Of a stretch of DNA of 64,000 bases, positions 1-64,000 are shown piece after piece; position 1 is the stretch's first letter, and each line of letters opens with the position of its first letter. Made by a program: the position numbers and the translations under genes. The notes under the pieces were generated by a model, which was not told the origin of the DNA, did not search any database, and saw only the letters and a program-made list of their open reading frames with translations. Origin of the DNA: Candidatus Bathyarchaeota archaeon (lineage in GTDB: Archaea > Thermoproteota > Bathyarchaeia > Bathyarchaeales > Bathycorpusculaceae); the NCBI GenBank assembly GCA_026014485.1, contig JAOZIE010000023.1, forward strand, positions 404,160 to 468,159, read 5' to 3'.

Positions 1-96
1 AACAGGGCACGAATGGTTTCAATAATTGAAATAACCCTTACAAAAGAGTAAATAGTTACGAAACACGCACACGTTTAGCGAACAGAAAAACGTGCC

Positions 97-654
97 GTGT
101 CTACTCTTCTGCCGTCCGATGAAATCTCATGGGAAACCAAAGATGATGCTGCTTTCTCTTATTTTTCTAACGTACGTTCTTTTGGGATAACACCCGAGAA
201 AAACAGCAACCCCCGAGTTACACACCTCAGCAACAAACTCATAGAAATGATCCAACAGCTACCCCGAAACTACGGCGACAGAGTCTTCTCGCGTCCAGAT
301 ATGCTAATCGACAACCACGCCGTAACTTTTCAACGCCAAAGAAAACGCGTAGCCCACAAAATAGGCAACCAGCGACTACTAAAAATTCACTTTCACACCC
401 TCAGATACTGGAAAGGAACAACACTCTACCATGAAACCAAAGACATGTACTATGTGATGATGCGCTTAGGACACAAGAACATCAAAAACACTCTACTCTA
501 CGTCCAGCTCGAAGAGGCTCTATTTCAAGGCGAAACCAGCTACATCTCTAAAGTCGCAAAAACCGAAAAAGACATCTGCAGCTTAGTTGAAGCAGGCTTT
601 GAATACGTAACCGAGTTTGAAGGCTCAACAATCTTTCGAAAAAGAAAACTCTAA
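97..654 (+). pseudogene. tyrosine recombinase (integrase) C-terminal remnant
   Basis: C-terminal half of an archaeal tyrosine integrase. Visible catalytic residues are H100-x-x-R103 in HTLRYWK, H126 in RLGHKNIK and the nucleophile Y135 in TLLYVQL. The block ITPEKNSNPRV (31-41) matches the strand region that normally follows the first catalytic Arg. That Arg and the whole N-terminal core-binding domain are absent. The frame upstream is closed by stops at 49-51 and 76-78, and the GTG at 97 is only the first available start. An intact enzyme is usually about 300-400 aa, while this piece is 185 aa. It lies 56 bp from the 3' end of tRNA-Leu, a classic integration target, so it is probably the residue of an integrated element. 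A split, virus-type integrase half is an alternative. Confidence 0.72.
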
Positions 655-710
655 CATACAAAAACAGAGAAATCCTCGCCAGCGGGACCCTAGGCCTGTT
701 TATTTATATA

Positions 711-798
711 TGGTGCAGGGGGTGGGATTCGAACCCACGAACGCCTACGCGATAGGGTCCTAAGCCCTACTCCGTTGACCTGGCTTGGAGACCCCTGC
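711..798 (-). tRNA. tRNA-Leu (anticodon UAG), CCA encoded
   Basis: On the minus strand the acceptor arms GCAGGGG (798-792) and CCCCTGC (721-715) pair over seven bases, followed by discriminator A (714) and an encoded CCA (713-711). The anticodon stem TAGGG/CCCTA closes the loop CTTAGGA, giving anticodon UAG. The long variable arm with paired CGC/GCG marks it as a class II tRNA, as expected for leucine. The T-arm shows GTTCGAATC. No intron is visible. The 3' end faces the integrase remnant, so this gene may be the attachment site. Confidence 0.95.
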
Positions 799-849
799 AC
801 GTTGCTGTCAGAGTGGAAGAATGTGGTTTGTCCAATATTTGTTTAGCGC

Positions 850-1917
850 TTAGCAAATCCTCGGTACGGGGTCGCCTACGGGTCGGGCTAAGACGCGTTT
901 GCCGCCCACCACCGTCTGCATGGCTACGCCGCCAAATTCTGCGGTGACTTCGCCGATGATTTGTGCGTCTTTGCCTTCGGGGGTGCTTTGGAGGAACTGT
1001 GTGATTGCTTGGGCTTTTTCGGGGATGGCGCCGATGACGATTTTGCCTTCGTTGCCTACCTCCAGCGGGTCTAGCCCCAGCATGTCGCATGCTGCGCGTA
1101 CGTCGTCGCGGATGGGCACCTTATCTTCCTCTACGAGTATGCCTGTTTTGGATTTTTCGGCGTATTCGTGGAGGCAGTCCGCTAAGCCGCCGCGGGTGGG
1201 GTCTTTGATGGCTACGACTCCGCCGACTTCGCCGAGCATGTTTTGGATGAGGTGGTTTAGGGGTTTGACGTCGCTTAGGATGTTGCTGCCGAATTTGAGT
1301 CCTTCCTGCGCGGAAAGCACGGCTACTCCGTGGTCGCCTACTGTGCCTGATAGGATAATTTTGTCGCCGACTTGCAGGTTTGCATCTGTCATCCACCGCG
1401 CCGAAAAGCCGCTGCGTGACCGCTTGACCACTTCGAGATTGTGTTCCAGCGCTGCGGTGCGTTTGCCGATGCCTGACACGTTCATTACGCATCCGCCTAA
1501 CGCGCCTTTCTCGACGACTTTAGTATCGCCCGTCACGACGCCCACGCCTGCTTCAATGCAGGTTGCCCGCATGCTCGCCAAAATCCGCTCCAAATCCGCC
1601 ATCGGCAAGCCCTCTTCCAAAACGAAGCCGCATGCCAGCGCCCGCGGAGCCGCACCTAAACAGCTGATGTCGTTGACGGTGCCTGCGATGGCTAAGCGTC
1701 CGATGTCGCCGCCTGGGAAGAAGATGGGTTTTACGGCGTGGCTGTCGCTTTTGAGGACGATGTCGTCTACGACGGCGGCATCATCCATGGCTTCTATGGG
1801 GATTTCAGCATCGCTTAACCCGCCAAACGCCTTGACAATGTAGTCTTTGACGAGGTTGTGCATGACGGTGCCGCCAGCGCCGTGCAGCATGGTGATGTGG
1901 GCATCTTTTTCGGTCAT
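850..1917 (-). CDS. hypE: [NiFe]-hydrogenase maturation protein HypE
   Basis: HypE dehydrates the carbamoyl group that HypF places on its C-terminal cysteine, making the thiocyanate donor for the CN ligands of the NiFe(CN)2CO centre. The protein is 355 aa, usual for the family. It begins with ITMLHGAGG and carries DDAAVV, GGDIGRLAIAGTVND, GDTKVV and KDPTRGGLADCLHE, all typical of this branch of the AIR-synthase superfamily. It ends exactly in PRIC, so the acceptor Cys355 is present. ATG start. No hydrogenase subunit or other hyp gene lies in the window, so it is an orphan here. A second, different HypE-like protein lies at 20844-21854 and lacks the terminal cysteine. Confidence 0.95.
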   Translation of the reverse strand: MTEKDAHITMLHGAGGTVMHNLVKDYIVKAFGGLSDAEIPIEAMDDAAVVDDIVLKSDSHAVKPIFFPGGDIGRLAIAGTVNDISCLGAAPRALACGFVLEEGLPMADLERILASMRATCIEAGVGVVTGDTKVVEKGALGGCVMNVSGIGKRTAALEHNLEVVKRSRSGFSARWMTDANLQVGDKIILSGTVGDHGVAVLSAQEGLKFGSNILSDVKPLNHLIQNMLGEVGGVVAIKDPTRGGLADCLHEYAEKSKTGILVEEDKVPIRDDVRAACDMLGLDPLEVGNEGKIVIGAIPEKAQAITQFLQSTPEGKDAQIIGEVTAEFGGVAMQTVVGGKRVLARPVGDPVPRIC

Positions 1918-2121
1918 TAACGTTTAACCTTCTGTTTAGGGTTAAGCTTTAAAGTGAAACATAAACACATCGCAGAAAAAAAGCTGAAACCTTTTGTTAT
2001 TTGCCTGTTTTTGTGTGGCAATGGTTTTTGAGGCTACGTTTTATGTTTTTGTTCCGTTAAGTTTATGGGCTTTAAGTAAGGTTAACCCTGCATCAAGAGC
2101 TGTCCTGCTTGGTAGCCGAAA

Positions 2122-2164
2122 CTTAGCCGCAGATCGCTAAGCCGCGCTTGGAAAACTATAAAAG
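2122..2164 (+). promoter_or_regulatory. dyad plus TATA-like box, distal promoter of ribosomal operon
   Basis: An inverted repeat CTTAGC-N8-GCTAAG (2122-2141) lies 13 bp upstream of a TATA-like sequence ACTATAAAAG (2155-2164). Transcription starting about 25 bp further on would give a leader of roughly 140 nt before uL22. The remaining sequence from 1918 to 2121 shows no convincing gene. A 39-codon frame at 2021-2140 has no Shine-Dalgarno sequence. The regulatory role is inferred from position only. Confidence 0.35.
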
Positions 2165-2270
2165 TCCATCTGCACTCCAAATTCTGTACACCTCACAGCA
2201 ACGAATTCGTGGTTTCCATAGGCAACTTACCTAGCTCACTTAGTCTAAAAACTACTTGTGTTATGGAAAG

Positions 2271-2312
2271 CCATATAAATCGCGTTTACGCTGTTGTGTT
2301 GCGCAGTTGGAG
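2271..2312 (+). promoter_or_regulatory. proximal TATA box and Shine-Dalgarno of ribosomal operon
   Basis: CCATATAAAT (2271-2280) is a good archaeal TATA box. A start about 25 bp downstream would give a leader of about 18 nt. GGAG at 2309-2312 stands 9 nt before the ATG of uL22 and acts as a plausible ribosome-binding site. This is the closest promoter signal to the operon and is likely the main one. Confidence 0.5.
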
Positions 2313-2321
2313 AAATAACCT

Positions 2322-2807
2322 ATGCCAAAATGGGGATACTCAATAATAACAGAAGATCTCGATTCAGAAAAGACCGTTAAAGCAAGCGGAAGAGAAGTTA
2401 GAGTATCCCATAAGCACGCGCGCGAGGTGTGCAGGACACTAAAAGGCATGATGCTTGCCCAAGCCAAAACGTACCTCCAAGACGTGATGGAGAAAAAGAG
2501 AGCCATCCCATTCCGCAGATACCAAAAGAAAGCAGGACACCGACGCGGACTCGATAGAGCCTTCGCAGGAAGGTATCCCATCAAAGCAGCCCAAAAAACC
2601 CTAAAAATCCTGCAAAGCGCCCAAGCAAATGCAGAAAACAAAGGTTTAGACATTGACCGACTTAAAATCGTTCACGCCGCGGCATATCCTGGCACAAAAG
2701 TCAAAAGGTACACTCCAAGAGCCCACGGAAGAGCATCACCCAAATACGATACACTTACACATATCGAAATTGTACTCGGCGAAAAACCCGGACAAGGAGA
2801 AACCTAA
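2322..2807 (+). CDS. rpl22: large ribosomal subunit protein uL22
   Basis: Ribosomal protein uL22 binds 23S rRNA domains and lines the exit tunnel. The 161-aa protein is of archaeal length and shows VSHKHAREVCRTLKGM near residues 28-43, then FRRYQKKAGHRRGLDRAFAGRYP, and the family's late signature YTPRAHGRASPKYDTLTHIEI. It is the first gene of the operon here, whereas in most archaea uL3, uL4, uL23, uL2 and uS19 come first. The stop directly abuts the ATG of uS3, which indicates translational coupling. Confidence 0.97.
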   Translation: MPKWGYSIITEDLDSEKTVKASGREVRVSHKHAREVCRTLKGMMLAQAKTYLQDVMEKKRAIPFRRYQKKAGHRRGLDRAFAGRYPIKAAQKTLKILQSAQANAENKGLDIDRLKIVHAAAYPGTKVKRYTPRAHGRASPKYDTLTHIEIVLGEKPGQGET

Positions 2808-3743
2808 ATGTCCATAGTTAAACGCTTCATAACTGAAGCTATAAAAAACGCAGAAATCGACGAATTCCTACAAAAAAAACTTGAACGCGCAGGATACGGC
2901 GGGGTGGAGATTTCCAAAACGCCCCTTGGTACCCATGTAGTTGTGTACGCCATGCGTCCCGGTATAGTTATTGGGCGAGGAGGCGAGACCATTCGGGAAC
3001 TTGCCGCTGTGCTTGAACAGAACTTCAAGGTTGCTAATCCGCAGATTTCTGTTTCCGAAATCGAAGTTCCTGAACTAAACGCTTATGTTGTTGCATCCCG
3101 CGTCACATCCGCCCTCCAAAAGGGCATACACTTCAGACGCGCAGGATTCTGGGCAATTAATCAAGTTATGGAAGCAGGTGCACTGGGCTGCGAAATTGTA
3201 ATCAGCGGCAAACTCCGCACTGAACGCGCTCGATTTGAAAAATTCCGCGCAGGATACTTCCCAAGGTGCGGTGATCCAGCCCTGAAATTCACCCGTAAAA
3301 CCGAAGCTCATGTCCAGCTAAAGGCAGGCATGTTCGGCGTGCGCGTGAAAATCATGCCGCCAGATGCACAGTTCCCCGACAAAATCAAAATTGTCAACGA
3401 ACTTCCCCCCGAACTTGTTGAAACGAAACCTGAAGCCTCCACACCCGCAGTAACTGCTGCACCTCCCGCGCCGCCAGTTGAGGTTGAAGTGGAGGAAACC
3501 CCCGAAACTCCTGAACCTGTTGCTGAGGCTGAAGCTCCAGAAACCCCATCCCCTGAAGTTGAGGCACCTGAAGAGAAGCCCGCCGAAGTACCCGTTGAAG
3601 AACCTGAAGCGAAACCTGTAGAAGTGCCCGCTGAGAAACCTGTTGAAGTTAAGGCTGACGAAGCTGAGGAGAAACCTGCTGAAGTGGTCGTTGAGGAACC
3701 CCAAAAACCAGTGGAAGACTCTTCTGAGGAGGCCAAGCAGTAA
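2808..3743 (+). CDS. rps3: small ribosomal subunit protein uS3 with long Pro/Glu-rich tail
   Basis: uS3 sits at the mRNA entry of the 30S head. The first 200 or so residues are a normal archaeal uS3. They carry the KH domain with the GxxG loop in VIGRGGETIREL (about 50-61) and the later block GCEIVISGKLRTERARFEKF. After about residue 205 comes an extension of some 105 residues. It is almost entirely Pro, Glu, Val, Ala and Lys in imperfect repeats such as EKPAEVPVEEPEAKPVEVP and is probably disordered and acidic. Ordinary archaeal uS3 ends at about 210-250 aa. The TAA overlaps the ATG of uL29 by one base. Confidence 0.97.
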   Translation: MSIVKRFITEAIKNAEIDEFLQKKLERAGYGGVEISKTPLGTHVVVYAMRPGIVIGRGGETIRELAAVLEQNFKVANPQISVSEIEVPELNAYVVASRVTSALQKGIHFRRAGFWAINQVMEAGALGCEIVISGKLRTERARFEKFRAGYFPRCGDPALKFTRKTEAHVQLKAGMFGVRVKIMPPDAQFPDKIKIVNELPPELVETKPEASTPAVTAAPPAPPVEVEVEETPETPEPVAEAEAPETPSPEVEAPEEKPAEVPVEEPEAKPVEVPAEKPVEVKADEAEEKPAEVVVEEPQKPVEDSSEEAKQ

Positions 3744-4036
3744 TGGCGATTCTTCGGCTGAAAGAAATCAGTTCTATGTCCTCTGAAGACCGCGCCAAGA
3801 AACTCGGCGAGCTCAGGGCAGAATTGTCCCGTCTTAGAACTATGATTAGCGCTGGGGGCGCAGTTGAAAACCCGATGCGTGTTAGGGAGATTCGTAAAAC
3901 AATTGCTCAAGTTATCACTGTGGAGAACGAGTATAAGCTCGGCATCAGAACCAACGCAAAAGATTCTGCAAAAGCCAAGCCGAAGAAGCCGAAATCCACA
4001 TCGGCAAAAAAGTCAAAGGAGACTAAAACAGCATGA
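3743..4036 (+). CDS. rpl29: large ribosomal subunit protein uL29
   Basis: uL29 is a small helical-hairpin protein at the tunnel exit. The 97-aa product has the two-helix pattern with ELRAELSRLRTMISAGG and the conserved NPMRVREIRKTIAQV (about residues 42-56). The last 25 or so residues form a Lys/Ser/Thr/Pro-rich basic tail. The start overlaps the uS3 stop (TAATG) and the end overlaps rnp1 by four bases, so translation is coupled on both sides. Confidence 0.96.
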   Translation: MAILRLKEISSMSSEDRAKKLGELRAELSRLRTMISAGGAVENPMRVREIRKTIAQVITVENEYKLGIRTNAKDSAKAKPKKPKSTSAKKSKETKTA

Positions 4037-4314
4037 AAGTAACGCCAGACGTTATCCGTGAAGAATTCATCGGCACAACTGGCGCAGTCTCCGAGAGCCC
4101 CCATACAGGCTACTTGGGCATAAACGGCAAAGTGCTTGGCGAAACAAGAAACACCTTTGTTATCCAACAGCAAGGAAAAAACAAAAGCATAGTGAAAGAC
4201 CAAGCTGTTTTCCAATTCCAATTTTCCGACGGAACAGTTGTTGAAATCGACGGCAAGCTTCTCGTAGGAAAACCTGAAGATCGCGTTAAGAAAACGGTAA
4301 AGAGGTTATGGTAA
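4033..4314 (+). CDS. rnp1: ribonuclease P protein component 1 (Rnp1/Pop4/Rpp29)
   Basis: Rnp1 is the archaeal homolog of eukaryotic Rpp29/Pop4 and binds RNase P RNA to support 5' maturation of tRNA. The 93-aa protein has the Sm-like barrel pattern: TGYLGINGKVLGETRNTF, then a DGTVVEIDGKLLVGKPEDR block near the C-terminus. Its place between uL29 and uS17 is standard in many archaea. It overlaps uL29 by four bases and shares its last base with the proposed uS17 start. Confidence 0.93.
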   Translation: MKVTPDVIREEFIGTTGAVSESPHTGYLGINGKVLGETRNTFVIQQQGKNKSIVKDQAVFQFQFSDGTVVEIDGKLLVGKPEDRVKKTVKRLW

Positions 4315-4631
4315 TGTCTTTAACATTTAAGCGACCCAAGAAAACATGTAATGATAAGAACTGTCCATTTCACGGTACTCTCTCAGTTAGAGGACGCGTC
4401 TTGGATGGCGTAGTGGTTACTTCCAAAATGGACAAGACTGTCATTGTTGAACGTGAATACCTGCAATTCAGCACCAAATATGTGCGGTACGAAAAAAGAC
4501 ACGGACACATTCCGTCTCATAATCCACCTTGCATAGACGCAAAAGAGGGTGAACGCGTACGAATCGCGGAGTGCCGCCCAATCAGCAAGACGGTCTCTTT
4601 TGTTATCGTAGAGAAACTGGGGGAGCAGTAA
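4314..4631 (+). CDS. rps17: small ribosomal subunit protein uS17
   Basis: uS17 is a primary 16S rRNA binder with an OB fold. The archaeal N-terminal motif [10 protein letters not shown] is present, followed by [17 protein letters not shown] and [31 protein letters not shown]-like signatures of the family. I place the start at the ATG overlapping the rnp1 stop (TAATG at 4312-4316), giving 105 aa. An ATG at 4308 in the same frame would add two residues and overlap rnp1 more. Confidence 0.96.
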   Translation: [105 protein letters not shown]

Positions 4632-4632
4632 A

Positions 4633-5073
4633 ATGGCTGCGAAAGCGAAAGGACGTGGACTAATTGCAAAGGGCATGTTGGCACACGGCCAAAAACTTTC
4701 CCGTGGACTTCTGGCAGGTTCTATCCTCCGCTGTGCCGATAACACAGGCGCCCGGAAACTTCGTTTAGTTCAAGCTAACAGCTACAAGGGCAGACTGCGA
4801 CGTTACCCTTCCGCCACAATCGGCGACAAAGTCACTGTTTCTGTCAGGCAAGGCGCCCCCGACATGAGAAAAAAGATTTTCCAAGCAGTTATTGTAAGGC
4901 AAAAGCGACCCTTCCGACGTATCGACGGCGTTTGGGTAGAATTCGAAGACAATGCTGCAGTCATTATCACTCCTGAAGGCGAAATGAAAGGTTCAGAAAT
5001 CCGTGGTCCAGTGGCAAGAGAAGCTGCTGAGCGATGGCCACGAATTGCGAGTGCGGCGAGCACAATTGTATAG
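4633..5073 (+). CDS. rpl14: large ribosomal subunit protein uL14
   Basis: uL14 binds the 23S rRNA at the subunit interface and the bridge with h14. The 146-aa protein shows LAGSILRCADNTGARKLRLV and later FQAVIVRQKRPFRRIDGV and EMKGSEIRGPVAREAAERWPR, the latter being the archaeal form of the C-terminal signature. The N-terminal basic extension of about 20 residues is usual in archaea. It starts one base after the uS17 stop. Confidence 0.97.
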   Translation: MAAKAKGRGLIAKGMLAHGQKLSRGLLAGSILRCADNTGARKLRLVQANSYKGRLRRYPSATIGDKVTVSVRQGAPDMRKKIFQAVIVRQKRPFRRIDGVWVEFEDNAAVIITPEGEMKGSEIRGPVAREAAERWPRIASAASTIV

Positions 5074-5083
5074 GTGAAAAGTT

Positions 5084-5659
5084 ATGCAAGGAACAAAAAA
5101 TCCTCGGAAACAGCGCAAAATGCTCTTCAACGCGCCTGCACATAAACGTCACAAGCTTATGGCGGCTCCTCTTTCACCAGAGCTTCTGGGTCAAAAAGGA
5201 GTTAAAGCTCTACCCATTAGGAAAGGTGACACTGTTCGTGTGACGCGAGGAGACCACAAAGGCTTTGACGGAAAGGTTTCCCGCGTAGATTTGGCGCATT
5301 ACCGCGTTTACCTTGAAGGCTTAACCCGAGAGAAAGTTGACGGAACCACCGTTTTCATCGGGTTGCATCCTTCAAAAGTCATGATAAAGAACTTAAATCT
5401 CGACGATAAAGTTCGCAAAGCAGTACTAGAACGCAAGAAACCCGCAACAAAGAAAGGGGCAAAAGACAAGAAAGCTGCACCGAAGAAAATCTCCACGGCC
5501 CAACCTGTTGAAGAAGAAGCTGAATTGCCCGAGGAAACATTGGAGACTGACGAAATCGAAGAAATAGCCGAGGAAGAAGAGAGTGTGGCAAAAGAAGCTA
5601 CTGAATCCGAGCCTGCGGCAAAAAATGAAACAGCTGCAAAGGCTGAAGGAGGAACATAA
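5084..5659 (+). CDS. rpl24: large ribosomal subunit protein uL24 with charged tail
   Basis: uL24 initiates 50S assembly. Its KOW motif is seen in KGDTVRVTRGDHKGFDGKVSRVD (split here: GDTVRVTRGDHKG, then FDGKVSRVD). The globular part ends near residue 118. It is followed by a Lys-rich stretch with KKGAKDKKAAPKK and then an acidic stretch of Glu, Ala and Thr to residue 191. Usual archaeal uL24 is about 120-150 aa, so the tail is an addition. The gene sits 10 bp after uL14. Confidence 0.96.
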   Translation: MQGTKNPRKQRKMLFNAPAHKRHKLMAAPLSPELLGQKGVKALPIRKGDTVRVTRGDHKGFDGKVSRVDLAHYRVYLEGLTREKVDGTTVFIGLHPSKVMIKNLNLDDKVRKAVLERKKPATKKGAKDKKAAPKKISTAQPVEEEAELPEETLETDEIEEIAEEEESVAKEATESEPAAKNETAAKAEGGT

Positions 5660-5661
5660 GT

Positions 5662-6423
5662 TTGGGTAGAAAAGGAAAAACAGCAAGGTTGAAACGTAAA
5701 CCAGCGCCTAGGTTCTGGCCAATTCACAGGAAAGAAGACCTCTGGGTAGTGAAGCCTTCGGCTGGTCCTCATGGACTCGAGAACTGTTTGCCTCTGTCGC
5801 TTGTTCTACGCGACATATTAGGTATAGCAGAGACTAGGCGAGAAGCTCAGATTGAAATTCATCAACGTAAGGTTTTGGTAGATGGACACGTCCAGAAAGA
5901 TGACTTCCCAGTTGGTTTAATGGATGTTATATCCATAGCCGACGCCGACAAGTACTATCGAGTGATTCCCAGCCACAAGGGGCTATCCTTAAGTCCAATT
6001 AGCAAAGAGGAAACCCGCTTCAAATTCTGCAGAGTAGAAAACAAAACGACTGTGCCTGAAGGTATGCAACTTAATCTTCACGATGGGTCAAATCTCCTCA
6101 TCAAAGTTGCAGACCCCAAGAATCCCAAAGAAGAAACCTACAACACTTTCGATGTGTTAAAGGTGTCTCTTCCCTCAAAAGAAATCGCTGAATGCGTACC
6201 GCTTAAGGAAGGAAACTTGGCCGTAATTACAGGTGGAAAGAACATCGGCGTGAAAGGCAAAATTGTTGAGATCGAAAAAACAGTGGCGAAGAAGCGCAAA
6301 AACGCGCTAGTCGTTGTGGAAGATGAGAAGGGGCGTCGTTTCCAGACTATCCTTGACTTCGTCTTTTCGTTAGGACAAAATCAGCCATTAGCATCTACGG
6401 AGGAGGTCGCTGCAGTTGTCTGA
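5662..6423 (+). CDS. rps4e: small ribosomal subunit protein eS4
   Basis: eS4 is an archaeal/eukaryotic 30S protein with an S4-type RNA-binding domain. The 253-aa protein begins RKGKTARLKRKPAPRFWPI, has the S4 domain around LSLVLRDILGIAETRREAQ (about 45-65), and ends with a KOW-like segment LAVITGGKNIGVKGKIVEIE. The start is TTG with GGAGGAAC just upstream. The stop lies inside the start of uL5, with an 8-bp overlap. Confidence 0.96.
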   Translation: MGRKGKTARLKRKPAPRFWPIHRKEDLWVVKPSAGPHGLENCLPLSLVLRDILGIAETRREAQIEIHQRKVLVDGHVQKDDFPVGLMDVISIADADKYYRVIPSHKGLSLSPISKEETRFKFCRVENKTTVPEGMQLNLHDGSNLLIKVADPKNPKEETYNTFDVLKVSLPSKEIAECVPLKEGNLAVITGGKNIGVKGKIVEIEKTVAKKRKNALVVVEDEKGRRFQTILDFVFSLGQNQPLASTEEVAAVV

Positions 6424-6955
6424 GGAAGCTATGATAAAGAAGTGGGAAAACCAGCCTATGCTTCAGCCACGTATAGAAAAAGTCGTGGTTAACCTAAACG
6501 TGGGTAAATCAGGTGAACCTTTAGAGAAAGCCTTCAAAGTGCTGAAAGAAATCACAGGGCAAAAACCCGTAAAGAAAAACGCAAAGAGTTCCATACGGGA
6601 CTTTGGTATACGCAAAGGTGAGCCAATTGCATGTGTGGTTACGTTGAGGAGGCAGCCTGCGATAGACTTCCTAAAGAAAGTGCTGCCTGTTATAGAAAAC
6701 AAAATCTCTAAATCATCGTTTGATGACCGCGGCAACTTTGCTTTTGGTCTGAAAGAACACATTGAAATACCTGGCGTAAAATATGACCCTGACGTGGGTA
6801 TCTTCGGAATGGATATCTGTGTTACCATCAACCGTCCAGGTGACCATGTGAGTGACCGTAGGAAACGGAAAGCTCGGATAGGTCGCAAGCATGTCCTGAC
6901 GCCTGAAGAGTCAATTTTCTTTACCAAGCAAACATTAGGAGTGGAAATCGTCTAA
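6416..6955 (+). CDS. rpl5: large ribosomal subunit protein uL5
   Basis: uL5 anchors 5S rRNA to the central protuberance. The 179-aa protein shows [19 protein letters not shown], then [26 protein letters not shown]-type residues, and the [20 protein letters not shown] block. The TTG start at 6416 is preceded by GGAGG (6401-6405) inside eS4 and overlaps the eS4 stop, so translation is probably coupled. Confidence 0.97.
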
Positions 6956-6971
6956 TAATAGAGGAACCTGC

Positions 6972-7136
6972 ATGGGAAAACAACAATTAAAGAAAGACAG
7001 AAAATTCGGCAAAGGCTCAAGACCCTGCCAACGATGTGGAGCTTACGGACCCGTCATTAGACGTTACAATTTATATTTATGTAGGCACTGCTTTAGAGAA
7101 GCCGCGCCGAAACTTGGCTTTAAGAAATATGAGTGA
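6972..7136 (+). CDS. rps14: small ribosomal subunit protein uS14 (zinc-binding, 54 aa)
   Basis: Short gene between uL5 and uS8. The 54-aa product has C19-x2-C22 ([10 protein letters not shown]) and C37-x2-C40 (LCRHCFRE), the zinc-ribbon form of uS14 found in all archaea. GAGG at 6961-6964 lies upstream of the ATG. It stands in the canonical place in the spc operon and is easily lost because of its size. It binds 16S rRNA in the 30S head. Confidence 0.96.
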
Positions 7137-7149
7137 GAGGTAAAAAGAA

Positions 7150-7533
7150 ATGGATACTTTAACAAACGGCTTGACTACAATCATCAACAACGAGATGCGC
7201 AACAAACGGGAATGCGTAATCAGCCCCGCCTCTAAACTTCTTGGCCGAGTCCTGCGCATTATGCAGTTGAACGGCTACATAGGCGAATTCGAATTCATTG
7301 ATGACGGTCGCCAAGGCAAATTCAAAGTTCAACTGATGGGTAGAATCAACAAATGCGGCTCCGTGAAGCCCCGCTTCGCAGTTAAAGTCAACGAGTTCGA
7401 AAGCTGGGAGAAAAAGTTTCTGCCCTCCCGAAACGTAGGTATAATGGTTGTTTCCACCCCAAAGGGTGTCATATCCCACAGGGAAGCAGAAGGAAAGAAC
7501 GTGGGCGGCAGACTGCTAGCTTTCGTTTACTAA
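7150..7533 (+). CDS. rps8: small ribosomal subunit protein uS8
   Basis: uS8 is an early 16S rRNA binder in the platform. The 127-aa protein has the archaeal pattern: DTLTNGLTTIINNEMRNKRE, then GYIGEFEFIDDGRQGKF, and the C-terminal PSRNVGIMVVSTPKGVISHRE, which is the RNA-contacting segment. GAGAGG before the ATG serves as ribosome-binding site. There is a 13-bp gap after uS14. Confidence 0.97.
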   Translation: MDTLTNGLTTIINNEMRNKRECVISPASKLLGRVLRIMQLNGYIGEFEFIDDGRQGKFKVQLMGRINKCGSVKPRFAVKVNEFESWEKKFLPSRNVGIMVVSTPKGVISHREAEGKNVGGRLLAFVY

Positions 7534-7547
7534 AAGGTGTTTAAATC

Positions 7548-8093
7548 ATGCGACTGCCAGAAATTTCCCGAACAATAAAAATCCCCGAAGACGTAGCGGT
7601 GAGCATAGACGGACGCAAAGTCACCGTCAAAGGCAGCAAGGCAACTTTGACCCGAGACTTCTCACATGCTCAGGTGTCGCTGGAGACCGACGGCGAAACC
7701 GTTAAGGTATGGGCGCAGTGGCCACGTAAAAAAGAGGCTTCGTTGGTTGGGACCATCGAGTCACACATAAAGAACATGATTACCGGCGTCACAAAGGGAT
7801 TCACGTACAAGATGAAAATCGTGTACTCTCACTTCCCCATCACCGTGAAGGTTCAGAACGGCGCCGTTATGGTCGAGAACTTCACAGGTGAGCGTAGAGC
7901 ACGCAAAGCCAAGATTCTAAGCGGCGTAAACGTCAAACTAGAACCCGACGACATAATCGTTCAAGGTGCTTGTCTGGAGGATGTTAGCCAAACAGCGGCA
8001 AACATCGAGACTATGACACGAGTGACAAACAAGGACCCCCGTGTTTTCTTGGACGGTATATATGTTTACGAACGAAACGAAGGAATGGATTAA
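7548..8093 (+). CDS. rpl6: large ribosomal subunit protein uL6
   Basis: uL6 lies near the GTPase centre and sarcin-ricin loop. The 181-aa protein has two tandem repeats of the uL6 fold. It shows [19 protein letters not shown], the segment [20 protein letters not shown], and the archaeal C-terminal region with [14 protein letters not shown]. Length is normal for archaea. Confidence 0.97.
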
Positions 8094-8094
8094 C

Positions 8095-8628
8095 ATGACT
8101 GAGAAAAAAGACACCGCAGCAGCGATGCAGAATGCCCTTCGAGTTAGGGCACGCGCCAAACGCAAAAAGCCAAGCTTTGAGAGACCCGAAAGCTGGCGCT
8201 ACGACAAATTCAGCTTAAGCTGGCGTAGACCCCGCGGCTTAGACAACAAGGTTAGACGCAAAATTAAGGGCTGGCCCGCGAGTCCAAGCTCAGGCTATAA
8301 AGGTCCCAAACTTGTCCGTGGTTTACATCCCTCTGGGCTTGAAGATGTTTTGGTTCATAATCTTGCCGAGTTAGCAGAAGTTGACCCGGTTACACAGGTG
8401 GCTCGGATTGCTCACACTGTAGGAAAACGGAAACGGGTGCAGCTAGCGGCTGAAGCTAAGAGGCTGAACTTGAAAGTCGTGAACATTAAAGAAGTCAAGG
8501 AACCCGCAAAGGACGAGGCAGAAGAGGAGGCGCCCGAGGAGAAGGCGTCAGAGACGAAGGAAAAGAAGAAGAAAGAGAAGTCCAAGAAACCCGCAAAGAA
8601 AGACAAGAAGGGAGCTAAGAAACAATGA
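8095..8628 (+). CDS. rpl32e: large ribosomal subunit protein eL32 with Lys/Glu-rich tail
   Basis: eL32 is an archaeal/eukaryotic 50S protein. The 177-aa product has the family core [20 protein letters not shown] and [18 protein letters not shown], then [13 protein letters not shown] and a Rossmann-like region with [18 protein letters not shown]. After about residue 135 there is a highly charged Lys/Glu tail ending in a run of KK pairs. The start is the ATG two bases after the uL6 stop. A longer frame to 8041 would run inside uL6 and is not needed. Confidence 0.95.
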
Positions 8629-9080
8629 CCAATCTCACTAGTCAAAGACGTTTAGCGTCAAAGATTATGAAAGTTGGACGAAACCGCGTTAGGATTAACC
8701 CGCAGCGGGTTGAGGATGTAGAGTCCGCTATCACTCGGGAAGAAGTGCGTAAGCTGGTTCATGAAAAAGCCATCACCGTCGCACCCATCGTGGGAGTAAG
8801 CCGTGGACGCGCCAAGGTTATTCAAAGCAAGAAACGTAAAGGTCGCCGAAAGGGTCCAGGCAGCAGAAGTGGAACGCCTCGGTCGGTGATTTCCAAGAAA
8901 GATGCTTGGATGACGCGGATTCGCTCGTTGAGGCGTAAACTTCGCGAGTTGAAGACGAATCGAACCATTACTGAAAGCACTTACCGTGAATTGTACATGA
9001 TTGCTGGCAGCGGGCGGTTTGCGTCCATTGCGGACATGGAGCGTTACGCAAAGGCTCATGACATGTGGAGGAAACGTTAA
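8625..9080 (+). CDS. rpl19e: large ribosomal subunit protein eL19
   Basis: eL19 spans the subunit interface and is specific to archaea and eukaryotes. The 151-aa protein has [19 protein letters not shown] at the start, the basic helix [20 protein letters not shown] (about 65-85), and the long helix with [11 protein letters not shown]. It overlaps eL32 by four bases (ATGA type) and uL18 by one base (TAATG). Confidence 0.97.
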
Positions 9081-10087
9081 TGCCGCCTCACAATTCACGA
9101 TACCGTGTTCCACTGCGTCGACGCAGAGAAAAGAAAACCGACTACCAAGCTCGGAAAGGCTTTGTGGTTTCAGGCAGACCCCGGTTGGTTTCCCGCAGTA
9201 GCCTAAAGAACACTATTGCTCAAATTGTGGTAGCTAAACCCCACGGCGATGAGGTTCTGGCATCTGCACACAGCAGAGAGCTGATTAACAAGTACGGTTG
9301 GAAAGCGGCAACAGGCAACGTCCCCGCGGCTTACCTGACTGGACTGCTTTGCGGTTTGAAAGCTAAGAAAAACGGCGTTTCCGAGGCGATTCTGGACCTC
9401 GGTTTGGTCTCACCCACAAAAGGCTCCAAAGTCTTCGCTACCATGAAAGGTGTGGTGGATGCAGGCGTTGAGATTCCTTTCAGCGAGGAAAAAATCGTGG
9501 AGGAACGCATCGGCGGCGAGCACATACAGGATCACGCAGCGAATCTAGGTTCACCCAGCGAATACGCCCCCCAGTTTTCAGGTTACTTAAGCCGAGGCTT
9601 GGCTCCTGACAAATTCAACGAACACTTCATTGAGGTACGCAACGCCGTGTACACGGCTTTTGATGTGCCTGCTCCAAAGACAGCGCCCAAGCCTGCCAAA
9701 GTAAAGAAGCCTGCAGTTAAACCCGCAAAGGCTCCTGAGAAACCCGCGGTTAAGCCTGAAGTTAAGGTGGCAGAAGCAAAACCTGCAAAGGTAGAAAAAC
9801 CCGTAGCTGCCGCTGAGGAAAAACCGAAAGCTAAGCCAAAGGTTGAAGAGGCAAAGCCCGCGGCTGAACCTGCAGAGGCGCCTGAGGCTAAACCGAAACC
9901 CGCGCCTAAGCCTGAAGCTAAGGCAAAACCTGAAGCGAAGGTTGAAGGCAAGAAGGCGGCGCCTGCGAAAGCCAAAGCTGAAAAAGCTGAGAAGGCTGAG
10001 TCTAAGCCTAAAGCTGCGAAGAAGGCTCCTGCTAAGGCGGATGCGGCAAAGAAGCCCGCTAAGAAGTCTGGTGGTAAGAAAGCATGA
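9080..10087 (+). CDS. rpl18: large ribosomal subunit protein uL18 with ~140-residue Lys/Ala/Pro tail
   Basis: uL18 binds 5S rRNA. The first 195 or so residues are a normal archaeal uL18: YRVPLRRRREKKTDYQARKG, later AAYLTGLLCGLKAKK and YAPQFSGYLSRG. From about residue 197 to 335 the sequence is nearly all Lys, Ala, Pro and Glu in degenerate repeats such as KPAKVKKPAVKPAK, like the tail of a linker histone. The tail makes up 40 percent of the protein. The start is taken as the ATG overlapping the eL19 stop. The stop overlaps the uS5 start by four bases. Confidence 0.95.
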   Translation: MPPHNSRYRVPLRRRREKKTDYQARKGFVVSGRPRLVSRSSLKNTIAQIVVAKPHGDEVLASAHSRELINKYGWKAATGNVPAAYLTGLLCGLKAKKNGVSEAILDLGLVSPTKGSKVFATMKGVVDAGVEIPFSEEKIVEERIGGEHIQDHAANLGSPSEYAPQFSGYLSRGLAPDKFNEHFIEVRNAVYTAFDVPAPKTAPKPAKVKKPAVKPAKAPEKPAVKPEVKVAEAKPAKVEKPVAAAEEKPKAKPKVEEAKPAAEPAEAPEAKPKPAPKPEAKAKPEAKVEGKKAAPAKAKAEKAEKAESKPKAAKKAPAKADAAKKPAKKSGGKKA

Positions 10088-10737
10088 TGTCCCGTCAAAG
10101 AAGTAGAGAACGTCCGAAAGTGAATTTGGAAGAGTGGGTTCCCAAGACCCGTTTGGGTAAGATGATTCAGGAAGGCAAAATCACGTCGATAGATGAGGTT
10201 TTCCTGAATGGTCTGAAAATTGTGGAGCCTCAGGTTGTGGATGCCCTGCTGCCTGACCTGCAGGAGGAAGTTATAAACATTAACTTGGTACAAAAGCAAA
10301 CTGACGCAGGCGAGAAAAGCCGTTTCAAGGCAATCGTGTGCGTGGGTAACCGTGACGGCTACCTCGGCTTAGGCTCGGGGAAAGCTGGTCAAGTGCGTAA
10401 CGCCATCGAGAAAGCTGCGGCTGATGCCCGACTCAACATCGTGCCCATTAAACGGGGCTGCGGCAGTTGGGAATGCGGTTGCGGTCGCGGTCACTCAGTG
10501 CCTTTCCAAGTGGAGGGCAAATGCGGCAGCGTACGCGTCGTGATGGTTCCTGGTCCCAGAGGCTTGGGTTTGGTCGCCAGCGAAGTCGCCAAGGTCATCT
10601 TGGGTTTAGCAGGCGTCAAGGACTTGTGGTCGCGGACTTACGGTTCCACTCGTACAGTGCCTTCGTTTGCGTGCGCCACGTTTGACGCGCTCAAGAAAAC
10701 GTATAACTTGATTACTCCGACGGATTGGGTGAAGTAG
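10084..10737 (+). CDS. rps5: small ribosomal subunit protein uS5
   Basis: uS5 acts at the mRNA entry and in decoding accuracy. The 217-aa protein has the double-stranded-RNA-binding region FKAIVCVGNRDGYLGLGSGK and the C-terminal domain with VPGPRGLGLVASEVAK and GVKDLWSRTYGSTRT. The archaeal insertion with a Cys pair, GCGSWECGCGRGHSVPF, is present. Start overlaps uL18 by four bases. Confidence 0.97.
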   Translation: MMSRQRSRERPKVNLEEWVPKTRLGKMIQEGKITSIDEVFLNGLKIVEPQVVDALLPDLQEEVININLVQKQTDAGEKSRFKAIVCVGNRDGYLGLGSGKAGQVRNAIEKAAADARLNIVPIKRGCGSWECGCGRGHSVPFQVEGKCGSVRVVMVPGPRGLGLVASEVAKVILGLAGVKDLWSRTYGSTRTVPSFACATFDALKKTYNLITPTDWVK

Positions 10738-10739
10738 AA

Positions 10740-11228
10740 ATGGCAACTCAAACAGCAGAATCATACAAGTGTATAGTCGTCGTGAAGGTGCGGGGCGAAA
10801 TCAGTGCCCGACGGGAAGCTCGAGAAACCAACGCGTTGCTGGGCTTGTCACACACAAACCACGCCGTACTCATCGACAGCCGACCCGCCTACAAGGGTAT
10901 GCTGATTCGCGCGCAAAGCTACCTTACGTGGGGCGAAGCGTCAAAGGAAACGGTCGCCGCCATGATTACGCAGCGCGGTAGACTCGGCAGCAAAAAGTTC
11001 ACTGACGAAGCCGCCCAGAGTCTCGGATTCAAATCCATCGACGACCTCGCCGAAGCCATCTACAAATGCACCGCCGACTGGAGCAAGCTGGAAGGCGTAA
11101 CCAAAACTTTCCGTCTGCGTCCCCCCAAGAAGGGCTACCACGGCAAAACCAAGAAGAGTTTCCGTGCAGGCGGCGAAGCAGGCTACCGCGGCGAAGCCAT
11201 AAACGAACTCGTCAAACGCATGGTCTAA
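10740..11228 (+). CDS. rpl30: large ribosomal subunit protein uL30
   Basis: uL30 is a 50S protein. Archaeal forms carry an extension of about 90 residues after the bacterial-like core, as here (162 aa). The core shows KCIVVVKVRGEISARREARETNALL (first part KCIVVVKVRG, then ARETNALLGL) and NHAVLIDSRPAYKGML. The extension ends with RLRPPKKGYHGKTKKSF. The start is the ATG two bases after the uS5 stop. It closes the operon here, because uL15 and secY, which usually follow, are not present. Confidence 0.96.
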   Translation: MATQTAESYKCIVVVKVRGEISARREARETNALLGLSHTNHAVLIDSRPAYKGMLIRAQSYLTWGEASKETVAAMITQRGRLGSKKFTDEAAQSLGFKSIDDLAEAIYKCTADWSKLEGVTKTFRLRPPKKGYHGKTKKSFRAGGEAGYRGEAINELVKRMV

Positions 11229-11249
11229 ACAACCAGCGTTCCAACATCT

Positions 11250-11310
11250 CTTCATTTTTCGATATTTTAGATTCTATCTTCATTTTTTATGTGCCTTCTT
11301 ATTTTTTGGC
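11250..11310 (+). terminator. T-rich tracts after the ribosomal operon
   Basis: Several runs of T (within CATTTTTCG, CATTTTTTATG and TATTTTTTGG) follow the uL30 stop within 85 bp, the pattern of archaeal intrinsic termination. The rest of the gap to 11545 shows no convincing gene on either strand. Confidence 0.45.
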
Positions 11311-11545
11311 ATTTTTCAACGTACCCCCTCCAGCGAATACACAAGCAAACCTGACAGGCAAAAGCGTCTCTCCCACTACAACTTTTGTTGAAAAAGAATT
11401 CTCGATGTTAAAGAAAAAGACAACCCAAACCGTCACCATCATATTTGAAGCCTACTAGAACTGTGTGCGGCAAACGGGGACAGAGAAGACTTGAAGCCGC
11501 GAGGAAAACAGGTAACCACAAGCCTATTTGCCTTCAAAGGTTGAT

Positions 11546-12211
11546 TTAATTCGAAAAATCTATAGGGGGAGGGTCGCTATTGGCGTTTTCTGCAGCCAAA
11601 CCAACATGGAGGTTGCTACAGAAAAGATTTAGTTGTTTTTTATCCTGTCTTGTTTTTTGTGGTTTTTGTTGTCCATTTGGTAAATGTAGAACTTGCACTC
11701 TGTTTACGATTATTGCTGCAATTACGCCGCCTGCGCCGCCGAAAATCAGGTGTAACGCCCCTGTGGCTCCGATTCCTATCAGCAAAATATTCGCGTTCGC
11801 ACCCACCGCACTTGAGACTGTCAAGTTAACAAGTGCCTTGGCAAAGCTTCCAAACGCCCCCAAAAGAATCCCCACAAACACGTTTCCCAAATGCCCCTTG
11901 AAAACCAAAGCTAAAACATCCATCGTGAAACCCATAGCTATGTACTCGAACACCTTCAGAATGCCCGTGTTTGCCGTTCCCATTGTGCCAATCATCAGCC
12001 CTGCCAGAACCCCCACATAGGTTCCAGAGCCAAACTTCTTGGTGAGTGCAATTGCCACGATAAAGGGGATAACCCATAAAATCGCGTTGTGCCCCGGTAA
12101 CTTCATTGGTGTCCGCAGAAACGTCTTCATAACAAAAACCAACGTAGCCATCAAAGACAGAAAACAAACCTCATACAACAGAAAATGCTTCTTCCGACTC
12201 ATAGCAAACAC
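11546..12211 (-). CDS. polytopic membrane protein, ECF transporter S component-like
   Basis: A 221-aa hydrophobic protein with about five or six predicted membrane segments, beginning in LLYEVCFLSLMATLVFVMK. The pattern of Gly-rich helices (GTYVGVLAGLMIGTMG, GNVFVGILLGAFGSFAKAL, ATGALHLIFGGAGGVIAAI) resembles substrate-binding S components of energy-coupling-factor vitamin transporters. No EcfT or EcfA gene is nearby, so it would have to share a module encoded elsewhere. It directly abuts the upstream secreted-protein gene, forming an operon with it. The last 15 or so codons lie inside a dispersed stem-loop repeat (11553-11600), so the C-terminus is probably acquired. The substrate cannot be told. 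Confidence 0.6.
   Translation of the reverse strand: MFAMSRKKHFLLYEVCFLSLMATLVFVMKTFLRTPMKLPGHNAILWVIPFIVAIALTKKFGSGTYVGVLAGLMIGTMGTANTGILKVFEYIAMGFTMDVLALVFKGHLGNVFVGILLGAFGSFAKALVNLTVSSAVGANANILLIGIGATGALHLIFGGAGGVIAAIIVNRVQVLHLPNGQQKPQKTRQDKKQLNLFCSNLHVGLAAENANSDPPPIDFSN
11553..11600 (-). repeat. dispersed stem-loop repeat, copy A
   Basis: Read on the minus strand, this 48-bp element has a TTGGC/GCCAA stem with a 10-nt loop, then TAGCGACCC, CCCCCTATAG and a T-run. It matches 41143-41190 on the plus strand at about 40 positions, with loop differences and a one-base length change in the C-run. It overlaps the 3' end of the membrane-protein gene. Confidence 0.7.
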
Positions 12212-12991
12212 CTAAGGCTCACTTGAACGTAGATGGAGCCCAAAGTCACCGCCGATTGTTCCGTTAACTGCAACCATCAAAATGAAGTCTTCCTGCACAC
12301 GGCTACCCGTAAAATCTACATAAAACGAACCTGACAAAGCATCCGTCATCGTAACATTGCCGCTTGGATTATTGGGTTCAGTGGTTATATGCAGCGAATT
12401 CAACCCGCCACCAGCCTTATCAAACTTCATGAAGTAAGTGTCGTCGCCAAAATCGTCAAACGACGCACCAGCCATGTTGGAAACCTTCACGTATACCTGA
12501 TTATACTCTGAAAGAGACTGCACACCCTCCAAAACGGTGTTCTCTGCAGAAGGCGAATTAGTCACGTAAAACCCGCTTGCTCCATCACCCTCAACGCGGT
12601 TCCTCCAAGAAATCCCGCCGCTGCTCCCAATGTATCCGTACACATGAAATGCTGCTGTGCCCTGCAGTCCAGTAAAGGAGTAGTCAACTTTGACGTTTGG
12701 AAAAGTTGAACTCAAATTGCTGGTGGCATTCAAATCTACAAACATCAAGTAAAACCCTGAACCGTCATCAACGCTGTTTTGGGGGTAAACAGGCATCTTT
12801 GAAGCGTAAGGCGCCCAACTCTGCAAACCATACATGAAACTGGAAGCCGTAAACGTCTCATCCAAATAGTACTCTCCCGTTCCCGCCTCGTAAGGCGTTT
12901 GACTCAGGTAAACCCACTGAACCGCAAAAACCGTGGCAATCAACAAGCCGAAAACCGCAAACGCCACCACCAACTTAACCCGAAACTGCAC
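12212..12991 (-). CDS. membrane-anchored extracytoplasmic protein of unknown function
   Basis: A 259-aa protein with one N-terminal hydrophobic segment (about residues 5-28, VKLVVAFAVFGLLIATVFAV). It is followed by a polar domain rich in Ser, Gly, Tyr and N-x-S/T sequons (NATSNLSS, NVTM, NGT), as expected for a glycosylated surface protein. I recognise no domain. Its stop abuts the ECF S-like gene and its start lies one base from the TiaS-like gene, so the three are probably cotranscribed. A solute-capturing partner for the membrane protein is one possibility, but nothing in the sequence proves it. Confidence 0.7.
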   Translation of the reverse strand: MQFRVKLVVAFAVFGLLIATVFAVQWVYLSQTPYEAGTGEYYLDETFTASSFMYGLQSWAPYASKMPVYPQNSVDDGSGFYLMFVDLNATSNLSSTFPNVKVDYSFTGLQGTAAFHVYGYIGSSGGISWRNRVEGDGASGFYVTNSPSAENTVLEGVQSLSEYNQVYVKVSNMAGASFDDFGDDTYFMKFDKAGGGLNSLHITTEPNNPSGNVTMTDALSGSFYVDFTGSRVQEDFILMVAVNGTIGGDFGLHLRSSEP

Positions 12992-12992
12992 G

Positions 12993-13685
12993 TCAAGCCC
13001 TCTTCAAAGCCGTTAAGCAACCATCAACTTCCCCAACAAACAGAACTGCCTTTCCATGGATAACTGAAGGTGTTGCCTTTTTGGGAATAAGCACCTGCCC
13101 TTGGCGCAAGATTTCGCCCTGCAGCGTTGCCACTTCGTCAATGCCCGCCGCAAGAATCTCCTCTACGGAGCGCACGCCCGTCAATTCACGGTTCTTGCCC
13201 CGCAACAGAAAGCGACCGTCACTGCCACACGAAGCCAACCCAACGCCCGCCAACGCGCCGATGACTCCGCCACAGGTTCCTCCCAACCCCTCCAGACGAA
13301 TCCCCGCGCATTCCGCGACAGCATGTGCCCGTTCCTGCGTAACCACCACCGTCTTCGCATCTTGCCCAAACGCCACTACAGCAGGCGCAACATGCTCTGC
13401 CAAAGCAACCGCTAAACCAGGGTCGCTGCCCGCAACAAAGTCGCCAAGCATCACCTTTCGGGCACACTCAAAAACCTCCTCCAAAGCCTCCCCTGAGGCA
13501 TCCACATGGATGACTGCACAGCTATTATGAGAAGTAAACGGGATGTCAGGGTGAACAAACAGTTGATGGCGCGTGACGCCGAAAACGGGGAAGCAAACGG
13601 CGATTGCAGCGGCAACGTTTCTGGCAAGTCTTCCTGTGCCTCGAGAACCTAAAACGTCTGTGTCGTCCAGCCCGACATAAATCAT
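12993..13685 (-). CDS. TiaS-like protein with GLDDTD motif
   Basis: The 230-aa protein begins MIYVGLDDTD and continues with GSRGTGRLARNVA, the phosphate-binding start of the kinase-like domain of TiaS, the enzyme that conjugates agmatine to C34 of tRNA-Ile2. True TiaS is about 400-450 aa with OB-fold and zinc-ribbon domains. Those are missing here, so this is a short paralog rather than the tRNA enzyme. A Gly-rich stretch, LGGTCGGVIGALAGVGLAS, follows in the middle. It is the first gene of an operon with a secreted protein and an ECF S-like protein, a context that suggests a metabolic role. Confidence 0.6.
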   Translation of the reverse strand: MIYVGLDDTDVLGSRGTGRLARNVAAAIAVCFPVFGVTRHQLFVHPDIPFTSHNSCAVIHVDASGEALEEVFECARKVMLGDFVAGSDPGLAVALAEHVAPAVVAFGQDAKTVVVTQERAHAVAECAGIRLEGLGGTCGGVIGALAGVGLASCGSDGRFLLRGKNRELTGVRSVEEILAAGIDEVATLQGEILRQGQVLIPKKATPSVIHGKAVLFVGEVDGCLTALKRA

Positions 13686-13941
13686 CTTTAACCAGAGACC
13701 TGCGATGTGTTCAGCTAAACATGACAGACTTCACTAATAAAGCTGCTGAACAACCCGCCCAAAAAAATATGAACAACCCGCAAAAGGCTGCTTCACGGTG
13801 GCCTGAAACAGGCTAAAGGAAAAGCGACCTTGATGTGATGGAAATTTTGCTCAACCCTCTTAGCATGTAAACAAAACGTGGTTATTGTGATTTTTCCTCA
13901 ACAGATAAAACGTTGAAACCCCATATATAATATGAATAGAG

Positions 13942-14154
13942 ATGCCCGCCTTAGTAAAAGCCAGAAAATACTGTTGCACTAAATGCGGAAACCCCTTTGA
14001 AATTCATCCCCCCGACGACCTCCACCAGAAAGCCTCCAGAATTGAAGAAGAATGCGAGCAAAGCGTAAAGGTTGAATACAAATGCGAAAAATGTGGCCAC
14101 AACAACACCATCTATTGGTGCCGTATACGCCGACATCCCGAATGGTACGCATAA
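13942..14154 (+). CDS. small double-CxxC zinc-ribbon protein
   Basis: A 70-aa protein with Cys pairs at C12/C15 (CTKCG) and C48/C51 (CEKCG) that would bind one zinc, separated by a charged helix. I recognise no family beyond zinc ribbon. The ATG is the first in frame. AT-rich sequence GATAAAAC at 13903-13910 may be the TATA box. The product is probably a nucleic-acid or protein-binding adaptor. Confidence 0.65.
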   Translation: MPALVKARKYCCTKCGNPFEIHPPDDLHQKASRIEEECEQSVKVEYKCEKCGHNNTIYWCRIRRHPEWYA

Positions 14155-14427
14155 CCGCCAACACAGACGGGGTGCAAACCGCAACGTTTTCAAAGCGAAA
14201 AGCTTGCTTTTAGACACTAAACCGCTTTTCAGACATAGCACTGAAAGAAAAAACGCAGAGCTTCTTCTCATAAACTTCCTAATTTACGTTTAGTAGACAT
14301 GAGTCTGCGGCTGTAAGAGCCATTCACTTATTTTCGTAAACTGGCCAAAATGAGGCAGGTTGTTTGTGGCAATCTTGTCAGTTTGGGGGGATGGTTGCTG
14401 TGTGAAGCGTCTGACTGTAGCTGTTTA

Positions 14428-14463
14428 TTTTATAAACGCAAGATATTAATCTGGTTAATTAAC
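14428..14463 (+). promoter_or_regulatory. TATA box and GTTAATTAAC palindrome before the disulfide reductase
   Basis: TTTTATAAAC at 14428-14437 is a TATA-like box. A perfect 10-bp palindrome GTTAATTAAC (14454-14463) lies where transcription should begin, about 30 bp before the start codon, so it may be a repressor site. The rest of 14155-14427 shows no gene. Confidence 0.4.
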
Positions 14464-14493
14464 TAATCCTTGAAGGTTGATTGAAGGGATTTT

Positions 14494-15858
14494 ATGAAAC
14501 AGGCAGATATTGTAGTTATAGGGGGAAGTGCTGCTGGAATTGCCGCAGCGATAACAGCAAGAAGGCACTATCCAGAAAAAAGCATAATCCTGATAAGAAA
14601 AGAAGCACAAGTCCTCATTCCCTGCGGTATCCCATACATATTTGGTACCTTGGGCAAACCAGAGAACAATCTAATACCTGACAGTGTTTTGCAAAACAAT
14701 AACATAGAGTTAATCGTAAACGAAGCCGTGGAGCTACACGCTAAGGAACTAGACCCCCGAGAAAAGAAAGTAGTTCTAGCAAACGGCGAATTAGTCCTAT
14801 ATGACAAGCTAATTCTAGCAACCGGATCCTCTCCTACAGTTCTCCCTATCCCCGGATTCGATAAGAAAAATGTCTACACCATAAAGAAGGACGCCAAATA
14901 TCTACAAAACCTCCTGGGCACTTTAGACAACGTGAAAGACTTAGTGATTTTGGGTTGCGGTTTCATTGGCGTTGAATTCGCGGATGAATGCAAGAAGAAT
15001 CGCGACATTAACGTAACAATCGTGGAAATGCTCGACCAATGTCTACAAATTGTCTTCGGCGAGGGCGCATGCAAATGCTGCCAAGAAATCGAAGATTATC
15101 TCTCAACAAAAGGCATAACGATAGTTACGGGAACCAGCATAGACGAAATCCTTGGCGACGAGAAAATAACCGCTGTTAGACTATCCAACGGCAAAGAAAT
15201 AAAGGCAGATGCCTTGATTGTTGGGGTAGGCGTAAGTTCTAACGTTGAACTCGCCAAAAAAGCAGGTTTAGCCACAAGCAAAGCGGGCGTATTCGTCGAC
15301 ACCACAATGCGAACCTCCGACCCAAACATTTTTGCATGCGGCGACTGCGCAACAAAATTCTCATTCTTCACTGGTCAACCCTCAACTCTAAGACTTGCAT
15401 CAATAGCAACAACAGAAGCCCGTATAGCCGGCGCAAACCTATACGAAATAAGCAGAAAAAATCTGGGCGCGCTAGGCGTCTTTGCCACAGCTGTCGGCGA
15501 CCTAACAGTCGCTATCGCAGGGGTAAGCGAAAAAGGCGCAAAAAACTGCGGCTTTGAAGTTGTAACCGGGGAAGCTGAAGCCCCAGACAGACACCCTGCA
15601 GGAATGCCCGGAACATCCAAAATGTGGGTCAAACTGATATTCAACAAAGTAAACGGAGAATTAATCGGAGGCGCAGTTAAAGGAGGCCCAAGCGCAGGAG
15701 AACTCATCAACGCCATAAGCGCATGCATCCAAAACAGAATGAGAGCCAACGACATCGCGATTTTCCAGATTGGCACCCACCCCGCCGTGACAGCCTCACC
15801 CATTGCATATCCCCTAGTGACAGCAGCAGAGATAGCCCTGAAAAAAATGAAAACCTAA
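14494..15858 (+). CDS. FAD-dependent pyridine nucleotide-disulfide oxidoreductase (CoA-disulfide reductase/NADH oxidase type)
   Basis: A 454-aa flavoprotein with FAD site VVIGGSAAGIAAA (7-19), the single redox Cys44 in LIPCGIPY, an NAD site LVILGCGFIGVEFA (about 152-165), and the second FAD motif ACGDCA. A C-terminal dimerisation domain is present. Cys44 in this setting is the mark of CoA-disulfide reductases, NADH oxidases and persulfide reductases, which keep it as cysteine-sulfenic acid or a CoA mixed disulfide. The substrate cannot be fixed from sequence. An unusual Cys cluster, CKCCQE, lies near residue 192. The gene stands alone, with a palindromic promoter and a hairpin terminator. Confidence 0.88.
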   Translation: MKQADIVVIGGSAAGIAAAITARRHYPEKSIILIRKEAQVLIPCGIPYIFGTLGKPENNLIPDSVLQNNNIELIVNEAVELHAKELDPREKKVVLANGELVLYDKLILATGSSPTVLPIPGFDKKNVYTIKKDAKYLQNLLGTLDNVKDLVILGCGFIGVEFADECKKNRDINVTIVEMLDQCLQIVFGEGACKCCQEIEDYLSTKGITIVTGTSIDEILGDEKITAVRLSNGKEIKADALIVGVGVSSNVELAKKAGLATSKAGVFVDTTMRTSDPNIFACGDCATKFSFFTGQPSTLRLASIATTEARIAGANLYEISRKNLGALGVFATAVGDLTVAIAGVSEKGAKNCGFEVVTGEAEAPDRHPAGMPGTSKMWVKLIFNKVNGELIGGAVKGGPSAGELINAISACIQNRMRANDIAIFQIGTHPAVTASPIAYPLVTAAEIALKKMKT

Positions 15859-15863
15859 ACCGC

Positions 15864-15895
15864 GTCTTCATCATAAGAAGACCTCCTCATTTTTT
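15864..15895 (+). terminator. hairpin and T-run terminator
   Basis: GTCTTC (15864-15869) pairs with GAAGAC (15877-15882) over a 7-nt loop, followed by CTCCTCA and a run of T. It lies directly after the disulfide-reductase stop codon. Confidence 0.6.
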
Positions 15896-16000
15896 ATGGG
15901 ACAATGCACCCCGCAGGCACCTGATTTCCAAAATTTAGTTATATAAGATACTTCACCTTCTTCCAAACACTCAGTTTACAAAATATACTAAGGTGCACGT

Positions 16001-16076
16001 TGGAGCTGGGGATGGGAATTGAACCCATATATAACAGCTCTGCAGGCTGTCGCCTGAACCATTCGGCCACCCCAGC
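16001..16076 (-). tRNA. tRNA-Cys (anticodon GCA), CCA encoded
   Basis: On the minus strand the acceptor arms GCTGGGG (16076-16070) and CCCCAGC (16011-16005) pair fully. The anticodon stem ACAGC/GCTGT encloses loop CTGCAGA with anticodon GCA. The discriminator is U, the identity base of tRNA-Cys, and CCA is encoded at 16003-16001. The T-arm has GGTTCAATTCC. There is no intron. Confidence 0.95.
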
Positions 16077-16226
16077 GCGAGGCTGTGACAGGAACCTTTG
16101 TTTAGACCCACATAAAAATATTCTTCAGCCAAGACCGATTTGCTCTTGTTATTTGTGTTGTTGCTGGCTTGTTTTACGGTTTTTGACTGCTGATGTTGCT
16201 GGAAAAAGAAAAACGGGAATTGATTG

Positions 16227-16715
16227 TTATGCGAGTTCTTTGCCGCAGTAGGGGCAGTAATTCACGTCGAAGGGTATGCTTCGTCCGCAGTTGGTGCAGT
16301 ACCGAGTAGTTTGCGGTGTAGGCGCGGCAGCGTAGGCTTGGGGGGCTTTTTGGCGTGGGGGTGACCAGATTATGGCGAAGATGCCTCCGATGAGTGCGAG
16401 CAGAAACCCTATGAAGAAGCCTCCGGCGGCGCCCCACCAGCTGATGAGGGAGAAAACCAGAATTATAACGCCCCACGTGACGTGTTGCGAGGGGTTTGAA
16501 CGGAGGTTGAAGGCTGCAACGAGTATGATGACGCCCCAGACTATGCCGAGGAGCCCAGCGATTGCTCCAGCGCCACCCAAAAAGAGCGTGAACACGGCGC
16601 CTACGACGCTGAGAAATATGCCTGCAAGTATGATGAATATCCCGCCTATGAGCGACAAAATGTATGCGGTGTTAGGATACGATTCTGAAGGGTACATGAA
16701 TAGCCTCTCTGTCAT
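16227..16715 (-). CDS. membrane protein with C-terminal zinc ribbon
   Basis: A 162-aa protein with about four hydrophobic segments between residues 18 and 120 (such as ILSLIGGIFIILAGIFLSVV and GVIILVFSLISWW), rich in Gly. It ends in a cytoplasmic-type zinc ribbon with CTNCGRSIPF and CPYCGKEL. This layout is common among archaeal proteins of unknown role. ATG start. No partner gene is evident. Confidence 0.75.
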   Translation of the reverse strand: MTERLFMYPSESYPNTAYILSLIGGIFIILAGIFLSVVGAVFTLFLGGAGAIAGLLGIVWGVIILVAAFNLRSNPSQHVTWGVIILVFSLISWWGAAGGFFIGFLLALIGGIFAIIWSPPRQKAPQAYAAAPTPQTTRYCTNCGRSIPFDVNYCPYCGKELA

Positions 16716-16781
16716 GAACCCCTATTTAACATTTCAGAAGCCCGCCAGAACCCACCCAAATCTTTCGTTCAAAACCGTAAT

Positions 16782-17825
16782 TCACTGCTTCAGATTCAGC
16801 TTTTGTAGGATTTCTCGGTAAGAAGCCAAAGCCGCTTTTTCGTTGGACACGTTTTTGATAAGCATGCGCCCGTCGATGAATAAGCTGACCTCTAAGCCCT
16901 TGTAGTCAAACATCAAGGCAAGACGGGATTTGACGCGTACGTGAAAGCCAAGCTGCTGTGCCGCCTCGTAGACTTCCGCAAGATTTAGCTTCAGCGGCGT
17001 TTCTGGGTTAATGTTAGCGGTGTTTTGTCCACAAAGCCAAACCAATTTCTCGCGCAACGCAGCAGGTAGGGTTCCTTCGCAAGCGGGGCATTTGACGCGT
17101 TTGGCGATGTCGACGGTGGTGAAGTACATGTCGTTGAAGTCACATATCATCAGTTTTCCCTTGAGGGGGGTACCGACTTTCGCGAGAACCTTGACCGCTT
17201 CGAAAGCTTGCATAGCCCCGATTATGCCCGGCGTTGCGCCCAGTACCCCACGGGTGTCGCATTTGAGCAAATCGTTATCTGACAGGTTAGGCAGCATGCA
17301 CTCCAAGCACGGCGTTTTAGGCGGAGCAAAAACGGAGAGGTTGCCCTCCATGCCGATGGCGGCTCCGAAAACGTAGGGCACCTTCATCTTTACACAGGCG
17401 CGGTTAACAAGGTAGCGGGTTGCCATGTTGTCTAAACCGTCCACCACAAGGTCCACGCCTGCTAAGAGGCGTTCAACGTTGCCTGCGTTCACGTTTTCTG
17501 AGAAGGCTTTGGCGTTTACGAGTGGGTTGAGCTTTTTGAGGCGCGCCGCTGCAACTTCCGCTTTCGGGTAATCCAAATCGTCAGGCGTGTAGAGGATTTG
17601 ACGGTGCAGGTTCTTGGTTTCTACAACATCTTGGTCTATAAGCCGCAAGTTGCCTACGCCTGCCAATGTGAGGTACAGCGAAGAAACCGTGCCTAAGCCG
17701 CCTACTCCCACCACGGCGACTGTTGCTTTACAAAGCTTCTTTTGGCCTTCTTCGCCGAGTTCTTTGAGTGTAACTTGTCGGCTGTAGAAGTCTTTGGCGA
17801 ACTGTTCCCTATTTTGCACGTCCAT
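16782..17825 (-). CDS. ThiF/MoeB/HesA-family E1-like adenylyltransferase
   Basis: The 347-aa protein adenylates the C-terminal Gly of a ubiquitin-like sulfur carrier (MoaD, ThiS or SAMP). It has the ATP site VAVVGVGGLGTVSSLYL (35-51), DQDVVETKNLHRQILY with the conserved Asp and Arg, DGLDNMATRYL, the catalytic-Cys region LLKCDTRGVLG, and zinc Cys pairs CLECM and CPAC. A C-terminal extension of about 100 residues after the second pair is not part of the core and may bind the carrier. Two moeA genes in the window fit a role in molybdopterin synthesis, but tRNA thiolation and SAMP conjugation remain possible. Confidence 0.88.
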   Translation of the reverse strand: MDVQNREQFAKDFYSRQVTLKELGEEGQKKLCKATVAVVGVGGLGTVSSLYLTLAGVGNLRLIDQDVVETKNLHRQILYTPDDLDYPKAEVAAARLKKLNPLVNAKAFSENVNAGNVERLLAGVDLVVDGLDNMATRYLVNRACVKMKVPYVFGAAIGMEGNLSVFAPPKTPCLECMLPNLSDNDLLKCDTRGVLGATPGIIGAMQAFEAVKVLAKVGTPLKGKLMICDFNDMYFTTVDIAKRVKCPACEGTLPAALREKLVWLCGQNTANINPETPLKLNLAEVYEAAQQLGFHVRVKSRLALMFDYKGLEVSLFIDGRMLIKNVSNEKAALASYREILQKLNLKQ

Positions 17826-18045
17826 AGCTTCTGTGCCTCACGCGTTATTGTGTGTTATTTGCTGTTTTATATCTGCCTTTTTTGTAAACCGCTATTGCCG
17901 CTGCACCGATATTTCTTGTTTGACTGGGGCGGCTCGCCGAACAAGGGGGAAGGTTTGGTAATTGTTTTTTCGATGGTGCTTGTTGCTTTCTGGGGAATTA
18001 AAAGGGTGGAGAAAACGGTGGGTTGAAGCCTAAAGCTTCATGGCG

Positions 18046-18456
18046 CTAGGAGAACAGAGAGAACGCTGGCTCGCCTTCGGGCTCCTCGTTTTTCTTGTTT
18101 ATTTCAGCGATTTTTTTGTTTATTTCTTCGACTTCTTTGGTGTTGCCTAATGCTTTCTGGCAGTCCCGCGCCTGCTCAAGGGCGCTAACTCCGTATCGGT
18201 CAAAGCCTTTGCTGAAGGCGATGTCGGAGGATTTAGTGAAGAGCTCAATTGCTTTCTCGTATTCTTTTAGTGCGAAGGAGGATTCGCCTGCCTTGTAGTA
18301 CATTTCGGATGAGCCAAAGTAGTTTTGCCCTTTATAGTAAAGCTCGCCGGTTCGGATGAACATGTCGCGGGCTTCGACGTACTTGCCGTTTTCCATTAGG
18401 GCACTGGCGTCTTTGTGCATTTTAATTGGGTCTTCTCTTACGTTTTTCTCGCTCAT
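18046..18456 (-). CDS. small TPR-repeat protein
   Basis: A 136-aa soluble protein made of about three tetratricopeptide-like repeats. Examples are DASALMENGKYVEARDMF and AGESSFALKEYEKAIELF, with the typical A/G, Y and A positions. It is a probable protein-binding adaptor and resembles SNAP-type helical repeats. It ends with an acidic coiled stretch and FSLFS. The context does not name a partner. Confidence 0.75.
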   Translation of the reverse strand: MSEKNVREDPIKMHKDASALMENGKYVEARDMFIRTGELYYKGQNYFGSSEMYYKAGESSFALKEYEKAIELFTKSSDIAFSKGFDRYGVSALEQARDCQKALGNTKEVEEINKKIAEINKKNEEPEGEPAFSLFS

Positions 18457-18602
18457 AACGGTCCACTCGTAATTGGATATTATTCATTGGGCACTCCAAT
18501 TTAGATTTTCCCCTCACAGATTTACCCTAAAGAAGCCTGTGTTCACGCAGGGAAGAATAGGAAATAAAAGCTTCGTTAGACACGAATTAAAGAGGGAGCA
18601 CC

Positions 18603-20003
18603 TTGAAGCTTCAATGCATCCGCTGCGGCACTCAGTTTTCGATTAATCCTATTAGGAGCCACTGCGCCAAATGTGGAGGAACATTAGAGTATGTGGCGGA
18701 CTTGCCCGCCGTAGATGCGGTGAATTTTTGTGGATTGCAGGGGCTTTGGCGGTACAAGCAGCTTCTTCCTGCTGTTCAGCATGTGGTGAGTTTAGGGGAA
18801 GGCGGTACACCCCTGCATAAGGCAGACAGGCTCGCCAAAGCAGTGGGGCTAAAAACGCTTTACCTGAAAGATGAAACCCGTAGCCCAACAAATTCGTACA
18901 GGGACCGGGCAGCGTCGCTTTTGACTTCTAACGCTTTAGATTTAGGTTTCAAAGCTTTGGTAAGTGCCTCTAATGGGAACATGGGGGCATCTTTAGCGGC
19001 TTACTGTGCCAAAGCAGGCTTAATTTGCCATGTTATTGTGCCTAAAGTTGTTGATGTGGGGAAGCTGGCGCAGATGCTTGCCTATGATGCTATCATCGAA
19101 GAAAAGGGTGACATAGTCGATGACTCCATATGCAGGGCGAGGGCGGAGGCTGAAGAAACTGGATGGTATCAAGCGACAGCCGAACTTAATCCCTATGTGG
19201 TTGAAGCCCAAAAAACCATTGCTTACGAAATCTTTGAGCAGTTCGGAGTGCCTGAATGGCTGCTGGTGCCTATGGGAAGCGGAGGCACAATTTACTCCCT
19301 TTGGAAAGGCTTCAAAGAGCTTAAGCAACTTGACTTAATTTCAGAGCTGCCGAAAATGGTGGGTATTCAACCCGAAGGGTGCGCTTCCATAGTTAATTTT
19401 GTCAACTTGGGCAACTTGGGGTCCGAAAAAGTCTGTAGTGGTGCCACACGCGCTCTGGCTATTCTTGTTGGTGAACCTCTTCAGTCAGACTTAGCGGTTA
19501 AGGCGGTTAGTGAGTCAAACGGGCTTGCTTTGACTGTTTCAGACCCTGAGATTTTCGCCGCTGAGCTTCAAATTGCCAAGCTGGAAGGGGTTTTTGCAGA
19601 ACCCGCCAGTTCGACCACTGCCGCCGCTTTGAAGAAGCTTATGGAAGAAGGCACGATTCCTAAAGATAGCAGTGCCGTGTGTCTTATCACTGGAAGTGGA
19701 CTTAAAGCTACGGATGTACTGCAGGCGATTACTAAGAAGCAGAAAACCGCTGGTTTAGGGCTGGAGATAAGTACCAAACAGAAAATTCTTGGAATCCTGA
19801 GCCGAGAAGATGCGTATGGTTATGATTTGTGGAAGCAACTGGGAAAGATTGTGACTCGCGCTGCCGTTTATCAGCACCTAAATGAATTAGCGGAAAAAGG
19901 GCTTATCGCGGGTTACGAGGCGAATGGGCGGCGGTTCTTCAAAATAACAGAGCATGGGAAGAGGGCTTTGGCGGCTTTTGACGATTTGAAGTTGCTTATG
20001 TGA
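18603..20003 (+). CDS. threonine synthase-like protein fused to a winged-helix domain, PLP-Lys replaced by Arg
   Basis: The 466-aa protein has an N-terminal zinc ribbon (C5, C8, C21, C24) and a fold-type II PLP enzyme domain (about 45-380) closest to threonine synthase. Conserved features are SLGEGGTPL, the phosphate loop SNGNMGASLAAYCAKAG and MGSGGTIYSL. A PadR-like winged helix (about 390-466) follows, with YGYDLWKQL and AAVYQHLNELAEKGLI. At the site where the family has S-F-K-D-R, this protein reads SYRDR. The AGG codon 18900-18902 makes residue 100 Arg, so the lysine that forms the PLP aldimine is missing. TTG start. Either a divergent enzyme clade or a sensor-regulator is possible. The palindrome at the next promoter favours the latter. 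Confidence 0.85.
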   Translation: MKLQCIRCGTQFSINPIRSHCAKCGGTLEYVADLPAVDAVNFCGLQGLWRYKQLLPAVQHVVSLGEGGTPLHKADRLAKAVGLKTLYLKDETRSPTNSYRDRAASLLTSNALDLGFKALVSASNGNMGASLAAYCAKAGLICHVIVPKVVDVGKLAQMLAYDAIIEEKGDIVDDSICRARAEAEETGWYQATAELNPYVVEAQKTIAYEIFEQFGVPEWLLVPMGSGGTIYSLWKGFKELKQLDLISELPKMVGIQPEGCASIVNFVNLGNLGSEKVCSGATRALAILVGEPLQSDLAVKAVSESNGLALTVSDPEIFAAELQIAKLEGVFAEPASSTTAAALKKLMEEGTIPKDSSAVCLITGSGLKATDVLQAITKKQKTAGLGLEISTKQKILGILSREDAYGYDLWKQLGKIVTRAAVYQHLNELAEKGLIAGYEANGRRFFKITEHGKRALAAFDDLKLLM

Positions 20004-20031
20004 CTTTTGAGGTTTGGTAAAGAATAATAGA

Positions 20032-20053
20032 TAGTATAGCTATAACTATACTA
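20032..20053 (+). promoter_or_regulatory. inverted repeat covering the promoter of the ECF S gene
   Basis: TAGTATAG (20032-20039) and CTATACTA (20046-20053) form a perfect 8-bp inverted repeat with a 6-bp spacer. The right half contains the TATA-like element TATAACTATA (20041-20050), 30-40 bp before the ATG at 20083. A bound protein would block TBP, so this is a good candidate operator. It lies 29 bp after the gene for the winged-helix fusion protein. Confidence 0.6.
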
Positions 20054-20082
20054 CTGCCCAAAATCAGGAGAAACCACACAAA

Positions 20083-20802
20083 ATGGACTTAGCCAAACTC
20101 ACCAAACTTTCCATCTTCACCGCTCTAGTCTTCGTCGCCACCACCCTCATCAGAATCCCAATCCCCGCTACTGGCGGATACTTCAACTTCGGCGACGGCA
20201 TAATCTTCGCAGCCGCCCTACTGTATGGTCCTCTTGTCGGCGGATTCGCCGGCGGAGTAGGCGCTGCAATAGCCGATGCTATAGGCTTCCCCATTTTTGC
20301 TCCCGGCACCCTACTCATAAAGCTCTGCGAGGGCGCGGTTGCAGGTTACGTGGGGACTCGTATTCGCCCCAAAATGCATGCAGTAGCTTTGTGGCGAGCT
20401 CTCTCGGTTATCTTGGGTTTAGGTTTAGGTGCTGCAACCTACTACATCGGCATTAACTACTTGGCTGCCTTCGGAAACGCCCTCTTAGACCAGGCAGCAT
20501 GGGCAATCGTGGCGCTGTTCCTCGGTGGCTTCATCGTCTATGCAGGATTCAAGCCACAGACAGAAACAAGCTGGCAAACCACCGCCATGGTCTTGGGCGG
20601 TGTTGTAATGGTCGCAGGATACTTCCTCTACGAAAACCTTCTTGCCTTGCTCCTTCCAGGCTTAGGCATATTTGCGGTTGCTGAAATCCCGGCGAATATT
20701 GGTCAAATGCTGGTCGGCTTAACCATCGCTTTGCCCATGCTAAGAGTAGTAAAAAAAGCGTTGCCGCCCAAACAAAACCCCAAAAGCAGAACACAAAAAT
20801 AA
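20083..20802 (+). CDS. ECF transporter S component
   Basis: The 239-aa membrane protein has about six hydrophobic segments. The N-terminal helix carries LSIFTALVFVATTLIRIP and is followed by the family signature GGYFNFGDGIIFAAALLYGP and GGVGAAIADAIGFPIFAPGTLLIK, typical of substrate-binding subunits of energy-coupling-factor vitamin transporters. A Lys-rich cytoplasmic tail ends the protein. EcfA/EcfT are not in the window. The gene has its own palindromic promoter and lies between the threonine-synthase-like regulator candidate and an AIR-synthase-like gene, so the substrate may be the ligand of that regulator. Confidence 0.87.
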   Translation: MDLAKLTKLSIFTALVFVATTLIRIPIPATGGYFNFGDGIIFAAALLYGPLVGGFAGGVGAAIADAIGFPIFAPGTLLIKLCEGAVAGYVGTRIRPKMHAVALWRALSVILGLGLGAATYYIGINYLAAFGNALLDQAAWAIVALFLGGFIVYAGFKPQTETSWQTTAMVLGGVVMVAGYFLYENLLALLLPGLGIFAVAEIPANIGQMLVGLTIALPMLRVVKKALPPKQNPKSRTQK

Positions 20803-20843
20803 TTCAACAAACCTGATTAAAACCTCCATTGGAGAAATAGCGC

Positions 20844-21854
20844 ATGAAGTTGCCGCCTGGAAAAATTCCTGTGGACATCCTCAAAGAAGTCGTCTTCAAA
20901 AACCTCGGTGCCACCCGTAACGAAGTTGTTATTGGTCCCAAGGCAGGGGTAGACAGTGCCGTGTTGGATTTAGGTGAAAAAAGTGTGGTTGTTGCCATGG
21001 ACCCCATCACGGGTGCGGTGGAACGTATCGGCTGGCTCGCCGTGAACGTTAACGCCAATGACGTAGCCACTTTCGGCGTGGAACCTGCTTTCTTGTTTTC
21101 GTGTTTGATGCTTCCTGAAGGTGCCGACCAAAGCATGGTGAAAGCCGTGAGCTCTCAGATGGGCGCCGCCGCCGCGGAGTTAGGCATGGCTATCGTGGGC
21201 GGACACTGTGAATCAACCCCCAAGCTGGTTAATCCCATCGTGGTGGGTTGCGCTATGGGCTTCACCGAGAAAGGAAACTACGTGACTTCTGCAGGAGCCA
21301 AAGCAGGCGACAAACTTATCTTAACCAAGAGCGCCGGCATCGAAGGCACCGCCATACTTGCCTCAGACAGAGAAACCGAACTCAAAGCAAAACTAAGCAA
21401 TGTTGAGTTGCAAAAAGCAAAAGGCTTCTACAGCAAAATCAGCGTGGTACCTGATGCTTTGGCGGCTTACCGAGCAGGCGGCGTACACGCAATGCATGAC
21501 CCAACCGAAGGCGGAGTCGCTGGAGGCATCCATGAGATGGCAGACGCCGCTGGGCTGGGTGTGGAGGTTTGGAGGGAGAAAATCGCGGTGGCGCCAGAAA
21601 CCGTCAAAATCTGCAGTTACTTCCAGATTGACCCCTTGCAGCTAATCGGCTCAGGCGCGCTGCTCATAGCTGCGGAAACGGAAAAAGCGGAGGCGATAAC
21701 CCAAGCACTGCAGCAGCGAAACATCAACGCTTCTGTTATTGGTGAATATGTCTCAGACAGAACCCGAAGGCGGCTTTTCAGCGAGGGCGGCGCAGTCGAG
21801 GCTTTACCCCGTCCAGCGTCGGATCACCTTTGGAGGGCGTTAATCGGTCACTAG
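20844..21854 (+). CDS. AIR synthase-related protein (HypE/ThiL-like fold)
   Basis: The 336-aa protein of the PurM/HypE/ThiL/SelD superfamily binds ATP and acts on phosphorylatable substrates in a dimer. Visible motifs are GVDSAVLDLG, VAMDPITG, VNANDVATFGVEPAF, GGHCES and HDPTEGGVAGGIHEMAD. It ends in LWRALIGH, not in the PRIC cysteine of HypE, so it cannot donate cyanide. Similar archaeal proteins are often annotated as HypE-like, with unknown substrate. It lies 41 bp after the ECF S gene and could form an operon with it. A vitamin-phosphate kinase of ThiL type is an attractive but unproven idea. The 3' end overlaps the convergent glycosyltransferase by 15 bp. Confidence 0.8.
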   Translation: MKLPPGKIPVDILKEVVFKNLGATRNEVVIGPKAGVDSAVLDLGEKSVVVAMDPITGAVERIGWLAVNVNANDVATFGVEPAFLFSCLMLPEGADQSMVKAVSSQMGAAAAELGMAIVGGHCESTPKLVNPIVVGCAMGFTEKGNYVTSAGAKAGDKLILTKSAGIEGTAILASDRETELKAKLSNVELQKAKGFYSKISVVPDALAAYRAGGVHAMHDPTEGGVAGGIHEMADAAGLGVEVWREKIAVAPETVKICSYFQIDPLQLIGSGALLIAAETEKAEAITQALQQRNINASVIGEYVSDRTRRRLFSEGGAVEALPRPASDHLWRALIGH

Positions 21855-22595
21855 CCGCTTCATGTTCTGCAAGCCTATCTGCAAAAACCAGTAGAACATG
21901 AAGAACGGGTAGTAGATTATGTACCTAAAATTTTTGGAGTAGACCAAGCCGCACTTCAACTCCAAAATGGCGCCATCCGCCGCGTTCCTGAGGTTCCAGT
22001 TTGCAGGCGGTTTGTAGTGTAAACAGAAAATGTCTTTGCCGATAACCGCTTTATAGCCTTTGTCTTTAATCCACTTTGTTATGTACGCATCCTCGTAGGT
22101 GTGCAGTTCCTCAGGGATTTTTATGTCTGCCACAAGATCACGGCGCATCAGCGTATCATGGGTGCCTCCCCGCAGGTTAAAGCATTCACTGGCAATTAGC
22201 GTTTGCAGCCGCAAAATGCTCTTGGCGGTGGCACTTGGGATAACGTCGATGTTTACTCCCCAAACTGCGCCGACGCCGTCTTCGATGCATTCTTTGGCTT
22301 TTCGGAACCAGTTTTTGCTTAAGAGGACATCGCTGTCCACGAACAGGAACCAGTCGGTGGTTACCTGTGCGATGCCTTTTTCTCTGGCTTTTGCTCTGGA
22401 GCCATTCATGCTTATTACGCGTACATTGCCGTGGCGGGTGTTGGCGGCGTCAAGGATTTTCAGGGTGCGGTCTGTGCTGAAACCGTCCACAATAATCAGG
22501 TTGTTAACTGGCACGTTCTGGTATATGCAGGCTATACATTTGTCAAGTAAATGCTCGCTGTTCTTGGTGAGCATGACCACGTCAATTGCCTGCAT
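21840..22595 (-). CDS. family 2 glycosyltransferase
   Basis: The 251-aa GT-A enzyme has IDVVMLTKNSEHLLDKC at the start, the nucleotide-binding IIVDGFSTDRTL, and the metal site FVDSDV. NLRGGTHDTLMRRD and LHTYEDAYITKWIKDKGYK mark the acceptor region. A hydrophobic C-terminus (IIYYPFFMFYWFLQIG) may attach it to the membrane. It is a close paralog of the next gene (22689-23417) with the same order of motifs, so the pair arose by duplication. It probably transfers a sugar to a lipid carrier or protein glycan. Confidence 0.88.
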   Translation of the reverse strand: MQAIDVVMLTKNSEHLLDKCIACIYQNVPVNNLIIVDGFSTDRTLKILDAANTRHGNVRVISMNGSRAKAREKGIAQVTTDWFLFVDSDVLLSKNWFRKAKECIEDGVGAVWGVNIDVIPSATAKSILRLQTLIASECFNLRGGTHDTLMRRDLVADIKIPEELHTYEDAYITKWIKDKGYKAVIGKDIFCLHYKPPANWNLRNAADGAILELKCGLVYSKNFRYIIYYPFFMFYWFLQIGLQNMKRLVTD

Positions 22596-22688
22596 CTTGG
22601 TGCCTCGAAGTATTGGGAGTTCTCTTTAGCAGAGATGAATATAGATGTATTGAGGTCTTTCAATAAGAACCTTTCAAACCGCCGTTTT

Positions 22689-23417
22689 TTAACTCAGCAT
22701 CTGCGACATCGAGTAAACCGTGTAGAAACCGTATGCCAAAATGAGCTTTGCAAGCGTAGATGGGCTGCCACACCTCAATGCATCCGCTATAAGGCTTAGG
22801 CTGCCGCGGAGGGTCCAAACTTCTTTTGGACGATAATGAATGCAGAAGGGGTCATAGCAAGCAACCACGCGGTACCCCCTCTGTTCTATACAATCTTTGA
22901 TGTAGGCGTCTTCGAAGACGTGTAGGCTTGCAGGAATCTTTACGTTTTTTATCGCTTGGGTTCGGATGAGGGTGTCGTGGGTTCCGCCGCGGAGGACAAA
23001 GATTTTTCGGGTTACCACCAGAAACATCCTCAGCGCTTTTGGGTTGCGTAAAGTGGACCAGACTTCGATGCCCCAAACCGCGCCCACCTCTTCATCCACA
23101 TACGTCTGCGCCTTTCGGTACCAATCCTTACAGAGAACCACATCGCTGTCCACGAAGATAAACCAGTCCGACGTGACGTTTTCAATTCCTTTCTGGCGCG
23201 CGGTGGCTCTGGTACCCTTGTCGTGTACGATTTTGACGTTGCCGTGCCTGAGGTTAAATTCCTCCAAGATTTCCAGTGTTCGGTCGGTGGAGCCGCCGTC
23301 CACGACAATCAGTTGGTGCACGGGAACGTTTTGATATATAGAGGCGACACATTCTTTCAGCTTCCTTTCGCTGTTCAACGTCAACAAGACTACATCCACA
23401 GAGTGAGGATTCCCCAC
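22689..23417 (-). CDS. family 2 glycosyltransferase, paralog
   Basis: The 242-aa GT-A enzyme has VDVVLLTLNSERKLKEC, IVVDGGSTDRTLEIL, FVDSDVV and the shared LRGGTHDTLIR. FEDAYIKDCIEQRGYR matches the same place in the neighbour. The hydrophobic C-terminus is shorter. There is a gap of 93 bp between the two genes. Both may act on the same surface glycan, and the AglB system lies 32 kb away in this window. Confidence 0.88.
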   Translation of the reverse strand: MGNPHSVDVVLLTLNSERKLKECVASIYQNVPVHQLIVVDGGSTDRTLEILEEFNLRHGNVKIVHDKGTRATARQKGIENVTSDWFIFVDSDVVLCKDWYRKAQTYVDEEVGAVWGIEVWSTLRNPKALRMFLVVTRKIFVLRGGTHDTLIRTQAIKNVKIPASLHVFEDAYIKDCIEQRGYRVVACYDPFCIHYRPKEVWTLRGSLSLIADALRCGSPSTLAKLILAYGFYTVYSMSQMLS

Positions 23418-23723
23418 TTTACGCGCGCCTCAACTATTGTATTGTATGGCTTCACAATTCAAACCTAAAAACCTTGGCGAAATAACCCCAACAAAAACTT
23501 CTGTTTACTAACTAACCGACCAAAACCGAGCCCAAACCCAATGTGGACACGGGAGCACAATTTGAGTTTCCTCTGTAAACGTTCACCTTTGCCATCCTCC
23601 AACCTACCCGTTCTCTTTACTCAACAACTGCAAACAAGGTTTTGGATGAATAGTTTTTATAGCTCTGGTTCCGAATACTGTGGTGTCAAAATAGCAAAAC
23701 AGCAAAAAGAGAGAAAACTCGTC

Positions 23724-24749
23724 TTGAATCTAACTAAAGCCGCGAATATTTCAGCACGTGCACTTAAGCCCAATAAACCCCACCATGTCCAATGGCTAAT
23801 CACCAGAAAATGCAACTACCGCTGCAGAGGCTGCAACGTCTGGACTGAACAGGATAAAAACGAACTCTCCACAGACGAAATAAAACGTGGATTAGACATA
23901 CTGCGAAAAATGGGCATAGTAGAAGTGGTCTTTTCAGGTGGTGACCCGCTGTTGCGTAACGACGCTGAAGAAATAATCAAGTACGCAAGTCGCCACTTCG
24001 TAACCACCGTGTACGATAACGGCAGCATGGCGGCTGAGAAAGTTGAAGCCTTGCGCACTGTTGATTTTGCTGCTATATCGTTTGACAGTTTAAACCCTGA
24101 AAAAATGGATTATATAAAAGGCGTGAAGGGCTCCTTTGAAAAAGCTACTCATTCAGTTGAGACCCTGAAAAAAGAGGGTGTAAACGTCGCTGTTACGCCA
24201 ACTATTTCGCAGTTGAACATTGACGAAATTGTAGACCTCACAAACCACTTCACAGCAATGGATGTCCCCGTCTGGTACTGCCTTTATAGCTACGATACCT
24301 CAACAGAGGAAAATCAGCTCTTCAGGATAGGCAAAGCCCAAGATGAATTCCTCATAAAAGACAAGCAAGCCATGGTTAAACTCTGCGACGAGTTAATCCA
24401 AATGAAAAAGAAGAACAGACGCATCCTCATGACCGATAAACTGCTTAAAGCAATGCGCAGTCTCTACGCAGATAACAAAAGAACATGGAAATGCAAAGCT
24501 CTCGAAGACTTCTTCATAATAGACCACATGGGCAGAATCGGAGGATGCCATGGACACAACTTTGCAGGCTCCATTTTTGACCTCCCCGAAATCTGGGACA
24601 GCAAAAAATTCAGTGCCCTACGCAGAACCTACCAAGAATGCCAACAGTGCACTTACCTATGTTACATCTTTTATTCGCTTCACAGTGGTCCCTACGGCAA
24701 CTTAGCTTTAGCCAAAGAGCAATGGAGAAACGCAAAACTCCTCTTCTAA
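23724..24749 (+). CDS. radical SAM protein
   Basis: The radical SAM cluster motif is CNYRCRGC (C-x3-C-x2-C), residue 30 with the start chosen here. It is followed by VVFSGGDPLLRND, where GGD binds the methionine amino group. A C-terminal Cys-rich part (WKCKALEDFF, GGCHGHNF, CQQCTYLCY) may hold a second cluster, as in SPASM/HpnH-like enzymes. The open frame reaches 23541, but its first 61 residues look non-coding. A TATA-like TTTTTATAG at 23654-23662 points to the TTG at 23724 as start. The substrate is unknown. Neighbouring glycosyltransferases suggest lipid or glycan modification. Confidence 0.82.
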   Translation: MNLTKAANISARALKPNKPHHVQWLITRKCNYRCRGCNVWTEQDKNELSTDEIKRGLDILRKMGIVEVVFSGGDPLLRNDAEEIIKYASRHFVTTVYDNGSMAAEKVEALRTVDFAAISFDSLNPEKMDYIKGVKGSFEKATHSVETLKKEGVNVAVTPTISQLNIDEIVDLTNHFTAMDVPVWYCLYSYDTSTEENQLFRIGKAQDEFLIKDKQAMVKLCDELIQMKKKNRRILMTDKLLKAMRSLYADNKRTWKCKALEDFFIIDHMGRIGGCHGHNFAGSIFDLPEIWDSKKFSALRRTYQECQQCTYLCYIFYSLHSGPYGNLALAKEQWRNAKLLF

Positions 24750-24759
24750 AACAGAACAA

Positions 24760-25029
24760 TTAGACATCAAGAGGCGTCAACTTATCTAGAATAACCCTGA
24801 GAAAGGGCTTAAGGGATACGTCCATTTTGTGGTGTTCATCTATATCAAGCAGATAGCAGACTTTCACTGTTGCGGCTGAAGTAGCTGGCGAAACGCTGGG
24901 CATTATCCGTCTTGGTCCCGCGTCTTTGGGTTTCTTCAACTCCATGTAAGCGGGAAGAAGCATTACTAAAAGAAGAGTCGGAGTCACCAGCATTGATAGG
25001 GCAAGAACCGACGGCACGTTTGCACTCAC
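24760..25029 (-). CDS. small membrane-anchored protein in glycosyltransferase operon
   Basis: An 89-aa protein with one N-terminal hydrophobic stretch (about residues 5-28, PSVLALSMLVTPTLLLVMLLP) and a short polar part. It overlaps the upstream processive glycosyltransferase by four bases (ATGA), the main reason to accept it. No family is recognised. It may be an accessory subunit of the synthase, as small membrane proteins are in other polysaccharide systems. Confidence 0.55.
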   Translation of the reverse strand: MSANVPSVLALSMLVTPTLLLVMLLPAYMELKKPKDAGPRRIMPSVSPATSAATVKVCYLLDIDEHHKMDVSLKPFLRVILDKLTPLDV

Positions 25030-26336
25030 GGTAACACTTCCCGTTTTGTTGGAGAGTCTGCAATGTAGTAGTTGCCCGTGCCTAGATGATGGGTTTTAGC
25101 CCATGACGGACTATGGTTTCGCCGCATTATTTTGGAGCCTAAAAGATCCATGAACGCCTTCACGCAGATGAGAACGTTGTAGAGAAACGTGAAAACAAGA
25201 AGCGGTAGCAACCACTGAATCCTTTGTCTGCCGTCAAGATGCGCGCCGATGCCTACCTCGAAGAAAGGTGCAAAATTACCGACAAAACTGTAGAGCGCGA
25301 TAGGCACCGAAAACCAGAGTGCACTGGCAACTGGGGATGAATGCAGTAAAATCAAAGGAACCCCCACAATTATGGATATCAGTACCAAAAGAGGCATAAA
25401 ATAGACGTTTAGCAGAAGCAAGCCGTCGATTTTGCAGGCTACGCCTAGTTTTTTGCTTTTGAGAACACTAAACGAATGCTTCCAACAGCATTGCATATGT
25501 CCCTTTGCCCACCGGTACCTTTGTGTGAAGTACGCTTGCCAGTTATCCACGGCTTCTTCGTAGCATTCAGCGTCGCCCACGTACCGTATTCGATAGCCTG
25601 CAAGGGCAACTCTAAAGGTCAAATCTGTATCCTCCGCCAAGATATTCTCATCCCAACCGCCTAAACTCTCAAGCAAACTTCGCCTAAAACCCCCAACGGT
25701 GCCTCCGAACTGTGCAATTAGTCCTAGATTGTCGCGGGCTTCTTGGTCAACTCTATACCCTCCGATGCGTTCCAAAGCAACCAGCCGCGTCACTGTGTTT
25801 TGTGGTTCATTAAGAACAACTACCCGTCCCTGAACCGCGCCAACTTTGGGGTCTTCAAACGGTCGGACAAGGTTCTCCACGATGTCTCTTTGGGGATAAT
25901 AGTCCGCATCAAAGCAAAGCGTAATCTCGCCTTTTGATTGCCCAAATCCTGCGTTCATGGCTGCAGTTTTTCCTTTGCCGCCTTCCGATTGGCGCCGCTG
26001 AAGCACTTCTATGAATGCGTGTCGATTTGAAAAGTCCTTTGCGATTTGCCCAGTTTTGTCTGTGGATGCGTCGTCTATGACTATGATTTGCATTTTGTTT
26101 TTGGGATAAGTCACCTCTGTTAACCGTTGGAGTAGTCTGCCTAGTACGTTCTCTTCGTTTCGCGCTGGGACCAGAATAGTTACTGTAGGTTCATAGTCTG
26201 ACTTGCCGTATTGAACTTTGACTTGGGCTTTTCTTGCGCGCCGTAGCACCGTCAACGTGAAAATGTAGTGTCTAACCAAAAATACTATCATAAGACCTGT
26301 TAGGAAAACGAAAAACGCTTCCAATATCCCAATCAT
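25026..26336 (-). CDS. processive membrane family 2 glycosyltransferase (IcaA/cellulose-synthase type)
   Basis: The 436-aa membrane glycosyltransferase has an N-terminal helix, then the GT domain with ILVPARNEENVLGRLL, IVIDDASTDKT, LCFDADYYP, the acceptor LAEDTDLTFRVALAGY and the processivity motif QRYRW. C-terminal membrane helices follow (VYFMPLLVLISIIVGVPLIL and others). This order is that of poly-N-acetylglucosamine and hyaluronan synthases, which polymerise a sugar and pass it across the membrane. It is flanked without gaps by two small membrane-protein genes. The sugar cannot be told. Confidence 0.88.
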   Translation of the reverse strand: MIGILEAFFVFLTGLMIVFLVRHYIFTLTVLRRARKAQVKVQYGKSDYEPTVTILVPARNEENVLGRLLQRLTEVTYPKNKMQIIVIDDASTDKTGQIAKDFSNRHAFIEVLQRRQSEGGKGKTAAMNAGFGQSKGEITLCFDADYYPQRDIVENLVRPFEDPKVGAVQGRVVVLNEPQNTVTRLVALERIGGYRVDQEARDNLGLIAQFGGTVGGFRRSLLESLGGWDENILAEDTDLTFRVALAGYRIRYVGDAECYEEAVDNWQAYFTQRYRWAKGHMQCCWKHSFSVLKSKKLGVACKIDGLLLLNVYFMPLLVLISIIVGVPLILLHSSPVASALWFSVPIALYSFVGNFAPFFEVGIGAHLDGRQRIQWLLPLLVFTFLYNVLICVKAFMDLLGSKIMRRNHSPSWAKTHHLGTGNYYIADSPTKREVLP

Positions 26337-26729
26337 TTAGGTAGCACATCCGGATTTCGCGGGTGAATTTTGGAATTTTGGTAGAAAACTCAGGCTTAGC
26401 GACCAGAAGGGCACAACCCATAGAAGATTCAAGATGGGGTAAATTATGGTGTAGGCGACAACGAAGGTTTTGCCAAACAGCATTGTGCCTTCTAAGGAGA
26501 AGCAGAAGAAAACGAAGTTCCAGAATAATCCCACAATGTTGCCTGCGGATAGCAACCCCATCTTTCTGTGAAATGACCCCTTCAACTGGAAGGTGAGTGA
26601 GGCAAACAAGAAATTGAACATTAGCAGCGTTATTGTTGACTGCGGGTTGATGAATCGGAAAGCGCCAAACAGGCATATAACTATGAGTTCTATGTATAGA
26701 ATCAGCAGTAGTGTTTTGCTTATTTTCAT
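26337..26729 (-). CDS. small polytopic membrane protein
   Basis: A 130-aa protein with about four membrane segments, the first being TLLLILYIELIVICLFGAF. Its stop abuts the start of the processive glycosyltransferase, so it is the first gene of a three-gene operon. No known domain is recognised. It may form part of the export channel or anchor. No gene is seen in the 268 bp between it and the agmatinase gene. Confidence 0.65.
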   Translation of the reverse strand: MKISKTLLLILYIELIVICLFGAFRFINPQSTITLLMFNFLFASLTFQLKGSFHRKMGLLSAGNIVGLFWNFVFFCFSLEGTMLFGKTFVVAYTIIYPILNLLWVVPFWSLSLSFLPKFQNSPAKSGCAT

Positions 26730-26997
26730 TTACCGTTTCCTTCTCCCTTTCTTCCCAGAGTTCAAGTTCCGAATTGGAACACTATTCAAGTGAATTAAGT
26801 TTTAAGACTTGCGCAAAGCTTTTTAACCACACTTTTTCTCAGACAAAAAACCGTTTTTCCCAAAAAATGGTGATTCAAACAAATATTAGATGGTTTTCTG
26901 AATGGTCTGCAAATCTTGCCTCTGGTGCAGGTGGCGTTCATCCAGAAATGAGGCTCTAACTGAGAGGAGTTGTTGCTGTTTACAGGCACGCGTACCC

Positions 26998-27930
26998 TTA
27001 ATTTTCTGAAGCTTTGTCGATTTGGCAAAGCATCTCCAACGCGATTTTTGCAGCGGCAACCGCCGATGTTCCTTGGTCGTAAACTGGCGCAACCTCCACC
27101 ACGTCAAAGCCGACAACCCGCTTATCACAAACCGCACAAACAACATCCAGCAAATCTCCTGTGCTGATTCCGTCTGCTTCTGGATTCTGAACTGCAGGCG
27201 CAAAAGCAGGGTCCAACACATCCATGTCCACGGATAAGTACACGTTCTCAAAAGCCTCAAGTTTAGTTTTGAGTTGCTCCGCGAATTTCTGGGTTCCCTC
27301 TCGTCTGATTTGCTGCGTCGAAAAAAACTCTACTCCCGCTTCTTTGGCGTACTCTAGCTCCTCTTGGCAAACAGCCCTTGTGCCGACTTCAAATATTTTA
27401 GCTGGCTTAACTTCCTCGCTGATTCGCCGCATAAACGTTGTGTGGCTAAGCGGTAGCCCCAAGAATTCGCCGCGCAAATCCAGATGCGCATCGAAGCTGA
27501 CCACAGCGGTTTTCTGGGCTTTTTTGCCTAAGCCTTTCAGAATTCCCAGCGTGATTGTGTGTTCTCCCCCGATGGCAACCGGCACCTTGCCCGCAGCGAA
27601 AATGTCCGCGGAAACCAAGCCGCACATCTCCAGTGTTTTTTCTGCATCGGCAGGGGTATCCACATCTCCAGCGTCGTGCAGCAACAGATTCTCTGCGTCT
27701 GTGCCTGAGCGGAAACTGTACGTTTCTATATTTAGGGAGGCTTCCCGAACCGCTGCAGGCATGAATCTGGCTCCCGTGCGGTAGCTGCTTGTGGCGTCGA
27801 AGGGCACGCCGAAAACTACGTATCGCGCTTTTTCAAACGGCTTCTGTATGCCGCCCAAAACGTTGCGTTGCGAACAGTAAAGCTCAATGTAGCTCACGTT
27901 TTTCCTACTCCTCTTGACTTTGTTATTCAA
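26998..27930 (-). CDS. speB: agmatinase/arginase-family ureohydrolase
   Basis: The 310-aa protein hydrolyses agmatine to putrescine and urea, or a related guanidino compound. The dimanganese site is complete: IGGEHTITLG, VVSFDAHLDLR and YLSVDMDVLDPAFAP, with a final FDVVEVAPVYD. The length is usual for archaeal agmatinases. It stands alone. Agmatine is also the substrate of TiaS, and a TiaS-like protein is encoded at 12993, though without any linkage. Confidence 0.9.
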   Translation of the reverse strand: MNNKVKRSRKNVSYIELYCSQRNVLGGIQKPFEKARYVVFGVPFDATSSYRTGARFMPAAVREASLNIETYSFRSGTDAENLLLHDAGDVDTPADAEKTLEMCGLVSADIFAAGKVPVAIGGEHTITLGILKGLGKKAQKTAVVSFDAHLDLRGEFLGLPLSHTTFMRRISEEVKPAKIFEVGTRAVCQEELEYAKEAGVEFFSTQQIRREGTQKFAEQLKTKLEAFENVYLSVDMDVLDPAFAPAVQNPEADGISTGDLLDVVCAVCDKRVVGFDVVEVAPVYDQGTSAVAAAKIALEMLCQIDKASEN

Positions 27931-28031
27931 CGGCTTGCTGCCCTAAACCTTTTTGCCCCGCCTAAGTGGTAGCTGAAACATTAAATTTATTAGTACATGC
28001 CCCAATGCATATTGGTTAAAGGCGAAAACAA

Positions 28032-28382
28032 GTGCAAATTGCATCCAAATTCAAAAATCATTCCGTCATGTCTTTGGCAAGCATTGCCTTCTACGGTGTA
28101 GTCGGCATAGTTCTGCTTGTCCTGTTGCCCTTCAGCGGATTTCCACCCCACATTGGATTATTGGGAATCACAAGTGTCATAGCTGCGTACGGTTTGCTTA
28201 TGCAGCGGAAATGGGCAACTTGGCTAGTGTCTGCGTTGTTCTTTGTCGCCACAACCTTCACGCTCTACACGCTTTACTACGTTTCAGCCACTGACGCCGT
28301 TACATCCGCAGGCATGATTGCATATGCAGTGCTCACTTGGATCTTCACCCTTATTGTGGTGCGGAAATCCAGAGAAGCCTAA
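28032..28382 (+). CDS. small polytopic membrane protein
   Basis: A 116-aa protein with about four membrane segments, such as VVGIVLLVLLPFSGF and LVSALFFVATTFTLYTLYY. Start GTG. A TATA-like AAATTTATTAG precedes it by about 45 bp. No family is recognised. It is convergent with moeA and ends 11 bp before that gene's stop. Confidence 0.65.
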   Translation: MQIASKFKNHSVMSLASIAFYGVVGIVLLVLLPFSGFPPHIGLLGITSVIAAYGLLMQRKWATWLVSALFFVATTFTLYTLYYVSATDAVTSAGMIAYAVLTWIFTLIVVRKSREA

Positions 28383-28393
28383 AACCCAACTTT

Positions 28394-29635
28394 TTACGTG
28401 CCTTCCCTGAAAAGGCAAACCCTGACTTTTTCTCCTGCATCAACAAACTGCTCGTTAGCAGGAATCTCCACAAACCCGTCCGCCTTCGCCAAAGTCGTTA
28501 TGGCACCTGAAGCACCTGACTCCACAGGCTCCGCAACCAGCCCTTTTTCTGTGTCCAAAACCAGCCTAACCGTGACAAACGTGCGTCTGCCTTTGGCTGA
28601 GAACATTCTGCGGTCTGCAACCGCCGAAATGGAAGGCATCTCTGTGGGCTGCTTGCCCGCCATAACTTGGATTATGGGTCTTGCTAGGAGGATGAAATTG
28701 AGCAGTGCTGAAGTTGGGTGACCTGGAAACGAAAAGACTGGTTTTTCTCCAATTAACGCTACGGTTGTGGGTTTTCCAGGTTTTACTGCTACGCCTGAAA
28801 GGAAAACTCCTGGTTCCCCAAGCGAATCTACTGTTGCGGGGATGATGTCTTTGGGTCCCACGGAAACTCCGCCTGAAGTTAAAACCATGTCTGCTGAAGC
28901 CAAAGCCTGCTTTAACGCTTGCCGTAGGGGTTCTTTTTCGTCGGGGACTACGCCTTGGTAAATGGGTTTTCCGCCGCTTTCCCAAACTGCTGTGCATAAG
29001 CTGTAGGCGTTGATGTCGTAGATTTTTCCTGACGGCAACGGTTTGCCTGGTTCGGTGACTTCTCCGCCTGTGGAGAGAACCGCTGCCGTGGGTGCTACGT
29101 GGACTTTTACTTGTGCGTTGCCCACTGCGGCTAAGACGCCGACTTCGCGGCTGCCCAGAACTCTGCCTGCCTGCAGTACGGTTTCGCCTTGTTTGATGTC
29201 GGTGCCTTTTTTCATGACGTTTTCGTTTTGGGTTACGCTGCCGTAAACTGTGAGTTCCATGTCTTCCCTTTGGGTGTCTTCAACCATGACCACTGCGTCT
29301 GCGCCTTCTGGAATTGGTGCACCCGTGACGATTTCTGCAGCTTCCCCCTTTTCCACCTTAACCATAGGTGGTTCGCCTATGCTTACTAATCCGCAGACTT
29401 TTAGTTGTACAGGCTGGTTTTCGTCGGCGCCAAACGTGTCTTGAGCTTTCACTGCGTAGCCGTCGACGGTTGAGCGGCTAAACGGCGGAATGTCTAGTGT
29501 GCTGGTTGCGTCTTGGGCGAGAACTCGGTTGTGGGCTTCCAGAAGGGGAATCTGTTCGGTGCCCAGCGGTTTAGGCTGCAGGGTTTGCCAGATGAGCTGT
29601 TTGGCTTCTTCGAATGTGGCTAGTTTCCTAAACAT
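28394..29635 (-). CDS. moeA: molybdopterin molybdenumtransferase MoeA, copy 1
   Basis: MoeA inserts Mo or W into adenylylated molybdopterin. The 413-aa protein has the family's four domains: the N-terminal PPFSRSTVDGYAV, IVTGAPIPEGADAVV, the MoCF-binding core with AAVLSTGGEV and LTSGGVSVGPKD, and FPGHPTSALLNF. It is followed upstream by a second MoeA with only a 7-bp gap. Tandem moeA genes in archaea have been linked to separate handling of Mo and W, but here that is inference. Confidence 0.92.
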   Translation of the reverse strand: MFRKLATFEEAKQLIWQTLQPKPLGTEQIPLLEAHNRVLAQDATSTLDIPPFSRSTVDGYAVKAQDTFGADENQPVQLKVCGLVSIGEPPMVKVEKGEAAEIVTGAPIPEGADAVVMVEDTQREDMELTVYGSVTQNENVMKKGTDIKQGETVLQAGRVLGSREVGVLAAVGNAQVKVHVAPTAAVLSTGGEVTEPGKPLPSGKIYDINAYSLCTAVWESGGKPIYQGVVPDEKEPLRQALKQALASADMVLTSGGVSVGPKDIIPATVDSLGEPGVFLSGVAVKPGKPTTVALIGEKPVFSFPGHPTSALLNFILLARPIIQVMAGKQPTEMPSISAVADRRMFSAKGRRTFVTVRLVLDTEKGLVAEPVESGASGAITTLAKADGFVEIPANEQFVDAGEKVRVCLFREGT

Positions 29636-29642
29636 TTCAGGT

Positions 29643-30887
29643 TTACATCTCCGCGTCGCCGAACAGGTTCACTGTGACTTTTTCTTTTTCTGCTAAGCCT
29701 TCGCGGTTTTCGGGAACAATAATGTAGCCGTTTGCTTTGGTCATGGTGCTGAGGTTTCCTGAACCTTTCGCGCTGACTGGTTCGGCTTGGAACTCGCCGT
29801 TTTTCTGGGTGACTCGGACACGCACAAAGTTTTTCCTGCCCAGTGCTGTGGCGATTTTTCTGGTCATGGTGGCTTGCACGGTGGGTCTTGGCTCCTCTTT
29901 CTTTAAACCTAAAAGCTTGCAGATTAGGGGTCTGGCGAAGACTTCAAAGCCTGTGATTGCGGCAACTGGGTTTCCGCTGAGAACCATGACAGGTTTGCCT
30001 TCCAGCGCTGCGAGTGCGGTGGGCATGGCTGGTCGAAGGGCGATGCCGTGGACGAGTATGCCTGGTTTGCCGACTTTGTTTACGGCTTCAGGGACAAGGT
30101 CTAATCCGCCAACGCTGGTTCCACCGCTGGTTATGACTGCATCGGCGACTTTGAGTCCTAATGTGATGGCTTCGGAGATTTCGTTTACGTCATCTTTTAC
30201 TAAGCCTAAATCGAGGGGTTCAGCGTCGAGTTCGCAGCACATTGCCGTGAGCAGGATGCGGTTGGATTCCCAGATTTGTTTTTCGTTTCGTTCCTCGTTT
30301 ACTTTGGCAAGTTCGTTTCCTGTGGCTAAGATGGCGATTTTGGGTTTCTCTACAACTTCAATCTCGCTTTTTCCTAGGGCATTTAGCAACGCGAGGTGAT
30401 GCGGTTTGAGGCGTGTTCCCGCTTCCACGGCGACTTCGCCTTTTTTGATGTCTTCGCCTTCACGTGCAACGTTGTCGAATGGTGCTGCTTGCTTCCAAAC
30501 TTCGATTTTCGGGTCTACCTGCTTGGTGTTTTCCAGCATGACCACGGCGTTTGAGCCTTTGGGGATGGGGTGTCCTGTCCAAACCTGTTTGGCTTGGCGA
30601 TGTGCGGTGTCGGTGAGTTCATCTTCTTCAGTTAAGCGGAAAAGCAGGGGTTTCTGCTGGGATGCCCCCGTGGTGTCTTCTGCTCGGACAGCGTAGCCGT
30701 CAACTGCGCTTCGGTTAAACCTTGGCAGGTCCTCATCGGCAACTGCATTTTCGGCTAGCACCCTGTTGTATGCTTCTGTTAACGGGATAGTTATGGCTCT
30801 GCAGGGCTTAATCTGCAGAGCTTCAAACCAGGTTTTTAAGGCTTCATAGGTGAACGTTAGTTTTTGGAATCCCCGAAGTTTAGACAA
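29643..30887 (-). CDS. moeA: molybdopterin molybdenumtransferase MoeA, copy 2
   Basis: The 414-aa MoeA paralog has LPRFNRSAVDGYAV, WTGHPIPKGSNAVVM, IAILATGNEL, ITSGGTSVGGLDLVPE and VLSGNPVAAITGF. It keeps all catalytic motifs and is as long as copy 1, so both are probably active. It lies upstream in the pair. The 285 bp on its other side, up to the msrA gene, are T- and G-rich and show no gene. Confidence 0.92.
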   Translation of the reverse strand: MSKLRGFQKLTFTYEALKTWFEALQIKPCRAITIPLTEAYNRVLAENAVADEDLPRFNRSAVDGYAVRAEDTTGASQQKPLLFRLTEEDELTDTAHRQAKQVWTGHPIPKGSNAVVMLENTKQVDPKIEVWKQAAPFDNVAREGEDIKKGEVAVEAGTRLKPHHLALLNALGKSEIEVVEKPKIAILATGNELAKVNEERNEKQIWESNRILLTAMCCELDAEPLDLGLVKDDVNEISEAITLGLKVADAVITSGGTSVGGLDLVPEAVNKVGKPGILVHGIALRPAMPTALAALEGKPVMVLSGNPVAAITGFEVFARPLICKLLGLKKEEPRPTVQATMTRKIATALGRKNFVRVRVTQKNGEFQAEPVSAKGSGNLSTMTKANGYIIVPENREGLAEKEKVTVNLFGDAEM

Positions 30888-31172
30888 AACTGCTCACGCA
30901 CACATGCCATTAGCGGAAATCACATAAAAAAGGATATCGCAAGAGGCAAGTCTGATTTTCTACCGCGAAAACGTTTTCTTTCTGCTGCTCCGCACAGTCT
31001 ATCCCCCCTCGTTTTCTGCGGGGTTTGGTTTGGGTTGCTTTTTTGCTTCTGGTTGCATTTTGGGCTTTTGTTGCGTGTAAAAATGGCTGTAAATGGATGT
31101 TTTTGGGGGAAAATGGTGAAACGGATGTTTCTTTTTGGCGTTGGCAGCGGATGCAGGGCTTTTTTGGTTTGG

Positions 31173-31739
31173 TTATGGTGCTTTGAGTTTTGAGAGAAAC
31201 GTTTTTTGTAGTTTTGCGATTTTGGGTGCGATGACGGCTTGGCAGTATGGTTCTTTTGGGTGGTTTTTGAAGTAGTCTTTGTGGTAGGTTTCGGCGGGGT
31301 AGAATGCTTTGAGCGGCTCCACGGCGGTTACTATGGGTTTGCCGTAGGCTTCCTCTGCGGTTAACTCCTCGATTAGCTGCTGGGCTGTGGTTTTCTGTTT
31401 CTCTGAACGGTAGAATATGACGCTACGATACTGTGTACCCACATCTGCGCCTTGCCTGTTTAGCTGGGTGGGGTCATGGTTGCCAAAGAAAATCTCCAGA
31501 ATCTCGCGGAAGCTGACGGCGTCGGGGTCAAAGGTTACGTTTGCGACTTCTACGTGTCCCGTTCTGCCTGTGGAGACCTGCTCGTACGACGGGTTTGGCA
31601 AGTCACCGCCAGCGTAGCCTGGTTCCACTTTTTCGACGCCTCGGATAAGCTGGAAAACAGCTTCGATGCACCAGAAGCAGCCGCCGCCCAAAGTAGCCAC
31701 TTCGATGCGGGAGGCGGTGTTTGTTGTTTTTTCGCTCAT
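31173..31739 (-). CDS. msrA: peptide methionine-S-sulfoxide reductase MsrA
   Basis: MsrA reduces the S-epimer of methionine sulfoxide in proteins. The 188-aa protein has the catalytic motif GGGCFWCIEAVF near residues 18-29, GYAGGDLPNPSYEQVSTGRTGH-type residues after it, and FFGNHDPTQLNRQGADVGTQYRS-type residues (FFGNHDPTQLNRQG, then VGTQYRSVIFY). Length is normal. It stands alone, with no MsrB fused. The minus-strand promoter lies in 31740-31856, next to the surface-protein promoter on the other strand. Confidence 0.95.
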   Translation of the reverse strand: MSEKTTNTASRIEVATLGGGCFWCIEAVFQLIRGVEKVEPGYAGGDLPNPSYEQVSTGRTGHVEVANVTFDPDAVSFREILEIFFGNHDPTQLNRQGADVGTQYRSVIFYRSEKQKTTAQQLIEELTAEEAYGKPIVTAVEPLKAFYPAETYHKDYFKNHPKEPYCQAVIAPKIAKLQKTFLSKLKAP

Positions 31740-31856
31740 AGAATTCCTTCTTCAAAACTTGGTTGTTGTTTGGAGAACGCTGTCTTATTCCTATCCGCTT
31801 TGACCTTTTATACTTGTTGTGTAGCGCTTAAGCCACTCTTTTAGGGTTAAAACGGG

Positions 31857-31935
31857 TTAGTCAAGAAATTTTGACTAAAAATTTAGCCGCTTGCAGCCGT
31901 TTAGTCAAGAAATCCTGACAAAAACCCATTTATCA
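31857..31935 (+). promoter_or_regulatory. two GTCAA-N6-TTGAC dyads plus TATA-like box
   Basis: Copy 1 is GTCAAGAAATTTTGAC (31860-31875). Copy 2 is GTCAAGAAATCCTGAC (31904-31919), with one mismatch in the right arm. Both are preceded by TTA and followed by A-rich sequence. They stand 44 bp apart. A TATA-like TTTATCAC begins at 31929, 25 bp from the start of copy 2, and the ATG is at 31968. The same arrangement occurs at 58320-58389. Confidence 0.75.
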
Positions 31936-31967
31936 CTAAAAAATCAGAGTTTTAATGCGGATGGCAA

Positions 31968-34244
31968 ATGGTCAAAAGGCAAGTTGCAATCGTGTGTATT
32001 CTGGCGTTTTTCTTAGTTGGCTCTGGTATGCCCTTAGTGAGTCAGGTCAATGCAAATTTTGTGGAGCCCCCACCTGAACCTGGAACCGTTGGAACCATCT
32101 ACATTACACCTGACGGCAAAATAGAGCCGTCAAATGCGTCTGTAATCCGCAACGGCGACATCTACACTTTAACGGGTAACATCGGGAATTTTAGTATTGA
32201 AGTGCAGCGCAATAACGTTGTAATCGACGGCGCTGGTTTCACTTTGCTGCGAGACAGCATTTGGGCACCCAACACGGGTATAGTTCTGAATGGCAGAATC
32301 AACGTAACCGTCCAAAACTTAGTGATTAACAATTTCAGAACGGGAATCTATCTTACCAACTCCCGTAACAGCAGTGTAATTTCCAATTCGCTAAACAGCA
32401 ATCAACAGGATATCCAGTTAAATGGCTCCTGCAGCAACATCATAAGCGGCAACAACATGGAAAGCGCCCACTGTGGCATCTTGATATCTGACGGGTCGCT
32501 TAATAACTCAATTCTAAGCAACACCATAACGGTGGAAGACGAAGGCGGATACGGCATCTCCCTCAGCAGCGGAAACAACACCCTGAGGCAAAACAGGATT
32601 CGCAGCGGCAACGGATTAGGCTTCGACATCAACCTTGAAAGAATAACGGGGCTATCCGACTATGCAAACGACATTGACATGTCAAACACTGTTGACGCCA
32701 AGTCAGTCTGCTACTGGGTCAACCAACAAGACAAAACAGTCCCCTACGGCTGTGGATTTGTTGCGCTCATAAACTGCGCCAACATCAAAGTTGAGAACCT
32801 AAACCTAACAGGCAACAGGCACGGGCTGCTTTTTGTTTCGACAAACAACACGCAGATAACAGGAAACACCATAGCCCACAACAGCGTAGGCATAGCCGCT
32901 TATGAGTCAACCGAAAATTCCTTCGCAAACAACACCCTATCAGACAACGCATATGGCATTCAGGTGTTTTCTTTCGGCAACAAGTTCACAGGAAACCAGC
33001 TGAGCAACAACGGACTAGATGTTAATTTCGAAAGCGGATTCATAAAAGAATTCGATTACTCCAACACAGCCAACGGCAAGCCCATATGCTTCTGGATTAA
33101 CCAGCACAACCGGACCGTACCGACATATATTGGATACGTGGTGCTATTCAACTGCTCCAACATCACAATCGAAAACCTCGACGTGACAGGTCGCGTACAG
33201 GGCATATTCCTCGTGGCAACCACCAACTCAACAATAACCAACAATGTGATAACAAATAATGATGTGGGCATTTATCTGCTGGACTCCAGCAACAACACCA
33301 TCTCAAGAAACGAGCTAACAGGCAACCAAATTGCATTAAACGCCACGCGGTCAAACCAGACCGTTATATTCGGAAATAAGTTCAGTTCTGATGAAGACGG
33401 TATTTACCTCAAAGAATCCAGTTTCAGTCTAATCCAGAATAATTACTTAATCAACAGCAGAAACGCCATTAACCTCGTGAGCTGCTGGTACAGCACAATA
33501 ACTGAAAACCGCGCTGAAAACGCTTCTACGCCGCTGGGTATGTTTGATTCAGGTTACAACAACGTGACAAAAAACCACTTTGAAAGCCTAATGATGTTCC
33601 CTATTAACTGCTACAGCAGCATAGGCATAGGAAACAACCGCTTTGTCCAAAACAACCTTGTGTGTGGAAGCGATCTTTGGTTGGGGTATGTCAGCGAAAA
33701 AGCAATTTACCATTCAGGCGCTCCATTCAACTGGTGGGACGACGGAGAAAAAGGCAACTACTGGAACGACTACCTGACGAGATATCCGCAGGCCACAGAA
33801 AACGGGAACACGGGAACAGGCACCCGAGGCTACCTTTTGAATTCAGTGAACATAGACCACCACCCACTGTTGGAGCCCATTGAACAGCCCAACCTCGCCG
33901 AGGTAGCCAATCTACATATTACGCTTCCTCCACCAACCCCAATTGACCTCAATGAGTATCCTTCACCAGACGCCACCTCTACGCCCTCTGAAACACCAAA
34001 CACAACCGCCACTCCTCAACAGACCCAACAACCCCCCACAAACACACCCAAACCAGAAGGCACTCCCTCGCCAGAAACATCCGAGACACCCGAACCCCAA
34101 AACTCGAATACATCATCGTTGGCTGAATACTTGTATTTAGTGACGGCGTCTGTTGCAGTTTTCTCGATAGCCACTGCCGCTTTTATGCTCAAGAAACGTT
34201 CCAGCAACGAAAACCAACCGAAAACAGCGGGGGAAACAATCTAG
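31968..34244 (+). CDS. NosD-like parallel beta-helix surface protein with stalk and membrane anchor
   Basis: The 758-aa exported protein has a signal segment (5-25, VAIVCILAFFLVGSGMPLVS). A long right-handed beta-helix follows, built of N-rich PbH1 repeats (NTITVEDEGGYGISLSSGNN, NNTISRNELTGNQIAL). Then come the NosD-type block GNYWNDY and NIDHHPLLEP, a Thr/Pro stalk (about 660-715) and a C-terminal membrane helix with KKR anchor. The block starting CYWVNQQDKTVP at residue 248 recurs as CFWINQHNRTVP at 374, an internal duplication. Many N-x-S/T sequons suggest heavy glycosylation. It is one base from the next, related gene. Confidence 0.85.
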   Translation: MVKRQVAIVCILAFFLVGSGMPLVSQVNANFVEPPPEPGTVGTIYITPDGKIEPSNASVIRNGDIYTLTGNIGNFSIEVQRNNVVIDGAGFTLLRDSIWAPNTGIVLNGRINVTVQNLVINNFRTGIYLTNSRNSSVISNSLNSNQQDIQLNGSCSNIISGNNMESAHCGILISDGSLNNSILSNTITVEDEGGYGISLSSGNNTLRQNRIRSGNGLGFDINLERITGLSDYANDIDMSNTVDAKSVCYWVNQQDKTVPYGCGFVALINCANIKVENLNLTGNRHGLLFVSTNNTQITGNTIAHNSVGIAAYESTENSFANNTLSDNAYGIQVFSFGNKFTGNQLSNNGLDVNFESGFIKEFDYSNTANGKPICFWINQHNRTVPTYIGYVVLFNCSNITIENLDVTGRVQGIFLVATTNSTITNNVITNNDVGIYLLDSSNNTISRNELTGNQIALNATRSNQTVIFGNKFSSDEDGIYLKESSFSLIQNNYLINSRNAINLVSCWYSTITENRAENASTPLGMFDSGYNNVTKNHFESLMMFPINCYSSIGIGNNRFVQNNLVCGSDLWLGYVSEKAIYHSGAPFNWWDDGEKGNYWNDYLTRYPQATENGNTGTGTRGYLLNSVNIDHHPLLEPIEQPNLAEVANLHITLPPPTPIDLNEYPSPDATSTPSETPNTTATPQQTQQPPTNTPKPEGTPSPETSETPEPQNSNTSSLAEYLYLVTASVAVFSIATAAFMLKKRSSNENQPKTAGETI

Positions 34245-34245
34245 T

Positions 34246-36069
34246 ATGCGTAAGAAACGATATGCACAAGCGGCTTTTCTTTTTGTTGTTTTTCTTTCTT
34301 TAGCAACCGTGATGCAGCAAGCTGATTTAGCAGCGGCGAATTTTCTGCCGCCTCCTCCCGAACTCCCCCATGCCTACATCAGAAGTGACGGAAGCATAGA
34401 ACCACAGACCCTGCCGATTCAACAGGCAGGAAACGTCTACACCTTAACAGGAAACATTCACAACTACACTTTGGAAATCCAAAAAGCCAACATAATTCTC
34501 GATGGCGCGGGCTACACCCTGCAGGGGAACAGCAGCGGCAAAGGTATATTTTTTAACTGCTCGGGCGGGGTCACCGTCAAAAATTTTGTCATCACAAATT
34601 TCCGCACAGGCATCGATGTCGAGCAATCCTCAGGTAACACCATCACCGCTACCACCATAGCGAGCACGGAGCTTGGGCTCGCACTTAACTACGCCCAAAA
34701 CAACCTCATCAGCAAAAACCAGATAACCGCAAACAGCCAAACAGCCATTCTCCTGTACGCTTGCTGCGACTTCAACCGCATAGAAGAAAACAACATCACC
34801 AAAAACGGCAACGGAATCTGGTGCGAGTTCCCAGGCAACTATAGCAACACAAATGACGGTAACAGCATAATTGGAAACAACATAACCAGCAACAGCGGCA
34901 CAGGCATTATCCTACGGGGATGCGCCTACGACACGATAGAACGCAACAACATTTCACACAACAACTGCGGCATCCGCCTCAGCGGCACAGCCTGCACCAA
35001 CAACACCATAGCAGGAAACCAACTGGTGGGCAACACCGAAAGCAACATCAACATCAGCGCCGACTCCAAATACGGCACCATCACCCAAAACCACATAGCC
35101 AACAGCGCAATCGGCATCTACATTTTCAACTCAAACAACACTGAAATCTACCTCAACAACTTCGTGGACAACCAAAAACAAGTAGCCAACGGCGAAACAA
35201 TAGAGCCCGACGGCGTCCTTGTTGGTTTAGCGACGAATTTCTGGGATAAGAACAATCAGGGAAACTACTGGAGCGACCGTGGCGACGCCAACGGCACGTA
35301 CGTGATAGATGCCTTAAATGTGGATCACTACCCGCTTAGTTCGCCTGCTTCCACCGAGTTGCCCGCAACAGAAAACCCGCTTCTTTTTATGCCTGAGGAA
35401 TACCTCAACTACACCATAACCAGCGTCAACGGCACGTTGTGGGCGATAATCGACGGCGTCTACCCTATGCATTTGTCGCCTGAGCCAATCGTGCTGCCCA
35501 TGGTTTATCCGATGCCGCCTGAAACCATAAACATTCACATAAAACTCGATGGAGCCGAGTTGCCGTGGGAAAACTACAGCACCATCGACCCCGCCGCGCG
35601 GCACCCAACCGACATAGGCAACTGGGAAATGATTTACTGCACCGTAAACCCCTCAGCGGCGGATTTTCTGCTGGAAATCCACTACGAGCACCCCCTGCAG
35701 GTCATAAACGGCTCCTACACGTTCCTCTATGACCTGAACATCAGCCCCTACCTCTCCGCCTTGAGTCCCACCTCAACAGCCTACTTCACGGTGCAGTTGC
35801 CGACGAACGAGTCAGAGCTAAAACTTTACACCACAGGATACAGCGGCGACTGGAGCCCCAAAAACTACAACAGCACCCTAACAGCGCTGGGCGAAACCGT
35901 AACTTTCAACATCGTATCCGTCTATGATAAACCGCTTAACGGTGATTTAGCCTTTATTCTAAGCGGCATAGTCGTGCCCGAGTTCCCCGCGTGGACTGCG
36001 GCGCTGCTTTTCATGGTCTCCTCGCTGGTTGCAGTTTTCTGCGTTAAAAGAAGTCTCAGAAGACCCTGA
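34246..36069 (+). CDS. NosD-like beta-helix surface protein, paralog
   Basis: A 607-aa exported protein. It has a signal segment (about 8-25), the same opening (DGSIEPQTLPIQQAGNVYTL) as its upstream neighbour, PbH1 repeats (NTIAGNQLVGNTESNINI), and the GNYWSDRGD and NVDHYPL block. The beta-helix is followed by an additional beta-rich domain (about 385-575) and a C-terminal helix with PEFPAWTAALLFMVSSLV, the common archaeal anchor form. It starts one base after the upstream gene and is coexpressed with it. Confidence 0.83.
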   Translation: MRKKRYAQAAFLFVVFLSLATVMQQADLAAANFLPPPPELPHAYIRSDGSIEPQTLPIQQAGNVYTLTGNIHNYTLEIQKANIILDGAGYTLQGNSSGKGIFFNCSGGVTVKNFVITNFRTGIDVEQSSGNTITATTIASTELGLALNYAQNNLISKNQITANSQTAILLYACCDFNRIEENNITKNGNGIWCEFPGNYSNTNDGNSIIGNNITSNSGTGIILRGCAYDTIERNNISHNNCGIRLSGTACTNNTIAGNQLVGNTESNINISADSKYGTITQNHIANSAIGIYIFNSNNTEIYLNNFVDNQKQVANGETIEPDGVLVGLATNFWDKNNQGNYWSDRGDANGTYVIDALNVDHYPLSSPASTELPATENPLLFMPEEYLNYTITSVNGTLWAIIDGVYPMHLSPEPIVLPMVYPMPPETINIHIKLDGAELPWENYSTIDPAARHPTDIGNWEMIYCTVNPSAADFLLEIHYEHPLQVINGSYTFLYDLNISPYLSALSPTSTAYFTVQLPTNESELKLYTTGYSGDWSPKNYNSTLTALGETVTFNIVSVYDKPLNGDLAFILSGIVVPEFPAWTAALLFMVSSLVAVFCVKRSLRRP

Positions 36070-36252
36070 CGGAACCTGAAACGCCACGGAAAAAATTAAA
36101 TATCAAATGTCTGGATACAGAGAGGCGGGAGAAAGGAGAAAAGATTCTTTAACTTTAAACGGGTTTTCAGCCTTTATGTTGTTGGTCTGAACGTAGAGGG
36201 TTTATGCTCTTTTTCTTTAGAGAACAATATGTTGCGGCTTTAGTGTTCCCGT

Positions 36253-36339
36253 CTACTTTGCGGGGTCGATTTCAACCCATTTTGTGGGGCGTTTTCGGTA
36301 GGTGGGAACCTCGTACTCAAACAGAGGCGTCTTTTTCAT
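36253..36339 (-). CDS. possible 28-aa small protein
   Basis: An ATG on the minus strand with AGCGAGAAAG upstream opens a 28-codon frame, beginning MKKTPLFEYEVPTYRKRP and ending in EIDPAK. Composition and codon choice resemble real genes. It lies in a 408-bp gap (36070-36477) otherwise containing only the promoter of the radical SAM gene. No homology is known to me, so this may be chance. Confidence 0.3.
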   Translation of the reverse strand: MKKTPLFEYEVPTYRKRPTKWVEIDPAK

Positions 36340-36392
36340 TACTTTCTCGCTTCATCCAGTAAGAGGCGTTGATGAGTTAAAGGGTTTGTCAA

Positions 36393-36415
36393 TATAGAAT
36401 CTATAGAGTATATAG
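36393..36415 (+). promoter_or_regulatory. TATAGA-A-TCTATA dyad next to a TATA box
   Basis: A 13-bp dyad with arms TATAGA and TCTATA (36393-36405) is followed by GTATATAG at 36408-36415, a TATA box about 30 bp before the expected start of transcription for the radical SAM gene at 36478. The dyad touches the BRE position, so it may be an operator. Confidence 0.4.
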
Positions 36416-36477
36416 GAAAAACGCCTTTTAACCCCCGCCGCCCTCCTTAACCCAAACAACCACAGGAAGAAAACAGC

Positions 36478-37104
36478 GTGGCACTCCAGAAACCCGCAGT
36501 CGCCTACTGGTTAGACAACAGCCTATACCTCAACATAACCAACCAGTGCTCAAACAACTGCTGGTTCTGCTTTCGCAACTACAAGCAAGGCGTGGGCGGC
36601 TTCAACCTTAAACACACACAGGAACCCAACTTTGCAGAAGTGGTTGCCGAACTGGAAAAAACCCTGCCTAACAGGCGCTGGAGCGAAGTGGTTTTCTGCG
36701 GGTTTGGCGAACCCACCGCAAGGCTTGACTTGTTGCTTGATGTGGCAAAATGGATTAAAGCTCATTACCCAACGATTCCGATTCGGCTAGACACAAACGG
36801 CCACGGCAACGTGCTCAACAAAGGCAGAAACGTAGCCCAAGAACTTCATGCTGCAGGCGTAAGCAGAGTCAGCGTCAGCCTAAACGGCCACAACGAAGAA
36901 ACCTACCGCGACAACTGCCGACCCAACTTCAACGGCGCCTACACAGCGATTCTAGATTTCGTTTTGGCAGCCAAGGCGGCAGGGCTCGAAGTGGAGGTTT
37001 CAGCGGTCAGGATGCCCGAAGTCGACATCCAAAAAGTTAAGGCAGTCGCCGACGGACTGGGCGTACCCTTCCGCATCAGAGACTATATCCCATGCTTCTG
37101 GTAA
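36478..37104 (+). CDS. radical SAM protein of the TatD-linked type
   Basis: The 208-aa protein is short for a radical SAM enzyme. The motif CSNNCWFCFRNYKQG gives C-x3-C-x2-C at about residues 22-29. VFCGFGEPTARLD follows, and RLDTNGHGN and VSRVSVSLNGHNEETY cover the later SAM-binding strands. It fits the family found next to TatD nucleases. No tatD gene is adjacent here. GTG start at 36478. The 273 bp downstream to thyA show no gene. Confidence 0.83.
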   Translation: MALQKPAVAYWLDNSLYLNITNQCSNNCWFCFRNYKQGVGGFNLKHTQEPNFAEVVAELEKTLPNRRWSEVVFCGFGEPTARLDLLLDVAKWIKAHYPTIPIRLDTNGHGNVLNKGRNVAQELHAAGVSRVSVSLNGHNEETYRDNCRPNFNGAYTAILDFVLAAKAAGLEVEVSAVRMPEVDIQKVKAVADGLGVPFRIRDYIPCFW

Positions 37105-37377
37105 CCCCGCAATCCACACGCACCTGCTTTCCACGGCTCAAAAACGGCTGAAACCTTTGCTGTTGTTTCGTTGTCGTAGCCACAAACGGTTATTAGGTTT
37201 TCTGAGTTTACCAGTTTTGAGTAACCTTTGTCCTGAAGCCACCAACCAAGCAGTTCGGCGGGCAGAGGATCTAACTGAAGGAAAGTGCAGCCTCCCGCGG
37301 TTTTTTCCTCATGAACGTCAGTTAGCTAACCTTTTCCCGCCACCTTATTCATCAAGAAAGCCTGTGTAGGTACAAGG

Positions 37378-38115
37378 TTATTTTTGCTGTTCTTCTTTCA
37401 AATTATCCCGCATTTGCTGTGCCATTCTTGCCGATTCGCGCGGGGTTTTGGGTGATAGAAGCTCCTCCACAAGCTTGTACTGACGCTGGTAGATGTGGCA
37501 GTTTTTGCTGTGGAAAATCAGCTTGCCCGTTTCTAAGTTGAGGTCGCCGTGGCTGTTGATTTCCTTCACGAACGCCTCATTAAACAGCTGTAGCCCCGCG
37601 ATGTTGGCTGGTAGTCCTGCGTAGGCGTCCCAGCTGCGGAAGTAGCAGGTGAGGTGCATTTTGCCGTTGAGGATTTCGGTGTCTATGAGGCTTAGGCAGG
37701 GCGGCTCCGATTTTCTGTGGTGCTCATCAAACTTCTTTATGTCCTCGGGCAGCCTGATGACCATGGTGACTTGCCTGTCCCGCTGCTCTTCTAAGTACCG
37801 CTCCACGGCTTCCTCAATCTGGTTAACAGGGTGATTAAGGCGGCTACCATACGTGTAGGTTTCATCCTGCTTTTCGCCGCACCAAAGGTATTCCAGAGCG
37901 TACCCTTGTACATACTTCACGTCGCAGGGTGCCTTATCGCTGACCAACGGGCGGTTCTCAGGATGCGCAATCTCGATGGACAAGTTCAGCTTCTTGGTTT
38001 CAGTTTCTTCGGAGCCGAAGCCCACTTTGAAAACGTCGCCTTCGCGCCAGATGCTGCTTAAAGCCTGAAACCACGCGCTTGGGCAGTCAAACGCGGAAAT
38101 CTTTACATGCTTCAT
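37378..38115 (-). CDS. thyA: thymidylate synthase, archaeal (methanogen-like) type
   Basis: It makes dTMP from dUMP with a folate or pterin methylene donor. The 245-aa protein is shorter than bacterial ThyA, as in methanogen-type enzymes. The nucleophile Cys is in PPCLSLID, followed by the substrate-binding HLTCYFRSWDAYAGLPANI. A bacterial-type long insertion is missing. A C-terminal Lys/Glu helix (about 215-245) is extra. It stands alone, upstream of the thermosome gene in the reverse direction. Confidence 0.85.
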   Translation of the reverse strand: MKHVKISAFDCPSAWFQALSSIWREGDVFKVGFGSEETETKKLNLSIEIAHPENRPLVSDKAPCDVKYVQGYALEYLWCGEKQDETYTYGSRLNHPVNQIEEAVERYLEEQRDRQVTMVIRLPEDIKKFDEHHRKSEPPCLSLIDTEILNGKMHLTCYFRSWDAYAGLPANIAGLQLFNEAFVKEINSHGDLNLETGKLIFHSKNCHIYQRQYKLVEELLSPKTPRESARMAQQMRDNLKEEQQK

Positions 38116-38236
38116 GCGTTTCCCCTCAGAACTTCTCTAACAGAAACTACCTTGGAAGCTCAGAGATATAAAACTGGTGCAAAACAGCCAAAGAAGCTAA
38201 AACAAAAATAAATAAAGAAAAAGAAAGTTGGGGCTT

Positions 38237-39928
38237 TTAGTAGGGCATTCCACCCATACCAGGCATGCCGCCCATGCCACCCATACCGCCCATTCCGCCC
38301 ATGCCTCCTGGGGGCATTGGTGGTGCGCCGCCTGTGCCTTTGATGCTGATGAGGTCGTCGATTTTCAGTATCATGTTTGTGGCTTCAGTGGCTGACTTGA
38401 TGACTTGCTGCTTTACGCGTAGGGGTTCCAGAATCAGCAGACCGCACATGTCCACGATTTTTCCTGTGGTTACGTCGATGCCGAAGGTTTTGCCTTCTGC
38501 CGCTTCATGTTTCGCGCGTAGCGCTACCATGATGTCGATGGGGTCTAAGCCTGCGTTTTCTGCCAGCGTCAACGGGATTGCTTCTACTGCTTCAGCGAAG
38601 GCTTCAACAGCTAGCTGCTCTCTTCCGCCGACTTTAACGGCGAATGCGCGTAGGTTCTTGGCGAGTTCTGCTTCGGGTGCGCCGCCGCCAGCGACGATTT
38701 TGCCGTCTTCCACAACGTTGCGTATAACGCACAGTGCGTCATGGAGGCTGCGTTCGGCTTCGTCTACGACGTGGTCACTGCCGCCTCGGATGACTACGGT
38801 TACGGCTTTGGGGTTCTTGCAGTCGCGTATGTAGATGAGTTTGTCATCGCCGATTTTGACCTCTTCCACCTTCTTGGCTTTACCCAAGGCGTCGGCGTGT
38901 AGGTCTTTGATGTTGGAGAGGATTTTGCCGCCTGTGGCGCGTGCAAGTTTCTCCATGTCGCTGCTGCTCACGCTTTTCACTGTTAATATGCCTGCTCGAC
39001 CAAGGAAGTGCAGAGCCATGTCGTCTATGCCTTTCTCGCAGAAAAGCACGTTTGCTCCAGCTTTGACGATGGTGTCGCTCATGCCTTTAAGCATGCGTTC
39101 TTCCTCGTCCAAGAAAGACTTCATCTGGTCGGGGCTTTCGATGTTGATTTTGGCGTCGAACTCGGTTTTCTCGATTTCAAGTTTAGCGTTGAGGAGTGCG
39201 ATTTTTGCGTTGTCAACCAGCTTGGGCATCTGGGGGTTTGCAACCTGTTTGTCGATGACCATGCCCTTGACGAGCTCGGTTTCTTCTAGGCTTTTGCCGT
39301 GTTTCTTGACGATTTTAATGAGGTCTATGTCGGCTTTTGTTTTGCCGTCGGTTTCCTCCGCGACCTGCTTCACGGCGTCCACAGCCATCTTGGCAAAAAG
39401 CTCTTTGGCGTTGGAGATGCCCTTGCTTGACAGAGAAGTAATTGCTACATCCCGCAGGGTTTTCTCGTCGGACAACTTCACGGGGAAAGCTACCTTGTCC
39501 AGAATTTCCTGTGCTTTCTCGCTGGCTTTCTTGAATCCTTCAATGATAACGGTTGGATGCACGTTCTTATCCAGAAGGGTTTCTGCTTTAGCGAGCAATT
39601 CACCTGCTAAAACCACGGCGGTTGTTGTTCCATCACCGACTTCGTTGTCCTGCGCCTTGGCAACCTCTACAAGCATCTTAGCCGCTGGATGCTGAACATC
39701 AAGCTCTTTCATAATGGTCGCGCCGTCGTTCGTGATGGCGACATCTCCAAAGCTAGTCACCAGCATCTTATCCATGCCGCATGGACCCAAAGTGCTCTTC
39801 ACGGTTTCAGCCACGATTTTTGCAGCCATTATGTTGTTTTTCTGTGCTTCGCGACCGGTTGACCTACCGGTGCCTTCTTTTAATACAAGAACTGGAACTG
39901 TTCCACCTTGAGACATATCATTTTTCAC
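38237..39928 (-). CDS. thsA: thermosome subunit (group II chaperonin)
   Basis: The 563-aa chaperonin subunit folds proteins in an ATP-driven double ring. Motifs are [11 protein letters not shown] (ATP site start), [51 protein letters not shown] and [13 protein letters not shown]. It ends in a Gly-Met tail of about 25 residues ([12 protein letters not shown] and more) typical of the family. Only one subunit gene lies in the window, but paralogs may be elsewhere. TATA-like TTTATATT (minus strand, 39990-39983) lies about 55 bp upstream. Confidence 0.97.
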
Positions 39929-39977
39929 CAGTTTTACCTTTCTTACAATTGTTAAATGCTAAACGGAACAATAAGCC

Positions 39978-39992
39978 CTCAGAATATAAATT
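39978..39992 (-). promoter_or_regulatory. TATA box of the thermosome gene
   Basis: Read on the minus strand, AATTTATATTCT forms a TATA box about 55 bp before the ATG at 39928. A start site about 25 bp downstream leaves a leader of roughly 30 nt with AAGAAAGGTAA near the end. No palindromic heat-shock element is evident. Confidence 0.45.
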
Positions 39993-40002
39993 TTTCCACG
40001 CT

Positions 40003-41064
40003 TCAGGGTACCCTGATGATGTTGTATCCTGATGCCTTCCGAAGTCTGTTCATGACTGCTAAGCCTAAGCCTTCGGTGGGTACGCCTTCGGCTAGGATGA
40101 AATCTATGTTTTCCTCGTCGAATTCCCGCAGTAGCCTAAACAGGTTTGGCGCCATGGTGTCAACGTTGCGGCGGCTTCCCAGAGACTTCACCACGTCCGC
40201 CTCGTACGCCCACGCTGTCTCGTCTGTTGCCAGAACCCCGACCCGCTTATCCGCCATCCAGCAGGCGCTGATAAGCTCCTTTATCTTGCCCATAACCGCA
40301 GTAACCATACCCTCCACAAGAATAAGCTGGGCTTTTGGCGCGTAATGCCTGTACTTCATGCCTGGAGACCGCGCCTTCTCTGAATTGAGCTCCTTCTGCG
40401 TTGTGATGAAGGGGTGCAGCTGAACGTCTCCGATGGCTTTCTGGAGGGCTTCAACTGATGTTCCCCCGGGACGCAGAACCATCGGAGGCTCCACTGTGAC
40501 ATCCAGAACCGTTGACTCCACGCCTATGCATGTGGGTCCCCCGTCTAAGATGGCGTCTATGTGACCGTTCAAGTCGTCAAAGACATGCTGTGCCGTAGTG
40601 GGGCTGGGTTTGCCTGCTAAGTTTGCGCTGGGCGCCGCCACAGGACATCCGCACGCCTGAATCAGCGCCAACGCGACTTTGTGGCGGGGCATTCGTACGG
40701 CAACTGTGCCTAAACCCGCCGTGGTCACCTCAGGCACGTTGGCGCTCCGCTTGAAAACCAGCGTTAAAGGACCTGGCCAAAACTGTTTCATCAGCAACTG
40801 TGCCTTCGAAGAAACCTCTTCTGCCAGCTTGTAAACGCCCGCGGCGTCTGAAACGTGGACTATCGGCGGGTTATCCAAAGGGCGTTTCTTGGCGGCAAAC
40901 ATCGCCAAAACGGCGTCGGCGTTGAGGGCGTCGGCGCCTAACCCGTAAACCGTCTCCGTTGGGAAAGCCACCAGCCCACCCGCCTTGATGATGGCTGCAG
41001 CTGCTTCTATCCTGTCGCTTTCTGGGTTGTCTGGGTTAACTTTGTAGACTTCAGTTTGCTTCAT
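40003..41064 (-). CDS. sua5: threonylcarbamoyl-AMP synthase (Sua5/TsaC type)
   Basis: It makes threonylcarbamoyl-AMP from Thr, bicarbonate and ATP for the universal t6A37 tRNA modification. The 353-aa protein has the YrdC domain (about 15-205) with GGLVAFPTETVYGLGADAL, KKRPLDNPP and SANLAGKPSPTT. The C-terminal Sua5 domain (about 240-353) begins with SPGMKYRHYAPKA, the interdomain linker that folds over the active site. It is therefore the long Sua5 form rather than bare TsaC. ATG start. Confidence 0.95.
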   Translation of the reverse strand: MKQTEVYKVNPDNPESDRIEAAAAIIKAGGLVAFPTETVYGLGADALNADAVLAMFAAKKRPLDNPPIVHVSDAAGVYKLAEEVSSKAQLLMKQFWPGPLTLVFKRSANVPEVTTAGLGTVAVRMPRHKVALALIQACGCPVAAPSANLAGKPSPTTAQHVFDDLNGHIDAILDGGPTCIGVESTVLDVTVEPPMVLRPGGTSVEALQKAIGDVQLHPFITTQKELNSEKARSPGMKYRHYAPKAQLILVEGMVTAVMGKIKELISACWMADKRVGVLATDETAWAYEADVVKSLGSRRNVDTMAPNLFRLLREFDEENIDFILAEGVPTEGLGLAVMNRLRKASGYNIIRVP

Positions 41065-41142
41065 GTCTTCACGCCTAAGGGTAAGTGCACTTGGATATTC
41101 TTAAAGCGTGAGGCCCAACGTATACTGTCAATTGAAGCTGTT

Positions 41143-41190
41143 TTTTGGCTGCGGAATTTGCCAATAGCGACCTCCCCCTATAGATTTTTT
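41143..41190 (+). repeat. dispersed stem-loop repeat, copy B
   Basis: TTTGGCTGCGGAATTTGCCAA forms a TTGGC/GCCAA stem over a 10-nt loop and is followed by TAGCGACC, TCCCCCTATAG and a run of seven T. It corresponds to 11553-11600 read on the minus strand. Here it lies between the sua5 promoter region and the GNAT gene, with no coding frame over it. The surrounding gap (41065-41330) shows no other feature. Confidence 0.7.
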
Positions 41191-41330
41191 TGAGACAATA
41201 TTAGCCGCCAAATAGGTCTGTGGTTCCTCCCTTCGGATCTCTCTTATTCTCGGTTTCCGCAGTGGTTAGCTGTAGGCTCCAAAAATGTTGTTGGTTGCTG
41301 GCAGCGAACTCCGCAGAGCTTGTTTTGGGG

Positions 41331-41867
41331 CTAACTCTGTGTGTTGTGTGTGGTTTGTTTTTCCAGTTTTAGAACAACCGAAGTTTCGGCTTGCCTTTGG
41401 GGTATGGTCCAGTACTGGCGTAGTAGGCTTTGGCTTTCGTTTGGCATGAGTTTGAAGCCGTGTTTCTCGTAGAACCGTAGTGCCCACCAAGCAGTCGTCC
41501 ACGTTCCCACCAGAATCTCCCGTTGTGTCCCTGCTAAGGTAAGGAGGTAGCGGAGCAGTTTTTCGCCGATGCCCTTCCGCTGGTGACCTGCAAGGACGTA
41601 GGCGTGCCTAATCAGAATAACATCTTTGACGTACTGAATTCCCATGACGCCCAGCAACATGCCCCCTTCGAAGTAACCGTAGAACTCCACGCCTGACTCG
41701 ATTTCCTCGGCAAGTTCCTTTTCGGGCATGTAGGGCTCTTTCCAGCAGTCCTGTGGAATAACACCCTTGTAGACTTGAGCAGCATTGTTAACTACGTCTA
41801 AGATGGCGCTGAATTCGCGGGATGAAAGTTTCCTAATCAGTTCTGCTTCCCCGTAGGCTATTTTCAG
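41331..41867 (-). CDS. GNAT-family N-acetyltransferase, probable non-ATG start
   Basis: GCN5-type acetyltransferase with the acetyl-CoA loop VLAGHQRKGIGEKLLRYLL and WWALRFYEKHGF. The first ATG in frame (41729) would remove a conserved-looking N-terminus. The open frame continues upstream in good coding sequence (LDVVNNAAQVYKGVIPQDCW) to a stop at 41874-41876. Between that stop and 41729 there is no ATG, GTG or TTG in frame, so CTG at 41867 is the best candidate, giving 178 aa. It follows the PAC4-like gene by 6 bp, so reinitiation after that stop is plausible. The substrate is unknown. Confidence 0.7.
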   Translation of the reverse strand: MKIAYGEAELIRKLSSREFSAILDVVNNAAQVYKGVIPQDCWKEPYMPEKELAEEIESGVEFYGYFEGGMLLGVMGIQYVKDVILIRHAYVLAGHQRKGIGEKLLRYLLTLAGTQREILVGTWTTAWWALRFYEKHGFKLMPNESQSLLRQYWTIPQRQAETSVVLKLEKQTTHNTQS

Positions 41868-41873
41868 TGGATG

Positions 41874-42254
41874 CTAGATTTTTTCGGTGTTTTTCTCTTT
41901 TTCTCCGCCTAAGACCTTCTCAATTAACCGTTTAAAGAACGCCTGCGCCTGCATCTCCGTGAACTTGTCCAGGTAGACCGAGACCATGGCAATTTTTCCT
42001 TTTTTGGCAGCAACATACTCGCTGAACATACGGGCAGAAATCTCATTTTTGTTACCCACCAGCACCGAAGACGACGCGGCTAAACCACGCGGGTCGTTAG
42101 TTTTGGGGACGGCGATTGCCATGGTGCCGAGTTTGTCTTCGTTTTCGCTGAGCAGGATAAGGCAGCTGTTTTTTGCCTCTACATATACGGCTAGAAAGCG
42201 GGTTTCATGCTCGGTGATTTCCTCTTTGACTACGTTAGCGCGGTCCATCTTCAT
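41874..42254 (-). CDS. PAC4-like proteasome assembly chaperone family protein
   Basis: The 126-aa protein has the pattern of archaeal PAC4-like proteins: an N-terminal beta strand FLAVYVEAKNSCLILLSE, the block LGTMAIAVP, SSSVLVGNKNEISARMFSEYVA, and KGKIAMVSVYL. Eukaryotic PAC4 helps assemble the proteasome alpha ring, but the archaeal role has not been shown as far as I know. It ends with a Lys/Glu tail. I judge the family by memory of its pattern, so the name is moderate in certainty. Confidence 0.6.
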   Translation of the reverse strand: MKMDRANVVKEEITEHETRFLAVYVEAKNSCLILLSENEDKLGTMAIAVPKTNDPRGLAASSSVLVGNKNEISARMFSEYVAAKKGKIAMVSVYLDKFTEMQAQAFFKRLIEKVLGGEKEKNTEKI

Positions 42255-42530
42255 CGCTTCCCGACGTTGGCGTTGCTCGTTTATGGTTGAGGGTGCCTAA
42301 AAAAACTTTACAATAACAACTTTGCTCCGTAGAAAAACAAGTTAAAGCATGTTAATCGCTGAATTCTATAGCGGCAAAAAGAATCCTCCCAAAATCGTTA
42401 ATTTCATTGAATAACACCCGCGTTTTCGATACGCTTTCAGAGAAGCAAACGGCGGTCACTGAACACTAATTCAGAATTCTTTTAAGCAACAGACGTTAAA
42501 AGGCAAACTTAACGTGGATTGGAATCTAAG

Positions 42531-44414
42531 ATGGAGAAAACAGAAATAACAAAAAAGGTTTTTCTCGCAGGCATACTTATCGCAATTCTCGCAGCAAGCG
42601 CTATCTCAGCGGGACTATCAACACAACTTTCCCTTGGTCCCCAAGGACTAACTGGGGCTACGGGTGCTACTGGATCTCAAGGTGCAACGGGACCCGCAGG
42701 GCAAACAGGAGCCACAGGTGCAACTGGAGCAACTGGACCTCAAGGACCTAAAGGGGATACCGGAGACACTGGACTAACTGGGGCTACGGGTGCTACTGGA
42801 TCTCAAGGAGCAACGGGCGCCACAGGCGCGACTGGTGCAACGGGAGCGACAGGGGCAACTGGAGCAACTGGGGCTACGGGTGCTACTGGACCGCAGGGCA
42901 TACAAGGTGTTCCCGGACCGCAAGGACCCTACACGCCTGACTATGACAGCGGATGGATTGACATAAGCGACCTGACAGGCGAATTCTACACCCTCACTCA
43001 TGACTTGAATGACACCGCTAACTTACTCATCGACATCACAGGAAAGGAAACCGCGGACGGTGCACCGCACGCCACATACCTTGGTTTATCAAAGTTTAGC
43101 AGTGCAGGCTTCGAAAAAACCTATGGTCCTCTTGACAGCATAACTCCCGGCAGAGCCATTATCCAAACTGCAGACGACGGCTACGCAATCACTGGCAGAA
43201 CATACTCAATAAGTAACAGTTCACATGTCGGGAACTCCAGCCTCTATTTGGCGAAAACAGACACATACGGCAACCTGCTGTGGAGCAGAACCTTTAGTAG
43301 TGACCAAAACTGCAGCGGCTTTGCTTTAGTTCAGACCAGCGACGGCGGATTCATGGTGGCAGGTCACACAAACGGCTTCCCCGATGGCACCCGCTCAGAC
43401 ATGTACATACTTAGAACCGATGCGGACGGCAACTTGCTGTGGAACAAGACTTTTGTCAGCACAAAGAACATCAATACTATGTCAATTGTTCAGACCAGCG
43501 ACGGCAACTTCGCCATACTAGCCAGTGCTTCGAACGAAACGACATTCCTCGACGAGAACATCTACCTTGTTAAGGTGGACGGCGACGGCAACATGCTCTG
43601 GAACAAAACATACGGCGGAGCAGATGACGATTACGGAAACTATGCTGTTCAGACCAGCGACGGCGGCTTTGCGATTGCAGCAACAACCTATTCAATCGAT
43701 GGCAACGCAATTGCAATGCTCATAAAAACAGACCCTGAAGGTAACATGCTGTGGAACCAAACATATCTGGGAGAACTCGGCGACGGCGTCGAAGTCTTCA
43801 CAGGCACATATGCACATGTTGTTGCGCAGACCCGTGATGGCGGCTACATAATCGGTGCCGTTTCAACGCAGATTCTTTTGCCCGACCTACAATATTACGG
43901 TCTAGCCTACATAATCAAAACCGACGCAGACGGCGTGGCACAGTGGAATCAAACATACCTCGGCGACAGGTCACATGGCTACAACGTGAACAGCATACTG
44001 CAAACACCGGACGGAAGCTACCTGTTCGGCGGCACCGTAGAATCAGCCATCAGAATCTACGAAAACGAAACCTACACTGACGCCTACAACGGAAACATGT
44101 TCTTGGCAAAAGTTGACGCTGACGGAACCCTGCTATGGAACCAAACACTCGGCGACGGAACATACCTAGACGAGGGCGTTGAGTACCCAACATACTACGA
44201 AGGAAACACCATAATTCAGACCAGCGACGGCGGCTACGCAATAGTCGGCACTGCACTCACAAACTCTGCCAAGATAATGGTCTTTAAGACGACAGTAAAC
44301 GGCGAAGTAGGCTTAGCATGGACAAACCTTACGTCAAACACCATAACAGTGTACCGCGGCGACAGCGACCCCTACTGGAACTACGTCCGCGTCCGAATAT
44401 GGCTAATAAAATAG
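42531..44414 (+). CDS. collagen-like repeat surface protein with beta-propeller-type domain
   Basis: An N-terminal membrane or signal helix ([19 protein letters not shown]) is followed by about 33 perfect Gly-X-Y triplets, mainly GAT, with GPQ, GPK and GSQ. Beyond about residue 140 lies a domain of repeated 45-65-residue blades, each with a pattern like VQTSDGGF and [10 protein letters not shown], as in secreted beta-propellers. It ends without an anchor. Thr in the Y position is typical of glycosylated bacterial collagen-like proteins. The frame extends to a TTG at 42519, but the ATG at 42531 looks better. Many N-x-S/T sites suggest N-glycosylation. The 276 bp upstream (42255-42530) show no other gene. 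Confidence 0.85.
42636..42932 (+). repeat. Gly-X-Y coding minisatellite-like repeat
   Basis: This 297-bp part of the collagen-like gene is built of 9-bp units. The longer unit ACTGGGGCTACGGGTGCTAC recurs at 42651, 42777 and about 42867. Such identical blocks promote slippage, so the triplet number probably varies between strains. Confidence 0.8.
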
Positions 44415-44610
44415 CCCTCTTTTTCCATTTTTTATTCTCTTTTAAACGCAGCGTACCTCATCTTTTCACATGCAGTAGCCGGTTAGCTGACTCTTTCTTC
44501 AACAGTCTCTCTTTTTTGTGTACGCAGACTTCTTTGGGTTTTTGTCCAGATGCTATTTATAGCCTGAGGGGTTCACTATCTAACTCGTTTTCACAGGGGT
44601 AAGCGGCAAC

Positions 44611-45279
44611 GTGACTAAAGAAAGAGCGGCAACAGTCCTGCAGATACTCAAGCAAACCCTAGCTTTGCCCAGTTGGACGAAGTCGCGGCGTGAACCCTTT
44701 GAAACGCTTGTGGTTACTATAATTTCGCAGAACACAGCGGACCGCAACACCGCCAGAGCCTTCGAAACCCTGTCGAAGAGCTTCGAAATCAGCCCCGAAG
44801 CCCTCGCGAAAGCCCCTCTGAATCAAATTGAAGGCGCCATCAAAACTGCGGGTTTGTACAAGAGCAAAGCAGCCGCAATTCAACACGCCTCAAGAATAGT
44901 ACTCGAAAAGTACGAAGGCACCCTGCAGCCCCTCTTGGATTTACCGCTGGAGCAGGCAAGAGAGGCGCTCATGCAGTTTCCGGGGGTGGGTCCGAAAACC
45001 GCGGATGTGGTTTTGCTGTTCAGCGCAAGGCAGTCAACTGTTCCTGTGGATACGCATGTGAACCGCGTGGCTAAACGCCTCGGGTTTGCGCCTCCAAACG
45101 GAGACTACGAAGCGGTTCGTTGCAGTTTGCAGGCTCTTTTTGACGCTGCGGATTATTTGGCGGTGCATCTGCTGTTTATTACGCACGGAAGAAAAACCTG
45201 CAAGGCACCCAGACCCCTATGCGGGCAGTGCCCAGTTAACGCGTTTTGTCCTTCAAACGGGAAGTGGAGTAGCCCATGA
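44611..45279 (+). CDS. nth: endonuclease III (Nth)
   Basis: DNA glycosylase/AP lyase for oxidised pyrimidines. The 222-aa protein has the helix-hairpin-helix FPGVGPKTADVVLLF with the catalytic Lys, VPVDTHVNRVAKRLG with the catalytic Asp, and the [4Fe-4S] loop CKAPRPLCGQCPVNAFC (C-x6-C-x2-C-x5-C). The start is GTG. It overlaps the XPD-like helicase gene by four bases (ATGA), which forms a small DNA-repair operon. Confidence 0.95.
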   Translation: MTKERAATVLQILKQTLALPSWTKSRREPFETLVVTIISQNTADRNTARAFETLSKSFEISPEALAKAPLNQIEGAIKTAGLYKSKAAAIQHASRIVLEKYEGTLQPLLDLPLEQAREALMQFPGVGPKTADVVLLFSARQSTVPVDTHVNRVAKRLGFAPPNGDYEAVRCSLQALFDAADYLAVHLLFITHGRKTCKAPRPLCGQCPVNAFCPSNGKWSSP

Positions 45280-47207
45280 CGACAACTGCTCTGCCCAAAG
45301 AAGTAGCCGACTACTTCCCCTACGCGTCTGTTCGACCCTACCAAGACCAGTACATAAGCACCATTTACTCGGCGGTGAAGGAGCGGCGCAGCGTCCTCAT
45401 CGAAGGCAGCAACGGACTGGGAAAAACCATCTCTGCGCTCTCTGCGGTTTTGCCCGTGGCGATGGAGAAGAACTTGAAGGTGCTGTATGTGGCGCGAACG
45501 CATCGGCAGCACGAACGCGTCATTGAAGAGTTGAAGGCGGTGAGTAAAAGGCGTCCTGTAGCGGGGGTTTCGCTGCGGGGACGCAACGAGATGTGCCTTT
45601 ACCGCTTTGATTCCAGTCAGCACTACGACGCAAAGTCGCTTATGGAGGTCTGCGAGCTCATGAAGTCGAAAGGCACCTGCCCCTACTACAAAAGCGCAGA
45701 CAAGCAGACCTACGATTACCTCAAGCTGCAGCAGATGATATCAACCAAAAGCTACAAAGCCTCTGAAATCATGCGCGTCTGCAAGAAAAAGAACCTATGC
45801 CCCTACGAACTGGTCAAATCCGCCCTCTCCGACGTCAACGTCGTCGCCCTCAGTTACCTGTACGTTTTTGACCCTGACATCCGAGCGGCATTCCTCAAAA
45901 ACCTCGACACCCAAATGCAGAAAATCATTCTCATCGTGGACGAAGCCCATAACCTGCCTGAAACCGCCGTAGATGTTTCCAGCAGCAGCATGTCCCTTTT
46001 TGCTATCCATCAGGCGGAGTTGGAGGCAACCCGTTACGGCTACGAAGACGCCGAAGCCTTTGCCCATTTGCTCTACAGCGAAACCGAGAAAAAAGCTGCT
46101 TCTATCCGAAAGGAAGAGCTGATTTCCCCGCTGTTTCTGGATGAAGTCCGAGAAAAAGCTGGGGTGTTGGCGCCGAGAAGTTTCTATCAGCATCTGGGCG
46201 AAATCGGAGCCGCCGTGAAAAAGACGTTGCTGTCAGAGGGTAAGCATCCGCGTAGCTACATTAACGCGTTGAGCGAGTTTCTGATGCGGTGGACGGAGAC
46301 CGCGGAGGATGAGGCGTACATTCACGTAATCAGCAAGTACTTCACGCGGGAGAATACGCCGACTGCCAAGCTGGCGGTTGTTGCGTTGGACCCCTCCAAG
46401 GTGACCATGCCCGTTTTCTCTTCTACCTACGCTAACGTTGTGATGTCGGGTACGTTGCAGCCGCTGGATGCATACTCGAAGATAACCAAAATGCCCCACG
46501 ACACCATAGAGCACATCGCCTGCTCCCCGTTTCCCCGTGAACACATACTTTCAGTGGTCTGCTGCGGCGTAACCACCGCCATGGAGAGCCGAACCTCCGC
46601 GATGTACCAAACCTTCATTCGGCGCATACAGGAAGTCGTCAGCAACACCCCCGTAAACACAGGCATATTCACCGCTTCCTACGAGGTAACCCGAAGTCTC
46701 ATGGCGGAAGGCTTACAGGACGCATTGGAGAAACCGCTGTTTTTTGAGCGGCGAGGCATGACCAGCAAAGCCAACGAGAAACTTGTCTCAGAATTCAAGG
46801 AGCACGCGTTGACGGGCGGCGCAGTGTTTTTGGGCGTGCAGGGCGGAAGAACCTCAGAGGGCGTGGATTTCCCCGGCAACCAAATGAACAGCGTCATAAT
46901 AATCGGCGTGCCCTATGCGGAGCCGACGCCGCGGGTGAAAGCCCAAATCTCGTACTACGAGAAGCAGTTTCCTTTGCATGGGCGTGAATATGGTTACTTG
47001 CTTCCCGCCATGAAGAAGGCGTCTCAGTGTGCAGGTCGCCCCGTGAGAACCCTTGAAGACAAAGGCGCCATCATCTTCTTAGACCACCGTTTCGCCAGTC
47101 ACTACTGCAAAAGCTTCTTGCCTTCATGGGTGCTACGGGACCTCAAAGTCTTACCTGCAAAAGATGGTCCGTTAACGCAGGAACTTCAGCGTTTCTTCAG
47201 TCAATGA
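45276..47207 (+). CDS. XPD/Rad3-like DNA helicase with Fe-S cluster
   Basis: The 643-aa superfamily 2 5'-3' helicase has Walker A EGSNGLGKTISALSAV, four Cys of the FeS domain (EMCLYRF, VCELMKSKGTC, VCKKKNLC), DEAH in LIVDEAHNLPE, and motif VI QCAGRPVRT. Length matches archaeal XPD. It is coupled to nth and converges with the clp1-like gene with an 11-bp overlap. It probably opens DNA in repair, though the role of XPD in archaea is not settled. Confidence 0.93.
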   Translation: MTTTALPKEVADYFPYASVRPYQDQYISTIYSAVKERRSVLIEGSNGLGKTISALSAVLPVAMEKNLKVLYVARTHRQHERVIEELKAVSKRRPVAGVSLRGRNEMCLYRFDSSQHYDAKSLMEVCELMKSKGTCPYYKSADKQTYDYLKLQQMISTKSYKASEIMRVCKKKNLCPYELVKSALSDVNVVALSYLYVFDPDIRAAFLKNLDTQMQKIILIVDEAHNLPETAVDVSSSSMSLFAIHQAELEATRYGYEDAEAFAHLLYSETEKKAASIRKEELISPLFLDEVREKAGVLAPRSFYQHLGEIGAAVKKTLLSEGKHPRSYINALSEFLMRWTETAEDEAYIHVISKYFTRENTPTAKLAVVALDPSKVTMPVFSSTYANVVMSGTLQPLDAYSKITKMPHDTIEHIACSPFPREHILSVVCCGVTTAMESRTSAMYQTFIRRIQEVVSNTPVNTGIFTASYEVTRSLMAEGLQDALEKPLFFERRGMTSKANEKLVSEFKEHALTGGAVFLGVQGGRTSEGVDFPGNQMNSVIIIGVPYAEPTPRVKAQISYYEKQFPLHGREYGYLLPAMKKASQCAGRPVRTLEDKGAIIFLDHRFASHYCKSFLPSWVLRDLKVLPAKDGPLTQELQRFFSQ

Positions 47208-48345
47208 CTTCTTCACGGATGATTCTCTGCGGGAGTTCGCGCAGGTTTCCGTCCAGCCTGACCTTGCCAAAAGAAACCACGGCGGGTTTTTTTTGCACTG
47301 ACGTGAAGACTTTGAGGGCTCTCCGCTCGTAGTTTACGCTTCGGATGACTCCTATTCCCAGAAACTCTCTGCCTTCACCGTAGAGTCCAACCAGCAGGTC
47401 CTCAGCTTGCCGCTGCCGAATAAGTTCGCCGCTTTCTTCGCCTTCCACCGTTAAGTGACTTAAAGTGTAAACTTTGACTCTGGCGCCCTCAAAGTACTTG
47501 GCGTAACCTAGTTCACGCAGTTTACGGCGTTTCTCTGGGTCCCGCTCCTTAACCGCAACGGCGTATTCGACTCGTTCCTGCCGAAAACCCGCCAACGCAT
47601 CACCCAGCGCCGCGCAAAAAGAAGGCATCTCTCCGCTTTCCATACAGAAAACCTCGTCGGCGTCAACTGCCTCTGCTAGGTGCGCCTTGAACTCTACCGC
47701 CTCCGCGGTGTCTGTCCAGCCGTCCGTGTTTACGATGAGGAAGTCTGCTTGTTGGTCGGCAAAAATTTCTGTCTTCAGATGTTTTGTGCCCTTGATGGTT
47801 CTGTCAACGGCGCTTCTGGGCGAGTTTGCACCCACAAAAGCAGAGTTTGCAGGCTTAAGCCTAAACAAATCCGTCACTGGCTTAGCTGCGTAAGCGTAGG
47901 CGACGGTGCAGGGTGCTCCAATGTCGGATTGCCCAAGGTCTTCATCTAAAACCGCCACCGTGTATTTCTGGGCAGTTAGTTTGTTGGCAAGGTATGTGCA
48001 GAAGCTGGTTTTTCCCGTGCCTGACCTCCCAACCACTAAGGCAACCGCAGGTTTCTTGTGGATTTCCCGCAGGTTTTCGTATGCAGAAACCCATGACTGG
48101 GGAATGGTGTTGCCTTCAACTTCCTCTACGCCTGCCCCCACGCCAAGCGAGAGCACAAACTCCGCTTTTTCTTGAACTGCAAAGGGTAGACGTTTTCCTT
48201 CACGGATAACAATTCTTGCGGCGTTTTTGATTTGCGTTGAAGCTTTGAACTGCGCACCGAAAACCTCCGCTTTTCCTGATGCAAGCGCCACGGAGGCTGG
48301 GCCATCCACTAGAAGAGTTCTGTCTTTCTCAACTGTAACGTTCAA
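47197..48345 (-). CDS. Clp1/Nol9-type polynucleotide kinase
   Basis: The 382-aa P-loop kinase family protein phosphorylates RNA or DNA 5'-OH ends in characterised archaeal members. Walker A is VVGRSGTGKTSFCTYLA (about 103-119), DEDLGQSDIGAP is the Walker-B-type loop, and NTDGWTD follows in the middle. An N-terminal beta domain before the P-loop and a C-terminal domain are present, as in Clp1. It overlaps the RuvC-like gene upstream by 17 bp, so they form an operon. Possible roles are tRNA splicing or rRNA processing. Confidence 0.85.
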   Translation of the reverse strand: MNVTVEKDRTLLVDGPASVALASGKAEVFGAQFKASTQIKNAARIVIREGKRLPFAVQEKAEFVLSLGVGAGVEEVEGNTIPQSWVSAYENLREIHKKPAVALVVGRSGTGKTSFCTYLANKLTAQKYTVAVLDEDLGQSDIGAPCTVAYAYAAKPVTDLFRLKPANSAFVGANSPRSAVDRTIKGTKHLKTEIFADQQADFLIVNTDGWTDTAEAVEFKAHLAEAVDADEVFCMESGEMPSFCAALGDALAGFRQERVEYAVAVKERDPEKRRKLRELGYAKYFEGARVKVYTLSHLTVEGEESGELIRQRQAEDLLVGLYGEGREFLGIGVIRSVNYERRALKVFTSVQKKPAVVSFGKVRLDGNLRELPQRIIREEVID

Positions 48346-48979
48346 TGATGGTTTTCCTCCGCGAATAAACGTATCCTGCTCTTTCAGCTATGCGTATGGC
48401 TGAAATAATATGCCTGAGTCCCCGAACATGTCTCACTCCGCGGGCTCGTCCGTTTGTTCCTGCTTCTCCAACAATTTCCAACGTGACCTCAGGCGGCAAC
48501 GCTTCATCCAACGCCTCCAAAAGCGCCCTATACACTGGTACGCCACTTCCGACTTTCACAGTTACGCTGCTTTTTTCGGCGTCAACGGTTTTTAAGATGT
48601 TTTGGATGCTGTTTAAGGTTTCTTTTACGCTAAAGCAGTTCTCGTTTTCTATCACGGCGCCATCAGCTAACATGGCTAAACCTGTGACTTCGCCTGGGTC
48701 TACGCCCACGACGACGGTTTCGTAGACTTCTTTTCCCTGAAGAACCTTCACTACCTCGCTGCCTAAAACATCAATCTCCGAAGAGAGGTCGTAAACGAGA
48801 ATTTTATGGTGCTCTACCCGAGGCTTCTCTTCCTCAGTGGTTACTACAACCCTGATTTGCGCAGGTACAGCCTCTTCTGGAAGAAGGCTTAAAAATGGGA
48901 TGCCGCGGCGGTGGAGCTCAGTTACTATCAAAAAGTAGGCTTTTCCGTTGACTGTGCTCACAGCAACTCTTGCTTTCAT
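48329..48979 (-). CDS. RNase H-fold (RuvC-like) protein of unknown function
   Basis: A 216-aa protein. After about 90 residues, VVGVDPGEVTGLAMLADGA shows the first strand of an RNase H/RuvC-like fold with its catalytic-type Asp. Later acidic residues (IVGEAGTNG, RIAERAG) may complete the site. A GRARGVRHVRGLRHIISAIRIA segment (first part GRARGVRHVRGLRH) is basic. It starts the two-gene operon with the Clp1-like kinase, which suggests an RNA- or DNA-processing role. I do not recognise the exact family. Confidence 0.65.
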   Translation of the reverse strand: MKARVAVSTVNGKAYFLIVTELHRRGIPFLSLLPEEAVPAQIRVVVTTEEEKPRVEHHKILVYDLSSEIDVLGSEVVKVLQGKEVYETVVVGVDPGEVTGLAMLADGAVIENENCFSVKETLNSIQNILKTVDAEKSSVTVKVGSGVPVYRALLEALDEALPPEVTLEIVGEAGTNGRARGVRHVRGLRHIISAIRIAERAGYVYSRRKTIIERYS

Positions 48980-49058
48980 GCTGAGTAACGTGTAGCTGAA
49001 TTTGCCCTTAAAGGTTCGGCAGCGTAAACCTGAAAAATGGTGGAGACTTTTGCCCCTC

Positions 49059-49187
49059 TTACAGGTTCACTATATTCTGTAGGGCAAGGGTCAGAAAATA
49101 AGCGGTGAGTCCTGAGCATACAAAAAATACGCCTACCCCAATCGGGGAATCCCAACCTAACAGTTTCTTAACCATTTCTAAATCCAT
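49059..49187 (-). CDS. 42-aa single-span membrane protein
   Basis: Short gene with a strong Shine-Dalgarno GGAGGTG (49199-49193, minus strand) 5 nt before its ATG. The product starts MDLEMVKKLLGWDSP and continues as one hydrophobic helix (GVGVFFVCSGLTAYFLTLAL), ending in QNIVNL. Good codon use, strong ribosome binding and a clean membrane segment support it. No family is known to me. It stands alone in the gap 48980-49408, whose remaining sequence holds the promoters. Confidence 0.65.
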   Translation of the reverse strand: MDLEMVKKLLGWDSPIGVGVFFVCSGLTAYFLTLALQNIVNL

Positions 49188-49408
49188 CTTTTCACCTCCA
49201 AATCCACTGTTGTATAGGGTATGTGCCAAGGTCGTTTGCTGTGTGTATCGTGAATAGCCTTGTTTTGTTGCGGTGAATTTTTTCTTTACTCATCCGCTGC
49301 GTACCGCAAAATTCTTATAAGTATTTCAAATTAGCCATTTATTGCTTATTAATTGTGGGTTGCGCTAAAGGAAACAGAGCAGACCTTTTGGAAAACTGAG
49401 GGAAAAGT

Positions 49409-50083
49409 TTGGATTCAAACAGAAAAACTGCGATACTATTTGGAGTGCTGTTCATAATTGCAACTCTTGCACCCATGCTGAGCATTGTTTTCATAGGGTC
49501 CATCTATGATGCGGATTACCTAGCCGCTGTCGCTGCAAACGAAAATCAAGTGTTAATGGGCATACTGCTGTTGTTAGCTATGACTGCTTCAATCGTTGCC
49601 ATCCCAATTTTGATGTTTCCAGTCTTGAAAAAGCAAAGTGAAAGTTTAGCTCTTGGATACGTTGGCGCGAGGATTTTTGAAGGTTTCTTCAGCGCTGTCA
49701 ATGTACTCAGTCTGCTGTCACTGCTGTCTCTAAGTCGAGAATTTGTGAAGGCAGGCGCTTCAACGGCATCATTTTTCCAAACTTCAGGCGCTTTAGTACT
49801 GGCAGGCTTTGACTGGGGTTCTATGATGCTGGACTTCCCGTTCACTATAGGTGCCCTAGTGTTCAATTACTTGTTGTATAAATCAAAACTCATCCCTAGA
49901 TGGCTATCCGTCTTGGGTCTAATTGGCGCCGCATTGTGGCTGTCCACGGTTCCTCTGCGTATGTTCGGCGTTTTTCCTGCATCGATGGAAATTTTGGCTC
50001 TACCCATAGCCGCGCAGGAAATGATTTTCGCCGTGTGGCTCATAGTCAAAGGATTTAATCTTAGACAGGAGAAAAAAATATGA
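49409..50083 (+). CDS. DUF4386-type polytopic membrane protein
   Basis: A 224-aa membrane protein with about six helices, starting with TAILFGVLFIIATLAPMLS. Blocks GARIFEGFFSAVNVLSLLS and PRWLSVLGLIGAALWL match the pattern of DUF4386 proteins, whose role is unknown. The start is TTG with GAGGGAAAAG upstream. A TATA-like CTTATAAG lies at 49313-49320. Confidence 0.78.
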   Translation: MDSNRKTAILFGVLFIIATLAPMLSIVFIGSIYDADYLAAVAANENQVLMGILLLLAMTASIVAIPILMFPVLKKQSESLALGYVGARIFEGFFSAVNVLSLLSLLSLSREFVKAGASTASFFQTSGALVLAGFDWGSMMLDFPFTIGALVFNYLLYKSKLIPRWLSVLGLIGAALWLSTVPLRMFGVFPASMEILALPIAAQEMIFAVWLIVKGFNLRQEKKI

Positions 50084-50290
50084 AAACCGACCTACAGAGA
50101 AAAACAACCTCCCCGCATCCATTAACAAAGGACACAAAAAGGAAACGTAGCATCACTGTAACGCCAACAACGCATGACTTTTCAACAGCACCTTCTGTCT
50201 ACACTTAACTCAACTAAACGCGGATTTAGGGCGCCTAATCAGCAATACAAGTTATTAGCTTCAACCGTGTACTTCTCAGCGTGCATTACC

Positions 50291-50992
50291 GTGACGGAAA
50301 GACTTTCAACTGGAAGCAGTTGTATTGATGGATGTCTTGAGGGGGGAATCGCAGCCGAAACCGTAACCCTGATTTACGGCGAACCTGAAACAGGAAAAAC
50401 CACCCTTGCCATCCAGTGCGCCGCAAACTGTGCCCTCCGCCAGAAACTTAAAACCCTATTCATAGACTGCGACAACACTTTCAGCACGGAACGCCTCAGC
50501 CAAATCACCCAAGAAGAATTCAGCCTATCCGCTGAACAGATTATCCTGATGAAGCCCAAAAACTTCGCTGAACAAACCGCTGTTGTGGATAACCTGTCAG
50601 ATTACACCGAACGAAACTTCGGCTTAGTCATCATCGACACGTTCAACTCGCTTTACCGAGCAAAAATCGCCGAAACCTCAACCAAACCCAAAGCCTCCTT
50701 TGCCGTCAACCGCGAACTGAACAGGCAAATGGCGATTCTGGCACAGACCGCAAAAACCCGACGCATCCCCGTGGTTATAACTAGCCAAGTTACGGCTGTT
50801 TTCAACCAAACCTTCGTGGGCGTGGCGCCAGTTGCTACTAGGGTGCTACGTTTCTGGGCAGACAACGTTTTGGCGTTGAAACCCACGGAAAACCCGCAGG
50901 TAATCAAGGCGGTTCTGGAAAAAAACCGTAACCCTCAAGAAGCAACCTGCTATTTGAGAATATCACAAACAGGTATACACGACTTAGAGTAG
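50291..50992 (+). CDS. radB: RadB, RecA-family recombinase paralog
   Basis: RadB is an archaeal RadA paralog, a recombination mediator without the N-terminal domain. RLSTGSSCIDGCLEGGI opens the core, and Walker A is IYGEPETGKTTLAIQ. LVIIDTFNSLYRA is Walker B, and QMAILAQTAKTRRIPVVITSQV follows. Family proteins are about 220-240 aa. The open frame reaches an ATG at 50174, but the GTG at 50291 gives the usual N-terminus and 233 aa, so I prefer it. It ends 7 bp before carS. Confidence 0.9.
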   Translation: MTERLSTGSSCIDGCLEGGIAAETVTLIYGEPETGKTTLAIQCAANCALRQKLKTLFIDCDNTFSTERLSQITQEEFSLSAEQIILMKPKNFAEQTAVVDNLSDYTERNFGLVIIDTFNSLYRAKIAETSTKPKASFAVNRELNRQMAILAQTAKTRRIPVVITSQVTAVFNQTFVGVAPVATRVLRFWADNVLALKPTENPQVIKAVLEKNRNPQEATCYLRISQTGIHDLE

Positions 50993-50999
50993 TTGAAGC

Positions 51000-51494
51000 A
51001 TGGAACTGGCAGCCTTAATCGTTGAAGCATTAAAATTCATTTTCCCAGCCTACTGTGCAAACGCCGCCCCCGTTCTGGGCAAAGGAAAAAAACCCATGGA
51101 CTTGGGAAAGAACTTTTACGACGGCAAACGCATCTTCGGCGCCCACAAAACCTTCCGAGGCTTCTTCGCAGGCTTAGCCATAGGCTCAATGGTGGGCGTA
51201 TTAGACTGCCTGCTGTTCGGCTACCCCTGGCTATTCGCGGTTGCCACACCTTTGGGTGCACTACTGGGTGACTTAGCAGGGGCTTTCGTGAAAAGACGGT
51301 TAAACCTTGCCCCTGGGGCGTTGCTTCCCGTGGTAGATCAGCTTGACTTCGTGGTGGGCGCCCTCGTGTTTGCATTGCCCTTTATAGTGGTTAGTTGGCA
51401 ACTTGCGGTGGCAGTGTTGCTGATTACTCCACCTATTCATCTGCTAACAAACTACGGCGCCTACAAGCTGAAACTGAAAAAGAATCCATGGTAA
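51000..51494 (+). CDS. carS: CDP-archaeol synthase CarS
   Basis: It transfers CMP from CTP to digeranylgeranylglycerol phosphate in archaeal lipid synthesis. The 164-aa membrane protein has five hydrophobic segments. The signature is FIFPAYCANAAPVLGKGKKP near the start, then KRIFGAHKTFRGFFAG and LPVVDQLDFVVGALV, which hold the catalytic acidic and basic residues. Length is typical. It follows radB by 7 bp and is probably cotranscribed. Confidence 0.95.
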   Translation: MELAALIVEALKFIFPAYCANAAPVLGKGKKPMDLGKNFYDGKRIFGAHKTFRGFFAGLAIGSMVGVLDCLLFGYPWLFAVATPLGALLGDLAGAFVKRRLNLAPGALLPVVDQLDFVVGALVFALPFIVVSWQLAVAVLLITPPIHLLTNYGAYKLKLKKNPW

Positions 51495-51533
51495 AAAGAA
51501 AATAAAAGAAAAAAGAAAGAACTTTTTGGTTGC

Positions 51534-51956
51534 TTATCCACCTGAGATCTTCAGTCGGATGAAGTATTCTAGGAACAGGTACGCGAGGAAGAGCAGGGTT
51601 ACACCGACTACCATAGTCATGTATGCCTGTCTTGGGCTGTAGGCGTGCTTGGAGCTTTGGTAGAGCGCAATCAAACCGACAAAGCCCATTGCGTAGAGGA
51701 TAACGGATATGACTGTGTCAAAGATGAACTGCTCGCTTAACTGCGGATACAGGAAATAGAACCTTGAGTTATAGTACACCGCTGGATACGGCTGATTGAT
51801 TATGTCGTAGATTCCGCCGCCGAAAAGGAACAACGCAGTCCCAATCACAACCCCCGTGACCAGAAGTGACGAAGGCTTCATTGTGGATATTTTGCTAAAC
51901 CACTGGCTAAGCGTGAACGAAAGCGATGATGCCTGTTTCTTTGCTTTATCGGACAT
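51534..51956 (-). CDS. OSTC/Ost3-like membrane protein, candidate oligosaccharyltransferase subunit
   Basis: A 140-aa protein with three or four membrane helices. LLVTGVVIGTALFLFGGGIY begins the first, and GGGIYDIINQP resembles the GG-x-IYD-x-I-x-x-P motif of eukaryotic OSTC/DC2 and the membrane part of Ost3/Ost6. LSEQFIFDTVIS, a second helix with AMGFVGLIAL, and FIRLKISGG at the end also match OSTC in place. AglB (the catalytic STT3 homolog) lies 3.1 kb away. The likeness is from pattern, not from a search. The gene is convergent with carS. Nothing is seen in 51957-52166. Confidence 0.6.
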   Translation of the reverse strand: MSDKAKKQASSLSFTLSQWFSKISTMKPSSLLVTGVVIGTALFLFGGGIYDIINQPYPAVYYNSRFYFLYPQLSEQFIFDTVISVILYAMGFVGLIALYQSSKHAYSPRQAYMTMVVGVTLLFLAYLFLEYFIRLKISGG

Positions 51957-52166
51957 TTCATGTTTCCCCGTTTTCAGTCAGGTACTCGGCTACTTCTTTA
52001 ACAGTCTCCTGCTGAGGAATTCTCTGCAATCTGACTTAAATATCCTTTCCAAGATGCCCTTAAAGACTTTTCCTAAAACAAGTAGCTGCTGACAAGATTC
52101 CCCCATCGGCTTCAGATGAGTAACTGCAGAAACCACCCGATGGCAGGCTGTAGCAACGATTGCAGC

Positions 52167-54251
52167 TCATTTTTTTCTTCCCGCCGACTTTTTTGCTGAA
52201 CATTCAGGGTTAAAACATAGGTTCCAAGAACGCTTGCCTTTTAGCCAGACCTTAACGGTGAACCAGCCGCAGCTTCTACAAGGCTTACCCGACGGCTTCA
52301 CGTAGCCCCTCTGAGGCAGCGGAAACGCCGTTTTGCAGGTGCCGTTGAAGTAGTTGGTGCAGCCCACGAAGCGTTTCCCCGTTTTCTTGGAGTACTGCAC
52401 TATGAGGCTGCCGCTTTGGCAGGTGGGGCACTTGCCTATGACCCGCTCTTCCAGCTTCGCTTTGGAGACGGCGCGACTCAGTTGCTCCCCGACTGCCTTC
52501 TCGTTTTCCTTCAGGCTTACCGTCACAGGCTTGAGGATTTCGATTGCGTCGGAGATGATTTCGGCTTTTGTTTTCTGCCCCTGCTTCACCTGAGTCATCT
52601 TTTCTTCCAGCTGCCGCGTGAAATCCACAGAAACCACGCTGGGACAGTACTTACGCAGGACATCCGTCACTTCAAAGCCTAAGTCTGTAACCGCCATCGG
52701 CTTTTCGTGGATGTATTTGCGGTCGCAAAGGGTTTGGATTATGCCCGCCCGTGTCGCCTTTGTTCCGATGTTGCCCTGCTCCATTTTCCTGAGCAAACTG
52801 CGGGGATTGTATCTCGCAGGCGGCTTGGTTACCTTGTCTTCCATGATGAGTTTTTTGACCTGAACTGGTTCCCCTGGGGTCATTTCAGGTAAAGATGTAT
52901 CCTGTAGCCGTATGAAGGGCGCATAGACGCATAACCACCCCTCCCGCAATGTTTTCTTGCCGTTCAAAAGGAATCCTTCGCCTTCGATGGTTAGGGTAGC
53001 CGTCACGGTTTCCCGCAGTGCTGGTTCACCGAAGGCAGCCATGAACCTGCGGACGACAAGGTCGTAGACGTTTTTTTCTGCGCCAACAAGGCTTTTCTGC
53101 GGCAGCTTTCCCGTGGGGAAAATCGCCGGGTGCGCGGAATCCGTCTTTTTCCCTTCCACAGGTTTTAACTCGGGTTTAGCAAGCAGTTCCCCCGCGAGTG
53201 TGGTGTATGCACGGTTTTTTGCAAGATTTTTGAGGATTCTTTCATATCCAATGCTCTGCGGAAGTTTCTGGCTGCTGGTTCGCGGGTAAGAAATCAAGGC
53301 GTCCAGATACAGTTTCTGCGCAGCGCCTGAGGTGCGTATGGGTGTGTATCCGAAGATGCGGTAAGCCTCCGACTGCAGCGAACCCAAATCAAACGGGCAC
53401 GGCGGCGACTGCTGAAGCCTTGTTTTCTCCACGGCTTCCACTACACCCGTGTTTCTTCTACAGCGTTCCACCACCGCCTCAGCTTCCTGCTTAACCGTGA
53501 AGGCGCTTTTTTCGTGGAACGCTTCGAGAACTGCGTTGCCCACCTTGACTTTTGCTTTTATAGTCCAGTAAGGTTGAGGAACAAAGCTGGCTATGCGCTT
53601 TTCCCGCAGGGCAAGGAACTTCAGGGTTGGACCTTGAACGCGCCCAGTGCTTAAGGTGGCGTACTGGTTGCTGTAATTTTTCGCTGCACTCGTTAAAGCA
53701 CGGGACAGATTAATGCCGTAGAGCCAGTCAACCTCATGTCTTGCCAGCCCCGCTTCAATCAGCCCAAAATCCAGATGCGGCAGCGGCGACGCAAAAGATT
53801 TCTGCAGTTCCTCCTCGGTCAACGTTGAGTATTTCATGCGTTTTGCTTCTTTCTCCTTGCCGCTGCATGTGTACTTGAGGATACAGTAGCCGATGATGCT
53901 GCCCTCTATGTCGTAATCGCAGGCGTCAATGAATGCGTCTGCTTTTTCTGCGAGCTTTGCGATGGTTTGCAGCCAAACGCGGATTCGGCTAGCTTTGCGT
54001 TCTGCCTTGTACCGTGGCACCCATTCATAGTCAAAAACAGGGTACTTACCCCGCACAGCAGCAGAAACAGTATAGAGGTGACCCAACGCAGGAACAATTA
54101 CGAGTTTTCCGCCTCGAATAGCTTCGTAGTAGGGGACTCCGTTTTCCAGTTTCCGCTTAGGCTTACCGTCAATATCCAGCGCGATAGCTATGCGGTTGGC
54201 CGCATCAGGCTTTTCAGTTACAATAAAGGTGTACCCTTCCAAATGGTGCAT
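52167..54251 (-). CDS. topA: DNA topoisomerase I (type IA)
   Basis: Type IA topoisomerase relaxes negative supercoils. From the ATG at 54251 the protein is 694 aa. The TOPRIM domain starts FIVTEKPDAANRIA and continues with VPALGHLY and the acidic DACDYDIEGSIIGY. Tyr of ISYPRTSSQKLP is the nucleophile. NIGTKATRAGIIQTL follows, and two C-terminal zinc-binding parts are CPTCQSGSL and CRSCGWFT with CFNPEC. A longer frame back to 54413 is not coding-like and overlaps a gene on the other strand. There is no reverse-gyrase helicase domain. Confidence 0.95.
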   Translation of the reverse strand: MHHLEGYTFIVTEKPDAANRIAIALDIDGKPKRKLENGVPYYEAIRGGKLVIVPALGHLYTVSAAVRGKYPVFDYEWVPRYKAERKASRIRVWLQTIAKLAEKADAFIDACDYDIEGSIIGYCILKYTCSGKEKEAKRMKYSTLTEEELQKSFASPLPHLDFGLIEAGLARHEVDWLYGINLSRALTSAAKNYSNQYATLSTGRVQGPTLKFLALREKRIASFVPQPYWTIKAKVKVGNAVLEAFHEKSAFTVKQEAEAVVERCRRNTGVVEAVEKTRLQQSPPCPFDLGSLQSEAYRIFGYTPIRTSGAAQKLYLDALISYPRTSSQKLPQSIGYERILKNLAKNRAYTTLAGELLAKPELKPVEGKKTDSAHPAIFPTGKLPQKSLVGAEKNVYDLVVRRFMAAFGEPALRETVTATLTIEGEGFLLNGKKTLREGWLCVYAPFIRLQDTSLPEMTPGEPVQVKKLIMEDKVTKPPARYNPRSLLRKMEQGNIGTKATRAGIIQTLCDRKYIHEKPMAVTDLGFEVTDVLRKYCPSVVSVDFTRQLEEKMTQVKQGQKTKAEIISDAIEILKPVTVSLKENEKAVGEQLSRAVSKAKLEERVIGKCPTCQSGSLIVQYSKKTGKRFVGCTNYFNGTCKTAFPLPQRGYVKPSGKPCRSCGWFTVKVWLKGKRSWNLCFNPECSAKKSAGRKK

Positions 54252-54396
54252 CGCTCTATTGTGATTCGACCTTTCCCGAAAATAAACGTTGCAGTTACGC
54301 TGATTAGCTCTTTCGCAGAAACTAAGTTCACGACGACGGACGGAAGCAATCGATAAATATGTCCAATGTGTTTCTTTAGATTCAGAGGGGAACGGA

Positions 54397-54561
54397 TTGC
54401 CGCAGCGTGTCATCTGTAATGGTTGCCGTCATGTTTTGTATGAAGGCGCGGAGCTTAAACCTCCTGATGAAATTATCCATCAGTACGACGGGAAATGCCC
54501 CAACTGCGGGAGAAAACTGTCTCTGTTACCCATAGAAGTTGAAGTAAAACCCACAAAATAG
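54397..54561 (+). CDS. 54-aa zinc-ribbon protein
   Basis: A short gene divergent from topA, starting with TTG after AGAGGGGAA. The product has C7-x2-C10 (ICNGCRHVLYEG) and C34-x2-C37 (GKCPNCGRKL), a classic small zinc ribbon, with a hydrophobic C-terminal strand LSLLPIEVEV. Similar short proteins are widespread in archaea. The role is unknown, although nucleic-acid binding is common for this fold. Confidence 0.7.
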   Translation: MPQRVICNGCRHVLYEGAELKPPDEIIHQYDGKCPNCGRKLSLLPIEVEVKPTK

Positions 54562-54680
54562 CGGGACACAGCGAAAACCCTGAACACAAGTTTTTCCGAA
54601 GATACCCCCGGAGAACACAGCCAAACCCGCTTGAAAACCACCTTTTCAAAAGAAAAACGCAAAACTTGGGAGGAGGTTCT

Positions 54681-54842
54681 ATGGAGATTCTGTACGCATT
54701 CTTTTATGGAAAAGTTACAGGTGCCTCTTCAAAACGGTTTTCGAGGTTAAAGCAAAACTGTGGGTATATGGCTGCGTTTGGCGGGCATCTCAGCCGGCTG
54801 GTGCCCTTTTTTTGGCGGGTGCAGAAAAGGCCTTCCTGTTGA
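54681..54842 (+). CDS. possible 53-aa basic small protein
   Basis: An ATG preceded by GGGAGGAGG (54668-54676), an excellent Shine-Dalgarno. It begins MEILYAFFYGKVTG and carries several Lys/Arg residues (SSKRFSRLKQN, FFWRVQKRP). No known domain is recognised. The ribosome-binding site is the main support. The next gene, aglB, starts 167 bp downstream. A 65-codon frame on the other strand (54790-54987) partly overlaps it. Confidence 0.4.
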   Translation: MEILYAFFYGKVTGASSKRFSRLKQNCGYMAAFGGHLSRLVPFFWRVQKRPSC

Positions 54843-55009
54843 GGCGGACTGCCAGTTTAAGACCGTATGTTATGGTAGTGTAGCTCAGTCCTAGTGTGCC
54901 GTTTTCCCTTTGGGTCTTGGTTTTGTTGGAAAGGAATATATGAATGGCGCTATGATATAACCCAATAACCGCAAAAATAATAAACATCGCAAATAATCTG
55001 TGAGAAGAG

Positions 55010-57307
55010 ATGGCTCTAATGGGGTTCAAGCAGACACTGTCAAAAGGACTTAAAGGATTTGGGCGAGTCCAAGTTAGTCACGGAGCAGTCATAACCTATA
55101 CAGCTTTGCTCCTTATATTGTTCATAGCTTTTACTATTCGCGTTTTGCCCATACGCTGGGAAATACCTGCAGGCACGTTGGGGCTCAACGAGTTTGACCC
55201 CTACTACCAGTATACAGCAACAAACTACATGGTCCAGCATGGTCTGCTGTCGCCTTACTGGCCAACTCACTGGATAAACACGCAGCAATTCTACCCTGCA
55301 GGTATAGACATGGGTATGTCTTTGCCTTCACTTCCGATGACGGCAGCCGCCCTTTTCAACATTATCTCCGCTTTAGGCGTCAGTATTGACGTCATGTCGT
55401 TCTGCGCCCTCTTAGCGCCAGTCTTGGGCACCCTCGCAGTTTTCATAATCTACTTCCTCGGAAAAGACATGGGCGGCAAAAACGTTGGATTACTAGCCGC
55501 GCTTGTGCTGGCTTTAAGCCCGTCCGTGATTCAACGGTCTTCTCTGGGCTTTTTCGACACCGAAACAGTCGGTGTAATCGCGCTGTTAATGTTCATATTC
55601 CTGTTCCTACGTGCGATTGAGCCGACTAGGTCCCTGCGTTCCATGATGCTGTATTCGTTGGGTGCCGCAGGAGCGTTAGCTTACTTTAGCGGTGGATGGG
55701 GCGCCGCTTACTTCCTGATAGGTCTAGCTGTCCTGTTCGTGCTAACCCTAGTGCTGATAAAACGGTACAGCCAAAGACTGCTGATTTCCTACAGCATAAC
55801 TTTCGGCTTGGGTCTCTTCATAGCGACTATGGTTCCCTTCCTTTCCCCAAGCTACTTAACAACCGGTGTCGTGCTTCCTGTTGCAGGCGTCTTTGTAATA
55901 CTCTGTATTGCGGAAGTCTTACGCGCCCAAATATCTGCCCGAACCAAAACGATTGTTGCAGCCGCCTTCTTGGTTGTCTTGGTCGCTGGCGTTGCTGCCA
56001 TAGCAGGATTCGGCGACATATCCAACATAGCCGCCAAGTTCGGTTCAGTTATTGACCCCTTCGAACGCGCCTCCTTGCCTATAATCGAGTCAGTGGCTGA
56101 ACACAGGATAACCGCGTGGGGCTCGATTTACTATGAGTTAGGCATTGGTGTTTTGTTCTTCCTGCTGGGCCTATACTTTGCATTAAAGAATCCGACCACC
56201 CGAAACGTGTTTCTGGTGATTTTCGGAATGACCACTTTGTACTTTGCAGGTTCAATGGTGCGGCTGCTTGTCTTGTTAGCTCCAGCGTTTGCCCTTTTGG
56301 CGGCGATTGGAGTTATGAGCTTACTTAAGCCGTTTTACACGTTGCTCAGAGAGTCCGGTGTTCGGGCTACTGTGAAATCTAAGCGTGGTCTTAAGAGAAT
56401 AAGCAGAGAATACAGCGCAATCGTTGTTGTTATTGTGTTCCTGCTGTTGATGTCTAACTACGCGTTTATGCCTCAATCTGGAGGTCAACCCAGACTGTAC
56501 AATTCAGTGTACGGTCCGATAACCATCAGCGCCTCAAGTCTTCCTATAGGTGGGCAGTATCTTCAGGAGCCTATTCCTCCGTGGCGGGACATGCTAAGCT
56601 ACACTAGAAACAATTTGCAGTCTACCTCGGTAGTTTGCAGTTGGTGGGACTACGGTGACTGGCTAGGTATGCTTGGCAATGTCACAACGTTATGTGATAA
56701 CACAACCTCAAACACTACGCAGATTGAAAACGTAGCATACGCCATGATGGTAAACGAAACTCAATCGGCGAAGATGCTAAAACACTATGATGTCCAATAT
56801 ATGCTGGTGTTCGTGACGCTGCAGGTTGAAGTTACAAGCGATGGCTCTATTTCAGGCGTGAGCTTTGCTGGTTACGGCGACGAAGGAAAATGGTACTGGA
56901 TGGCACGAATCTCTGGAGAAGCAGAAAGCCGATTCCTGACCGATGACACGTTTGGTACAAGCTGGATGAATGACGATTACCGATGGACAGACGAAACAGC
57001 CTTCGGCAACACAACATCAGACAGCTCAGGCAACCAGCAATTCGTCTACAACGACATGGGACTAAACTCAACCGTATACAAGCTGATGAGCGCCACAGAG
57101 CAGCAGTGGGCAGCCCAATATGGCCTAACAGTCTCCGACCAAAAAGCCGAAGCCCCCGAATACTTCAACCAAGTCTACATTGCAGGGCTTGACATCGACG
57201 CATACACCGCAGCATACCTCTACGGCGGCTTGGTTCCATTAGTTGCTCTCTACGAATTCGACTGGGACGCATACAACGCAGCCACCAACTCAACAGCTAC
57301 GCCCTAA
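55010..57307 (+). CDS. aglB: oligosaccharyltransferase AglB (STT3 family)
   Basis: AglB transfers the lipid-linked glycan to Asn of N-x-S/T sequons outside the membrane. The 765-aa protein has about 13 membrane helices, the metal-binding NEFDPYYQY near residue 62 and DTE in LGFFDTETVG near 183. The soluble catalytic part has WWDYG (545-549) in SVVCSWWDYGDWLG, followed by TLCDNTTSNTTQI. The MI/DK-type element is not obvious to me. It is followed 14 bp later by a GlcNAc-1-P transferase homolog, so the operon makes and uses the glycan. The ATG is 70 bp after an AT-rich promoter. Confidence 0.96.
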   Translation: MALMGFKQTLSKGLKGFGRVQVSHGAVITYTALLLILFIAFTIRVLPIRWEIPAGTLGLNEFDPYYQYTATNYMVQHGLLSPYWPTHWINTQQFYPAGIDMGMSLPSLPMTAAALFNIISALGVSIDVMSFCALLAPVLGTLAVFIIYFLGKDMGGKNVGLLAALVLALSPSVIQRSSLGFFDTETVGVIALLMFIFLFLRAIEPTRSLRSMMLYSLGAAGALAYFSGGWGAAYFLIGLAVLFVLTLVLIKRYSQRLLISYSITFGLGLFIATMVPFLSPSYLTTGVVLPVAGVFVILCIAEVLRAQISARTKTIVAAAFLVVLVAGVAAIAGFGDISNIAAKFGSVIDPFERASLPIIESVAEHRITAWGSIYYELGIGVLFFLLGLYFALKNPTTRNVFLVIFGMTTLYFAGSMVRLLVLLAPAFALLAAIGVMSLLKPFYTLLRESGVRATVKSKRGLKRISREYSAIVVVIVFLLLMSNYAFMPQSGGQPRLYNSVYGPITISASSLPIGGQYLQEPIPPWRDMLSYTRNNLQSTSVVCSWWDYGDWLGMLGNVTTLCDNTTSNTTQIENVAYAMMVNETQSAKMLKHYDVQYMLVFVTLQVEVTSDGSISGVSFAGYGDEGKWYWMARISGEAESRFLTDDTFGTSWMNDDYRWTDETAFGNTTSDSSGNQQFVYNDMGLNSTVYKLMSATEQQWAAQYGLTVSDQKAEAPEYFNQVYIAGLDIDAYTAAYLYGGLVPLVALYEFDWDAYNAATNSTATP

Positions 57308-57321
57308 GGTGAAACAGTAGA

Positions 57322-58194
57322 GTGTGGCCAAAAGTCCCCGATCAACACAAGCCAGGCAAACCGCTTGTTCCGTGGGGCTTAGGCGTCACCTACGTGCTCT
57401 TCGCCACCGTATACCTTTTTTTGGTTTATTTCTTGAAAGTTGACTCCGCCGCCAACGGGGTTTCTGCTTCTTTAACTTTGGCTGTGTGCATCCTGTTCGG
57501 CGGCTTCATGGGCATGCTTGACGACTGGATAGACCTGAAGTGGCGCTACAAAGCCTTCATACCCCTCATCGCAGCGTTGCCCCTCATGTACTATGCCATA
57601 GCCAACTCCGAAACCGTGCGAACCTCCATCTCGCTGCCCTTCATCGGCTTAATTCAGTTCGGCGACTTCTACTACTTCCTCATAATCCCCCTGATGGTGA
57701 TGATAGTAACCAACGCCATAAACATGCTCGGCGGACTAAACGGGCTAGAAACCTTGTGCCCCGCAATCGTCCTCATCGGGCTCACCACGCTAGCGCCCGC
57801 CTCCGCGCAACTGCTCATGATAGGTCCCCTTGTCTTCTGGCTGATTCTTTCCTACTTCAACTTGCAAGGAAAACTCTTCGTCGGAAACACAGGCTCCTTT
57901 GCCATCGGCTTAACGGTCACCGCGTTTGCAGTCGTCACCGACTTGAAGTCAAGCATGCTGATTTCCATTCTACCCTACATCTTTAACTCGTCATTTATTC
58001 TGCTGTCTGTCTTCTTTGTTAGAAAGAAAGCAAACGTTATCTTCGACGGCAAACGCCTCATCTCCGAACACAGACGTAGCATAGTTACACTGCTGACATA
58101 TCGAAGACCCCTAACTGAACGCCAAGTTGTCGCCGCAATCGCCGTCATAGTCGCTGTCTTCACAGTACTTGGCGTCCTCTACCAGTTCCTGTAG
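57322..58194 (+). CDS. glycosyl-1-phosphate transferase (Alg7/AglH/MraY family), lacking the first helix
   Basis: It transfers sugar-1-phosphate from UDP-sugar to dolichyl phosphate, the first step of N-glycan synthesis. The 290-aa polytopic protein begins at the cytosolic motif PDQHKPGKPLVPWGLG, and FGGFMGMLDDWIDLKWRYK, NAINMLGGLNGLE and FVGNTGSFAIGL are all present. Homologs have one more membrane helix before DxHK. Here the GTG start (57322) lies directly at the motif, and the aglB stop closes the space before it. The C-terminal SEHRRSIVTLL is as expected. A non-standard topology or a lost helix is visible. Activity is likely but not sure. Confidence 0.85.
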   Translation: MWPKVPDQHKPGKPLVPWGLGVTYVLFATVYLFLVYFLKVDSAANGVSASLTLAVCILFGGFMGMLDDWIDLKWRYKAFIPLIAALPLMYYAIANSETVRTSISLPFIGLIQFGDFYYFLIIPLMVMIVTNAINMLGGLNGLETLCPAIVLIGLTTLAPASAQLLMIGPLVFWLILSYFNLQGKLFVGNTGSFAIGLTVTAFAVVTDLKSSMLISILPYIFNSSFILLSVFFVRKKANVIFDGKRLISEHRRSIVTLLTYRRPLTERQVVAAIAVIVAVFTVLGVLYQFL

Positions 58195-58319
58195 TCCACC
58201 CCGCAGGTCTGCTTATTTGAACAGTTCTTTTTGACGGTTTTTCTTTTTACATTCCTCAAGAACTCTTAATAGCAACTGAAGACGGGTCTTTTTCTGCAAG
58301 ACAAAGGTTTGTTTATAGG

Positions 58320-58389
58320 TTAGTCAAGAAAATTTGACCAACATTCTGTCTGCTTAGTCAAGAAAGCTTGACAAAAAGCGCTTTATTAA
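58320..58389 (+). promoter_or_regulatory. two GTCAA-N6-TTGAC dyads plus TATA-like box
   Basis: Copy 1 is GTCAAGAAAATTTGAC (58323-58338). Copy 2 is GTCAAGAAAGCTTGAC (58357-58372). They stand 34 bp apart. TTTATTAA begins at 58382, 25 bp from the start of copy 2, and the GTG start is at 58422. The same arrangement occurs before the beta-helix gene at 31968, with 44 bp between copies and the same 25-bp distance to the TATA-like box. Confidence 0.75.
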
Positions 58390-58421
58390 CGAACCGCCAA
58401 TTTCTCCAAAGGGGTCGCTGA

Positions 58422-59942
58422 GTGATCTCAGAGCATCTTGAAGGCGGTAATGTGCAGACCTGTAGAGACAAAAAAGTGACTATTCTGATTATCATTTATG
58501 TTTCAGCCTTAATAGTTTCGTCTTCACAACCCCTATCAGAATGGTTCCAGCAAGCACGCGCCGAAACATCAAGTGGCTTGCCCCGCGTCACCATTTTGCA
58601 TCCAACCGAAGGGGAAGTCTTTAGAAACTGCCCGATATTTTTCGAGTTCAATATCGAACCTCCAACAGACCCCCAACTCGGTGAACACATAATAAATACA
58701 ATCACATACAGAATAGACGAAGTCGACCGCTATGTTGTATACCCCCAAAACAGCAGTCCCACGCCTCTACGAACGTATCATGGCAGCTGCGATTTGGTAG
58801 GCCTAGAACGTGGTATACATACAGTTCGGGTCATAGCATCTTACCTAGGAAATGGACCTTATGTTGAGGGGTCCTCCCCGTTTGTTAGTTTCACAATCGC
58901 AGATCACATCCCCGATGGCACTGGGATTTCTTTGGTTGTGGTAGCCAAAACCGGGGGGTCAATAACCGTTCAATCCCCCGCAATTAACAATGGCAAGGAA
59001 GTAACAGTGGCTTCAGGGCAAGAACAGAGTTGGAACGTCCACCAAGGAGCCTCTGCAACACTCAAAGCCGTGGACATTGCACCCTACCTTGTATTTGCAG
59101 GATGGGCTGGTCCGATTTACTGGCCCGATAATTACGCGAATCCAGTCAAAATCACCGTTGATTCGACAAAAAAGATTACAGGATTTTTTCTTGGCGATGG
59201 TGCCCCAAATGGGTTGGGAGTCAAATTGCAGTCCCTTAAAACTGGACAAGACAGCCTCACCGTTGTTTTTGCGGTCGAGACCTCCCGCGCACCATATACG
59301 ATTATGAGTAGCATATACGGTATCAAACTTTACGTAGATGGTATGCCTCTTGAAGGAATAGTGTGGACAGAAACTAAGCTTGACCCTGGTCACATTCACC
59401 AGTTTACTTCAGATATACCCTTTGATCTGTTGCCCACAGGCAACCATAGCTTCTTTGTTCTGGCAAAAACTGCTTTCCACACACCAAACCCTCATCCTGT
59501 GGACCCAGGTTCTCCATCCGATGGATCGGGAGTCTCAGACATCAAATACTTCACAATTAAACCCCCAGTTTCTCCAACTCCAACAGAACCCCTCATGTCC
59601 CCATCAAGCCAATCTCCTTCATCTACTCCATCAGAAACCCTTATGCCCCCATCTAGTCCATCTCCTTCACCTGCTCCAACTTTAAAGCCTACACAAAGTC
59701 CATCCCAGACGCCCACTCCGACCCCAATAACCACCGCGTCTCCGTCTCTGGCAGTCGAACCCACGGTTTCTACAACACCACTACCGCCGTCTATATCTTC
59801 GCCTTCTGTTTCTCTCTTGCCTGCTGCGTCTTCAAATGTGCCCTTTATGTCCCAAACTACCTTGGTCATTATTGTAGTGTTGTCTGCATTTTTAATGACC
59901 GCCGTCGTTGCGGTTACAATCATAGAGCGCCGAAGGCGATAG
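58422..59942 (+). CDS. secreted surface protein with Ser/Pro/Thr-rich stalk and membrane anchor
   Basis: A 506-aa exported protein. It has a hydrophobic N-terminal segment (ILIIIYVSALIVSS, about 21-34) and an extracellular part of probable beta-sandwich modules (VTILHPTEGEVFRN, VLAKTAFHTPNP). A stalk rich in Ser, Pro and Thr (about 390-470) and a C-terminal helix LVIIVVLSAFLMTAVVAVTI with RRRR follow. A GGSITVQSPAINNG block resembles bacterial repeats often found in secreted proteins. GTG start. Its promoter shares the double dyad with the beta-helix gene at 31968, so both are probably coregulated. The function may be adhesion or S-layer contact. Confidence 0.8.
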   Translation: MISEHLEGGNVQTCRDKKVTILIIIYVSALIVSSSQPLSEWFQQARAETSSGLPRVTILHPTEGEVFRNCPIFFEFNIEPPTDPQLGEHIINTITYRIDEVDRYVVYPQNSSPTPLRTYHGSCDLVGLERGIHTVRVIASYLGNGPYVEGSSPFVSFTIADHIPDGTGISLVVVAKTGGSITVQSPAINNGKEVTVASGQEQSWNVHQGASATLKAVDIAPYLVFAGWAGPIYWPDNYANPVKITVDSTKKITGFFLGDGAPNGLGVKLQSLKTGQDSLTVVFAVETSRAPYTIMSSIYGIKLYVDGMPLEGIVWTETKLDPGHIHQFTSDIPFDLLPTGNHSFFVLAKTAFHTPNPHPVDPGSPSDGSGVSDIKYFTIKPPVSPTPTEPLMSPSSQSPSSTPSETLMPPSSPSPSPAPTLKPTQSPSQTPTPTPITTASPSLAVEPTVSTTPLPPSISSPSVSLLPAASSNVPFMSQTTLVIIVVLSAFLMTAVVAVTIIERRRR

Positions 59943-60040
59943 AAATAGGGGATGTAGCGTACGCTAAGTGTGCGCTGGACAAAGGGAATCAATTAACACT
60001 TCAAAGTAACCAAAAAAGAAATAAATGAAGAAACGACTTG

Positions 60041-60112
60041 CCCTAACGGCGGGTAAGTGGGCCTCCACCCGTTCCGCCGCAAAGAAACCCCGGTGTCGGA
60101 GGAAAATTTGAC
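60041..60112 (+). ncRNA. structured 5' leader with potential Shine-Dalgarno pseudoknot, candidate translational riboswitch
   Basis: CGGCGG (60047-60052) pairs perfectly with CCGCCG (60074-60079), and inside it GTGG (60057-60060) pairs with CCAC (60065-60068). CCTCC at 60062-60066 in the apical part is complementary to the Shine-Dalgarno GGAGG at 60098-60102. A second small hairpin CCG-GTGT-CGG (60090-60099) also touches that site. The TTG of queC is 10 nt further on. The leader is therefore able to hide the ribosome-binding site. The candidate ligand is a 7-deazaguanine such as preQ0 or preQ1, by analogy with known bacterial preQ1 switches. No match to those is claimed. Confidence 0.45.
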
Positions 60113-60793
60113 TTGAAACCAAATGTTACTGTAAACGATATCCAAAACAAGAAATGTGTTGTTGTCCTCAGCGGAGGACCAGACTCAGCTGTTGTGGCTT
60201 ATTGGGCAAAGAATCAGGGCTACACTGTACACTGTTTATCTTTTAAGTATGGACAAATTGCGGAAAAAGAAACACGGCAAGCTGCCCTCATAGCCCAAAA
60301 GCTGGGTGCCCCCATAAAAATAATCGACGTAACCAGCCTAAAAGAAATCTTTTTGGGGGTTACTTCGCTGTGTGACCGCAACATCGCCTTAACCTCAGAG
60401 TTCACTCAACCCATCGTGGTGCCCTTCCGAAACGCCATCTTCCTAAGCATCGCCGTATCCTACGCCGCAGCAATATGTGCAGAAACCATATTCTATGGAG
60501 CGCACGGCTCTGACGCCGCAAACTATCCTGACTGCCGCGAAGAATTCTACAAATCCATGGCGCAGACTGCACGGCTGGGTACAGAAACAAAACTCGACAT
60601 CAAAGCACCCTTCAGTGGCGTGCCCAAATCTGAGTTGCTCAAAATCGGCAAAGACCTAGGTGTCCCATTTGAGCTTACGTGGTCCTGCTACCTCGACGGC
60701 GAAAAGCACTGCGGCGTATGCGAGTCCTGTGTAAATCGAAAGGCAGCGTTCAAGCAAGCGGGTATAGTTGACCCAACCAAATACGACAGGTGA
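60113..60793 (+). CDS. queC: 7-cyano-7-deazaguanine synthase QueC
   Basis: QueC converts carboxydeazaguanine to preQ0, the precursor of archaeosine in archaeal tRNA. The 226-aa protein has the PP-loop VVLSGGPDSAVVAYW (14-28), the block PFRNAIFLSIAVSYA, GAHGSDAANYPDCREEF, and the zinc site with CYLDGEKHCGVCESC (Cys ligands at the end). TTG start behind GGAGG in the structured leader. It lies 7 bp before a QueT-like transporter gene. Confidence 0.95.
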   Translation: MKPNVTVNDIQNKKCVVVLSGGPDSAVVAYWAKNQGYTVHCLSFKYGQIAEKETRQAALIAQKLGAPIKIIDVTSLKEIFLGVTSLCDRNIALTSEFTQPIVVPFRNAIFLSIAVSYAAAICAETIFYGAHGSDAANYPDCREEFYKSMAQTARLGTETKLDIKAPFSGVPKSELLKIGKDLGVPFELTWSCYLDGEKHCGVCESCVNRKAAFKQAGIVDPTKYDR

Positions 60794-60800
60794 AGCGGTG

Positions 60801-61301
60801 ATGAACAGACGAAGGTTTAGTGCAAAAACGTTGGCTTTGGCTGTAGTTTACGCTGGTTTGTATGCTGTGTTAACTGTTATGCTTGCTCCCCTTAGCTATC
60901 TTGCTGTGCAGGTGCGTGTATCTGATGCGTTGGTCGCGTTGATTCCCCTTTTAGGCTGGGGAGGCATTCTTGGGCACACGGTAGGCGTCTTCATAGCCAA
61001 CCTTTTCAGCACCGCAGGAGGGGTCGACTTGCTAAACACCATCCCCAGCTTCGCGATGGCAGTCGTAGTCTGGAAACTGCGAAACCGAAGCGTCATCGCA
61101 GGCACCCTACTTTACTCGGTTGTCTTGGGTGCAACGGTGGGCGTGATGCTAAGCTACCTGTATGGGTTCCCCCAGCTAGAAACCATCCTATACGTGTTCG
61201 TCGGCATCGCAATTTCAGCAACCGTCATCGGCTACCCCCTCTACAAAGCCATCAAAAAAATAGCCATCCACCTACGCTGGATAACCCCCGAAAAAACATA
61301 A
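60801..61301 (+). CDS. QueT-like ECF transporter S component
   Basis: The 166-aa membrane protein has about five helices: LALAVVYAGLYAVLTVMLAP and then the signature VQVRVSDALVALIPLLGWGGILGHTVG, as in QueT S components that take up queuosine precursors. It lies 7 bp after queC, and the pair links synthesis and uptake of 7-deazaguanines. The ATG at 60801 is preferred, and GTG at 60798 or longer starts inside queC are possible. No EcfT/EcfA is nearby. Confidence 0.88.
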   Translation: MNRRRFSAKTLALAVVYAGLYAVLTVMLAPLSYLAVQVRVSDALVALIPLLGWGGILGHTVGVFIANLFSTAGGVDLLNTIPSFAMAVVVWKLRNRSVIAGTLLYSVVLGATVGVMLSYLYGFPQLETILYVFVGIAISATVIGYPLYKAIKKIAIHLRWITPEKT

Positions 61302-61340
61302 CCCCCCTTCTTTCTTTTTGGGTATGTTTATTTTTTGAGG

Positions 61341-64000
61341 TTACGCCAAAAATCTTTCGAGCTTGGTTAAGCCGATGATTTCGTCAAAGCTCAGTCCCAG
61401 TGCGTCCAGTACTTGGTCGAAGGTGCTGTGGAGGTATGCTATGTATTTGTCTACGTCTACTTCGTTGCGGGAGGCGAGTTCCACGGGTTTTACGTGTGGT
61501 GGGCGGATGGTTTTTACGAAGCTTATGAGGTCGCCTGCCTTGATTTCCACGCCGCTTGTCTGCAGTACCAGTGCGGCTTTCACGTGCTGCGGGGTCGTTT
61601 TTGTGTAGTGCGCTAAATCATCCCCAAGGACCACGTTGAATGCCAGTTGGTTCATGTCTTGCCATTCGCGGCGTTTGAGTGTCATGTAGCGGGTGCGGAC
61701 GATGTCGGCTATGTCTTTTTTGGCTTTCTCGAAGTCTGCGGGGTTCTTCACCTGTGCGAGACGCTCCTTCATCTGGTTGAATGCGTCTTTGATGAAGATG
61801 GGTATGTGCTTCTTTTTGCCCGTTAACCCCTTCACGTCCACGCTGCCATCCTCCAGTACGCCCAAGTAGTTCTTTTTGCGGCTGCTGAAAACGGCGTAGC
61901 GGTAGGTTTTCTCCATGTCTATGCCCATCTTGAGCTCGTGCTCGGTGAAGTGGATTACCTCGGCGATTTGCTCTTTGGTGGGGTTCTTGAGGAAAACGCT
62001 GTCGGTGTCGCCGTAGAGCACCTGAACGCCGACGGCTTTGGCGTGGCTAAGTATCTGGTTGATGCTGTGTCTACCGATGGCGGCGGTGGCCTCCGCAACA
62101 GGTGGGCAGTAGAGGTCAAAGCTTTCTGCGCCGAAGACGCCGTAGCTGGCGTTCAAGATGACTTTGAGGGCGCCCTGCGCGACTTTGTACCAGTTCTGCT
62201 GCTCCTGCGGCAGCGACTTGTCTTTGGCGCGGTTTTTGTACCATGAAACCCTCAGGTCCCGCAGCGACCCGATGAGCAGGCTCTCCAACGCGCGTTCTTT
62301 GGTGCAGACCCAGTGCGGCGTGTTGGGGACGAGGTTGCTTTTGCATTCAGGGTGTGGGCACCGGATAGACTGGTAGCCGAGGTTCCACACTTTGATGATG
62401 CTGGGGTACAGGCTGGGGAAGTCCATGACTGCCACGTTAAAGTGCACGCCTGGCACGGGCTCAACCACTATGGCGCCCTGATACTTTTTGCCTTTAATCA
62501 CGGCGGTAGTGGATGTTTTGCCCTTCTCAGCAAGGATATCCTCTGAGTTGGGGATGAGCATGTGTCTGTGGCGGTGCTCTCGGTGCATGAAGTTCCGAAT
62601 CCACCGTGAGACGCCTTGGCGGCTGACGTCCTCCATGGGCATGCTGCTTATCCGCGTCAGAACCAGAATCAGCTTCATGGCAAGCTCGTCTTCAAAGCTG
62701 GTTAGCTTATAGGTGATTTCGCTGTCGCGCAGGCAGTATGCCGCCAGCTCCGTGTAGGTTAACTCGCCGATGGTTTTTTCGTTTTTTATTTTTTCCATCC
62801 CGAGGACGCCTTTGCCGACGTCGTTGAGGGTGACGTCTCGGTAGCGGTTGTTGAAGGCGTAGATTTGGACGGCGCGGTTGAAGAAGAACTTGTAGAGGTC
62901 GATGTGTATGCCGTACCGTAGGAGGCATACGCGTCTGCCGATGTCGATGGGGATGTCGCGTCTGTCGATGCCTAGGTTGCTGGCGCGGTGAACCATGTAC
63001 CGCAGGTCAAAGTCGTCACCGTTAAACGTCAATATGAACGGGTAATCCCATAGGATGTCAAAAACCGCCCTGAGCAGCGCCTCCTCAGTTTCGTAGTACT
63101 CTATCTGCGAGTCAGGCGGCATGGGGCAGTTGCCTTCGTGGACGCCTGGACGCTTGAGAACCAGCACTTTTTTCTCATCGTCGGAGCTGTAGAGGCTGCA
63201 GCAGACCACGGGGTAGACTGCTTCTCGGGAGTCAGGTACCCTTGTGGAAAGCGGCGCGTAGACTTCGATGTCTATGGCTGCCCTGCGAAACTTGGGTGCG
63301 GGGTACTCGATGAGCCTTGCCCACTCCTCCACATACTCCAATTCCTCGTCGGTGGCGTCTTTGAAGAGCCCCTTGAGGTTGGCGATTGTTTTTTCAGCTT
63401 CCTCAAAAACGCATGGGACCAAGCTGCCGTTTTTGACTTCGTAAATCATGCCGGGCAGGTAACGGGTGTCGTAGATGTAGCTTTGGTAATACTTTATTTT
63501 TGCTTCCCAAACCTTAGGCTCCATGGGGGCGTCTTTGGGGTAGTCTTCGGGGATGATGTCGCGTATGCTGCCTTGAGGTTTGCCTCCGACGGCGAGGGGG
63601 TCGTCGGTTACGATTTTGGTAACTGTGATTTTTTTGTCGGCGAGGGGGTCGCAGACCTCTAAGATTTCGCTGTGGTTGTAGCCTTGGTGGTTAACAACCC
63701 GTTCCATCTTCTCCAAGTCAGGCAGCGAAAGATTGGTCAGGCAGTACGGTTTATGCCCCGTGTTGTCATACCAGAAGTAGATGTCGCCTGACTGCGGCTC
63801 ATAGAGCTTAACCACTGCTTTACGTTGCCGCCCATCGTAAGTTGCCGAAACAAAGTAGGATGCAGGCAGGTTTTCAGGAGCCAACGGCGGGTAAACGCGG
63901 CGTTTGCGCTGTTTTTTCTCCTGTGTCACCGTCGGCTGAGGCGGCAAAGCCTCTGCTGTTTTCTTGGTTTCTGGAGCGGCGGGTTTTTTAGGTTGTGGAC
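61341..64000 (-). CDS. polB: family B DNA polymerase with long basic N-terminal extension (partial at window edge)
   Basis: A replicative-type DNA polymerase with 3'-5' exonuclease. Exo I AAIDIEVY, Exo II TFNGDDFDLRYM and Exo III YCLRDSEITYK are complete, as are motif A VMDFPSLYPSII, motif B LKVILNASYG and motif C LYGDTDSVF. A zinc-like pair CPHPECKSN lies in the palm insertion. A TTG start at 63947 would give 868 aa, but the frame stays open to the window edge with a Pro/Lys-rich sequence (PQPKKPAAPETKK), so the true start probably lies outside. The Lys/Arg-rich extension before the core is unusual. ExoI and PolC motifs imply full activity. Confidence 0.95.
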   Translation of the reverse strand, partial: PQPKKPAAPETKKTAEALPPQPTVTQEKKQRKRRVYPPLAPENLPASYFVSATYDGRQRKAVVKLYEPQSGDIYFWYDNTGHKPYCLTNLSLPDLEKMERVVNHQGYNHSEILEVCDPLADKKITVTKIVTDDPLAVGGKPQGSIRDIIPEDYPKDAPMEPKVWEAKIKYYQSYIYDTRYLPGMIYEVKNGSLVPCVFEEAEKTIANLKGLFKDATDEELEYVEEWARLIEYPAPKFRRAAIDIEVYAPLSTRVPDSREAVYPVVCCSLYSSDDEKKVLVLKRPGVHEGNCPMPPDSQIEYYETEEALLRAVFDILWDYPFILTFNGDDFDLRYMVHRASNLGIDRRDIPIDIGRRVCLLRYGIHIDLYKFFFNRAVQIYAFNNRYRDVTLNDVGKGVLGMEKIKNEKTIGELTYTELAAYCLRDSEITYKLTSFEDELAMKLILVLTRISSMPMEDVSRQGVSRWIRNFMHREHRHRHMLIPNSEDILAEKGKTSTTAVIKGKKYQGAIVVEPVPGVHFNVAVMDFPSLYPSIIKVWNLGYQSIRCPHPECKSNLVPNTPHWVCTKERALESLLIGSLRDLRVSWYKNRAKDKSLPQEQQNWYKVAQGALKVILNASYGVFGAESFDLYCPPVAEATAAIGRHSINQILSHAKAVGVQVLYGDTDSVFLKNPTKEQIAEVIHFTEHELKMGIDMEKTYRYAVFSSRKKNYLGVLEDGSVDVKGLTGKKKHIPIFIKDAFNQMKERLAQVKNPADFEKAKKDIADIVRTRYMTLKRREWQDMNQLAFNVVLGDDLAHYTKTTPQHVKAALVLQTSGVEIKAGDLISFVKTIRPPHVKPVELASRNEVDVDKYIAYLHSTFDQVLDALGLSFDEIIGLTKLERFLA

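Follow-up and report, generated by a model that had tools for sequence, protein, structure and literature searches.

A conserved pseudoknot RNA before 7-deazaguanine synthesis and uptake genes in Thermoproteota is a candidate archaeal riboswitch

The window (the whole 64-kb stretch of Candidatus Bathyarchaeota DNA that was analysed) carries, one directly after the other, the genes for the 7-cyano-7-deazaguanine synthase QueC and for QueT, the S component of an ECF-type precursor transporter (Table 1). The first-pass annotation of this DNA had stated that the two genes make and import preQ-type bases, and the profile matches agree (PF06508, 6e-63; PF06177, 6e-22), as does a wider gene context in relatives that includes QueE and GAT-QueC. 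The leader in front of queC had been described as a perfect stem of 6 bp with an apical CCTCC that is exactly complementary to the GGAGG Shine-Dalgarno (SD) sequence 31 nt away. Both features can be read directly from the sequence, where CGGCGG pairs with CCGCCG. A perfect 6-bp stem with the spacing of this leader occurs once in the window and in none of 100 dinucleotide-preserving shuffles, and the single leader folds with an ordinary energy (z = -0.36). The evidence against chance is comparative rather than energetic, and consists of near-identical elements before queT, queC and queE across Thermoproteota that carry many compensatory changes.

Table 1. Features of the queC-queT locus and its leader RNA, in window coordinates
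Feature	Position	Strand	Evidence or remark
A/T-rich stretch at the TATA-box position of relatives, weak here	60012..60029	+	Sequence AAAAAAGAAATAAATGAA; relatives YTTWWA
P1 5' strand, (C)GGCGG	60047..60052	+	10 same-branch compensatory changes in P1
L1, GUAAGUGGG, consensus GUGAGUGG; putative ligand-pocket strand	60053..60061	+	First six columns 89-100% conserved
P2 5' strand, CCUCC, anti-Shine-Dalgarno	60062..60066	+	46 same-branch compensatory changes with the SD strand
P3 5' strand, ACCCG, extends helix P2	60067..60071	+	3 same-branch compensatory changes
L2, UU	60072..60073	+	98-100% conserved
P1 3' strand, CCGCC(G)	60074..60079	+	P1 compensatory changes
L3, CAAAGAAACCC, consensus nnAUAAACCC; putative ligand-pocket/triplex strand	60080..60090	+	A-AAA-CC positions 98-100% conserved
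P3 3' strand, CGG(U)GU	60091..60096	+	Covaries with the ACCCG strand
Shine-Dalgarno GGAGG, P2 3' strand	60098..60102	+	P2 covariation; start-codon spacing
QueC, 7-cyano-7-deazaguanine synthase, TTG start	60113..60793	+	PF06508; TIGR00364 195 bits, cut-off 150
QueT, ECF-type precursor transporter S component; frame open from 60768	60792..61301	+	PF06177 79 bits, cut-off 33.7

The leader at 60047-60102 belongs to a family of conserved RNAs and spans approximately 56 nt. In most of 163 genomes from the order to which the window belongs, a DNA search located the element immediately ahead of QueT, and a profile search widened the set to 116 distinct sequences. Within the class, which record titles name as Bathyarchaeota, a covariance model matches 187 of 257 genomes, including 98 of the 120 good-quality ones; in a sample of the phylum Thermoproteota it matches 79 of 398. 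The titles of the matching contigs name Candidatus Bathyarchaeota, Candidatus Methanomethylicota and Nitrososphaerota/Nitrososphaeria. Bacterial and viral matches from a pattern scan were dismissed as chance, with covariance-model scores of approximately 15 bits or less compared to 34-81 bits for archaeal copies. As far as searched, the RNA is confined to Thermoproteota.

Structurally, the RNA folds as an H-type pseudoknot. P1 (GGCGG/CCGCC) spans 5-6 bp, and its outer C-G pair, 60047-60079, is formed in the window and paired at the same position in 109 of 172 copies. The second helix is continuous and pairs CCUCC(C)-ACCCG with CGG(n)GU-(n)-(G)GGAGG, which buries the SD. Across the family the connecting loops read GUGAGUGG for L1, UU for L2 and nnAUAAACCC for L3. 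To count compensatory changes, both-side changes that keep pairing on the same branch of a QueT-protein tree (143 sequences) were compared with control registers slid by 1-3 nt. The counts given in Table 1 contrast with 0-1 for slid registers of P1, 0-11 for P2 and 0 for P3. Three of the best four column pairs of the alignment lie in P2, and the next helix pair is in P1. In P3, ACCCG or AUCCG on one strand tracks CGG(n)GU or CGG(n)AU on the other. Judged from aligned sequences, P1 and P2 are strongly supported by compensation and P3 modestly so, with few independent events. Thus, when the leaders of related archaea are compared as the first-pass annotation had proposed, covariation is strong for the stem and for the pseudoknot that it suspected of hiding the SD.

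An alignment that was not fitted to the structure gives the same picture, with 92% of cells pairing compared to 41-60% in slid registers, and a covariation of 0.198 compared to 0.06-0.08, a value that none of 500 shuffles reach. The duplex of the apical strand with its own SD has an energy of -12.6 kcal/mol versus -10.9 kcal/mol with the SDs of other copies (0 of 5000 permutations), in a comparison from which relatedness is only partly removed. Copies also differ in the length of the second helix, from 5 to 9 bp. In one of them (L401), the SD core itself is altered together with its partner (UUCCGA/UCGGAA), and in two others a changed SD is matched by the partner strand (L403, GCUCCG/CGGAGC; L175, AUCAUCUCC/GGAGAUGA). 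An R-scape-style G-test, with a tree null of shuffled substitutions on the QueT tree, placed no structural pair below E 0.9 (top E 0.9-1.7). These weak values reflect a very broad null, and the case for significant covariation is hence made by the branch-event counts together with the pair counts from the unfitted alignment.

Two other arrangements of the leader were considered. The inner 4-bp stem described earlier does exist in the window (GTGG/CCAC, 60057-60060/60065-60068) and appears in the nested fold of the leader, but it is incompatible with the SD helix. Because covariation supports the longer helix of CCUCC-ACCCG with CGG-u-GU-c-GGAGG, this hairpin would be an alternative state at most. 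An inner stem of GGGU/ACCC was rejected, as it breaks in L034 and L044, where P1 swaps G-C to C-G. Separately, three copies (L402, L403 and L110) form a divergent variant in which P1 and the SD pseudoknot are kept while CCCGG is replaced by CCCAAAA and P3 is lost.

Most unpaired positions in L1, L2 and L3 show 90-100% conservation, as much as the helices or more. Loops that are nearly invariant are as expected for an aptamer with a ligand pocket rather than for a simple hairpin that masks the SD, and would therefore mark this RNA as the former. The leader presents a 5' UTR structure that is conserved with covariation, as is looked for in riboswitches.

Among 176 distinct copies, the next gene is QueT for 156, QueC for three and QueE for two. 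The three copies that precede QueC are those of the window, G091 and G093; in G093 the gene is a QueC paralogue with QueT behind it. Both copies that precede QueE are found in Nitrososphaerota, where the best NCBIfam models for the gene product are QueE with scores below the cut-offs. One of the two (L333:4492-6691) lies in an operon composed of the RNA, QueE and a glutamine-amidotransferase/QueC fusion (PF13537 and PF06508), which we take to be the archaeosine synthase GAT-QueC. This operon ties the RNA to archaeosine synthesis. Behind the other (L246) lies a QueE/QueC operon. Approximately nine copies precede a conserved membrane protein of 230 amino acids that has weak profile similarity to QueT and no match in Pfam, NCBIfam or the PDB; it is a candidate for a new 7-deazaguanine transporter. 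Its loci are L356, L358, L367, L371, L375, L376, L377, L380 and L399. All recognisable downstream genes function in 7-deazaguanine synthesis, use or uptake, and the genes that would be regulated (QueT, QueC, QueE and GAT-QueC) fall in one metabolite pathway, as is typical of riboswitches. The riboswitch interpretation of the first-pass annotation is largely right, and the gene context is stronger than that annotation knew.

A transcript start downstream of 60047 had been named as evidence against this interpretation. In 165 upstream regions of relatives, a YTTWWA box is concentrated 30-37 nt upstream of P1, and with archaeal promoter spacing the transcript should begin a few nucleotides upstream of P1, just before the RNA. 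The window itself has a weak box at this position, where the sequence is only A/T-rich. At the other end of the element, the start codon lies 2-13 nt past the SD in 138 of 153 parsed QueT-linked copies, most often at 7 nt.

A scan of the whole window with Rfam 15 at the gathering score detected two tRNAs and nothing else, and Rfam families searched against the leader region with E values up to 10 gave chance-level matches only, so that the leader is not an unrelated RNA known to Rfam. Likewise, an Rfam search of 20 loci, including L333, L246 and L401-L403, gave no match to the RNA. The covariance models for preQ1-I (RF00522), preQ1-II (RF01054) and preQ1-III (RF02680) each lack a match in the window at the gathering score and in the leader at E up to 10, in keeping with the earlier remark that the sequence does not look like preQ1-II. 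The preQ1-II class, known from COG4708/queT leaders of Streptococcaceae, nevertheless shares with the archaeal RNA its location before queT, an SD in the second helix of the pseudoknot and, as predicted for the archaeal RNA, translational control. However, preQ1-II adopts an HLout fold, carries an additional hairpin (P4) and occurs in Bacillota only (PMC11625349). The archaeal RNA lacks a P4, differs in its loop sequences and has a long P2-P3 helix. The preQ1-I aptamer likewise forms a small H-type pseudoknot, has a third loop rich in A and controls queC, queE and queT genes, but it is approximately half the size of preQ1-II and its consensus differs from that of the archaeal RNA. In preQ1-III, likewise found in queT leaders, the SD pairs with an upstream loop, but the RNA extends to approximately 100 nt with five helices and a separate expression platform, compared to approximately 56 nt here.

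Few riboswitch classes are, to our knowledge, known in archaea, and the best-known of them, TPP and fluoride, are common to bacteria. We also know of no preference for preQ0 or archaeosine base among bacterial queuosine-precursor riboswitches. The archaeal TPP and fluoride (crcB) riboswitches belong to classes that likewise occur in archaea (PMC2864571), but these are shared with bacteria and are unrelated in sequence, whereas the present RNA was found only in Thermoproteota. A review of preQ1 riboswitches from 2024 (PMC11625349) does not contain the word 'archaea', and no motif linked to queuosine is named in the main text of a survey of 104 bacterial and archaeal motifs (PMC2864571). A search of openly licensed papers yielded no description of the motif, in agreement with the earlier expectation that an archaeal 7-deazaguanine switch would be new. 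The RNA appears to represent a riboswitch class that is new, restricted to archaea and absent from Rfam 15.

We consider the leader to be quite probably an archaeal riboswitch that turns translation off in response to a 7-deazaguanine, with preQ0 as the likeliest one. The analysis establishes the conserved RNA with its secondary structure and SD pairing, its place between promoter and start codon, and the genes that follow it, whereas ligand binding, ligand identity and the OFF direction are what we infer. A new transcript would begin a few nucleotides ahead of P1. With an ample supply of the 7-deazaguanine in the cell, this ligand would bind at the junction of P1, L1, L2 and L3 and stabilise the H-type pseudoknot in which CCUCC-ACCCG pairs with CGG-u-GU-c-GGAGG. 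The SD would then be buried and translation of queC-queT turned off; in relatives the targets would be queT, queT-queC, queE-queC or queE-GAT-queC. If the ligand is absent, the helix would open, perhaps to the competing state with P1 and the GUGG/CCAC hairpin, and the ribosome could start. Ligand-stabilised SD masking of the kind seen in preQ1-II (PMC11625349) would be the most economical reading by analogy.

The choice of ligand draws on the gene content of the relatives. In archaea, preQ0 is the base that TGT places into tRNA. A TGT gene was detected in 56 of 61 relatives, including the genome of the window itself, in frames that are usually approximately 520-575 amino acids and thus archaeal-sized. 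An ECF T component is present in 60 of the 61, and QueF was looked for and found in none of them. We favour preQ0 over preQ1 because TGT is present, QueF is absent, and the controlled synthesis genes have preQ0 as their shared product. A point against the proposed riboswitch is that TGT could not be detected in three genomes with the RNA and QueT (G098, G099 and G105), where one may ask how the imported base is used.

The same riboswitch might instead respond to preQ1, queuine, archaeosine base (7-formamidino-7-deazaguanine) or guanine, an alternative that we regard as a serious though tentative one. Bacterial queT leaders sense preQ1 (PMC11625349), transporters related to QrtT/QueT vary in what they carry, from preQ1 only to preQ1 with q and Q (PMC11130926), and a gene set that ends in GAT-QueC would also fit sensing of the end product, archaeosine base. 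Nevertheless, QueF is needed to make preQ1 and is missing from every relative, and the controlled synthesis genes all converge on preQ0. The least probable of the explanations considered is that the RNA belongs, as a divergent form, to preQ1 class I, II or III. Although queT and an H-type or HLout pseudoknot with the SD in its second helix are shared features (PMC11625349), the Rfam preQ1 families do not recognise the short leader region even with E values up to 10, and the stem, the loop sequences and the domain of life all differ.

Conserved loops and SD pairing could also be present in a leader bound by a protein or a tRNA, for example by TGT or a pathway regulator, with the SD hidden in the same pseudoknot. 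We find such a control element unlikely given that the conserved unpaired nucleotides surround a compact H-type pseudoknot, which is a known metabolite-aptamer architecture (PMC11625349), that the controlled genes make or import one small molecule, and that the distribution of the RNA is not strictly parallel to that of TGT. More improbable still is that the leader acts without a ligand, as a translation damper or an RNA thermometer whose SD helix would set a fixed or temperature-dependent level of translation. The SD is indeed fully paired, in a helix that varies between copies as noted above, but a thermometer has no need of invariant loops, and L1, L2 and L3 are conserved at least to the same degree as the helices. 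Moreover, the element is bound to one pathway across many families.

The broader proposal is that of an archaeal riboswitch class, confined to Thermoproteota, that senses preQ0 or archaeosine base and controls both synthesis (QueE, QueC and GAT-QueC) and uptake (QueT and the 230-amino-acid membrane protein); for this proposal as a whole we hold belief and doubt in roughly equal measure. If true, SD masking by a pseudoknot under ligand control would be widespread in archaea. The proposal makes testable how archaea control the supply of archaeosine precursors, what archaeal QueT carries, and whether an RNA acts as a sensor for preQ0 or archaeosine base. The RNA might also serve as a marker for further 7-deazaguanine transporters.

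Some relatives with QueT carry other leaders. A second conserved leader, GGUAGUUUCCGUAUAUAACCUACC-UUAAAAAACCGG, has seven copies in the 257 genomes (L116, L133, L118, L129, L115, L142 and L124), always directly before QueT. Six are in genomes without a match to the model of the main RNA, and one is located at a second QueT copy (G063). This leader comprises P1, an AAC before the 3' strand of P1, an A-rich loop 3 and a CCG/CGG pseudoknot, a layout that resembles that of preQ1-I. Because an RF00522 search of these genomes did not detect it, the leader is named preQ1-I-like only. A third, longer leader (GGCGGGnUGAGnUCCGCC ... GGnAAAUCAACCAGCC ... GC-rich hairpin) is found in L114 and L117 of genus g51, approximately 110 nt before QueT and with no Rfam match. 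A further conserved leader, GGCUAAUAAAUAACUUUUGCCU...AGGCUUnAAGAUAAGG, precedes QueT in related genomes (L173, L174 and L163).
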